Shown here one piece after another: positions 1 to 40,030 of a DNA stretch of 40,030 bases (position 1 is the stretch's first letter; each line of letters opens with the position of its first letter). Source of the DNA: a virus. The notes under the pieces were generated by a model. The model saw only the letters and a list, made by a program, of their open reading frames with translations. It was not told where the DNA came from and did not search any database. A program made the translations under genes and the position numbers. Location: IMG/VR virus record IMGVR_UViG_3300007734_000681, positions 1 to 40,030 of that record, one strand, 5' to 3'.

Positions 1-1
1 A

Positions 2-1867
2 GACACTTATATTAACAATTCCGACAAATTCCAAAACAAAAATTTTGGAATAGACGAAATATTAGAAATATATGCGTCAAACGCAGGCAAAAAAACTGTT
101 TACACAGATCCAAATTGGCACACTCCACCTCTTACCGCCTCTTCATACGGTAATAATGGATGGCTGGCATATACCACTTCTTCATTGTTCATTTATTCTG
201 GCAGTAAGTGGTATGCTTTTAATCTTACATCTTCTGTAATACCAAATACATCATTTATTGCTAATTTTACAGGTAGATTATCTAATGTAACTACTAACCC
301 AAAAAAACCACTTTATATTTCTGGATCTGCCAATTATGCATCTGGGTCATTTACTGGTAGTATGAATATAACAAGTTATTCGTTCTTTACAGGTAGTTGG
401 AGTACAGGTAGTTTTTCAGGTTCTGTAAGAGTTGGTAGCTTTTTTACAAAATTAAAAGTAAACAAACGGACATATACAACCAGTCCGTTAACGTCATCTT
501 TGACAGGTACAGGCAGCTTTAAAAATTTAAGAGGAAAAATATTAGGAAAATCAAATACCGGCATACCTTGTAGCTCCAGTTTTTATTCTCCAGTAAGAGC
601 TTTTAATTCAGGATCATTTACAGGAAGTTTTAGTGGTTCAACTTCTAAGTTATACATAGAAACTTTAACATCTAGTAAATTGTATTACACAGATGTCAGA
701 AATTTTGTCGGTTACTTTAAAGGTAGATATAGTGGCTCTTTTCAAGCTCCTTCGACAGCCACATACTTAAACTATCCAGAGTTTAGTAGAACATTAATTA
801 AGTTTGATTTAACCACATTGAGTCAGTCTATTTCTAAGAACGAAATTAGTAGTTCAAAATTAAAATTTACACTCAATTTAAAAGCATGTGGTATGAGAAA
901 TCTTCCTCTCAATTATTCCATATATGCTTATCCAATAAGTCAAAGTTGGGAAAATGGAAATGGTAGATATGCAGATGACGGTTCTCAACTAGGAGCTACT
1001 TGGAACAATAGAAGTTATTCAGGTAGCAATTTGTGGTATGGTAATAAAATCACAAATAGTTATCAACAAGTAAATTATTTATTAACAGCTTCATATTCAA
1101 GCGCTAGTTTTCAAAATCAAGGCGGTACTTGGTATTATAAAGTTCCAGCTTCTTATACAAACAAGCCAAAATGGATTTGCAACTCCACTCCGTTTCCATC
1201 ATTAGTCAACGGTGGATTGATTTGCAGTCAGTCATTTACTTATGGTAAACAAAGTGACATATCAATGGACATCACGCAAATTGTCCGTTCTTGGTTATGT
1301 GGATGTATTCCAAATCAAGGACTTATGTTATTGAGTTCATTTGAAATAAGTACACCTCCTCTTCAACCAACCAATGGATTGTTACAGTTTTTTAGTAAAG
1401 ATACCAATACCATTTATAGTCCATATATTGATGTAGGGTGGAATGATACCGTATTTAGCACAGGCAGTTTAAAACCTGTGTCATCTTCTATACAAAATCT
1501 AATTACTTTACAGTCATTAAATAGTGCATATAAAGCTGGCAGTGTTGCTAAAATATTTGTTTTTGCGAGAGACAAATATCCTCTAAAGACATTTAATAAA
1601 GCATATCAACAACCAGCAATGGTCACTCCTAAGTATTTGCCAACTTCTTCTTATTATATGGTAAAAGATGCTGAGTCTGAGGAGGTCTTGGTTAACTTCG
1701 ACGAATATACTAAGTTAAGTTGTGATGCTTTGTATGGTAATTATTTTAAATTAAATACTAATGGATTGCCTCAAGAACGTTATTTGACAGTATTTATTAA
1801 GGTAGAGTACAAGGATGGTACAATTGACATCGTTGATACTGGAAAAATATTTAAAATAACTCGTTAG
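2..1867 (+). CDS. Tail-fibre/virion protein with DNRLRE-like domain, 5' end outside window
   Basis: The reading frame is open from base 2 with no stop, so the gene begins left of the window and 621 residues are visible. A TTG at 185 is only an internal codon. The first ~240 visible residues are rich in Gly-Ser-Phe/Thr-Gly-Ser repeats (SGSFTGSFSGS-like) and look like beta-strand fibre material. Visible residues ~256-486 resemble a DNRLRE-type beta-sandwich: LIKFDLT, SSSKLKFTL, a Tyr/Pro-rich strand, SQSWENG, TWNNRSY, then DITQIVRSWL and a final YSPYIDVGW strand. DNRLRE domains are known from surface and adhesion proteins. The C-terminal ~130 residues form a separate mixed module. It heads a run of virion genes, and the next gene starts one base after its stop. 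A fibre or baseplate appendage role is inferred. The exact subunit cannot be named. Confidence 0.72.
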   Translation, partial: DTYINNSDKFQNKNFGIDEILEIYASNAGKKTVYTDPNWHTPPLTASSYGNNGWLAYTTSSLFIYSGSKWYAFNLTSSVIPNTSFIANFTGRLSNVTTNPKKPLYISGSANYASGSFTGSMNITSYSFFTGSWSTGSFSGSVRVGSFFTKLKVNKRTYTTSPLTSSLTGTGSFKNLRGKILGKSNTGIPCSSSFYSPVRAFNSGSFTGSFSGSTSKLYIETLTSSKLYYTDVRNFVGYFKGRYSGSFQAPSTATYLNYPEFSRTLIKFDLTTLSQSISKNEISSSKLKFTLNLKACGMRNLPLNYSIYAYPISQSWENGNGRYADDGSQLGATWNNRSYSGSNLWYGNKITNSYQQVNYLLTASYSSASFQNQGGTWYYKVPASYTNKPKWICNSTPFPSLVNGGLICSQSFTYGKQSDISMDITQIVRSWLCGCIPNQGLMLLSSFEISTPPLQPTNGLLQFFSKDTNTIYSPYIDVGWNDTVFSTGSLKPVSSSIQNLITLQSLNSAYKAGSVAKIFVFARDKYPLKTFNKAYQQPAMVTPKYLPTSSYYMVKDAESEEVLVNFDEYTKLSCDALYGNYFKLNTNGLPQERYLTVFIKVEYKDGTIDIVDTGKIFKITR

Positions 1868-1868
1868 T

Positions 1869-2345
1869 ATGGCAAATATACCATTAGTATATAACGTATC
1901 ATTAAGTGATATACAAACATTTAAAGACTTTGGTACATTTCAAAATAACTTTGATGATTTTGGAAATGACCAATTGGTTTACAATATATCACAATCGTTT
2001 GATGGCAAATTCAATTATATTAAATTGCCAATTAAAAGTTTTTTATATAACGAAAACAAAATTGCCGATACATCTACTGTAGAATTCACCGAATTACAAA
2101 CGTCTGCAGTTGAAGAAAAAAGAAATTTGACAGATGTTATAATTCAGTATAATAATTTGATTGAGGAAAATAGAATCTTAAATCAAACGGTAAATAGCTT
2201 GGTGGAAAAATACGAAAACAACGATGACAAACAAGTTATCGCCGCTATGAAAAACGAAATTATTGGTTTACGAATCAAATTGGGACAAGGAAAAGTTCCT
2301 TCGGATTTTGGTGACGACTATCCATTTTTACCATTAACTTCTTAA
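1869..2345 (+). CDS. Small coiled-coil protein of the fibre/baseplate cluster
   Basis: This 158-aa protein was not recognised. Residues ~1-75 are mixed beta-like sequence. Residues ~78-145 are Glu/Asn/Lys/Leu-rich with heptad-like spacing (IEENRILNQTVNSLVEKY), predicting a coiled coil, and the end is Pro/Phe-rich. The ATG follows the previous TAG with one base between, and its own TAA is one base from the next ATG, so it is probably translationally coupled between two large structural genes. There is no Shine-Dalgarno sequence. A coiled-coil linker, trimerisation factor or assembly chaperone for the neighbouring fibre proteins would fit, but this is inference from position and composition only. 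Confidence 0.6.
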   Translation: MANIPLVYNVSLSDIQTFKDFGTFQNNFDDFGNDQLVYNISQSFDGKFNYIKLPIKSFLYNENKIADTSTVEFTELQTSAVEEKRNLTDVIIQYNNLIEENRILNQTVNSLVEKYENNDDKQVIAAMKNEIIGLRIKLGQGKVPSDFGDDYPFLPLTS

Positions 2346-2346
2346 T

Positions 2347-5300
2347 ATGCCTTACGACTATTTGACAATAAACGATAATGATTTAAATAAGGGCATTACA
2401 AGTGCATCTTATTTGAATACTAATTTACAGTCTTTGTACGAACAAAAATTGGTCAATGAGGATATATTTTATGGAGAATCTGACGATGACTTATTTGAGT
2501 TTACTCTTTATAATAATAACCAACAACTAGTAAGTTTTAACAGAGTAGTTCCTTCAGTTACGTATTCTGTATTACAAGGAAGTTATAGAGATATTAATAA
2601 CGTATTGCGATCATACAGATTTGCAAACCCATTTACAAATATTGTATCTTATAAGAATGATATTTTATTACATCCACAATTTGATTTAAATGCAAGTGGA
2701 GTGGGTCCTGGTTTATATTATTTGTTGTATAACCCAGTTAGAAATATAGCTGGTAATCCAACGAACAGATTAGTTATAAAAGAGATATCTCCTAGTAGAA
2801 CTGAGATACGTTTGTCTTACGCATTTGATACAACTAAAAATGAATCATCTAGATTAGACGCTGTTAAAATAACATCTTTTGCGGATAAAAAATATTTGCT
2901 GTTAAGAATTTATCAAGATTTAATTGGTATTATTAAAAACAATCCAATTGAACAAGACTTTCTATTAAATAAAGACAAGTACAATTACGCAGATATTTGT
3001 TTAAAGTTGGGTCTTAAAAGTGAAGCTGAATTACAAGAGTTTGTAACATCAACTTACGTTGGGTACAATACAGTTATAAAATTAAATAACGATGTAGATA
3101 ATGTAATTTTACAGACAAGTAAATTTTCAGGTGTACAAGAACAAATTAATAATTTCATTTACACATACAACAACGTAGAATTTAGCAGTGAAGAAATATT
3201 GGACTCTTTTAGAATAATCACACTAAAAGTATCTCAAGATAGAGTATTGCAAAAAAGCTCTATAAATGATATCGATCTACAAAATATATTGGGATTGTTT
3301 GAACAAACAATTTATACCGATTGGATATTGCCACAGGTAACTAATTTACTTGCAAATTATAAAACAAAATATTACGGTTATTACAAGAATGCTTTGAATT
3401 TCGACAATGGAAATTTAATAAAAATTCTAGACCATACAAACTATTTGAATCCAACGGATGGTACTTTTAATGTCCAAGTAAAATTAGATGTTCCATTGCC
3501 TTTGCAGTACAATGTAAAAACTACTTGTTGGATATCAAATATATCAATTGCTCCAATTTATTTCAAAGCTAATTTATTTACATCAAAAATATCAAGAAAG
3601 GTATTTTTAAACGATATAAACTTTGATGTACAGGTAAATGCTGTAAACTCTTCTACTCAAAAATTCGATAGTAATGATGCGTTTACATTGGATAAAGCAA
3701 AGATAAGATTAAAAGAAAAGTATAATGATTTGTATATCGATTATACAGATTTTAACAATTTCATTAATTATTCATCCGCTGAATTACGTACTAAGATCGC
3801 TAAGAATAAGATTAAGGATTATAATCAACTTGAATCCGTTAAGAAATCAACGATTACATCTTCGTTGAATACAAACGCTTTAATTTCTTCTTCTTACAGT
3901 CAGTTAGTAAATCAAAAAACAGCGCAACAAATCACATTGTTAGATACATTCGATGAGTACGAATCCTATTTGTTTTTCAATTCATCAAGTATAGATGATA
4001 AAATTGATGAAGCTATTACGTATGATTCAGATAACTATAATAGTTTAGTATATCAACTTCCTGAGTATGTAAAGGACGATTCCGATTCAGCTGATTATAT
4101 AAAATTCACAGCAATGGTTGGTCATTTCTTTGATAATATATTAGTATTTATCAAGAAGTTTCCCAAAGCATATCCTATTTCTAACAATGATTCAAACTAC
4201 TATCCAAAAAATTATATAGACGAATTATTGAATAGTTTTAGTTGGAATATTGATATTGATAAATTTTCTCAGAGTGATTTGAATCAATTGTATTTCAATA
4301 ACCAAGAAATTGCAGGTTATAATTCCGCATCTTATTTTGATTATACAAAATCAATTTTAAATAGATTCGCAAATAATATTTCATCTGTATATAAATCCAA
4401 GGGTACAGTCAATTCATTCGAAATGATACGTACTATGTTTGGCATTCCAGCTGGAATAATATCAACCAGAGAATACGGAAGTGCTGATGCTTTTTCTAAT
4501 CGTGATAATTACTTTGTATACGATGATATCATTTATATGACAGATTTCAAGGAAAATAATTTCTTGAATTTTGAACACACTAGTAGCGATTTCATTTATA
4601 CTACTAGTAGTTATTATGCATCTGGATCTAACATTAACACATTCACTAGTAGTACCGAGTATTCTTCACGATTTAACGGCATATCTACAATAGAATTTTC
4701 TTTAAGATTTAAGTCTACAGATTATAACTTTGGTGATAAAATACAATTGTTGTCGAAGTATAGAAATAAAAAATCCGATTGGAATTTATTTGTTAAAAAA
4801 TCAAAACAGGTTGAGTCAGGTCAATTAATATTTGAAATTCACCCATATGAATTAGGCAATACAACATCTAGTTTGGTGTTGAATGAAATGCCTTTGTTAA
4901 ACGGTAACATTTTTACAGTGATGTTAAAACGTGAACCTATCGCTGGTGATTTTGATAAATTGAATATAAGTTCAAGTAAAATTATTAATAAAGTTACACC
5001 ATTTGTTATAGAGGACGACGGAGACTTCGTGGTTGAAGATGATAATGATTTTGTAACATTAGCGTCCCAAAAAACAACTTTAACTTCATCATATTTCGTC
5101 AATTCAACAAAAGAATATATTCCATACGTTTATAGTCTATCTATTAATCAATATGATGGTAGCACTAAGAATTTTTCATCAACTAAACGTAAAATTATAA
5201 GCCATACCGCTAATAGAAACTTTTCATCAGGCAGTTATTATATAGGTAATTATTCATCTTCAGTTTCATTTATAGGAAATTTGGATAAAATCAAAGTTTT

Positions 5301-6972
5301 AAAAGACCCACTTGATAATCAATATTTCGATGAACATTCCTATAATTTAGACTCAATATCAATACCAAATAAGGAAGATGTTTATTCTAATTTGTTTTAT
5401 TTATGGAGTTTTGATACGCCTGTAGATTTGTATTCACCCTCATCTATTCGTACATCTGTAGACAATCAAAATATCTATTATCAGACACAATTCTTTGCTT
5501 ACAATTTCGGCCAAAAAGAAAAATATTTTAGTTATCCAACTTGTTCTAACGTATCGATTAATCAATTTCCATATCAGTTTGATAAAATCAATGTTAAACA
5601 AACTATAAATACAAATAATTTTGGGCCAAATTATAAGATTAACAGTAAGATAAACAAAATAACAGAAACTGCGTTGTCTAATTTAACACCATACGATTAT
5701 TCAACACGTATTCAGGACAGTTTGGGTGATGATTCCATCTTATCTGGATTTTTTATAAGTCCATATAACTATTTGAATCAAAAAATAGAGAATTTTATAG
5801 GTTTAGATGGTATATCGGATATCATCGGTGAACCTGAAAATCTAACTAAACAAAACTACGTAGGTTTAACTACCTTACAACGTGAATTTGGCAAAATCAA
5901 TGAAAAATATGTATACCCACAAGAATTTTATAGCACTTATAAATTCTATATCGATTTTTCTATATTCGACGTTGTTCAAAATTTGAAACCAGCTAGATCC
6001 AATTTATTAACAGGAGTTTTATTGGAGCCAAGCTTGTTCGAACGTAAAAAGTTTAACTACAGAGATGTTGAGTTTGTAACAAATGACGAATTCAATTTAT
6101 ATTTTAATAATAAAGCTACATTTACATCGTCATTAATAAATACGAACAATACTTCAAGCTTTACTATAGTAACCAGTTCACGTGTTAATGACATTACATC
6201 TGATAAAAATACATACAACTATTCTCGTCTTGAAATTAAAGATACAATAGATGATCGTGATTTTATTTATGCAAAATATGGGAAGTATGTATTTGTTGAT
6301 CCAAATGGATATAATGTACGAGACACCGTTAATGTAGGTAAAAAAGATTATTATCAATGCGTTAATAACGACGGACTTGTAGTAACATTTACTTCTTCTT
6401 TTTATGAAGTTCAAGTTATTGGTTCTGGATCGGGATATTCAACAGGTACATCTGGCACAGCAGGTTCTTCTGGTACATCCGGAACATCAGGCACCTCAGG
6501 CACTTCAGGTACATCTGGTACAAATTATATAGGATTTAATGTTCAAGTTACAGGAAGTAAGTACTTAAAAAACTACTATAAAGGTGTGTTTAATACAGGA
6601 TATTCTAATAGACATTTAAGTAAATTCTCATTTGTTGGAAGTAGAACAAAATATCAAGCAGTAAGTAGTTCTAAGACACAACTTGTGAACGGATTAAAGT
6701 TGAGTTCAAAAGGCGATATTACATACTACACTTATATCAAGGGTAAAAATGACAAAAATAGTACTGTAAATAGAGACGGCATTACAAATGGAAGTGCGCC
6801 TGTTATTACTATACCTGGATTTTTAAGTTTGAATATTGAAACCAATAATGCTCCTGCATATGGTGACACAACTGGTTCAATCGGTAATACTGACTCACTA
6901 TTCACACAATTACCATTAACTGCGTCTTTACTAACCAGTGCAAGTTTGGAAAGATACATAATGAATTTATAA
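2347..6972 (+). CDS. Very large (1541 aa) baseplate/tail-fibre structural protein
   Basis: One of the two largest genes here. The Asn/Tyr/Ser-rich composition is typical of virion fibres. Around residue 683 there is a Y-K-S-K-G-T motif followed by a short hydrophobic helix and F-G-I-P, a signature I associate with large tail-associated proteins of T4-like marine phages. Residues ~772-995 resemble a LamG/concanavalin-like jelly roll (RFNGISTIEFSLRF, LLSKYRNK, LIFEIHPYEL), which would bind carbohydrate. Residues 1367-1392 are a Gly-Thr-Ser tandem repeat, then a ~150-residue beta-rich tail. The repeat probably acts as a flexible or trimeric stalk. No enzyme motif was seen. The ATG lies one base after the preceding TAA. 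Host-receptor contact is inferred from the domain mix. Assignment to a specific T4 gene is not possible. Confidence 0.75.
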   Translation: MPYDYLTINDNDLNKGITSASYLNTNLQSLYEQKLVNEDIFYGESDDDLFEFTLYNNNQQLVSFNRVVPSVTYSVLQGSYRDINNVLRSYRFANPFTNIVSYKNDILLHPQFDLNASGVGPGLYYLLYNPVRNIAGNPTNRLVIKEISPSRTEIRLSYAFDTTKNESSRLDAVKITSFADKKYLLLRIYQDLIGIIKNNPIEQDFLLNKDKYNYADICLKLGLKSEAELQEFVTSTYVGYNTVIKLNNDVDNVILQTSKFSGVQEQINNFIYTYNNVEFSSEEILDSFRIITLKVSQDRVLQKSSINDIDLQNILGLFEQTIYTDWILPQVTNLLANYKTKYYGYYKNALNFDNGNLIKILDHTNYLNPTDGTFNVQVKLDVPLPLQYNVKTTCWISNISIAPIYFKANLFTSKISRKVFLNDINFDVQVNAVNSSTQKFDSNDAFTLDKAKIRLKEKYNDLYIDYTDFNNFINYSSAELRTKIAKNKIKDYNQLESVKKSTITSSLNTNALISSSYSQLVNQKTAQQITLLDTFDEYESYLFFNSSSIDDKIDEAITYDSDNYNSLVYQLPEYVKDDSDSADYIKFTAMVGHFFDNILVFIKKFPKAYPISNNDSNYYPKNYIDELLNSFSWNIDIDKFSQSDLNQLYFNNQEIAGYNSASYFDYTKSILNRFANNISSVYKSKGTVNSFEMIRTMFGIPAGIISTREYGSADAFSNRDNYFVYDDIIYMTDFKENNFLNFEHTSSDFIYTTSSYYASGSNINTFTSSTEYSSRFNGISTIEFSLRFKSTDYNFGDKIQLLSKYRNKKSDWNLFVKKSKQVESGQLIFEIHPYELGNTTSSLVLNEMPLLNGNIFTVMLKREPIAGDFDKLNISSSKIINKVTPFVIEDDGDFVVEDDNDFVTLASQKTTLTSSYFVNSTKEYIPYVYSLSINQYDGSTKNFSSTKRKIISHTANRNFSSGSYYIGNYSSSVSFIGNLDKIKVLKDPLDNQYFDEHSYNLDSISIPNKEDVYSNLFYLWSFDTPVDLYSPSSIRTSVDNQNIYYQTQFFAYNFGQKEKYFSYPTCSNVSINQFPYQFDKINVKQTINTNNFGPNYKINSKINKITETALSNLTPYDYSTRIQDSLGDDSILSGFFISPYNYLNQKIENFIGLDGISDIIGEPENLTKQNYVGLTTLQREFGKINEKYVYPQEFYSTYKFYIDFSIFDVVQNLKPARSNLLTGVLLEPSLFERKKFNYRDVEFVTNDEFNLYFNNKATFTSSLINTNNTSSFTIVTSSRVNDITSDKNTYNYSRLEIKDTIDDRDFIYAKYGKYVFVDPNGYNVRDTVNVGKKDYYQCVNNDGLVVTFTSSFYEVQVIGSGSGYSTGTSGTAGSSGTSGTSGTSGTSGTSGTNYIGFNVQVTGSKYLKNYYKGVFNTGYSNRHLSKFSFVGSRTKYQAVSSSKTQLVNGLKLSSKGDITYYTYIKGKNDKNSTVNRDGITNGSAPVITIPGFLSLNIETNNAPAYGDTTGSIGNTDSLFTQLPLTASLLTSASLERYIMNL
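6445..6522 (+). repeat. In-frame 9-bp tandem repeat encoding (Gly-Thr-Ser)n
   Basis: Eight consecutive nine-base units plus a partial one encode GTS, with single GTA and GSS variants. The units use different synonymous codons (ggt/ggc/gga; aca/acc/act; tct/tcc/tca). The protein pattern is therefore kept while the DNA has diverged, which argues against very recent slippage. It forms a low-complexity linker near the C-terminus of the 1541-aa structural protein. Confidence 0.9.
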
Positions 6973-7018
6973 TTCATATTTTTGAGTAAAAATTAAAACT
7001 TATCAATAATTATTATAT

Positions 7019-7660
7019 ATGGCATATTTAAATAACAACATTCTTACAGCGAATGCTGTATTGACTAAAAAGGGAAGAGAAATCCTCGCAAAAACGGGTG
7101 GATTAAACATTACAGCCTTTGCGTTGGCTGACGATGAAATCGATTACACACAGTTTAATCCAAATCACCCACTAGGCAGTGCATATTACGACATAGCTAT
7201 TCGCAATACTCCTATTATGGAGCCTATTACGGATGAATCACAGTCAATGAAGTATAAGTTAGTAACTTTAAATGATGGAGTAACATCTGTACCAACAATA
7301 AGTGTAGCACAAAGTGTAATTACTGTAGATAGAGATTATACCGGCGAACTCTTAATTAGTCCTAGTACAAACCCAACTTACAATGTTACTCTTGGGTATA
7401 CTGCAATTTTGGCAAATAAAAACGTAGGCACATTGGTTGTGACCGAAACAAATAGTTTGAATTCAACCAGTGCTACAATTCCTACTTTCTCAGGAGATTT
7501 AACTTCGCAAACTTCTCAAGTAGTAGTAGGTAACAAATTTAGATTTGTTCCAAATGCTGGTTTGTCTAAAACTACAACCACTAATATTACAATTATTGGC
7601 AATGAAAGTGGTGGTAACACATCCATTACAGTGACAGTTAAAGTCCCAACAACAACATAA
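7019..7660 (+). CDS. Virion structural protein, conserved N-terminus plus Ig-like C-terminus
   Basis: This 213-aa protein has an N-terminus (NNILTANAVLTKKGREIL, FALADDEIDY, NPNHPLGSAYY) that I recall as a conserved block in structural genes of uncultured T4-like phages. The family has no firm biochemical role that I know of. Residues ~90-213 are Thr/Val/Ser-rich alternating strands, consistent with one Ig-like domain often fused to phage virion proteins. There is a 46-base AT-rich gap upstream without a Shine-Dalgarno sequence, and the next ATG is two bases after its TAA. Its place between large fibre genes suggests a tail or baseplate decoration or connector. The N-terminal block is the more reliable part of the call, and the Ig assignment is inference from composition. 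Confidence 0.65.
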   Translation: MAYLNNNILTANAVLTKKGREILAKTGGLNITAFALADDEIDYTQFNPNHPLGSAYYDIAIRNTPIMEPITDESQSMKYKLVTLNDGVTSVPTISVAQSVITVDRDYTGELLISPSTNPTYNVTLGYTAILANKNVGTLVVTETNSLNSTSATIPTFSGDLTSQTSQVVVGNKFRFVPNAGLSKTTTTNITIIGNESGGNTSITVTVKVPTTT

Positions 7661-7662
7661 TT

Positions 7663-8781
7663 ATGATATTTAGTAAATTTAATAATGACGACATCGTAGT
7701 GGGTAGAATAAATCAAGTATCTTCTGGTTTATTTGGAACTGGCAGTTTATTTGTTAGTCAATCTACGTTTGTAACACAATCAGGTGTTACTGGTCAAGCT
7801 AATCAACTTACTGGTTCTAGCCCATATGATGTAAGAAATGGTCAATATTATCTTGATATTTACTCAGGCGGAGACTTATATTTTGATGTAGCATACGGCG
7901 ATTATGCAAATAGTGGTAGTTCACGTTTTGATGTCACTACTTATACAACTCCAGTATTGACAAATGAAACGAAAGTTATCTACTCTCAATATAAAAACAC
8001 TCTTTTACAACCAGGAGATACGTTATTTAGTTTTGCATCCGGAAGCGTAGATAATATCGTAGACAGTGAAGCTGTTTATGTAATTAGTTATGCCGCAGAT
8101 AAATTTAAAGATCAAATAGATCCAGGACAAATACAAATTTCTTTCAGTGGATCAGTTGCACCGAAAAAATTTACATTTATCGATGATTCACAAATTGTAA
8201 ATAAACAACAAAATTCATACAATTTAATTTCCGGATCAATTGTAAATGGAATCGCTACGCCTTATTTGAAAAATGGATCGCCTGTTTATGCGGGTATTGG
8301 TCTGATGTATCCATCGAATGGCGTTATCGTATTTAATGCTATAAATCTAGATAAATACGTTGGAATTACAGCTGGTCAACAAATTTTAAATAGAAAAAAC
8401 TATTCCAATAGTGTAACTACTACAAATCGAAGTGGATACTGGAAAGTTTGGACAAGAGATTTTTATAATGCTCTTAGAAGATCCAAATCAACTATGGGAG
8501 TTAGAAAGTCTGAATTTGTACCTTCTACAAATTACTTCGTTCGTGTTAAAAATAAAGAATTTAATTATAGCAATAATCCAACTTTTGTTTCAGATGGAAC
8601 TGATGGTTTGACCAAAGGAACTATTATTTATCAAGATCTGATTAATAATCCAAGAACATATATTACCTCGGTTGGTTTATATAATGATAATAATGAACTA
8701 TTGGCGATTGGTAAAATTAGTCAACCTACAATGAAATCTTTTGATAACGAATTATTGATTAAGGTGCGGATTGATTTCTAA
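7663..8781 (+). CDS. Virion structural protein with C-terminal YIT-VGLY module
   Basis: A 372-aa protein rich in Ser/Gly/Asn/Tyr, with no enzymatic motif. The first ~180 residues look like beta-strand fibre sequence. The middle contains a conserved-looking basic segment (YWKVWTRDFYNALRRSK). The last ~40 residues (YITSVGLYNDNNELLAIGK, then QP and a beta strand) clearly resemble the C-terminus of the 858-aa protein ending at 12094, which suggests a shared attachment module. Start ATG lies two bases after the previous stop, so coupling is likely. A baseplate or fibre-connector role is inferred from neighbours. The protein is not matched to any named T4 component. Confidence 0.65.
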   Translation: MIFSKFNNDDIVVGRINQVSSGLFGTGSLFVSQSTFVTQSGVTGQANQLTGSSPYDVRNGQYYLDIYSGGDLYFDVAYGDYANSGSSRFDVTTYTTPVLTNETKVIYSQYKNTLLQPGDTLFSFASGSVDNIVDSEAVYVISYAADKFKDQIDPGQIQISFSGSVAPKKFTFIDDSQIVNKQQNSYNLISGSIVNGIATPYLKNGSPVYAGIGLMYPSNGVIVFNAINLDKYVGITAGQQILNRKNYSNSVTTTNRSGYWKVWTRDFYNALRRSKSTMGVRKSEFVPSTNYFVRVKNKEFNYSNNPTFVSDGTDGLTKGTIIYQDLINNPRTYITSVGLYNDNNELLAIGKISQPTMKSFDNELLIKVRIDF

Positions 8782-8791
8782 TATATAATAG
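8782..8791 (+). promoter_or_regulatory. Candidate -10-like box TATATAATAG
   Basis: This decamer begins just after the stop of the 372-aa gene and 36 bases before the next ATG. The same ten bases recur at 12105-12114 before another virion gene. It resembles a bacterial -10 element, but no matching -35 hexamer is obvious. Confidence 0.3.
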
Positions 8792-8800
8792 TTTGTTTTT

Positions 8801-8819
8801 ATTCTATTTATAATAGAAT
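8801..8819 (+). promoter_or_regulatory. Inverted repeat overlapping the start codon at 8818
   Basis: A perfect 7-bp inverted repeat (ATTCTAT / ATAGAAT) with a five-base TTATA loop. The right arm contains the A and T of the ATG at 8818-8820. The stem is A/T-rich and so weak. It could partly hide the start codon, or be a protein-binding palindrome. It also contains a one-mismatch copy of the recurrent TTATATTTATWA word (8802-8813). Confidence 0.35.
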
Positions 8820-9516
8820 GATCAAATTTTTTAAAACACAAGACGTACTGGTTACCAGATTTACTGTTTCCAAAGAAAAGACGTTTAATAACGTTTTAAA
8901 TAATCTTCTTTTTGGCACAGACGGTACCGATGACAGTGCATTTCCGATACAATTGTCTTATATTTCTTGCGATAATAATAAGTCTGGAAGTTGTGAGGGA
9001 GTTACTTTCGATGATGTATATTTAGCAATTACACAATTTGAAGAATCGTCTCAAATTGATTTTTCAGTGGGTAAATATGTAAATTCTAGTTCTGTTTTTT
9101 ATCCGTCGTCAAGTGCTAAATGGAATCCAGTGGTTAATCCTGTAAATGTTAACGGTACATACAAGGGACAGGTTTATAATACTGTAAATAAAATGTATTA
9201 TAACAATTACAATAATAGTTATAACATATTTGGTTTTGACGATTACGACCATCAGCGTACAAAATTAGATTTGACTAATGATTTTTCTTTATATAAATTA
9301 ACCGTTGATCAAACTGGCGATGGAATTAAAAGAAATTCGGTTGTGATATATAATCAATCAGGAGATATAGTTTCCAACATACTCGACGATGGAAATCATA
9401 ATTTGATATTGGGTGGTACTTATTTTATTAATAGTTACGAATTCACTACTGGAAGCAAAGATACTGTAGAAAACCGTGGTACTTATGGTTTGGGTTATTA
9501 TTTATTGAATACATAG
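8818..9516 (+). CDS. Uncharacterised virion-cluster protein, 232 aa
   Basis: Not recognised. The sequence is Asn/Tyr/Ser/Asp-rich and beta-strand-like throughout, with three cysteines close together near residues 51-59 (SYISCDNNKSGSCEG). There is no signal peptide and no transmembrane segment. The C-terminal half contains an alternating pattern (VVIYNQSGDIV, HNLILGGTYF) that looks like a small beta-sandwich. The start codon sits inside an AT-rich inverted repeat, and the gene ends one base before the ATG of the FG-GAP gene. Co-orientation and tight spacing with fibre genes support a structural role. Nothing in the sequence supports a more precise statement. Confidence 0.58.
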   Translation: MIKFFKTQDVLVTRFTVSKEKTFNNVLNNLLFGTDGTDDSAFPIQLSYISCDNNKSGSCEGVTFDDVYLAITQFEESSQIDFSVGKYVNSSSVFYPSSSAKWNPVVNPVNVNGTYKGQVYNTVNKMYYNNYNNSYNIFGFDDYDHQRTKLDLTNDFSLYKLTVDQTGDGIKRNSVVIYNQSGDIVSNILDDGNHNLILGGTYFINSYEFTTGSKDTVENRGTYGLGYYLLNT

Positions 9517-9517
9517 T

Positions 9518-12094
9518 ATGAGTTTAATTAACATATATAACGAACGATATGGTACCTCTGTTGCTACTAATGGTAATATAATAGCAATAGGAAATCCCCC
9601 AACTAAAAACTGGAGTTATTCAGAAGGATTTTCCCGCAGGGGTCAAATATTTTTGGTTCGTAAAAATCAATTTGAATCAAACTATGAAGTAATTAAAACT
9701 TTATTCAATGAAAACGATAATTTGTTAACTCCATATTACACAGAACAAAGTAGTAGTATGGTAAACACAAGTTCTTTAATTGCTAATAGTGGCAGTTTAC
9801 CAAATGTAAATACATCGTGTAGTTATTTAACAATTGAAAATGATACCAAATTTGTTTATCAGAGTAAGTACGGAGAATCTTTGGACGTTAGTGATTATTT
9901 TCTCGCAGTGAGTGATGTTTCATTAACCCAAAGTATTGATAATAGAAACCTCTTCACACAAAATCAGGTAAATATATACGAAATCGATCCAAATTACGTA
10001 TATGAAAGCGGAAGTATAAGAGCCAAATCCACTGAGTTTACCAAGGAAACTATAAGTACATACGAAATAAGTTCAACTCCGATTGCTTATTTAACATCAT
10101 CGATAAATTCCCAATTTGGTAAATCTGTTAGTATATCGAACAATTATCTAGCGGTAGGTGCGCCGGGTTATAACAATGGTAGAGGATGTGTGTATGTTTT
10201 TAAGAATGTAAACAATAACTACAATTTTGTACAAAAATTAAGTAGCAGTGTTAATCTAGATCCATATCAATCCTCATTTGGATTCAGCGTTTGTATAGAT
10301 AAATACACTGAAGATAAGTTGGTGGTAGGATGTAACCAAGTATCCGCTAGCAAAGTGTTTTTATTTACATCTGGTTCAGGCGGATGGAGACTGTCTCAGA
10401 GATTCCAAAATATAACTGGATCTGAATATTTGAAATTGGAGGGTTTTGAATTTGATTTGTATCCATCTGGAAGTTTGTCAGCCGCTCAGAAAAACAATAG
10501 ATTTGGTTATTCTGTGTCTTTACATAAAAACGTTCTAGCAATAGGTTCTCCCAATGATCTTTTGTATTATGAATATTCAGGATCAAATCTGTTAAGACAA
10601 AGAGGAGCAACTTATATTTATGAAAATGGATTGTGCCCAACTGGATCCAATCAATATTTGTTTATTAAAAAACTTTATGGCGATGAAATAACCTTTAAAG
10701 ATAATATGATGGGTTATTCAGTATCAACATACAATAATAAAGTATTGATAGGATCACCAAAACCATATTTCCCATTTAGTTCACTTTATATTTCTAGTTC
10801 AGTTAGGTATTATGATAAATTTTACGACGTAAATGATTACGGCGAATCAAGTTATTGTGGTCAATGTTTATATTATAACGTTAGTAATTCTATTGTAACG
10901 CAGGTTACTACAGATCCTATTGCTAAACGAAAAGAGTATAATAAACCATTTAGTGCATTTGGATATTCAGTGGCTTTATCAGAACCAAATTTAATCGTTG
11001 GATCTCCTATTCCATTGAATGACGATTTATACTTAAGTATACCATTGATAACAGAATCAGGCAGTTACAGCGATCCTAATTACGTAAAAACATCATCGTT
11101 TAATCCTGAAAACTGCACTGAGTCTGCTCATGTAGTATATTTTCAAATAGAAGATACTGTTTATGGAAGTGGTAGCGTTGAAGCAAAAATTGCTTTACAA
11201 ATGGAGGCAGAAACATATACTGATATAGTTGGTAAAGCTTATATTTATGACAATTTAGATTTAAAAACAAATTATCCAGTTGGTAATATTTTTTATAACA
11301 ACAATAGTTTGGTTTTGAATAACACAGGCAGTGTACTGAATTTGTTGACAAGAGATCCTGTTAACCCAGACCAACCATCTTTGTATATGGATTACAGAAC
11401 ACTCATAACAACTTATGAAAAGCAGTATATTTGCACAATAATGCCTGGGGAATTTAATATATCAACGAATCCTACAGCTACAACTTCATCGCTGATAAAT
11501 TATTGTGTATTTAACAAGAGCACATTTAATTTCGAAAATTTAGATATCATTTTAAGATATATAAACTATAAGAACGTTGTACCTGGTTCTGAAAAATGGT
11601 ATTTAAATATGATATCAAATGATGTAGAACAAAACATTTTTGGGTTCTACACTTCGTCTTATTTAAATTATAACACTAATTTACTAACACCTGATTTGAA
11701 AAATATATTGGCAGAAAAGAATTTAGATGTGGATAACGATGGCAAAGTAGATATTTACGACGGTAAAATGATGTGGAAGTATTTCATTGAAAAATTAAAC
11801 TTTACCAATTATAAATCTTATTTGAATACTTTAAGCAATCGAAATAACTACGATGATATTATTAGATTCTTGGATAACCAAACGGGTAAATCAATCAAGA
11901 ATTACGTCAAACAACCATTTTTCAATTATCAATATAGTTCATCAATTGATCCAACTGGATCTTATTTAGCACCATATATAACTACAGTTGGACTGTATAG
12001 TGGATGTGACTTGGTTGCGGTGGCTAAATTAGCACAACCAATTAAAAATACGGGAGAAATTCCAATAAATATTTCTGTTAAATGGGACACTTAA
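9518..12094 (+). CDS. FG-GAP beta-propeller virion protein with EF-hand/dockerin-like loop
   Basis: This 858-aa protein has six FG-GAP-like blades, recognisable as F-G-x-S-V ... L-x-V/I-G-x-P near residues 12, 197, 254, 329, 397 and 480 (for example FGKSVSISNNYLAVGAP). FG-GAP repeats build the integrin-type beta-propeller, usually a protein- or sugar-binding head. Residues ~737-749 read D-V-D-N-D-G-K-V-D-I-Y-D-G, a calcium-loop pattern like dockerins or EF-hands, followed by a helix. The last ~35 residues (YITTVGLY, AVAKLAQP) match the C-terminus of the 372-aa protein upstream. No signal peptide is seen. A receptor-binding or fibre-tip role is inferred. Calcium dependence is plausible from the loop but untested. 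Confidence 0.75.
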   Translation: MSLINIYNERYGTSVATNGNIIAIGNPPTKNWSYSEGFSRRGQIFLVRKNQFESNYEVIKTLFNENDNLLTPYYTEQSSSMVNTSSLIANSGSLPNVNTSCSYLTIENDTKFVYQSKYGESLDVSDYFLAVSDVSLTQSIDNRNLFTQNQVNIYEIDPNYVYESGSIRAKSTEFTKETISTYEISSTPIAYLTSSINSQFGKSVSISNNYLAVGAPGYNNGRGCVYVFKNVNNNYNFVQKLSSSVNLDPYQSSFGFSVCIDKYTEDKLVVGCNQVSASKVFLFTSGSGGWRLSQRFQNITGSEYLKLEGFEFDLYPSGSLSAAQKNNRFGYSVSLHKNVLAIGSPNDLLYYEYSGSNLLRQRGATYIYENGLCPTGSNQYLFIKKLYGDEITFKDNMMGYSVSTYNNKVLIGSPKPYFPFSSLYISSSVRYYDKFYDVNDYGESSYCGQCLYYNVSNSIVTQVTTDPIAKRKEYNKPFSAFGYSVALSEPNLIVGSPIPLNDDLYLSIPLITESGSYSDPNYVKTSSFNPENCTESAHVVYFQIEDTVYGSGSVEAKIALQMEAETYTDIVGKAYIYDNLDLKTNYPVGNIFYNNNSLVLNNTGSVLNLLTRDPVNPDQPSLYMDYRTLITTYEKQYICTIMPGEFNISTNPTATTSSLINYCVFNKSTFNFENLDIILRYINYKNVVPGSEKWYLNMISNDVEQNIFGFYTSSYLNYNTNLLTPDLKNILAEKNLDVDNDGKVDIYDGKMMWKYFIEKLNFTNYKSYLNTLSNRNNYDDIIRFLDNQTGKSIKNYVKQPFFNYQYSSSIDPTGSYLAPYITTVGLYSGCDLVAVAKLAQPIKNTGEIPINISVKWDT

Positions 12095-12114
12095 TTATAT
12101 TTATTATATAATAG
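12095..12114 (+). promoter_or_regulatory. Candidate phage promoter: TTATATTTATTA with TATATAATAG
   Basis: The exact word TTATATTTATTA (12095-12106) runs into TATATAATAG (12105-12114), and a perfect palindrome ATTATATAAT lies at 12103-12112. It directly precedes the 102-aa gene at 12124. The 12-base word recurs before other virion genes (22238, 33277, 37285), which is why it is listed as regulatory and not as AT-rich filler. Confidence 0.45.
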
Positions 12115-12123
12115 AACAAATAT

Positions 12124-12432
12124 ATGGCAACATCACCAGACGCAAAAGTAATTGACCGTGAATCATTAAAGACCAGTTTGGAAGCTAGATTTCTAGCCAA
12201 ACAAAAAGCCGGCGGCGCGTTTAATGCATATAAAGCTACCAGATTCATACCAGGTGGTACTATGTTGGATGGATTACAAGGATCAATGGGATATTCACAA
12301 AAATCTCGTCAATATACAGTTAATCCAGGATTTCTTACGTCAATCGACAATCAAGAAGAAAATTTTAATAAAGAAGCGTTGAATTACTCTGACACTTTGC
12401 CAGGATTTAATACGAAACGATATTTTCGTTGA
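12124..12432 (+). CDS. Small conserved-looking phage protein, 102 aa
   Basis: Not recognised. It is soluble and mildly basic. The N-terminal half is probably helical (ESLKTSLEARFLAKQKAG) and is followed by a Gly-rich stretch (FIPGGTMLDGLQGSMGYSQ) and an aromatic/basic end (NTKRYFR). It has its own putative promoter region upstream. After its stop, 12 bases separate it from the RuvC-like gene. Sitting on the boundary between fibre genes and the recombination cassette, it could be a minor virion protein or a DNA-associated accessory factor. Neither can be chosen from the sequence. Confidence 0.55.
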   Translation: MATSPDAKVIDRESLKTSLEARFLAKQKAGGAFNAYKATRFIPGGTMLDGLQGSMGYSQKSRQYTVNPGFLTSIDNQEENFNKEALNYSDTLPGFNTKRYFR

Positions 12433-12444
12433 TATGTATTTTAA

Positions 12445-12957
12445 ATGGTTATATTAGGTCTGGATTCATCTACATCAGTTACAGGTTGGGCATTTAGTAA
12501 AGACGGAAAAGTCTTGGATGCCGGTTATATTGATACCAAAAAGTTTGAAACAACAAAAGAAAAAACTTATTTTGTTATATCTGAATTGGAAAAGAATTCT
12601 TTAATTAAAGATGTCACTGATATTAATTTGGAAGCGGCTCTTAGTGGTTTCGCCGGCGGATTCACATCACAACAAGTTATAATCACATTAGCCCGTCACA
12701 ATGCAGTGTTTGCTTACATTATAGAAGAACACTTCAAAGTCAAGGTAAATCTATTGTCTGTTAACACTATGCGTAAACAGTTGTTTGGTAAGTGTAGAAT
12801 CAAGGGAGTCAAATCAAAAGACTTTGTGAGAATTGAACTTGAAAAGATATTGCCCGAAGTCACCAAGTTCACAGTACTAAATAAAAAAGGCAATTGGGAT
12901 GAACGAAACGGCGATATGTACGATGGAATAGTCTGCTCTCTATATAAAAAGTTGTAA
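12445..12957 (+). CDS. RuvC-like Holliday-junction resolvase
   Basis: This 170-aa protein matches the usual length of RuvC. It has the RNase H-fold acidic residues in the expected order: D7 in GLDSSTSVTGWA, E63 in NLEAALSG, and D157/D160 in DMYDGIVC. RuvC enzymes cut four-way DNA junctions symmetrically using two metal ions. In a phage this would resolve recombination or replication branches before packaging, the job done in T4 by the unrelated endonuclease VII. It leads a tight plus-strand cassette with primase and the Mre11-Rad50-like nuclease. The start ATG gives the conserved strand directly at the N-terminus. The fold call is firm. Junction specificity is inferred from the family. Confidence 0.85.
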   Translation: MVILGLDSSTSVTGWAFSKDGKVLDAGYIDTKKFETTKEKTYFVISELEKNSLIKDVTDINLEAALSGFAGGFTSQQVIITLARHNAVFAYIIEEHFKVKVNLLSVNTMRKQLFGKCRIKGVKSKDFVRIELEKILPEVTKFTVLNKKGNWDERNGDMYDGIVCSLYKKL

Positions 12958-12986
12958 ACTACAAAATCTGTGTTATATTGTTTAAA

Positions 12987-13898
12987 ATGACTGTAGTTGA
13001 CACTCTATCAAGATTATTTAAACAAAAAGTTCACATCCAAAAAGGCGGTGAAGAAATTCTTGTTTTTTGTCCCAATTGCAAACATCATAAACGAAAGTTA
13101 AACATAAACACCAAAACTGGGTTTTACCAATGTTGGGTGTGTAACTTTAGCGGAAAAAGTTTTCATAGTCTTCTTAAAAAAGTAAAAGCGCCCAAAGAAT
13201 ATTATGACGTTTTATGTAAAGATGTACCAAAACGAAATAACGTCGAAGTAAAAGAAGAAAAAAAGATATTAAGTTTGCCTGAGGAGTTTAAACCGTTGTG
13301 TAAACCAAATAGTGATATTGAATATAAACGTGCTTTGAGTTATTGTTTAAATAGAAATATAACTACGCTTGATATAGTTAGATACAATATTGGTTATTGC
13401 AATAGTGGCGCATTTATAAATAGAGTAATTGTGCCATCATATGACTCCACAGGAAAACTTAACTTTTATTGTGGCAGATCATTTTATGATGGATATCTCA
13501 AATATAGATTGTGTGATGGTAGCAAGGACATCGTAGGGTTTGAGTTGTTTACAGATTTTAATCAACCGATTACTTTGGTTGAAGGTGTATTTGATGCTAT
13601 GTCTGTGAAATATAACGCAATACCTCTTTTTGGAAAAACATTATCCAAAACACTCAGAATGAAGTTGATGGATAATAAACCACCTAGAGTAAATGTGCTT
13701 TTGGATAACGATGCATTATCATCAAGTCTGAAAATTTGCGATTTTTTACTTGCCAACAATATAGAAACTTATTTGGTACGTCTTGATGGTAAAGATCCAA
13801 ATGAATTGGGTCACGAAAAGACTTGGCAAACCATACACAACAGTGTTAGAATGAATGAGAGTCTACTGTACAAGTTTAAATTAACGGTTAAATTATGA
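12987..13898 (+). CDS. DNA primase, zinc-binding plus TOPRIM domain (T4 gp61-like)
   Basis: The chosen ATG at 12987 gives 303 aa. An in-frame TTG nine bases upstream is less likely. The N-terminal zinc-binding domain has C28-x2-C31 (CPNC) and C49-x2-C52 (CWVC), the template-recognition element of DnaG-type primases. The TOPRIM catalytic core shows LVEGVFDAMS (residues ~196-205, catalytic Glu) and VLLDNDA (~238-243, Asp pair), then DGKDPNELG. It would synthesise RNA primers for lagging-strand replication with a phage helicase, which is not in this window. Its stop overlaps the start of the next gene (ATGA), so the nuclease is translationally coupled to it. The length is close to T4 gp61. No helicase domain is fused. 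Confidence 0.85.
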   Translation: MTVVDTLSRLFKQKVHIQKGGEEILVFCPNCKHHKRKLNINTKTGFYQCWVCNFSGKSFHSLLKKVKAPKEYYDVLCKDVPKRNNVEVKEEKKILSLPEEFKPLCKPNSDIEYKRALSYCLNRNITTLDIVRYNIGYCNSGAFINRVIVPSYDSTGKLNFYCGRSFYDGYLKYRLCDGSKDIVGFELFTDFNQPITLVEGVFDAMSVKYNAIPLFGKTLSKTLRMKLMDNKPPRVNVLLDNDALSSSLKICDFLLANNIETYLVRLDGKDPNELGHEKTWQTIHNSVRMNESLLYKFKLTVKL

Positions 13899-16800
13899 TT
13901 ATACTAAAAAATACCGACGATAAAATCAACTGCGTGATGCATGTTGCAGATATTCACATTCGTCTGACAAAACGACACGACGAATATACATCTGTATTTG
14001 ATCGGTTTTATAATGCTTTAGATAAAGCTAAATCATTAAATGCAATCTTAGTTATTGCTGGCGATGTTTTTCACAACAAATCAGATTTAAGTCCCGAGTG
14101 TGTTAAAATTGGAAGCGACTTTCTAAAAAGTTGTGCTGATCGTGTACCCGTAATTTTAACAGCTGGTAACCACGATGCTACGTTAGCAAACAAGTCACGA
14201 TTGGATTGTTTAACTCCAATTGTACAGGCATTAAATCACCCAAACCTTTATTATCTAAAAGATACCGAGGTATATCGTTATCAAAATATATTGTTTAATA
14301 ACTTCAGCGTATTTGATGATCCTGATAAGTATATTCGATATAAGGATATTCCATCTAAACATCGCGTAGAAACAGATCATCACATTGCATTATTCCACGG
14401 TCCAGTAAACCACGCTGTTACGGATGTTGGATATACTGTAAGTAATCGTGCTATTACAAATGAACTATTTGATGGTCATCACATTGCAATGTTGGGCGAT
14501 ATTCATAAACATCAAATTCTACAAGAATATGATGAAACTGAAAGTAAGCCTGTAATTGTATACGCTGGATCTATGATTCAACAGAACCACGGCGAAGATC
14601 TTAAAGGACACGGATTTTTGATGTGGGATCTAAAGAGAAAAGTTTATAAACACTATGAACTTAAGAATGATTATGGTTTTTATACAATTGAAATCAATAA
14701 AGGTAAATTAGTCACAGACATCAGCAATATTCCATCAAAAGTTCGCATTCGTACACTTTGTTGTGAATCTATTCCATCTCAGGTAAAAGAAATTATCAAT
14801 GAAGTTAAGAATAAGTGTGATATCATTGAGACCACATTTAATCGAATTGATGAACCCACAACAGATTTGACTTTAAAATCCGGTCAAATATTTGATATCC
14901 ATAATATCTTTGATGTAGACTATCAAAATAAACTGATTGAAGAAAATCTTTTATCAAAGAACGTTTCAGCTGATTTGATTTATAAAGTCAAAGAGTTGAA
15001 TAAAACTATTAATTTGGAAATACCAAAAGATAAAGCTCCAAAGAATATTCGTTGGAAGCCAAAGATTTTTGAATTTGATAATATGTTTAGTTATGGTGAA
15101 GGAAACTTAATTGACTTTACCAAATTGAAAGGTACAATTGGATTATTTGCACCTAATGCTAGTGGTAAGTCCAGTATTATGGACGCATTGGCATTTTGTG
15201 TATTCGATAAGTTTAGCAAAGGATACAAAGCTGTACACGTATTGAATACTCAGAAAATGAGTTTTCGTTGTAAGTTCAACTTTGAAGTAAATGGAGTCGA
15301 TTATTTTATTGAACGAGATGGCAAGGCTGATAAAAAAGGAAATGTCAAGGTTGATGTCAAGTTTTATAAAATTGAAAATGGCAATGAAGTACCACTGAAT
15401 GGTGAAGCTCGTCGTAGTACTAATGATATCATCAGAGATTATGTTGGTACATATGAAGACTTTATTCTGACAGTATTAAGTATTCAAAATAGTAAATCTG
15501 GCTCATTTATTGATTTGGGACAGACTGAACGTAAAGACTTATTGTGTCAATTTATGGGTCTAACCGTATTTGATCAGTTATACACTATTGCAAATGATAA
15601 GTTTAAGGAGACTAATACACTACTTAAGAACATCAGCAAAGATAGTTTAATTGAAGATTTACAAAATGTTTCTGGTAGCATTGATCTAAATAATAAAAAT
15701 ATATCACAGTATAATTGTGATATAAAAGATCTAGAGGTCAAGAAAGAAGATCAAAATAATAAACTTTTAGAGTTGTCTAATAATATCATTAAAACAGCTA
15801 ATTTTGATTTTGATATAACCAAATTAGAATCTGAAAAGACACAGTTGGAATCTAAGATCAATACATTTGAAACTGATATAAACCAGAAGAAAACTAAGTT
15901 TTCATCAATTGAAACGCAACTTTCAGATTTATCTTCTTCTTTGAAGAGTTGTGAAAATATAGAAAGTGATTATGATCAATATAAAATCTGTAAAGATAAC
16001 GAGTCTAAAAAGTCTTCTGAAATAGAAAAACTTAAGGTAGTAGTTAAGAATAAAATTGATAAGTTAAAAAAGTTAGAGGAACACAAGTATGATCCTAATT
16101 GCACGTACTGCGTAAATAACGTATTCGTAAAAGATGCTATTAAAACTAAGGAAGAACTTGAACTTGATAAAAACAAGGGCAAAATCTTAGTAGAAGAATT
16201 TAATGTTATCAAATCTAAGTTGGATTCATTTGGAGATATTGAATCTCGTTATAAGGAATGTCAACGTATAGATGCCGAAAAAGTTAAATTGGAAAAGACC
16301 AAGGAAGTTTTATCAACGGCAATATTGCGTGATGAAAACTTCAAGATCCGATTACAAAATGATTTGAATGGGGTAATTCAAAACATTGAAACTTTTTATA
16401 AGAACAAAGATATTATTGAAAACAATTCCAAACTACTTGTTAGTGTTAATGAAGTAAAAACTATTGTTAAGAATATTGAATCGGAGATTAAATCGGTCAA
16501 TAATAAATTGTTTACCTCTTCCACTGAAAAAGGTAAGTTGGAATTACAATATAAAAATACTACAGAACAACTAAATAAAGTTAAAGACCTTGAATCTTCG
16601 TATGAGGCTTATAAGTTGTATACTAATATTATTAGTCGAGATGGCATTCCATATGAAATCATCACCAAAACATTGCCTGAAATTGAAAAAGAGGTAAATA
16701 ATATTCTACAACAACTTGTTGAATTTACCATCACTCTTCAAACAGACGGCAAGAACATTATGACTAACATTGTTTACGATGATAAACGTTGGCCACTAGA

Positions 16801-17080
16801 AATGGCAAGTGGTATGGAGAAGTTTGTCAGTGGTTTGGCTATCAGAGTATCTTTAATTAATATTAGTAATTTACCAAGACCAAATATCATTTGTATTGAT
16901 GAAGGATTTGGTTGTGCTGATAGTGATCATTTAGGACAAATGGGAGCTTTGTTTAGTTATTTGAAACATCAATTTGATTTTATTTGGGTAATTAGTCATT
17001 TGGATCAAATGCGAGATATGGTAGATGAACAAATCGAAATAAAAAAAGAAAATGGATTTAGTAAGGTAGTATATATTTAA
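13895..17080 (+). CDS. Single-chain Mre11-Rad50-type recombination nuclease (gp47-gp46 fusion)
   Basis: A continuous 1061-aa frame. Residues 1-~340 are a metallophosphoesterase nuclease like T4 gp47/SbcD: D19-x-H21, GDVFH (56-60), GNHD (91-94), then LFHGPV and GDIHKHQ. A linker follows, and at ~390 a Rad50/gp46-type ATPase begins (RWKPKIFEF). Walker A is APNASGKS (419-426), where the usual leading Gly is Ala. A long coiled coil carries a CTYC zinc hook (C736, C739). The C-terminal half has the SGMEKF signature (~970), Walker B ICIDEG (~1000) and the VISHLDQ switch. In T4 and bacteria these are two proteins that resect DNA ends for recombination-dependent replication. Here both are one polypeptide. 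The start overlaps the primase stop. Confidence 0.9.
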   Translation: MIILKNTDDKINCVMHVADIHIRLTKRHDEYTSVFDRFYNALDKAKSLNAILVIAGDVFHNKSDLSPECVKIGSDFLKSCADRVPVILTAGNHDATLANKSRLDCLTPIVQALNHPNLYYLKDTEVYRYQNILFNNFSVFDDPDKYIRYKDIPSKHRVETDHHIALFHGPVNHAVTDVGYTVSNRAITNELFDGHHIAMLGDIHKHQILQEYDETESKPVIVYAGSMIQQNHGEDLKGHGFLMWDLKRKVYKHYELKNDYGFYTIEINKGKLVTDISNIPSKVRIRTLCCESIPSQVKEIINEVKNKCDIIETTFNRIDEPTTDLTLKSGQIFDIHNIFDVDYQNKLIEENLLSKNVSADLIYKVKELNKTINLEIPKDKAPKNIRWKPKIFEFDNMFSYGEGNLIDFTKLKGTIGLFAPNASGKSSIMDALAFCVFDKFSKGYKAVHVLNTQKMSFRCKFNFEVNGVDYFIERDGKADKKGNVKVDVKFYKIENGNEVPLNGEARRSTNDIIRDYVGTYEDFILTVLSIQNSKSGSFIDLGQTERKDLLCQFMGLTVFDQLYTIANDKFKETNTLLKNISKDSLIEDLQNVSGSIDLNNKNISQYNCDIKDLEVKKEDQNNKLLELSNNIIKTANFDFDITKLESEKTQLESKINTFETDINQKKTKFSSIETQLSDLSSSLKSCENIESDYDQYKICKDNESKKSSEIEKLKVVVKNKIDKLKKLEEHKYDPNCTYCVNNVFVKDAIKTKEELELDKNKGKILVEEFNVIKSKLDSFGDIESRYKECQRIDAEKVKLEKTKEVLSTAILRDENFKIRLQNDLNGVIQNIETFYKNKDIIENNSKLLVSVNEVKTIVKNIESEIKSVNNKLFTSSTEKGKLELQYKNTTEQLNKVKDLESSYEAYKLYTNIISRDGIPYEIITKTLPEIEKEVNNILQQLVEFTITLQTDGKNIMTNIVYDDKRWPLEMASGMEKFVSGLAIRVSLINISNLPRPNIICIDEGFGCADSDHLGQMGALFSYLKHQFDFIWVISHLDQMRDMVDEQIEIKKENGFSKVVYI

Positions 17081-17081
17081 T

Positions 17082-18044
17082 ATGTCCTTTACCGATACCA
17101 TTTATTTAGAAAAATTTGGCAAATTAACTATCAATATTTCAGATGATGGGGTATTTCAAACTATAAACGACGGCTCTATTAATTGTGAATTCTTAATAAC
17201 ACTAAGAAGTTTGGATTCTAATCTGATTTCAAACGTAATGTATCACCACTGTACAGTTGGATATGATCTATGGACATATAATAACCCTATATATTATATT
17301 CAAAATATTTTAAAAAAAATTCATCCTGGTTTTTCTATAGAAATACACGATGTAAATACAAATGATCTTTTATTTAGTAAAAATTATCACGGTGTTAAAA
17401 GGTTTAGATGTTTGGATTTGAAATCTAAAGATGACGATATTACTTACCCATCATTTCATACATTTTTTTATGATGATTATTTCCTAGATAATTTTAACAT
17501 AAAAGACGGAGATGTTGTTTATGATATGGGAGCTAATATAGGAGCATTCTCAATTGCATGTTCAAACTATAATGTTAAAAAAATATATGCATTTGAGCCA
17601 CATCCAGAAATATTTGACCACTTAAGTTATAACTTGGATAAGTATGGAAAAAATGCAACATCATTTAATAAAGCAATTGCAGGAACGTTTTCAAAAGTAA
17701 AATTTGGTACCAAAGAAACTACCGTTGGATCTAGCATCAGTGACAATGGAACGTTTGAAGTTGATACTATTAATTTGGAAAAGTTTGTAGCTTCCAATAA
17801 TTTGGAATTGCCAACCTATCTTAAAATTGATATTGAGGGTGCCGAATATGACTTTTTTGAAAATACCAGTGATGATTTCTTTAAAAACGTTCGTAGTATA
17901 TTTTTTGAATTTCACCATAATAACGGTTCAAATGTTTTGAAAATAATTGACCGATTTAAAAATTTAGGATACACGTTGAGTCACAAAGAAAATGCTTTGG
18001 ATCATAATCTATCCCATATGAATACTATCTATCTCAACAAGTAA
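17082..18044 (+). CDS. FkbM-family SAM-dependent methyltransferase
   Basis: This 320-aa protein has a ~145-residue N-terminal extension of unknown role. A Rossmann methyltransferase domain follows, with the SAM-binding motif D148-M-G-A-N-I-G and the acidic strand end FEPHPE. Around residues 248-256 is K-I-D-I-E-G-A-E, the hallmark of the FkbM family, and then FFEFHH. FkbM enzymes methylate hydroxyl groups, often on sugars of polysaccharides or glycans. It starts one base after the nuclease stop and is followed by two glycosyltransferases, so a sugar O-methylation step in the same glycan-modifying pathway is the natural reading. The actual acceptor, whether virion glycan, DNA sugar or host surface, is not shown by the sequence. 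Confidence 0.83.
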   Translation: MSFTDTIYLEKFGKLTINISDDGVFQTINDGSINCEFLITLRSLDSNLISNVMYHHCTVGYDLWTYNNPIYYIQNILKKIHPGFSIEIHDVNTNDLLFSKNYHGVKRFRCLDLKSKDDDITYPSFHTFFYDDYFLDNFNIKDGDVVYDMGANIGAFSIACSNYNVKKIYAFEPHPEIFDHLSYNLDKYGKNATSFNKAIAGTFSKVKFGTKETTVGSSISDNGTFEVDTINLEKFVASNNLELPTYLKIDIEGAEYDFFENTSDDFFKNVRSIFFEFHHNNGSNVLKIIDRFKNLGYTLSHKENALDHNLSHMNTIYLNK

Positions 18045-18047
18045 ATT

Positions 18048-20060
18048 ATGAAAAAAATATTGTTTATAGCTCCCCATCTTTCCACAGGCGGATTACCTCA
18101 GTTTCTATTAAAGAAGATACAATCACTAATAAATGATTATGAAGTATATTGTGTAGAGTATGATGATATCACAGGAGGAGTTTTAGTTGTACAAAGAAAA
18201 CAACTTCAAAAAATCTGTGGTAAAAGATTTTATACATTATCATCAAATAAGTTTGAGTTATTCAAACTGATCGATGACATAAAGCCTGACATTATTCATC
18301 TTGAAGAAATGCCTGAGTATTTTATGGATGTTAATTTAGCAACTAAACTCTATAATAAAGACAGAGAATATCTAATTGTAGAGACATCCCACGATAGTAG
18401 TTTTGATCCTAAAAGAAAAAGAGTTTTTCCAGACCAATTTACATTTGTCAGTAATTATCAAAAACAAAATCTGGAATCTCTTAATGTAAGTACGGATGTT
18501 ATTGAGTATCCAATTGCAGTTAAATGTAGAAAAAATAGAACTGAAGGACTAAGGTTTTTGGGGTTGGATGAAAACAAAAAACACGTATTGCACGTTGGAT
18601 TGTTTACACCACGTAAAAATCAAAAAGAATTTATAGAATATGCTCGGGCAATGGAAAAAGAAAATGTTCAATTTCATTGTTTGGGTAATATGGCTGATAA
18701 CTTTAAAACCTATTGGCAACCATTATTAGAAAATTTGCCAAAAAATGTAAAAGTTTGGGGTGAAAGAAAAGATGTAGAAAACTTCTATAGTTGTATGGAT
18801 CTGTTTCTGTTCACCAGTAGAGGACACGCTACCGATAAAGAAACAGCTCCAATCGTAATTAAAGAAGCTATATCTTATAATATACCATCTTTATTATATA
18901 ACTTACCTGTTTATCTTAACCGATATAAGGTATTTGAAACTATTAAGTATTTGGACGAAACCAATTTTAATCGAAATGTAAAACTTATAAAAAATCAATT
19001 AGGAATGATCTCTGATTTGGAGGTTGTGAATTTGGTTTCAAATAAAACCGCAAGTAAAGATACAGTGGTTGTTATATCAACACATCCAAATTTTAAAGCT
19101 ATAGAAGATACAACATTAGAATCAATTAACCAAGCTAAAAAAGCTGGTTATAAAGTTTTATTGACATCACACTATCCAGCTAGTGTAATCTTACAACAAG
19201 CAGCTGACCACTATGTTTATGACTCAAATAATCCTATTTTAAAACACAACTTTTATAATAGATGGACGTATGATTCAAATAATACCAAGATTAATTTGTA
19301 TTTCCCACCATCTGATTGTGACAATTATCACGGCCTTGCTGTATTAATAAATTATTATAATGGTATATCTTTAGCAAATAAAATTGGATATAAAAATGCA
19401 ATTTGTTTCAATTATGATATGATTATTTCAGATTCGGATTTTTCAAAGTTATATGACGTTGATGAAATACTTTCAAATAAGAAAGCATTTTTCTTTTATG
19501 ATAAGGCGATTGAGGGAGATACATTTAAAACAGTATTTCACGGAATTAATACTCAATTCTTTTTGGAAAATTTTGAATATTATACACCCGAAACGTATAT
19601 GAATTTTGTCACCTCAAAGAACATTTCAAACGGGTTAGAACAATTTTATTATAATAGACTAATCTCTCATAAAAATATTTTACATATAGATTATGCAAAT
19701 AATGAAGAAACATATTTGAGTAATAGTAAGAATAATTTATTTTCAATGGTGGAATATCTATCTGTATTGAGAATGAAAAATGTAAATAAGTTTGGTGTTT
19801 TAACTTATATCAATAATAAGATAGATGGTAGAATAAATGAAATTATAATTAAAAAGAACGGAGAGATTATTAACAAATACTCTTACGATGTAGTAGATAA
19901 AGTTTGCTTTTATTTGGCGAATGATTTTGAAAATGATAATTTTTATGAAATCGAAAACAATTTGTACGATCAAAATAAAATTTTATTAAAGAGTTATAAA
20001 AAGTCGTTTAGACGATTAGAAGACATAGATATTAACGGTTCTATTGAAGTTACACAATGA
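18048..20060 (+). CDS. Two-domain glycosyltransferase (GT-B GT4-like N-terminus plus second domain)
   Basis: A 670-aa protein. Residues 1-~325 are a GT-B fold retaining glycosyltransferase. They begin ILFIAPHLSTGGLPQFL (acceptor-side Gly loop), with VLHVGLFTPRKNQKEF at the start of the donor domain and an E-x7-E motif (E265...E273, ETAPIVIKE) that contacts the nucleotide-sugar. Residues ~340-560 form a second alpha/beta domain (VVVISTHPNF, LLTSHYPAS, and a D-rich NYDMIISDSDF resembling a GT-A metal-binding region), then a beta-rich tail of ~80 residues. Its ATGA overlap with the next gene indicates coupling. The N-terminal call is firm and the GT-A reading of the second domain is tentative. 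Donor and acceptor are unknown. Confidence 0.8.
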   Translation: MKKILFIAPHLSTGGLPQFLLKKIQSLINDYEVYCVEYDDITGGVLVVQRKQLQKICGKRFYTLSSNKFELFKLIDDIKPDIIHLEEMPEYFMDVNLATKLYNKDREYLIVETSHDSSFDPKRKRVFPDQFTFVSNYQKQNLESLNVSTDVIEYPIAVKCRKNRTEGLRFLGLDENKKHVLHVGLFTPRKNQKEFIEYARAMEKENVQFHCLGNMADNFKTYWQPLLENLPKNVKVWGERKDVENFYSCMDLFLFTSRGHATDKETAPIVIKEAISYNIPSLLYNLPVYLNRYKVFETIKYLDETNFNRNVKLIKNQLGMISDLEVVNLVSNKTASKDTVVVISTHPNFKAIEDTTLESINQAKKAGYKVLLTSHYPASVILQQAADHYVYDSNNPILKHNFYNRWTYDSNNTKINLYFPPSDCDNYHGLAVLINYYNGISLANKIGYKNAICFNYDMIISDSDFSKLYDVDEILSNKKAFFFYDKAIEGDTFKTVFHGINTQFFLENFEYYTPETYMNFVTSKNISNGLEQFYYNRLISHKNILHIDYANNEETYLSNSKNNLFSMVEYLSVLRMKNVNKFGVLTYINNKIDGRINEIIIKKNGEIINKYSYDVVDKVCFYLANDFENDNFYEIENNLYDQNKILLKSYKKSFRRLEDIDINGSIEVTQ

Positions 20061-22201
20061 AAATTATACAAGTTAATCTGGGGTTATTGCCTATTCCACC
20101 TAATGGATGGGGAGCAATTGAAAAAATTATTTGGGATTATTATCAATTATTAAATAATAAGGGATTGGAATGTCAGATAAAATATCTTAATGAAATTCAA
20201 TATGCAGATGACGTAATTGTACACGTTCACGTAGCAAATCTTGCCAACGAGTGTCATAAACGTGGTATACCATATATATTCAGTTTACACGATCATCACG
20301 CTTACTTGTATGGTAAAAACTCCGTTGTTTATAAAGAGAATCTAGAAGCAATTGAGAACAGTGTAATATCAACTTGTCCGGCTAAATATTTAGTTGATTA
20401 TTTTGGTAGTAAGAAACTGCGTTATTTTTCGCATGCGGTTAATACAACTGTATTCAAATGTAGAAATAATAAAAATCCAGTAAATAAATTGTTATGTGTT
20501 GCAAATAATGGATATGCCAATGACAAGTCCTATGATAGAAAAGGATTTACATATGCAATCAAAGCTGCTAAAGAATTAGGGTATCCAATCACAATCGCTG
20601 GTCCGTCGAATAATAAAAAATTCTTTGATACGTTGGATGCTGAATTAAATCAGTATGATAAACTCACTAAACTATTTGATTTAAATGAAGAACAATTAAT
20701 CGATTTATACAATGACCACTCTATATTTTTACATCCATCCGAATTGGAAGCTGGTCATCCCAATTTAACTTTGTTAGAAGCAATGAGTTGTGGTTTACCT
20801 ATAGTAGGTACATTTGAAGAAAAATCATATGATGGTATGATTGTTGTCGAACGTAATGTAGAACAAATAAAATCTGCTATACAAAATATAGTCAGTGACT
20901 ATGACACATATAAAAATAAAGCACTTCAAACTGCTAATGTAAATTCTTATTTTAATCGTGTAGATCAACTAATCGATTTATACGATCAGTATACCGAAAG
21001 ATTATTTGCTATCCGACATATTAATGTTTATGAAAATATAAAAAAGAATAACAAGAGTATTAAAACAAATGCTGTATTTAAGTATTCTTTTAACGATAAT
21101 GCAAAAATAGAAGTCGATAATCCAATTGATACAGAACAAAGTTTTCACGTTACATTCTATAATAGCGATGATAACAGTATTAAATACGAAACAGATTTAA
21201 AACACAATTGGTGGGGAAGTTGCAATTTTACATATTATATTCCTTACGAAGTTCATATTAAAGATAATAAGACAAATGAATTGGTAGAAACTTATAAATT
21301 CAATTTGAAGAATAAGAAGGTATTAGTTGAATATGAAAGTTTTTCTTTGGGAGATCAATTGGCTTGGATGCCTATCATCGAACAGTTTAGAAAAAAACAC
21401 GAATGTGATCTTTATGTAAAGTTGCCTTTAAAAAATATTTTTGAAAGCAAGTATCCAGAAATTAAGTTTGTTAACAACAACAAATATGTATCTGATGTTT
21501 TTGCTACTTACAAGTTGGGATTTTACGTCGATGAAAATGGAACAAATAATGATAGATGTAAATCCGATCCTAGAAAACAACCATTGCAAAAAATAGCAAG
21601 CGATTATTTGGGGTTGCCATACGAACCAGAGTTGCCTCTAATTGACTTTAAAGTAAAAGAACGACCACTAAAGAAACGATATGTTACTATTGCAACACAA
21701 AGTACATGTCAAGCAAAGTATTGGAACAATAAAGGTGGGTGGGAAAAAGTAGTAGAATATCTCAAGTCAAAAAACTTTGAAGTAATTTGTATTGATAAAC
21801 ATAAAGTATTTGGTAATGGAAAAGATTGTGTCAACAATATGCCATCAAATGCTTTGGATTATACAGGAGATAAACCACTGGAAGATCGTATGAATCAAAT
21901 ATACCACAGCGAATTCTTTATTGGATTGCCATCTGGTTTATCTTGGTTAGCTTGGGCAGTTAAAAAGCCAGTGGTATTAATCAGTGGGTTTTCTTATCCA
22001 TACACCGAATTTGAGACCCCATATAGAGTACAAAATCATTCAGTATGCACAGGATGTTGGAATGATTCGTTATTTGACAAAGGAGATTGGAAGTGGTGTC
22101 CAAAATCAGATAAAAGAGAAGAATTTGAATGTACCAAACAAATAACTCCAAAAATGGTTATTGACGTTATTGATCAATTATTAATAGAACAAAATATTTA
22201 A
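20057..22201 (+). CDS. GT4 glycosyltransferase fused to Aah/TibC-like O-heptosyltransferase domain
   Basis: A 714-aa protein. Residues 1-~320 are a GT4-type GT-B enzyme (PPNGWGAIEKI at the start, HPSELEAGHPN and LLEAMSCGLP near 227-246). A ~90-residue beta-rich segment follows. From ~425 the sequence strongly resembles the bacterial autotransporter heptosyltransferase family (Aah/TibC): SLGDQLAWMPIIEQFRKKH, KYWNNKGGWEKVVEY, FFIGLPSGLSWLAWAVKKP. It ends with four cysteines, C664-x2-C667-x13-C681-x10-C692, like the iron finger of TibC. Those enzymes add heptose to Ser/Thr of surface proteins. The gene sits between Ser/Thr-rich fibre genes and the tail sheath, so protein O-glycosylation of virion parts is plausible. 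That target is inference. The start overlaps the previous stop (ATGA). Confidence 0.83.
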   Translation: MKIIQVNLGLLPIPPNGWGAIEKIIWDYYQLLNNKGLECQIKYLNEIQYADDVIVHVHVANLANECHKRGIPYIFSLHDHHAYLYGKNSVVYKENLEAIENSVISTCPAKYLVDYFGSKKLRYFSHAVNTTVFKCRNNKNPVNKLLCVANNGYANDKSYDRKGFTYAIKAAKELGYPITIAGPSNNKKFFDTLDAELNQYDKLTKLFDLNEEQLIDLYNDHSIFLHPSELEAGHPNLTLLEAMSCGLPIVGTFEEKSYDGMIVVERNVEQIKSAIQNIVSDYDTYKNKALQTANVNSYFNRVDQLIDLYDQYTERLFAIRHINVYENIKKNNKSIKTNAVFKYSFNDNAKIEVDNPIDTEQSFHVTFYNSDDNSIKYETDLKHNWWGSCNFTYYIPYEVHIKDNKTNELVETYKFNLKNKKVLVEYESFSLGDQLAWMPIIEQFRKKHECDLYVKLPLKNIFESKYPEIKFVNNNKYVSDVFATYKLGFYVDENGTNNDRCKSDPRKQPLQKIASDYLGLPYEPELPLIDFKVKERPLKKRYVTIATQSTCQAKYWNNKGGWEKVVEYLKSKNFEVICIDKHKVFGNGKDCVNNMPSNALDYTGDKPLEDRMNQIYHSEFFIGLPSGLSWLAWAVKKPVVLISGFSYPYTEFETPYRVQNHSVCTGCWNDSLFDKGDWKWCPKSDKREEFECTKQITPKMVIDVIDQLLIEQNI

Positions 22202-22236
22202 AGATATAATAAATAGTTGGTTCTTGGATTTTTTCA

Positions 22237-22261
22237 GTTATATTTATAATTTAAATATAAC
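22237..22261 (+). promoter_or_regulatory. 10-bp inverted repeat with promoter-like word upstream of tail sheath
   Basis: GTTATATTTA (22237-22246) and TAAATATAAC (22252-22261) are perfect inverted repeats around a five-base loop. The left arm contains the recurrent word TTATATTTATAA (22238-22249). It lies in the 80-base gap before the sheath gene, the largest gap in this part, and could be a promoter, an operator or a transcript hairpin. Confidence 0.5.
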
Positions 22262-22264
22262 TTT

Positions 22265-22271
22265 GAAAGGA
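22265..22271 (+). promoter_or_regulatory. Ribosome-binding site GAAAGGA of tail sheath gene
   Basis: One of the few Shine-Dalgarno-like sequences in the window, ten bases before the ATG at 22282. It fits a highly translated structural gene and supports that start codon. Confidence 0.55.
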
Positions 22272-22281
22272 TATTAATATT

Positions 22282-25200
22282 ATGCCAATACAAGAAGGCG
22301 GTAGATTCGCCCCAACACAAAATATAGTAAGCCCAGGTGTATTCACACGTGAAAATGACCTCTCCGGTCTGGCTCAAGGAGTAGCAAACATTGGAGGAGC
22401 AATTATAGCTCCATTCGCTGATGGACCAGCGTTTTTTCCAAATACAATAACTGACGTAGCTGACTTGGAAACAAGATTCGGTGTCGCTGATGGTGTGTAT
22501 TATGGACCATACACAGCCAAAGAATATCTACTACAACAAGGTATCGTTACCGTTGTTCGTGTAGGTGGTCTTACCGGTTACTGGCAAAAGAGCCCATTGA
22601 TCGTTTATGCTCAACCAGGCGTATGGAATCGTAACGGCGATGTCGGCGCTATTACAAACGACTCATTTATGTATTTGGATGATACTAATTATACATCCAA
22701 TATTAAGTACACTCAAATAAGTTTGCCTCTTAACATCACAGGCTCATCAGCCGTAATAGGTAATATTGGATCCACTAAGTTTTTATCAGGATCTACGTTA
22801 ACTAAAGCAACTTATTCAGAAATAAATACATTTTTATCAAGTTTGTCCGGATTCTCGGGTATAGCCAGTCTATCTCAATCACTACAAGCTTCAGCTAGTT
22901 TAGGAAAATTGTTTAAAGTTACCCCAAGCTATTTGGGCACTCAATTCAAAAACGCAGTTTTAGCTAAAGGATACACATACGGTGGATTGCCTGGCGCCGG
23001 TGCCGGGTTTGTACTAGCTGGATTTGATTTTGAAAAATCACGTATCAGTGGAAGTGTTACTGTAACAGGTGGAACGGGTGGAGCTAATAAACACAAATTG
23101 TTGTTTGATAGTGCTGTGTTTACTTCTATCGGTGGTTCTGGCAATGACGGTCCTACATATCCGACAGATAAACCATACGCTTATTTAACATCTTCGTTCA
23201 CAAATAACACATACGGATTTGTTTTTGCTAAATTCACTTCGAATCAATCAAGAACATTTACAACTGCAAGTTTCTTATCTGCTTCTGCTCAATATGAATC
23301 ACGTTATGACATTTCTCAAATTCAATTAAGTGGATCTATAAATGTAACATTTGGATCTGCAGCTGCTACAAGTTTAATAAACGCTGCATCTACAGATGGC
23401 ACAGGAACATTAAGTGGTAGTATTTTATACGCTGGTCAAACAATTGCAATTGGTGGACTCGGTGGAGCTAATAGTTTAATCACACTTGTAAGAAAAGGTG
23501 TTGGTTATACATTAGCTACACCGGCCTTCAGTGGTTATTACTACTTAACTTCAAGTGTACAAGGACAAAACGTTTCAGCTGAAACAGCAATTTCAACAGC
23601 TTTTGCTGAAAGTACTACTACAGTTGCATTCTTATCGTCTTCTTACATCAAGAATTCAACTATAAATCAAAATACAAGTCTATTTAATGTTTCTTCTGGC
23701 AATCCAATACTTGTTAGTGGAAGTATAGCTTCTATCCGTGGGGAAGGAACATGTGTGGCTGGATTGGAACTTATAGGTGTAATTAGTGGTGCATTTGGAA
23801 AATACTCAGGAACATTCAGTCCAAATGGTACGAATAGCAATGACTTATGCAATCCAAATACATCAGGTCGTCAAAATATGATATTGGCAGTATTAGCAAA
23901 TACCCAAAATGCTTCATCACAATTCACCAGTGATTATCAAGTATTTGGTTTCAATACCTCAACATTAAGCCAACTAACAAGTAGCACATTCCCATACAAG
24001 GGTGTAATTAATCCTAATGAAAATGTTTACAACTTGGCATTAAAATATAGTTATACAAATCCAGCTGGTGGCACTAGTGCCGGTACATATGGTTACTACG
24101 ACTTCAGTTTGAATGAAAATGATAATAACTATATCAAAGAAGTATTCGGTGTAGATCCAACCGTTGGTAATCCTAACAAACAAGTTGCTGGTCAAAAAGT
24201 TGAAGCTGCTTATAACTACGTTCTATTCGAAGATAGCATCAAGAAGTTCGTAGCTGAAAAGACAAGTGCTTATGGATGGAGACTACAAGTAGGTACAAGT
24301 AATCTATCAGGAAGTTCTATTGTCGGTGAACCTCTAAAGTTCGTTGATCAATATAGTACTGATTTGAATAACGGCGATAGTCAATTCAGCATCACAAATG
24401 CTTCTACCCCTTGGATCTACAGTCAAAAGATTGCTCCATTCAAAGGTAGTGCTGATGTAGCCGCTCAACCAACTAAGTTCAAGTTGTTCAAAGTTCACAC
24501 CTTGAGCGATGGTACACTAAGTAACACTAAGTTTAAGATTGAAATTAGCAACGTTAAGTTGGCTGGTACTGTTCCAGGCAGTGACTGGGGTAGTTTCACA
24601 CTAGCAGTACGTGCTTATAGTGATACTGATAAGAAGCCAAAGTATTTGGAAATCTACCAAAACTTGAATTTGGATCCAGAGTCTGCAAATTATGTTGCTC
24701 GTAGAATTGGTAACAGATATGCATATATCACTTACGCTGGTAAATTGATTCAATTTGGTGATTTCACCACATTGAGCAAATATATCAGAATTGAAGCCAG
24801 TGACGTTTCTTACCCAGTAAGTTGCGTACCATACGGATTCGAATCATATAGTACCCCAATTGATAGTACTGCAAGTAACTATGTACCTGCTATACAATAC
24901 AGTAAGGCAAGTATCTATGGTCTAGGTCCTGGTAAGTATCCATCTGGTACAGTATTTGGAAGTGTTCCAGGCACTGACAGTGAAATTCAAGCTCTATACC
25001 CAACATCTTCATTTGGTGTAGGTGTAGACAATAACACCAAACAATACTTCAAACCACTACCATACTACGGTGCATCTGATAGCAATGGTGTCAATATCGA
25101 CTTCGATTTAGAAGATAAAGTATGGGGTACAACAAATAGCAAATTCTATGCTCAAGGTACATACGTGAGTACTGGATCACTACTATCTCCAAAATTGAGT

Positions 25201-26250
25201 GGTAGTATTCCAAGTGTTTACGATGCTGTAAATGAATCTACATATGTCAAACTACGTAAGTTCGTACTTGGATTCCAAGGTGGATTTGAAGGTCAATGGC
25301 CAGCAATTCCAATCAATGTAGGTAGTAATATTACAGCTGGTAATACACAAGGTCTAGATTGTACAAATATCAATAGCCCAGGTAGTATCGCTTATAAGCA
25401 AGCAATTGCTGCAATCGGTAATCCTGATGAATTTGATATCAACTTGATCGTAACTCCAGGTATCTTCCGTGAACAACACAGTTATGTTACCGAATTGGTA
25501 ATTGATATGTGTGAAACTCGTCAAGATTGTTTCTACATTATGGATAACGTAGTGTTCCCAGCAAGCAATCAAACCGTGGGATTGATTGATGCAGCAATTA
25601 ATACTGTTGCTACAATTGACAGTAACTATGTGGGTACTTATTATCCTTGGGTTAAGATCCTAGATACTAATACCAACAAGATTATCAGTGTTCCTCCTTC
25701 AGTGGTATTGCCAGCAGTTTACGCTGCTAACGATAACTCCGCTGCTGAATGGTACGCTCCAGCCGGTCTAAACCGCGGTGGTATTCCAACCGCTGTACAA
25801 GTACTTGATCGTGTAACTCACAGTGAACGTGATACCTTGTATGAAGGTCGTGTAAATCCAATCGCAGCATTCCCTGGTCAAGGTATTTGTGTATGGGGTC
25901 AAAAGACTCTACAAATCGCCCCAAGCGCTTTGGATCGTATCAATGTACGTCGTTTGTTGATCAACTTGAAGAAGTTTATCGCAAGTTCAAGCAACTACTT
26001 GGTATTCGAACAAAACGTTGCTTCTACAAGAAATCGTTTCTTGAGTATTGTAACTCCATATTTGGAATCAGTACAACAACGTAACGGTATCTACGCATTC
26101 CAAGTCAAGATGGATGCTGAAAACAATACTCCTGACTTGATTGACCGTAACATCCTCTACGGACAAATCTATATCCAACCAACTAGAACTGCTGAATTCA
26201 TTATCCTTGACTTCAACATTCTACCAACTGGAGCAAGTTTCAACGTATAA
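22282..26250 (+). CDS. Contractile tail sheath protein (gp18-like), enlarged by an internal insertion
   Basis: 1322 aa, about twice T4 gp18 (659 aa). The N-terminus VSPGVFTREND, then AIIAPFADGPAFFP and LLQQGIVTVVRVGG, is the classic sheath start. The last ~700 residues carry the conserved core and C-terminus (YVLFEDSIKKFVAEKT, RINVRRLLINLKKFI, VFEQNVASTRNRFL, GQIYIQPTRTAEFI). Sheath subunits stack around the tail tube and contract to drive DNA injection. Residues ~130-600 are Ser/Thr/Gly-rich beta sequence (SGSI-type repeats) not needed for a sheath and probably exposed on its surface. Codon use in this insert is AT-richer and fibre-like, whereas the C-terminal half uses AAG/AAC/TTC/ACC codons like the capsid gene. 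A terminator follows directly. No tail-tube gene is adjacent, unlike T4. Confidence 0.92.
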   Translation: MPIQEGGRFAPTQNIVSPGVFTRENDLSGLAQGVANIGGAIIAPFADGPAFFPNTITDVADLETRFGVADGVYYGPYTAKEYLLQQGIVTVVRVGGLTGYWQKSPLIVYAQPGVWNRNGDVGAITNDSFMYLDDTNYTSNIKYTQISLPLNITGSSAVIGNIGSTKFLSGSTLTKATYSEINTFLSSLSGFSGIASLSQSLQASASLGKLFKVTPSYLGTQFKNAVLAKGYTYGGLPGAGAGFVLAGFDFEKSRISGSVTVTGGTGGANKHKLLFDSAVFTSIGGSGNDGPTYPTDKPYAYLTSSFTNNTYGFVFAKFTSNQSRTFTTASFLSASAQYESRYDISQIQLSGSINVTFGSAAATSLINAASTDGTGTLSGSILYAGQTIAIGGLGGANSLITLVRKGVGYTLATPAFSGYYYLTSSVQGQNVSAETAISTAFAESTTTVAFLSSSYIKNSTINQNTSLFNVSSGNPILVSGSIASIRGEGTCVAGLELIGVISGAFGKYSGTFSPNGTNSNDLCNPNTSGRQNMILAVLANTQNASSQFTSDYQVFGFNTSTLSQLTSSTFPYKGVINPNENVYNLALKYSYTNPAGGTSAGTYGYYDFSLNENDNNYIKEVFGVDPTVGNPNKQVAGQKVEAAYNYVLFEDSIKKFVAEKTSAYGWRLQVGTSNLSGSSIVGEPLKFVDQYSTDLNNGDSQFSITNASTPWIYSQKIAPFKGSADVAAQPTKFKLFKVHTLSDGTLSNTKFKIEISNVKLAGTVPGSDWGSFTLAVRAYSDTDKKPKYLEIYQNLNLDPESANYVARRIGNRYAYITYAGKLIQFGDFTTLSKYIRIEASDVSYPVSCVPYGFESYSTPIDSTASNYVPAIQYSKASIYGLGPGKYPSGTVFGSVPGTDSEIQALYPTSSFGVGVDNNTKQYFKPLPYYGASDSNGVNIDFDLEDKVWGTTNSKFYAQGTYVSTGSLLSPKLSGSIPSVYDAVNESTYVKLRKFVLGFQGGFEGQWPAIPINVGSNITAGNTQGLDCTNINSPGSIAYKQAIAAIGNPDEFDINLIVTPGIFREQHSYVTELVIDMCETRQDCFYIMDNVVFPASNQTVGLIDAAINTVATIDSNYVGTYYPWVKILDTNTNKIISVPPSVVLPAVYAANDNSAAEWYAPAGLNRGGIPTAVQVLDRVTHSERDTLYEGRVNPIAAFPGQGICVWGQKTLQIAPSALDRINVRRLLINLKKFIASSSNYLVFEQNVASTRNRFLSIVTPYLESVQQRNGIYAFQVKMDAENNTPDLIDRNILYGQIYIQPTRTAEFIILDFNILPTGASFNV

Positions 26251-26271
26251 GTTGAGTTAAACGCAATAACG

Positions 26272-26305
26272 AACCCCGCTTAGAAATAAGCGGGGTTTTT
26301 TATTT
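26272..26305 (+). terminator. Rho-independent terminator after tail sheath gene
   Basis: An 11-bp perfect stem AACCCCGCTTA / TAAGCGGGGTT (26272-26282 with 26287-26297) is closed by a GAAA tetraloop and followed by a T-rich tail. It is the only strong GC-rich hairpin noticed in an AT-rich window. It ends the sheath transcript about 22 bases after the stop. Confidence 0.93.
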
Positions 26306-26310
26306 GTCTG

Positions 26311-26322
26311 GTATATTTATAT
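26311..26322 (+). promoter_or_regulatory. Candidate promoter word GTATATTTATAT after the terminator
   Basis: A near copy of the recurrent TTATATTTATWA word lies between the terminator and the ATG at 26326. Transcription must restart here for the four downstream genes unless the terminator leaks. The word ends only three bases from the ATG, so any leader would be very short. Confidence 0.35.
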
Positions 26323-26325
26323 ATT

Positions 26326-26616
26326 ATGATACGTTTGACTCAAATTATTGAAGATTTAACCAAACCACAGGTTAAAGAAGCAGTTGACCCATCTTTATTA
26401 AAATTAATCGATGAAGTTATTAACGATACCAATGTATTAGTTGTTAATAATTTAAAAATGGTAAAGGATATTTTGTCAAAAGAACCTATTGACAAAGCTA
26501 GATTAGATGTGGCTCTAAGCAACTATAAACGTTATTTTAATAGAGACAACGGTGGCACACCTGAAGTAATTCGTGGTATGACAATGCAAAATAAACTAGA
26601 CGAATTATCAAAATGA
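26326..26616 (+). CDS. Small helical protein with capsid-targeting-like N-terminus
   Basis: This 96-aa protein was not recognised. It starts M-I-R-L-T-Q-I-I-E-D, a variant of the N-terminal motif shared with the next three genes, and I-I-E fits the (L/I)-x-E site used by T4-type prohead protease. The remainder looks all-helical (LLKLIDEVIND, KARLDVALSNYKRYF). It is the first gene after the sheath terminator, and its stop overlaps the next ATG (ATGA). It may be a small internal head protein. Packaging is inference from the N-terminus and from the neighbours, and the motif match is weaker here than in the next genes. Confidence 0.6.
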   Translation: MIRLTQIIEDLTKPQVKEAVDPSLLKLIDEVINDTNVLVVNNLKMVKDILSKEPIDKARLDVALSNYKRYFNRDNGGTPEVIRGMTMQNKLDELSK

Positions 26617-27398
26617 TTAGTTTAACAGATCTATTGTTAGAAGCCAAACTTCCTCAAAGCGAGCAAGATATGGATCTTTATGCTCGTAAATACAAGAAAA
26701 CAATAGATTATTTACGTACCAAGAACAAAGTACTATTGTTAACTACCAGTAATAGATGGAGTCAACACAAAGACGATGTTCCAAAGAGTACTCAATTAGC
26801 AATCAAAATACAAGAATTATTGGGTAAAGAAAAAGTCACATTGATTGAAGTACCCAGTTTAAATATAGCTCCTTGTGAAGGCAATGTTAGTAGCAATTTA
26901 AAATATGACGGAAATCATTGTGGTGTTGCAAAAGCATTATTAAAAGATAAAGAAAAGAATCCAAGTGGATATCATCGTTGTTGGGCAAGTCTTAATGAAA
27001 AAGGGGATGAACTTTGGAAGATTACCAAAGAACTATTTGAAAGTGATTGTGTAGTATTTTTTGCAAGTGTTAGATGGGGTCAAGCCAATGGTTACTATCA
27101 GAAATTAATTGAAAGATTAACTTGGATCGAGAACAGACACTCTACTCTTGGAGAAAAGAATGTTGTAAAAGACATTGAAGCTGGATTTATTGCGGTTGGA
27201 CAAAATTGGCACGGTAAACAAGTTGTAGAAACACAAAAAGCAGTATTAGGCGATTATTACCAATTCAAAACATCAGATGTATTGTTTTGGAATTGGCAAT
27301 TTACACAAGATGATACAGACGAAGCCAAACGTTCGTATGATAAAGCAATTAAAGTATTTGATAAAACATTTTTAAAACCATATGATAAGGCTGAATAA
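26613..27398 (+). CDS. Flavodoxin-like/NADPH-dependent FMN reductase-family protein with targeting N-terminus
   Basis: A 261-aa protein. Residues 1-11 are M-I-S-L-T-D-L-L-L-E-A, matching a T4 internal-protein targeting peptide with an L-x-E|A protease site after E10. From ~40 the sequence follows a flavodoxin-like fold: strand VLLLTTSNRWSQ with a Ser/Lys-rich loop and helix STQLAIKIQELL (the usual FMN phosphate site), then VVFFASVRWGQANGYYQKLIERL at ~148-170, the family's second flavin loop. Such enzymes bind FMN and reduce quinones or flavins with NAD(P)H. Cys/His residues at ~90-125 form an unusual insert. If packaged, it would enter the cell with the DNA. The fold is moderately supported, the redox role is family-based and the packaging is inferred. 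The start overlaps the previous stop (ATGA). Confidence 0.7.
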   Translation: MISLTDLLLEAKLPQSEQDMDLYARKYKKTIDYLRTKNKVLLLTTSNRWSQHKDDVPKSTQLAIKIQELLGKEKVTLIEVPSLNIAPCEGNVSSNLKYDGNHCGVAKALLKDKEKNPSGYHRCWASLNEKGDELWKITKELFESDCVVFFASVRWGQANGYYQKLIERLTWIENRHSTLGEKNVVKDIEAGFIAVGQNWHGKQVVETQKAVLGDYYQFKTSDVLFWNWQFTQDDTDEAKRSYDKAIKVFDKTFLKPYDKAE

Positions 27399-28056
27399 TA
27401 TATTAAAAGAATGGCTTAACGAGATAAAATATACTCCGGATCAAGCCATTAAAATATTAGCAAAATTTGGAATACGCGGTGCGGATAGATTATCGGATGA
27501 TGAGTTGAAGAAACAATTCAGAAAAATTGCTTTTAAACATCATCCAGATGCCGGTGGTAAACACGAAGATTTTATACAAATAAACGCGGCATATGAAACA
27601 TTGACACAACATTTAAAGCCCGTACAACGTGGTGCAGATGATTCTGACGCATCTCAATCAGATAATGATTATGGATATTCGCCCGATGAATTAGACGCTC
27701 TTCGTAAAAGAGCAACAGAAGTTAAGAAAGTATTTGATGCAATGAAGTCGGATATTCGATTTGTCGAGTTAACCAACGGAAAATATCCAGCTATGGAATT
27801 TTTCATAAGCGATTTAAACGCGGCGAATCAACGTGATCCACATTTAAAAACATTATTTATAAATTTATTTGATAATAAACAGGGTATGGCTAGAATACAG
27901 ATATTTTATGATACCGAAGAAAATAAATATGTAGCAGCTGCTGGTGGAACAATTTCTGGTGCTGGAGGTGAATATAATTCGATTGATGATATGATCAACG
28001 ACATATATAAGAATTCAATTAAGTGGTTGGCTAAATATAGAAAACCTAAAAAGTAA
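27382..28056 (+). CDS. J-domain (DnaJ-like) protein with targeting N-terminus
   Basis: A 224-aa protein. It begins M-I-R-L-N-N-I-L-K-E-W-L-N-E, with L-x-E sites at E10 and E14. A J domain follows at residues ~17-75: helix LSDDELKKQFRKIAFKHH, the diagnostic H54-P55-D56, and helix FIQINAAYETL. J domains stimulate the ATPase of DnaK/Hsp70. An acidic linker (DDSDASQSDNDYG) leads to a ~120-residue alpha/beta domain of unknown function. There is no Gly/Phe or zinc region, so this is a class III J protein that probably uses its C-terminal domain to recruit a client. The ATG overlaps the end of the previous gene by 17 bases. A role in steering host Hsp70 is inferred. Confidence 0.8.
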   Translation: MIRLNNILKEWLNEIKYTPDQAIKILAKFGIRGADRLSDDELKKQFRKIAFKHHPDAGGKHEDFIQINAAYETLTQHLKPVQRGADDSDASQSDNDYGYSPDELDALRKRATEVKKVFDAMKSDIRFVELTNGKYPAMEFFISDLNAANQRDPHLKTLFINLFDNKQGMARIQIFYDTEENKYVAAAGGTISGAGGEYNSIDDMINDIYKNSIKWLAKYRKPKK

Positions 28057-28069
28057 ATAAAATAGAAAT

Positions 28070-29104
28070 ATGATAAAGCTTAATAACATTTTAAGTGAAG
28101 TAATTAAAGAAGGTGGTGCTGGAGGTCATATGGCACATCCATTTGATTTTGTAAATACAGGAGCTAAATTAGTGGATGTATTTTCTAAATCTGTAAAGTC
28201 TTTGAAACAGGGTGCTGGTAGTGTTAAAATAGACGGTGTAAATGCTAGTATTCGTTTAGTAAATGGACAATTCGTAATGGATCGTGGTAGTGCAAAACCA
28301 CTTGATATTAAAGGGATGAGACCTGAGGATTTGCCTAGTCGATTTGAACCTGGTCACGGATTCATTAATATTGGCACTAAGGTAATTAATATCTTTGATG
28401 AAGCTATTCCTACTACCAAATCCGAATTAAAAACGCTTGGGTTACTAGATAATCCTAATATACTATTCAACATTGAATATGTAGAGGGACAAACAAATGT
28501 ACTTGGATATGGTGAGATTGGAAACTTTTTAGCTATTCACGGATTGAAAGAAATTAAGCCAAAAACATTTGGTAAAGATGGAAGTGTTAAATCAAGAGAA
28601 GCTGTTGAAATACCATATGATAAAACCGCAATGCAGTCTTATATAAACAAATTAAATAAGGTTGCTATGAAGAGTGGTTTTAAAGTCTTGGGTAGCATTG
28701 ACACTACTTTCAAATCAGAACCAAAACTAGCAAGCGTTTTGACGCAGCCAGTTACATTGTATCCCACTGGCGAAGCTGTAACTAAGTCTTTGAAAGATTG
28801 GTTAAAAGGATTAAAGTTTAAAACTCCTCTTATTACCCGTGAACAATTTTTAAAAGCGGTAGATAGTAAGAATATCAGTCAAGATTTTCCAGGTCAAGAT
28901 GTAAATAAAATAGTTAATGATACTATTGTTTATCTAACCACAATTAAATTGGGAGATGAAATATTAAAAAATGCTACCAGTGAAATTGGAGACTTGGAAA
29001 AACATGAAGGTATAGTTGTGAGAGACTCAAGTATTTATGGTAATCCATTTAAAATTACAGGAAGTTTTATTATAAAAGGTCTTGGAAGTAAGTTTAAGAA
29101 ATAA
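28070..29104 (+). CDS. Nucleotidyltransferase-superfamily protein (RNA/DNA ligase-like) with targeting N-terminus
   Basis: A 344-aa protein. The N-terminus M-I-K-L-N-N-I-L-S-E-V-I-K-E-G-G nearly repeats that of the J-domain gene, and I-K-E|G is a good prohead-protease site. Ligase/capping-enzyme motifs follow in order: motif I K53-I-D-G (nucleotidyl-lysine), motif Ia D71-R-G-S, a motif III-like FNIEYVEGQ (~133), motif IV EGIVVRD (~313) and a motif V-like KITGSFIIKG near the C-terminus. Enzymes of this fold activate a strand end by AMP transfer to the lysine. Whether the substrate is RNA or DNA is not evident, and there is no OB-fold DNA ligase tail. It may repair nicks or host-cleaved tRNA. 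The gene follows the J-domain gene by 13 bases. Confidence 0.72.
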   Translation: MIKLNNILSEVIKEGGAGGHMAHPFDFVNTGAKLVDVFSKSVKSLKQGAGSVKIDGVNASIRLVNGQFVMDRGSAKPLDIKGMRPEDLPSRFEPGHGFINIGTKVINIFDEAIPTTKSELKTLGLLDNPNILFNIEYVEGQTNVLGYGEIGNFLAIHGLKEIKPKTFGKDGSVKSREAVEIPYDKTAMQSYINKLNKVAMKSGFKVLGSIDTTFKSEPKLASVLTQPVTLYPTGEAVTKSLKDWLKGLKFKTPLITREQFLKAVDSKNISQDFPGQDVNKIVNDTIVYLTTIKLGDEILKNATSEIGDLEKHEGIVVRDSSIYGNPFKITGSFIIKGLGSKFKK

Positions 29105-29122
29105 ATTAAATACATATTTGTT

Positions 29123-29770
29123 ATGAAGAAAGCATCAGGTAAAAGTAATCTAGGCATTGTTAAAGATTATCTAGAAGGTAATCGTCCATTCGTACAAGTT
29201 GGCTATGATGCCAATTTAGAGAATAATAAACGCAAAGAAGGTGACGAATGGGAGGACAGTCAAGGTCGCAAGTGGATATGGAAAAATGGAAGCAAACGAA
29301 GAATTTCGAAACGTGCTACCATTATCAACGAACAACGTTGTAAATGTTGTAATGTGGATGTTCGTTGGGGCAATTATTTAGATGATCGTGTTTGGCCCAA
29401 AACAGGATATTGTTATGATTGTTTTATCGATTTCCAAACAAATCTTAAATTGATTGGAATGTTTGAAGTTTATAACGAATTGCAAGATTTTAAAAATGAA
29501 CGTGGTATTTTAGAAGATTATAAGAAAAAGTTTGAAGAAAGTAAAAAGTTTTGTGAAGAAAATAAAGATAAAGATGTTACATTTCTTGAGGAAGATGGAT
29601 CGTTTGAAAAGTGGGATGGTAATATAGATTACAATAAAATATTTGAAGATTTGACAAAGGATATAGGTGTTATTGACGTTCGATTGGAAGAATTGAATCT
29701 TAAAATAAAAGAGTACGAAGAGAAATATGAGTCAGCCAAATCTAAGAGAAATAATAAAGCAGGAGTATAA
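29123..29770 (+). CDS. Zinc-finger coiled-coil protein upstream of terminase; possible small terminase subunit
   Basis: A 215-aa protein. The N-terminus is basic with a Trp-rich motif (EWEDSQGRKWIWKNG). A zinc-binding region follows: C73-x-C75-C76 (CKCC) and C97-x2-C100 (CYDC). Residues ~120-210 are Glu/Lys-rich and strongly coiled-coil. It overlaps the terminase large subunit gene by 44 bases, just as T4 gene 16 overlaps gene 17, and coiled coils are typical of small terminases. That makes it the positional candidate for the DNA-recognition subunit of the packaging motor. However, a zinc finger is not a feature of T4 gp16 and no sequence match to gp16 is visible, so a generic DNA-binding protein remains possible. 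Confidence 0.6.
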   Translation: MKKASGKSNLGIVKDYLEGNRPFVQVGYDANLENNKRKEGDEWEDSQGRKWIWKNGSKRRISKRATIINEQRCKCCNVDVRWGNYLDDRVWPKTGYCYDCFIDFQTNLKLIGMFEVYNELQDFKNERGILEDYKKKFEESKKFCEENKDKDVTFLEEDGSFEKWDGNIDYNKIFEDLTKDIGVIDVRLEELNLKIKEYEEKYESAKSKRNNKAGV

Positions 29771-31316
29771 GAAGTGTATTGAGGATCCTATATACTTCAT
29801 GAAGAAGTATGTGAAGATTCAACATCCTATTAGAGGTACCGTTGGATTTGAACTTTATCCATTCCAAGAAGAGGCTTTACAAGACTTCGTTGATAATCAG
29901 TTAAACGTTGTTCTTAAGAGTCGTCAGATGGGCATCAGTACCCTTACAGCCGCTTATGGGCTGTGGTTAATGACGTTCCACAATGATAAAAATATTCTTT
30001 GTATTAGTATTACCCAAGAAACTGCAAAGGAAATTGTTACCAAAGTTAGATTTGCTAATGATAACTTACCAAGTTGGCTTAAGGTACCTTGCGTAGAAGA
30101 TAATAGATTATCATTGCGTTTAAAGAACGGTTCTCAAATCAAAGCAGTATCTTCTGCTGGTACAGCTGGTCGTTCTTCTGCACTATCATTACTAATCATC
30201 GACGAAGCTGCATTTATTGATGGAATCGAAGAAATTTGGTTGTCTGCTCAATATACACTGTCTACCGGTGGTAGAGCTATTGTATTAAGCACTCCAAATG
30301 GCGTTGGTAATTTTTTTCATAAAACTTGGGTTGAGGCTGAAGAAGGTAAGAATAATTTTAAGACAATTAGATTGCCTTGGCATCTACACCCAGAACGTGA
30401 TCAAGCTTGGAGAGATAAACAGACAGAATTATCAGGAGTAAAAGGTGCAGCACAAGAATGTGATTGTGACTTTAGTACATCTGGTAATCAAGTTGTAAGT
30501 GTAGACGTTCTTGAGTTTTACAAACAAACCTATCTAAAAGATCCCGTTGAAAAACGTGGGAATAATCAAGACTTATGGATTTGGGATTATCCCAATTATA
30601 GTAAAAATTATATATTAACAGCTGACTGCGCTAGAGGAGATGGTGGAGATTTTAGTGCATTCCACGTTATAGATATAGAAACAATGGAACAAGTAGCTGA
30701 ATATAAAGGTCAGTTAACTACAAAAGATTATGGCAATTTATTGGTTAGTGTTGCTACTGAATACAATAATGCTTTGTTGGTAGTGGAAAATAACAATATA
30801 GGATGGGCTACATTACAACAAATTATTGATAGAGATTATCAAAATACGTTTTATAGTGCGGCAGATTTGACCGTGGTTGACGTAGAAAAAACATATTCCA
30901 ACAAATTAAATACAGCTGATAAAAAGTTAATTCCTGGATTTGCTACAACTAGTAAAAATAGACCTTTAATTATAAGTAACTTGGAATTATTTTTTAGACA
31001 AAAACAAGTTATAATGAAGTCCAAAAGACTATATGAGGAACTGAATGTATTCATTTGGAACGGACCAAAAGCAGAAGCTATGAAGGGATACAATGACGAT
31101 TTGGTTATGGCAATTGGAATTGGTTTGTGGGTACGTGAAACTGCTTTGAAACTTAGAAACGAACAAATAGCTTATAATAAGGCTATTGTTTCAAAAATAT
31201 CAAAAGTAACAAGTCAAATTTCAATTCCAAAACAAGTGAGTGCTGTACCTGATCACCACAAAACTATGGATTTCACCGTTAATGACAAAAAAGAAAGTTT
31301 AACTTGGTTGTTGTAA
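29727..31316 (+). CDS. Terminase large subunit (gp17-like packaging ATPase/nuclease)
   Basis: A 529-aa protein. The ATPase domain has the arginine-led Walker A loop S65-R-Q-M-G-I-S-T72, Walker B LLIIDEAAF, and motif C STPNG. The Walker A lysine normally in G-K-S/T is replaced by Ile (G69-I70-S71-T72), so nucleotide contact probably relies on nearby K64/R66. The C-terminal RNase H-like nuclease shows TADCARGDGGDFSAF, VVENNNIGW and GYNDDLVMAIG acidic clusters. The protein docks on the portal, pumps DNA into the prohead and cuts headfuls from concatemers. It overlaps the preceding gene by 44 bases and the portal gene follows by 26 bases. This matches the T4 order except that the sheath lies upstream, separated by five genes. 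Confidence 0.95.
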   Translation: MSQPNLREIIKQEYKKCIEDPIYFMKKYVKIQHPIRGTVGFELYPFQEEALQDFVDNQLNVVLKSRQMGISTLTAAYGLWLMTFHNDKNILCISITQETAKEIVTKVRFANDNLPSWLKVPCVEDNRLSLRLKNGSQIKAVSSAGTAGRSSALSLLIIDEAAFIDGIEEIWLSAQYTLSTGGRAIVLSTPNGVGNFFHKTWVEAEEGKNNFKTIRLPWHLHPERDQAWRDKQTELSGVKGAAQECDCDFSTSGNQVVSVDVLEFYKQTYLKDPVEKRGNNQDLWIWDYPNYSKNYILTADCARGDGGDFSAFHVIDIETMEQVAEYKGQLTTKDYGNLLVSVATEYNNALLVVENNNIGWATLQQIIDRDYQNTFYSAADLTVVDVEKTYSNKLNTADKKLIPGFATTSKNRPLIISNLELFFRQKQVIMKSKRLYEELNVFIWNGPKAEAMKGYNDDLVMAIGIGLWVRETALKLRNEQIAYNKAIVSKISKVTSQISIPKQVSAVPDHHKTMDFTVNDKKESLTWLL

Positions 31317-31342
31317 ATACTTATATACTATAGATAAATAAT

Positions 31343-33247
31343 ATGTCAGATAAATCTTTTCAAGAATTAAGAAGTCGATCTTTGTTTGCTCGTTTGAAAC
31401 GTTTGTTTTCAAATGATGTGATTGTTCGTAACGTTGGTGGTAAAAAATTAAAAGTTATCGACACTGATGAAATTCAGTATGCTACAGATCGTAATAGTTT
31501 AAGAGACCGTTTTAATAGATTACGTACAACTTCGTATAATCAATATACCAGAGATTTCAATTTATCATATCAAAGTAGCCGTGTTGAATTGTTTAGAGAT
31601 TATGATACGATGGATATGGATCCAATTCTTGCATCTGCATTGGACATTTATGCGGATGAATGTACAACCCGAAATGAAATGGGTGAAGTAATTCACATCA
31701 AATCTTCCAACGACGAAATTAAGAATATTCTACACAATTTGTTCTATGATATTCTAAATATCGAATTTAACCTGTGGAGTTGGGCACGTTGTATGGTTAA
31801 ATATGGCGATTTTTACCTACGTCTTCATATTAGTCCTGAATATGGTGTTTATTTGGTAGAACCATTGAGTACATATTATGTAACCCGCGTAGAAAATGCA
31901 CATTTAACCAATAAAAACTTTGTTAAATTTCAAGTCAATTTGCCATACGGAAACAAATTGGAAGATTTGGAAAACTATCAAATTGCACATTTTAGATTAT
32001 TGAGTGACAGTAACTTTCTTCCATATGGAAAAAGTACTTTAGAAGGTGCTCGTCGTGTATGGAAACAATTGAGTTTGATGGAAGACGCAATGTTAATTCA
32101 TCGTATTATGCGTGCTCCTGAAAAACGTATTTTCAAAGTTGATATTGGTAATATTCCACCAAACGAAGTTGATAATCATATGCAACGCATTATGGACCAA
32201 ATGAAAAAGGTTCCATATTTGGATCAACAAACTGGAGATTATAATTTAAGGTTCAATCTACAAAACATGGTAGAGGACTTTTTCTTGCCAGTTCGTGGTA
32301 GTGATAGTGGCACTAGTATTGAAAATTTATCTGGATTGGAGTGGACAGGTACAGATGATATTGAGTACCTTCGTAATAAAATGATGGCAGCACTTAAGAT
32401 ACCCAAAGCATTTTTGGGGTATGACGAATCCTTGAGTGGTAAAGCTACATTGGCAGCTGAAGACATAAGATTTGCTAGAACAGTACAACGTATACAACGT
32501 ATTATGGTTAGCGAATTGAATAAAATTGCAGTTATTCATTTGTATAGTCAAGGATATAGAGATGAGTCGTTGGTAGATTTTACGCTTGAGTTGACTAATC
32601 CATCCACTATCTTTGAAAAAGAAAAAATAGATGTATACAAGAGTAAAGTTGAACTTTGCAAAGATATGCAAGAACAAAAAGTATTTTCTAAGAAGTGGAT
32701 TTATGAAAATATTTTCGGTTTGTCAGATCAAGATATGATATCCTTACAAAAGCAACTAATTGACGACGCTAAAGGAAATTATAGATTTAAGCAAATTGAA
32801 GAAGAAGGTAACGATCCAGCTTTGTCATTTTTAAATAAGGACGATAAAGGCGACCAAGGTGCAGGTGGTGGATCTGAGCCAGGTCCAGGAGCTGAACCTG
32901 GAGCAAATTCTGCTCCAGAAAGTGGAGCTGAAGCTGGTGGTGCGGGTGATACAGAAACTAAAGCTGGTGCTGAAAAATCAACTCCACCAAAATTAGCAGA
33001 AAAACGTGATCAAACAGGCAGAAAAGATGCTAGTAAATATCCATTTGGAGAAGATCCTCTCGGCACATTGGAAAACAATAGACGCAGTGATTTATCAGTA
33101 TCACACAAATATAAGAATGGATCTCCGTTGTCATTGGAGTCTATTAAGGGATTGACCGATTTGTTGAAAACATTGGATCAAGAAAAAGAAATTTTAAGAG
33201 AAGGAAACGAAAAATCTTTTATGGATGAACAAAATATAAAAGAATAG
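31343..33247 (+). CDS. Portal protein (gp20-like)
   Basis: A 634-aa protein (T4 gp20 is 524). The conserved portal body is clear: RNSLRDRFNRLRT, YDTMDMDPILASALDIYADE, EVIHIKSSNDEIK, FLPYGKSTLEGARRVWKQL, EDAMLIHRIMRAPEKRIF, DIEYLRNKMMAALKIPK and KATLAAEDIRFARTV. Portals form the dodecameric vertex through which DNA enters, and they nucleate head assembly. The extra length is mainly a C-terminal low-complexity Gly/Pro/Glu/Ala segment (~residues 505-560), then a charged helical end (LTDLLKTLDQEKEIL). The leader contains GATAAATA (31333-31340) directly before the ATG, close to the T4 late box but too near the start codon to leave a normal leader. The upstream neighbour is the terminase, its docking partner. 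Confidence 0.95.
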   Translation: MSDKSFQELRSRSLFARLKRLFSNDVIVRNVGGKKLKVIDTDEIQYATDRNSLRDRFNRLRTTSYNQYTRDFNLSYQSSRVELFRDYDTMDMDPILASALDIYADECTTRNEMGEVIHIKSSNDEIKNILHNLFYDILNIEFNLWSWARCMVKYGDFYLRLHISPEYGVYLVEPLSTYYVTRVENAHLTNKNFVKFQVNLPYGNKLEDLENYQIAHFRLLSDSNFLPYGKSTLEGARRVWKQLSLMEDAMLIHRIMRAPEKRIFKVDIGNIPPNEVDNHMQRIMDQMKKVPYLDQQTGDYNLRFNLQNMVEDFFLPVRGSDSGTSIENLSGLEWTGTDDIEYLRNKMMAALKIPKAFLGYDESLSGKATLAAEDIRFARTVQRIQRIMVSELNKIAVIHLYSQGYRDESLVDFTLELTNPSTIFEKEKIDVYKSKVELCKDMQEQKVFSKKWIYENIFGLSDQDMISLQKQLIDDAKGNYRFKQIEEEGNDPALSFLNKDDKGDQGAGGGSEPGPGAEPGANSAPESGAEAGGAGDTETKAGAEKSTPPKLAEKRDQTGRKDASKYPFGEDPLGTLENNRRSDLSVSHKYKNGSPLSLESIKGLTDLLKTLDQEKEILREGNEKSFMDEQNIKE

Positions 33248-33276
33248 TATAATTCCTATATATTTAACCACATTGA

Positions 33277-33291
33277 TTATATTTATAAATA
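33277..33291 (+). promoter_or_regulatory. Candidate late promoter TTATATTTATAAATA
   Basis: The recurrent word TTATATTTATAA (33277-33288) overlaps an exact T4-type late box TATAAATA (33284-33291), 12 bases before the ATG at 33304. This is the only site noticed here with the T4 late consensus in the direction of the gene. Confidence 0.55.
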
Positions 33292-33303
33292 ATAATAAAT
33301 AAT

Positions 33304-34182
33304 ATGCACAAGAAAGCAAAACATTCGAAATTCAAGAATGCTGGAATATTGTTTGAACTACTCACTCGACAAATAACAGCCGACATTCTAGCGGGAAGAG
33401 ATGAATCATTTACTAAAAATTTAATGTTCAAGTACTTTCACGAAAGTAAAGAACTTGGAAAAGAAGTGCAGCTTTATAATTTTATTTTACAACAAAAAAG
33501 TAAAGACGCATCATCAGGTGAAAGACTTTTGAATGTTGTGTTGCAAACACGATCCAAGATCGATGAACGTGAATTGAATAAACAGAAGTATAATATCATC
33601 AAAGAGATTAAAGAAAAGTATAATATTGATGAATTTTTAAAGAACAAGATTCCAAATTATAAGTTATACGCATCTATTTATAAACTATTTGAAGATCAAG
33701 ATAAAAGTGAGGCTAAGTTTGAAGTTTCTGAGTTATTGGAATCGAGAGAGTATATCATAGAAAATTTGACAAAAGAAAAGAAGTCAGATCAAGAATCAAT
33801 GGATGTTTATGGAAATCAAAGTGCAGAAGTAAGATTGTTAGCATATAAGTTTTTAATTGAGAATTTCAATACCAAATACAACAATCTATTGCCTGATCAA
33901 AAGAAACTATTGAAGGAATATATTACCAATGTTTCTAATTCCAGTAAATTTACTAAGTATGTCAATGAAGAATACAAAAGAATCAGTGTAGTATTGAAGG
34001 ATCAAGTTAAAAATGTTACATCCGAAGTGGTTAAGATTAAAATAAACGAAGTTATTAGTCAATTTTCCACCAAGTCTTGTACCGGTGTAATTAAAGAAAA
34101 TCAATTGACTTCTTTATTGAATGCATATGAGTTGGTAGAAGAAATTAAAAAGATTGATGTTAAAAATGAAACAAAATCTTAA
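33304..34182 (+). CDS. Helical head-module protein of unknown function, 292 aa
   Basis: Not recognised by family name. It starts MHKKAKHSKFKNAGILFELLTRQ, and this basic head followed by a helix looks conserved. The rest is almost entirely helical and Lys/Glu-rich (ERELNKQKYNIIKEIKEKY, LLPDQKKLLKEYITNV), with no enzyme motif. It lies between portal and prohead protease, where T4 carries the small prohead-core genes 67 and 68, but it is larger than either. A prohead core, vertex or packaging-accessory role is inferred. A T4-like late promoter lies just upstream and the next gene overlaps its end by up to 26 bases, implying coupled translation. Confidence 0.65.
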   Translation: MHKKAKHSKFKNAGILFELLTRQITADILAGRDESFTKNLMFKYFHESKELGKEVQLYNFILQQKSKDASSGERLLNVVLQTRSKIDERELNKQKYNIIKEIKEKYNIDEFLKNKIPNYKLYASIYKLFEDQDKSEAKFEVSELLESREYIIENLTKEKKSDQESMDVYGNQSAEVRLLAYKFLIENFNTKYNNLLPDQKKLLKEYITNVSNSSKFTKYVNEEYKRISVVLKDQVKNVTSEVVKIKINEVISQFSTKSCTGVIKENQLTSLLNAYELVEEIKKIDVKNETKS

Positions 34183-35149
34183 AGAAAAGATTAAATCAAT
34201 TTTAGCCAAATTAAAGACTAAAAATGAAGCTAGCACAACAGGCACCGGTCCAGTTGCATCTGGTCCTGTTGCTGTTGGTGGCGATGCTGCTAGAACACCA
34301 TTTGCATTTAGTCGTCGTGGACCAGGAAACGTTAGAGCCGCAACACAATTAGGATATAAGTTGGCTAAACCTATCAAAAGAAGTCCTGGTTATAAGTTGG
34401 AAAATCAAATGTATAGTGGTCCAGCTTACGCAACACCCGCACAATCAATTGAATTAGGCGATACGTATACTGATGAAAATGGCTTGGTTCAACACAATGA
34501 TCCTGATATGGATCCTAATTTAATTGGGTATAAACAAGGTTCTTTACCTGTGACCGAAGGGTTCAATGGTCTTAAATACGAACAAGAAACCAAACCTGCT
34601 GCTCCTCAACCACAACCCGCACAACCAACTCAGCCCGCTCAACCTAAACAACCAGCATCTGTAGATTTAAAAACATACGATGTTCTTCCTGACTTCACTG
34701 CATTTGATACGAAACTAAAAGGTTCAACTGAAGCATTGAAGAACAATCTACAAAAGTCGATCCAAGACAAAATCTTGGGTAAGAAAATTGTGGTTAGAGC
34801 CAGCAAAGGATATAAACAGCCTGAAACAGATTATACAATCAATGTGACAGGTGTTGCAATTGATTATTATTATGATAGATACGTCATCATAATTATTGGT
34901 CGTGAAGAAAATAAACAAAAGGTAGCTAAATTCTTCATTAAACCAGGATTTAAACTTAAAATTTTAGGTAATGCTGATAATTTGAAGCCAAGGGATCAAT
35001 ATCAAGTTGCTAAATCAAAAGCATTAGTTGAACCAGAAAGTCAACAAAATGTTGTTCCATCAAACAAAATAACCGCTGATAAAGAGGATGTAACTACTCC
35101 CGATCAGGCTCAAAATACACAACCAGGAACAACACAACCTAAAGCTTAA
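34157..35149 (+). CDS. Head-module protein with Pro/Gln linker, possible prohead core protein
   Basis: About 330 aa. The start is uncertain: ATG at 34157 (chosen), an in-frame TTG at 34154 and an ATG at 34166 are all possible and all overlap the previous gene. The N-terminus is a basic amphipathic helix (MKQNLKEKIKSILAKLK), then an Ala/Gly-rich stretch, an arginine patch (FAFSRRGPGNVRAAT) and a Pro/Gln/Ala linker around residues 148-170. A folded alpha/beta domain follows at ~175-280 (KIVVRASKGYKQP, YYYDRYVIIIIGRE), and the tail is disordered. It was not recognised. Disorder, basic patches and position before the protease suggest a DNA- or core-associated internal head protein, but that is inference. 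Confidence 0.6.
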   Translation: MLKMKQNLKEKIKSILAKLKTKNEASTTGTGPVASGPVAVGGDAARTPFAFSRRGPGNVRAATQLGYKLAKPIKRSPGYKLENQMYSGPAYATPAQSIELGDTYTDENGLVQHNDPDMDPNLIGYKQGSLPVTEGFNGLKYEQETKPAAPQPQPAQPTQPAQPKQPASVDLKTYDVLPDFTAFDTKLKGSTEALKNNLQKSIQDKILGKKIVVRASKGYKQPETDYTINVTGVAIDYYYDRYVIIIIGREENKQKVAKFFIKPGFKLKILGNADNLKPRDQYQVAKSKALVEPESQQNVVPSNKITADKEDVTTPDQAQNTQPGTTQPKA

Positions 35150-35154
35150 CATAT

Positions 35155-35760
35155 ATGAAACAAGTACTGATAGATATTCTACCATTTGAATTCAAAAAAA
35201 CATCTTTAAATGAATCTCTTAAAGATGGAAAATTATACGTAACCGGCGTATTACAACGTGCCGATGCAAAAAACCAAAACGGCCGTGTATATCCAGAAGA
35301 TGTACTAAAAAGAGAAGCTGAAAAGTATATGCAAAATTTCGTTAAACAACGCCGTGCTATGGGTGAATTGGATCATCCAGAATCATCTGTTGTTAACTTA
35401 AAAAATGTAAGCCATAATATCGTAGATATGGGATGGGAAAATAAAGATTTGGTTGGTACCGTCGAAATTCTTCCTACACCAAGTGGTAACATATTAAAAG
35501 ATTTATTGCAATCCGGTATTCTTTTGGGTATTAGTAGTCGTGGATTGGGCAGTGTAAAGAAAGATATGAGAGAAGGAGCTGATGTTGTACAAGACGACTT
35601 CGACCTAATCGCATTTGATTTTGTAAGCAATCCAAGTACCCAAGGTGCTTTTATGTATCCACAAGGTAAAATCAACGAAGGCGTTGATCAACACAGAACA
35701 ATTATTAACCCATATAATAACGTTGAAAGAATTATCCACAACATTCTATCAGAACTATAA
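35155..35760 (+). CDS. Prohead maturation protease (gp21-like)
   Basis: A 201-aa protein, close to T4 gp21 (212 aa). The herpesvirus-type serine protease fold is recognisable by GELDHPESS with His74 and by GISSRGLGS with Ser127/Ser128 as the nucleophile region. NQNGRVYPEDVL and DFDLIAFDFVSNPS are further family blocks. The enzyme sits in the prohead core and cleaves scaffold, capsid and internal proteins after Glu in (L/I)-x-E sites. A self-site candidate is L18-N-E20|S near its N-terminus. It is flanked by core-like proteins and lies upstream of scaffold and capsid genes, as in T4. Its substrates probably include several N-termini in this window (see findings). Confidence 0.94.
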   Translation: MKQVLIDILPFEFKKTSLNESLKDGKLYVTGVLQRADAKNQNGRVYPEDVLKREAEKYMQNFVKQRRAMGELDHPESSVVNLKNVSHNIVDMGWENKDLVGTVEILPTPSGNILKDLLQSGILLGISSRGLGSVKKDMREGADVVQDDFDLIAFDFVSNPSTQGAFMYPQGKINEGVDQHRTIINPYNNVERIIHNILSEL

Positions 35761-35769
35761 TATTTATAA
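35758..35769 (+). promoter_or_regulatory. Candidate promoter word TAATATTTATAA
   Basis: One mismatch from TTATATTTATAA. It overlaps the stop codon of the protease gene and ends three bases before the ATG at 35773. Low confidence because the gap between genes is only 12 bases. Confidence 0.25.
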
Positions 35770-35772
35770 AGT

Positions 35773-36225
35773 ATGAAATTAAAACATTTACTAGAAAACT
35801 CTACTGAAGTAGCTTATAGCTCTCTCACCAAAGAAGAAAAATCAAAAATGGTTGGGGCTATTAAATCTTACAACGAATATCGCAAAGGATTAAAAGCCGA
35901 TTGTGTATATGAAACCGCACAAAAAATTATGGAGGCTGTTAATTTAGCAGAACGATATGCCATTAAAGAATGTGGCGATTGGATGCAAGCCAAAATGGTT
36001 GAACGTGATATGAAAGAAATCAAGAGAGATGCTTCTAAAATGTATGAAGAAGCTCAAAAGATGAAAGAAATTGAAAAACAACTTGAAATGTTGTATGAAC
36101 AAGTTGGTATGAGATTGGAACGTTATTTTGAAATTGCGGATTCAATGAGTGAAGCTCCGCAAGCTTATCAAACACAAGCACAAACAAGCAACGTTAGTAT
36201 CAATTCATCGGTACAGAATCAATAA
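35773..36225 (+). CDS. Small helical head-module protein, putative prohead core component
   Basis: This 150-aa protein begins M-K-L-K-H-L-L-E-N, with L-L-E resembling a prohead-protease site close to the N-terminus. Residues ~20-125 are almost entirely charged helix (KMVERDMKEIKRDASKMYEEAQKMKEIEKQLEMLYEQV), a long coiled coil, and then a Gln/Ser/Ala-rich tail. It directly follows the protease gene (12 bases) and precedes the scaffold, so an internal core or chaperone role is likely. No family was recognised. Its 3' end overlaps the converging minus-strand gene by 26 bases. Confidence 0.6.
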   Translation: MKLKHLLENSTEVAYSSLTKEEKSKMVGAIKSYNEYRKGLKADCVYETAQKIMEAVNLAERYAIKECGDWMQAKMVERDMKEIKRDASKMYEEAQKMKEIEKQLEMLYEQVGMRLERYFEIADSMSEAPQAYQTQAQTSNVSINSSVQNQ

Positions 36226-36658
36226 ATTTGATCATCGAATCAAAAGATTCAAAAACATATCTTCTATTTGCTTCTAGTACATAACCTTCGTCTGTTTTAT
36301 AGACGTAGGTTTTTCTTTTTTCGTTGATCATATCCAACGACGGAACTTCTATTTCCGAAAACATTCTGTATTCGTCGTCTATACGAAAGTTCATTTCACC
36401 CAATAGATCTATTTCTGTAAAATTCCACCCATTTGGGTTATCTATATCTTCAAGTTTATACATTTTTTCTTCTTCAAAATTATCATTATTGATGAAATTA
36501 ATTAACTTTGGAGATTTGTGCTTGTTATAACTATTATTCATTTCACGCACGTCCGGATTTGAATAAGCGTTTTCTTCGCCAGTTCTTTTTATGAACTTAT
36601 AATTATCTTTGGTAGAATTCATATGTTTAGAAAAGTTGGGATTAAAATTATAGGCCAT
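36200..36658 (-). CDS. Uncharacterised minus-strand protein, 152 aa
   Basis: Not recognised. It reads against the surrounding head genes. The first ~60 residues are Asn/Lys/Ser-rich and probably disordered. The second half looks like a compact beta-rich domain with many acidic and aromatic residues (WNFTEIDLLGEMNFRIDDEYRMF, TYVYKTDEGYVLEANRRY). Its ATG overlaps the end of the upstream minus-strand gene by 11 bases, so the two form a two-gene operon. Its 3' end overlaps the plus-strand 150-aa gene by 26 bases. It is kept as a real gene because the plus strand offers no better frame here and because of the clean coupling with its neighbour. Confidence 0.6.
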   Translation of the reverse strand: MAYNFNPNFSKHMNSTKDNYKFIKRTGEENAYSNPDVREMNNSYNKHKSPKLINFINNDNFEEEKMYKLEDIDNPNGWNFTEIDLLGEMNFRIDDEYRMFSEIEVPSLDMINEKRKTYVYKTDEGYVLEANRRYVFESFDSMIKFIDSVPMN

Positions 36659-37241
36659 AAGAGTTAATTCTATCTATAAAGTCTGCTAAGGCTTTTGTTT
36701 GTTCGTAATCTTTGTCTTTGTCTATACTAGTACTTAACATACTAAATATTTCTTTTTCAGGACGATCAGGATAAGTTCTTTGTACAAAACAGGCATAAAC
36801 AATTAAATTTTCATTTTTTTGATCTATTAATTTTTTAAACACATACTTTTTTGTACTGCCATTACTGAATATTTCAGTTTGCATTTGTGTGTTTTCTGGT
36901 GCATTTGGAATAAAATTGGTTTTTCCAAATCCACTAAATCCATTTTGCTTATTTTGAAATATCAACATTTCTTTTTTGATAAATGGAACTCCTTCGTTTT
37001 CTTTCAATACTTGGTTAAAAGATTTTCCTTTAATAATATCAAAATCACTCAGTGAGTATTCAGCTTCTTTGAGACTTTTTAATATTTCTTTCAATTTGGT
37101 AAAATGTTTAACACTACTTGGTTTTATAGTACGTGCCATTTTACGAACTTGTGGAGATACTTCTTTTGATTTAATTCCACCTTTTTGTAAGGCTCTTACC
37201 AATCTGAATAGTCTTGCTTGCTTTTCGCTTTGTGCTGGCAT
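36648..37241 (-). CDS. Minus-strand phage protein with conserved basic N-terminus (DUF3008-like)
   Basis: A 197-aa protein. The first ~50 residues (SEKQARLFRLVRALQKGG, SPQVRKMARTIKPSSVKHF) resemble a short basic phage domain that I recall as DUF3008. The label is from memory and was not checked. The remainder (~60-197) is an unrelated alpha/beta region (FIKKEMLIFQNKQNGFSGFG, NLIVYACFVQRTYP, KALADFIDRINSYGL). It is the promoter-proximal gene of a two-gene minus-strand operon inserted between protease and scaffold genes. A divergent AT-rich region of about 155 bases separates it from the scaffold gene. Its function is unknown. Strand and placement suggest an accessory gene acquired into the head module. 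Confidence 0.65.
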   Translation of the reverse strand: MPAQSEKQARLFRLVRALQKGGIKSKEVSPQVRKMARTIKPSSVKHFTKLKEILKSLKEAEYSLSDFDIIKGKSFNQVLKENEGVPFIKKEMLIFQNKQNGFSGFGKTNFIPNAPENTQMQTEIFSNGSTKKYVFKKLIDQKNENLIVYACFVQRTYPDRPEKEIFSMLSTSIDKDKDYEQTKALADFIDRINSYGL

Positions 37242-37245
37242 ATAT

Positions 37246-37257
37246 CAATAAATATAA
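37246..37257 (-). promoter_or_regulatory. Minus-strand copy of the TTATATTTAT promoter word
   Basis: Read on the minus strand, this is TTATATTTATTG, ending four bases before the ATG of the minus-strand gene at 37241. The orientation follows the gene it precedes, which strengthens the case for a directional signal. Confidence 0.4.
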
Positions 37258-37284
37258 AATATTTTGATATGTTTACATTTTTAA

Positions 37285-37296
37285 TTATATTTATTA
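37285..37296 (+). promoter_or_regulatory. Candidate promoter TTATATTTATTA for scaffold and capsid genes
   Basis: An exact copy of the word at 12095, in the divergent 155-base region and pointing toward the scaffold gene. If used, the mRNA would have a leader of roughly 90 bases, long for this genome. Confidence 0.45.
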
Positions 37297-37303
37297 TTCA
37301 AAT

Positions 37304-37320
37304 ACATCATTCTTTGATGT
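37304..37320 (+). promoter_or_regulatory. Small leader hairpin before the scaffold gene
   Basis: ACATCA and TGATGT form a perfect 6-bp stem with a five-base TTCTT loop, just downstream of the putative promoter at 37285. It could stabilise the 5' end of the scaffold-capsid transcript. The stem is short, so chance is possible. Confidence 0.3.
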
Positions 37321-37375
37321 GACAGCGATTTATCTTCTTTGGAGTTCTTCAATAGCTTCATAAACAAATAACAAT

Positions 37376-37383
37376 AAGAAAGG
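37376..37383 (+). promoter_or_regulatory. Purine-rich ribosome-binding site AAGAAAGG of scaffold gene
   Basis: A Shine-Dalgarno-like stretch 13 bases before the ATG at 37397. The spacing is longer than usual, but few other genes in the window have any such sequence. Confidence 0.4.
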
Positions 37384-37396
37384 CAGAAATATAATT

Positions 37397-38464
37397 ATGA
37401 GCGATCTATTAAAAGAAAGTATTGCGGATGCAAAGGCTGTTCGTGAAACAGCATTGGCAAATGCAAAAACCTTCCTTGAAGAAAGTTTTGCAAACAGCAT
37501 GAAAGAAATGTTTGCTGACAAACTCAAAGAAGAAATGGCAGAAGAAGGCGCCGAAGAAGAAGTCAAGATTGAAGAAAAGCTTGGATCTTCTAACATCGGT
37601 AAAGATGATGGTTTAACAGCTAAGACTACAAAACCAGTAAAACCATCGCCTGTTTCTAATAAAAACACAACTGCAGCAGGTAAACAAGAATTCGACGCAA
37701 AGCTTGAAGAAGAAGCTGCGGTTGAAGAAGGCACCGAAGTAACCAGTGAAGAACTAGATGAAATTCTAGCTGAATTGGAAACTGAAGTATCCGAAAAAAC
37801 AGAAGCTGACGAAGAAGCTTCTTCTGAAAAAGGCGACGACGTTGACGAATCTATTAATTTAGACGAACTTCTAGCAGAACTAGAAGCTGAAGATTCCGCT
37901 GCGCCAGCACCTGCTCCAGCACCAGTTGATCCAGCTGCTCCAGCACCTGTTGATCCAGCTGCTCAAGTACCAGCTGCTCCAGCTCCAGCACAAGTTCCAT
38001 CTCCATCTGAAGGAGAAGTTACTGCTGAAGAAATGGCAGAAGCTTTGGTTGCTATCAATGAAGAAAACGAATCTCTTAAGAAACAACTATCAGAAGCTCT
38101 AAGTACAGTTAAGTTTATGAAGGGCGTTCTATCTGAAACTAACCTATTGAATGCTAAGTTGCTTTATACCAACAAGTTGTTCAAGGGTAAGAGTTTGACC
38201 GAAGATCAAAAACTTAAGATCATTAACACTTTTGACTTGACCAAGAACATTCGTGAAGTCAAGTTGGCATATACAGTTTTAGCCGAATCATTTAATTCCG
38301 GTGCATCAGTTGTCAAGAAAAAGACAAATACAACTGCTCAAGCTATCACCGAAGGTTTGGCAAGCAAACCAGTATCATCTACTAAGCCTGATTCTACCAT
38401 TGTAGAACCTCAAGCTGAAGTGATGACTTCAAGATTCCAAAAACTCGCAGGAATCAAGAAGTAA
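37397..38464 (+). CDS. Prohead core scaffolding protein (gp22-like)
   Basis: A 355-aa acidic protein. The N-terminus M-S-D-L-L-K-E-S contains L-K-E|S, a possible protease site, then a helix (ANAKTFLEESFANSMKEMF). The middle is a long Glu/Ala-rich region and a Pro-Ala-rich linker (~residues 170-200). The C-terminal ~140 residues are the conserved part: ESLKKQLSEALSTVKFMKG, then TNLLNAKLLYTNKLFKGK and LTEDQKLKIINTFDLTKNI, which I recognise from T4-type scaffold proteins. Scaffold fills the prohead, templates capsid assembly and is then chopped by the protease. It sits immediately before the capsid gene as in T4. Codon use in the C-terminal part is the AAG/AAC/TTG style of highly expressed genes. 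Confidence 0.88.
   Translation: MSDLLKESIADAKAVRETALANAKTFLEESFANSMKEMFADKLKEEMAEEGAEEEVKIEEKLGSSNIGKDDGLTAKTTKPVKPSPVSNKNTTAAGKQEFDAKLEEEAAVEEGTEVTSEELDEILAELETEVSEKTEADEEASSEKGDDVDESINLDELLAELEAEDSAAPAPAPAPVDPAAPAPVDPAAQVPAAPAPAQVPSPSEGEVTAEEMAEALVAINEENESLKKQLSEALSTVKFMKGVLSETNLLNAKLLYTNKLFKGKSLTEDQKLKIINTFDLTKNIREVKLAYTVLAESFNSGASVVKKKTNTTAQAITEGLASKPVSSTKPDSTIVEPQAEVMTSRFQKLAGIKK
37916..37963 (+). repeat. Two 24-bp direct repeats in the scaffold gene
   Basis: Units 37916-37939 and 37940-37963 differ at one base and each encode PAPVDPAA. They lie in the Pro/Ala linker between the acidic middle and the conserved C-terminus, a likely recent in-frame duplication. Confidence 0.85.
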
Positions 38465-38503
38465 AATTAGTTTGCGAGTAAAAACCTAACAGTAATTAAA
38501 TAT

Positions 38504-38510
38504 AGAAAGA
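38504..38510 (+). promoter_or_regulatory. Ribosome-binding site AGAAAGA of major capsid gene
   Basis: A purine-rich site seven bases before the ATG at 38518. Together with the sheath and scaffold sites it suggests that the most abundant virion proteins use stronger Shine-Dalgarno pairing than the other genes. Confidence 0.45.
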
Positions 38511-38517
38511 TAAAAAT

Positions 38518-40030
38518 ATGAGTATGGATGTAAAAAGTCTATTGACAAACAATATGAATCCACAAGCCAAATTGATGGCTGAAACACGTGGACTACAATC
38601 AAAATGGGAAAAGACAGGCCTTCTAGAAGGTTGCGCTGGTGTCGAAAAGGCACATATGTCAATCCTATTGGAAAACCAAGCAAAGCAATTGCTTGACGAA
38701 GCAACCACAACTGGTACTTCCACCAGTTCTGAACAATGGGCTGGCGTAGCTCTTCCATTGGTTCGCCGTGTGTTTGCTGAAATCGCTGCGAAGGAATTCG
38801 TAAGCGTTCAACCAATGAACCTACCAGCAGGTCTAATTTTCTATCTAGACTTCAAGTATGGTACAACCGCTCCTGGTACCGATTTGCGTAACTTGAACAA
38901 TGGTAGTTCCGTAACTACCCGTGCTGGTAAGCAATTGAATGACAGTTTGTTCGGTGGTACAGGCAAGAAGTTGGGTTCAACCGATGACGCTGTACGTGGT
39001 CTATACGGACAAGGTGCTTATGCATATTCAATCCGTCCAGTAAGTAGCTCTGCTATTACACTCGCTAAGAGTGCAACCGCAACCGCAATTGGTAACACAA
39101 TTCAAACCGCTTCTTGGAACGACGTACAATTCGCTGCCGAATTGAGTTCTTCTGTAGTTGCTAAGAAGTTGTTCAAAGTTATCGTAAATCACGATGACAA
39201 CACTACTCCTGTAGTTGGTCAAGGATATATGTACAATGTTGATTTGAATGCAGTACGTTCATTCAACTTGATCTCAGCTTCCGCATTGCCAACTTCTCTA
39301 CAAAGCAGTGGTTTGGTATTGAACACCTACGCCAAAGCAATCAACACCGGTAGTTTGAGCAATCCATTCTATCAATCTGTATACATCGTATCCGCATCTA
39401 ACAGTGCATTCGGCGGTGCAGCAAGCAAGGTTAAGTTGATCTATAGCCTACAACCTACCGACAACCTACGTGGTGACTTCGAAGCTGGTAAGACAGCAGG
39501 TGAAGGTTCCGGTACCGCTGGTAACGTTGCTACACAAAGCATCGATACCGATATCAGTATCCCAGAAGTTAACTTGGTACTAAACAGCGAACCAATCGTT
39601 GCTAAGACCCGTAAACTAAAGGCAGTCTGGACCCCAGAATTGGCTCAAGACTTGAACGCATATCACTCTATCGATGCAGAAGCAGAACTTACTGCTCTAT
39701 TGAGTGAATATGTTTCTATGGAAATCGATCTAGAAATCCTAGAAATGTTGAACGAAGCCGTTGAAGGTGTAACTACCGAAGCTTGGTCCGCCCAAATTGG
39801 TGTTGAATTCAGCAAGGGATTGAATGCAACTACTGGTGAAGCAGTCTTCACACGTAATGCAAACAGTTCACCAAACCGTACTGCTTACGTAAAGAGCACT
39901 TGGTTCCAAACTCTTGGAAACAAGATTCAAAAAGTATCTAACACAATCCAAAAATTGACCCTACGTGGTGGTGCTAACTTCTTGGTCGTAAGTCCAGACG
40001 TAGCAACCATCTTGGAATCAATTCCATCAA
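38518..40030 (+). CDS. Major capsid protein (gp23-like), 3' end outside window
   Basis: The frame from ATG 38518 is open to the right edge (504 codons; T4 gp23 is 521 aa). Recognisable blocks are VALPLVRRVFAEIAAKEF, SVQPMNLPAGLIF, and KLKAVWTPELAQDL followed by YHSIDAEAELT, the diagnostic gp23 region near residues 366-390. The predicted maturation site is L59-D60-E61|A62, equivalent in place and form to the T4 site after residue 65. This would remove an N-terminal helical propeptide rich in Glu/Lys. The protein forms the hexamers of the shell. Codons are shifted strongly to AAG, AAC, ACC, CGT and TTC, as expected for a very highly expressed gene. There are 53 bases between the scaffold stop and this start. 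Confidence 0.96.
   Translation, partial: MSMDVKSLLTNNMNPQAKLMAETRGLQSKWEKTGLLEGCAGVEKAHMSILLENQAKQLLDEATTTGTSTSSEQWAGVALPLVRRVFAEIAAKEFVSVQPMNLPAGLIFYLDFKYGTTAPGTDLRNLNNGSSVTTRAGKQLNDSLFGGTGKKLGSTDDAVRGLYGQGAYAYSIRPVSSSAITLAKSATATAIGNTIQTASWNDVQFAAELSSSVVAKKLFKVIVNHDDNTTPVVGQGYMYNVDLNAVRSFNLISASALPTSLQSSGLVLNTYAKAINTGSLSNPFYQSVYIVSASNSAFGGAASKVKLIYSLQPTDNLRGDFEAGKTAGEGSGTAGNVATQSIDTDISIPEVNLVLNSEPIVAKTRKLKAVWTPELAQDLNAYHSIDAEAELTALLSEYVSMEIDLEILEMLNEAVEGVTTEAWSAQIGVEFSKGLNATTGEAVFTRNANSSPNRTAYVKSTWFQTLGNKIQKVSNTIQKLTLRGGANFLVVSPDVATILESIPS

Follow-up and report, generated by a model that had tools for sequence, protein, structure and literature searches.

A probable T4-type internal-protein island with swappable cargo in a T4-like myovirus

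Four consecutive genes in a fragment of a T4-like myovirus begin with a common N-terminal tag, and they are best read as an island of T4-type internal proteins in which a capsid-targeting sequence (CTS) precedes exchangeable cargo, a reading that we consider probable. The motif, its conservation at the protein level, its counterpart in T4, the protease and the structure of the cargo junctions were observed directly. Packaging of the tagged proteins in the head is strongly indicated by the sequences; we infer that the protease would cut the tags and, by analogy, that the proteins would be injected and act on the host. The enzyme functions of the cargo, that of the J-domain protein excepted, are weakly assigned. 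The kind is not new, a review having already stated that T4-like phages may package varied proteins by way of the CTS; new are the island, its cassette junctions and a J-domain protein among the tagged cargo.

The island and its N-terminal tag

The window, as the whole stretch of DNA under analysis is called here, is a 40,030-base virus record. Its gene order runs from a sheath-like gene (22282) through the island (26326-29104), a gene at 29123, a terminase gene (29727), a portal-like gene (31343), genes at 33304 and 34154, a protease gene (35155), a gp68-like gene (35773) and two minus-strand genes to a scaffold-like gene (37397) and a gene for a gp23-type capsid protein (38518). The names sheath, portal, gp68-like and scaffold were taken from position and from the gene order in Flavobacterium phage immuto, as opposed to profile matches. 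Among phage records, the terminase and the protease are closest to those of Microcystis phage Mel-JY01 (56% and 58% identity); their identities to those of immuto are 52% and 53%. Mel-JY01 and immuto (host LMO8) are also the cultured phages nearest to that of the window, which is uncultured.

All four island genes lie on the plus strand. ORF1 (26326..26616, 96 aa), ORF2 (26613..27398, 261 aa), ORF3 (27382..28056, 224 aa; it begins before ORF2 has ended) and ORF4 (28070..29104, 344 aa) begin with MIRLTQIIED, MISLTDLLLE, MIRLNNILKE and MIKLNNILSE, respectively. The form common to them is M-I-x-L-x-x-[I/L]-[I/L] followed by Glu, and hydrophobic residues occupy positions 4 and 7 in every case. Glu is found at position 10 in ORF2, ORF3 and ORF4, the three of four counted in an earlier sequence-only reading, and at position 9 in ORF1, where residue 10 is Asp. 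Candidate (L/I)-x-E processing sites are IIE9 in ORF1 (tag MIRLTQIIE/D, residues 1-9; the slash marks the predicted cut), LLE10 in ORF2 (MISLTDLLLE/A), LKE10 and LNE14 in ORF3, and LSE10 and IKE14 in ORF4. When every in-frame ATG, GTG or TTG in ORFs no shorter than 40 aa was scanned in all six frames of the window, the pattern M[IKR].[LF]..hh.?E matched ORF1 to ORF4 alone, bearing out the proposal that these four N-termini align.

A broader class pattern, M.{1,2}h..hh.?E, was matched by 5 of 29 listed window genes against 0.71% of internal protein positions (binomial P = 1.8e-6), and its form with Glu at position 10 only by 3 of the 29 against 0.20% (P = 2.7e-5); with internal protein positions as background, these values overstate the case because they are post hoc and assume independence of the tags, an assumption that fails since those of the J-domain gene and ORF4 share DNA. 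The fifth gene with the broad pattern is the gp68-like gene at 35773. For the same reasons, the comparison with T4 given below outweighs the window P values.

An intrinsic-terminator-like hairpin (26271..26298, plus strand), with a 12-pair stem and then a T-run, stands between the preceding gene and the island. It is followed by a late-promoter-like element, ATATTTATA (26313..26321, plus strand), on the 5' side of ORF1. Four copies of this element occur on the plus strand of the window (at 22240, 26313, 33279 and 35760) and none on the minus strand; all are closely upstream of genes, and both ORF1 and the gp68-like gene have one 12 bases before them. The element, a putative promoter, is similar to the T4 late promoter, TATAAATA, once the latter is reverse-complemented.

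Comparison of the tag with T4 head proteins

The first 10 residues of T4 IPIII are enough for packaging, and mutagenesis has linked its residues 4 and 7 to targeting and its residues 8 and 10 to processing; Asp at position 10 blocks processing and leaves targeting intact, and gp21 cleavage follows L/I-x-E (PMC9026906). Placed beside IPIII, the window tags are hydrophobic at 4, 7 and 8 and carry either Glu at 10 (ORF2 to ORF4) or Glu at 9 with Asp at 10 (ORF1).

As a calibration, we applied the class pattern in the form M..h..hh.E to 267 T4 genes entered by hand from the annotation. This pattern, chosen with knowledge of the T4 tags, matched 5 of the 267 proteins where 0.5 were expected, namely Alt, IPII, IPIII, gp24 and 61.1, the last of which we take to be an internal protein. 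Alt, IPII, IPIII and gp24 are cleaved head proteins (PMC9026906). T4 IPI (MKTFKEFTST...) fails the class pattern, indicating that the rule is incomplete. The class pattern was used because a position-weight matrix built from this group's own tags proved overfitted, gp30 and uvsY outranking head proteins when it was run on T4.

Head genes of the window

A gp21-type protease had been proposed at 35155, and the gene there (35155..35760, plus strand) indeed matches Peptidase_S77 (7e-29) and the PHROG head maturation protease family (3e-53). The gp68-like small core gene (35773..36225, plus strand), recognized by its position between protease and scaffold and without a profile match, starts with MKLKHLLE/N, or with MIKLKHLVE/N in some relatives. 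The scaffold/core gene at the gp22 position (37397..38464, plus strand), likewise without a profile match and assigned by position and composition, encodes a protein with 17 L/I-x-E sites along its length. The gene for the gp23-type major capsid protein (38518..40030, plus strand) runs past the window end, and its product contains QAKQLLDE/A, a candidate maturation cut after residue 61. The matching place reads LISE/A in Mel-JY01 and IVSE/A in immuto, and the T4 gp23 counterpart, FLTE/A, ends at 65.

The scaffold-like protein ends in RFQKLAGIKK (window positions 38430-38461), and an immuto protein (L200:11675-12139) begins with MKKQILSEQFRRMQKLAGIITES. Common to the two is an (R)-x-QKLAGI motif that may be an element for core binding.

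Proteins behind the tags

The bodies behind the four tags had been described as unrelated to one another. The J-domain in this description stood, the flavodoxin-like and ligase-like assignments turned out to be weak, and ORF1 gave no reliable match to any known family. ORF3 matches Pfam DnaJ (E = 2e-9, 37.8 bits against a cutoff of 27.8) and contains the HPD motif (KHHPDAGG). Relatives of the window were taken as the 80 contigs with ORF4, of which six long ones were read almost entire, as overlapping pieces. The J-domain gene is present in the window and in only 3 of these 80 contigs, and a search of 16 long related contigs and of Mel-JY01 found it in none of them; ORF3 is an accessory gene.

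ORF2 may have a flavodoxin or FMN-reductase fold. Its FMN_red match (E = 0.016, 15.3 bits) is below the Pfam cutoff of 24, fold matches of its AlphaFold model to flavin reductases reach E values of about 2e-3, and no match was obtained in phage records. The KxDG and EGIV motifs suggest that ORF4 may be a ligase-like nucleotidyltransferase: across the alignment KxDG, E313 and K328 never vary, and within the window family neither do EGIV and KITG. Neither a family-profile match nor a PDB sequence match was found for ORF4, and its best fold match was an RNA editing ligase (E = 0.27). Both AlphaFold models are of low confidence (pLDDT 51 for ORF2 and 48 for ORF4), and the fold matches were not taken as proof. 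The further suggestion that these proteins form an unusual injected set is thereby narrowed to a J-domain protein that is real but accessory, the redox and ligase assignments being weak.

In phage records ORF4 has one distant match, in Mel-JY01. There, one protein (L103:11243-13162) joins a cytidylyltransferase-like domain (Pfam E = 4e-4) to an ORF4-like part that follows it. This fusion protein starts with MGKLINILLSE and has NNIIAE/GG, an L/I-x-E site, at the join, so that a prohead protease would be able to separate both parts.

Tagged cargo in related phages

A search of related phages for the motif on other unrelated proteins, suggested along with the original observation, was productive. 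Each of the six long relatives has 5-8 pattern matches among its 96-137 genes (P from 8e-4 to 3e-7), a few of which may be due to chance. Tagged proteins in the relatives include a Mom-like protein (Pfam 1e-24), GP88 proteins (2e-34 and 9e-24), a protein with weak helix-turn-helix matches, and proteins of 155, 173 and 202 aa. Tagged proteins of immuto begin, for example, with MIKLIDLLTE and MISIYNILKE.

Several of the loci deserve description. Two similar copies of one uncharacterized protein (155-156 aa) are present in one contig (L120:1531-1995 and L120:10348-10815) with the different tags MKLIDILTE and MILLKDLLIE. A 247-aa ORF without known family precedes ORF2 in another (L079:8466-9209), at the place where ORF1 is expected. 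The Mom-like protein encoded at L083:12018-12764 has the tag MIKLKELILE, and its gene is located 12 kb from the contig start, away from head genes. ADP-ribosyltransferase-like readings of some tagged proteins in G007 and Mel-JY01 had been made by eye only and were dropped, Pfam searches being empty.

This range of cargo bears on the possibility that the tagged proteins, although packaged and cut, have their role in head assembly, in the manner of T4 gp67/gp68 or IPIII, and not in an action on the host. The related start on the gp68-like core gene is consistent with such a role, as is the influence of T4 IPIII on head assembly (PMC9026906). However, the cargo varies among close relatives and includes the J-domain and enzyme-like families, unlike essential core proteins, making a purely structural role unlikely in our judgment.

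A Mom-like DNA-modification protein is tagged in two related contigs. Because Mom modifies DNA in the producing cell, a tagged Mom-like protein counts against pure delivery. It also fits the idea that the tag is some general signal that has nothing to do with the head, for example a short helix binding a membrane or a partner, or a docking peptide for some other phage complex. The hydrophobic spacing would suit a short helix, and low-confidence models place helices at residues 4-13 of ORF4 and 4-10 of ORF2. Such a signal nevertheless leaves unexplained the Glu of (L/I)-x-E, the start of the gp68-like protein, the capsid-protein site and the match with T4, and we regard it as very improbable.

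Conservation of the tag and structure of the cassette junctions

We compared 22 distinct ORF4 tags drawn from 79 loci. Residues 2, 7, 8, 10 and 14 are fixed, residues 3, 5, 6, 9 and 13 are variable, and residue 4 is Leu with a single exception, a tag that has Phe. Leu4 is encoded by five different codons in this set and Leu8 by three; in the four window genes, the Leu4 codons are TTG, TTA, CTG and CTT. That the Leu4 codons differ while the residues stay indicates that the amino acids, and not the DNA, are kept. The ORF2 tag is kept at 62 loci, with residues 2, 4, 8 and 10 fixed and Leu or Ile at 7, and one ORF1 variant is without Glu at position 10. Glu14 of ORF4 is invariant in the alignment, the distant Mel-JY01 segment included, and one homologue of the J-domain protein has Lys at position 10 and keeps only the LNE14 site. 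Judged from this retention of Glu14, cutting of ORF3 and ORF4 after residue 14 would be as likely as cutting after residue 10.

The junctions of the accessory genes fall on tag-coding DNA. The J-domain gene is preceded by 21 bases, ataaaacatttttaaaaccat, that in relatives without this gene stand in front of ORF4, and in J-bearing contigs ORF4 is preceded by new upstream sequence. In the related contig L002, the J-domain gene and ORF4 share their first 25 bases (ATGATAAGACTAAATAACATTTTAA). The gene for the 173-aa protein is located between ORF1 and ORF2, behind the end of ORF1, and has an ORF2-like MISL tag; in some contigs it shares ATGATTAGTTTAA with ORF2. Both the J-domain gene and the 173-aa gene are positioned exactly at tag junctions, beside a second copy of the tag. 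In two contigs, moreover, the N-terminal part of ORF1 continues in frame into the 173-aa body to give a chimeric protein of 199 aa (for example, L056:8616-9212). Tag DNA may drive this recombination, or it may mark where successful recombinants show. The DNA shared at these junctions could also suggest that the similarity of the tags comes from shared translation-start DNA or recent local duplication with no protein-level function, but the change of codons within a family while residues 2, 7, 8 and 10 stay, together with the Leu4 codons of the window, which already disfavored it, leaves this explanation the least credible of all.

Proposed mechanism and implications

The following lend good support to the reading of the tag as a signal for capsid targeting and cleavage: 1) the T4 calibration, the match with IPIII mutagenesis and the site in the capsid protein; and 2) the start of the gp68-like protein, conservation at the protein level and the presence of the tag on other cargo in relatives. 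For an internal-protein island of the T4 type, we propose that the hydrophobic residues 4 and 7 would guide each protein to the prohead core as it grows, where the gp21-type protease would cut after (L/I)-x-E at position 9, 10 or 14 and free the body inside the head. The freed body would then pass down the tail together with the DNA and enter the next host. ORF2 and ORF4 would be the regular content of the island between the sheath and terminase genes, and other cargo, such as the J-domain and 173-aa proteins, would be gained and lost. As the junctions lie at short tag-coding DNA, an inserted body would arrive with a working tag.

A more specific version is put forward tentatively, as something that may well prove wrong: the tagged J-domain protein would enter with the DNA and recruit host DnaK at time zero, and tag-coding DNA would act as a recombination site that plugs in cargo together with its signal. 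The recruited DnaK could refold other cargo after tail passage, or could turn stress or defense responses of the host to the favor of the phage. We looked for virion proteomics of Flavobacterium phage immuto in a study of phages of the same host and found none.

Head-carried proteins of T4 are known as anti-restriction and take-over factors. If the island is read correctly, sequence reveals the tag, the protease logic and the exchange of cargo in this group of uncultured aquatic phages and allows head-borne proteins to be predicted. With the N-terminal rule, four of whose five T4 matches are documented gp21 substrates, proteins that may be delivered could be listed cheaply for phages that encode a gp21-type protease. 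A J-domain protein carried in the head would, if true, be cargo of a new sort.

Comparison with known systems

T4-like phages may package varied proteins via CTS according to a review (PMC9026906). The island resembles T4 IPI, IPII, IPIII and Alt (PMC9026906, PMC3012670) in that diverse bodies follow one N-terminal tag, which spans about 10 residues, is hydrophobic at 4, 7 and 8 and has Glu at 10, and in that a gp21-type protease is present. It differs from T4 in that its putatively packaged cargo is unrelated to that of T4 and is clustered between the sheath and terminase genes, and in that some of its tags have a second site at 14. P1 DarB and the ejection proteins of phiKZ and SPN3US are also head-carried and delivered to the host, with an N-terminal signal in P1 and a cut after Glu by a gp21-like protease in phiKZ and SPN3US (PMC9024508, PMC9026906). 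In contrast to the island, no tag common to the P1 Dar proteins has been found, and the phiKZ site is S/A-x-E rather than L/I-x-E.

Phage J-domain proteins have precedents. Rki of RB43 binds DnaK, stabilizes sigma-32 and is made early, and it is taken to be without a leading tag because its J-domain is reported at residues 2-70 (PMC3486835). Rki and ORF3 are alike as small phage J-domain proteins with a separate C-terminal domain; however, Rki is an untagged early product acting on host DnaK, whereas ORF3 is tagged and putatively head-carried. Aeromonas phages AS-szw and CC2 encode a distinct J-domain protein that starts with MSKMFNELFE/S, an L-x-E site. Its C-terminal part is other than that of ORF3, and its tag fails the strict pattern at position 7. 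The gene lies near gp3, gp1 and a relative of 57A (57A match E = 6e-8), which is the neighborhood of ipI in T4 (near 57A, gp1 and gp3). In this protein as in ORF3, the J-domain follows an N-terminus with an L-x-E site, and both are putatively packaged.
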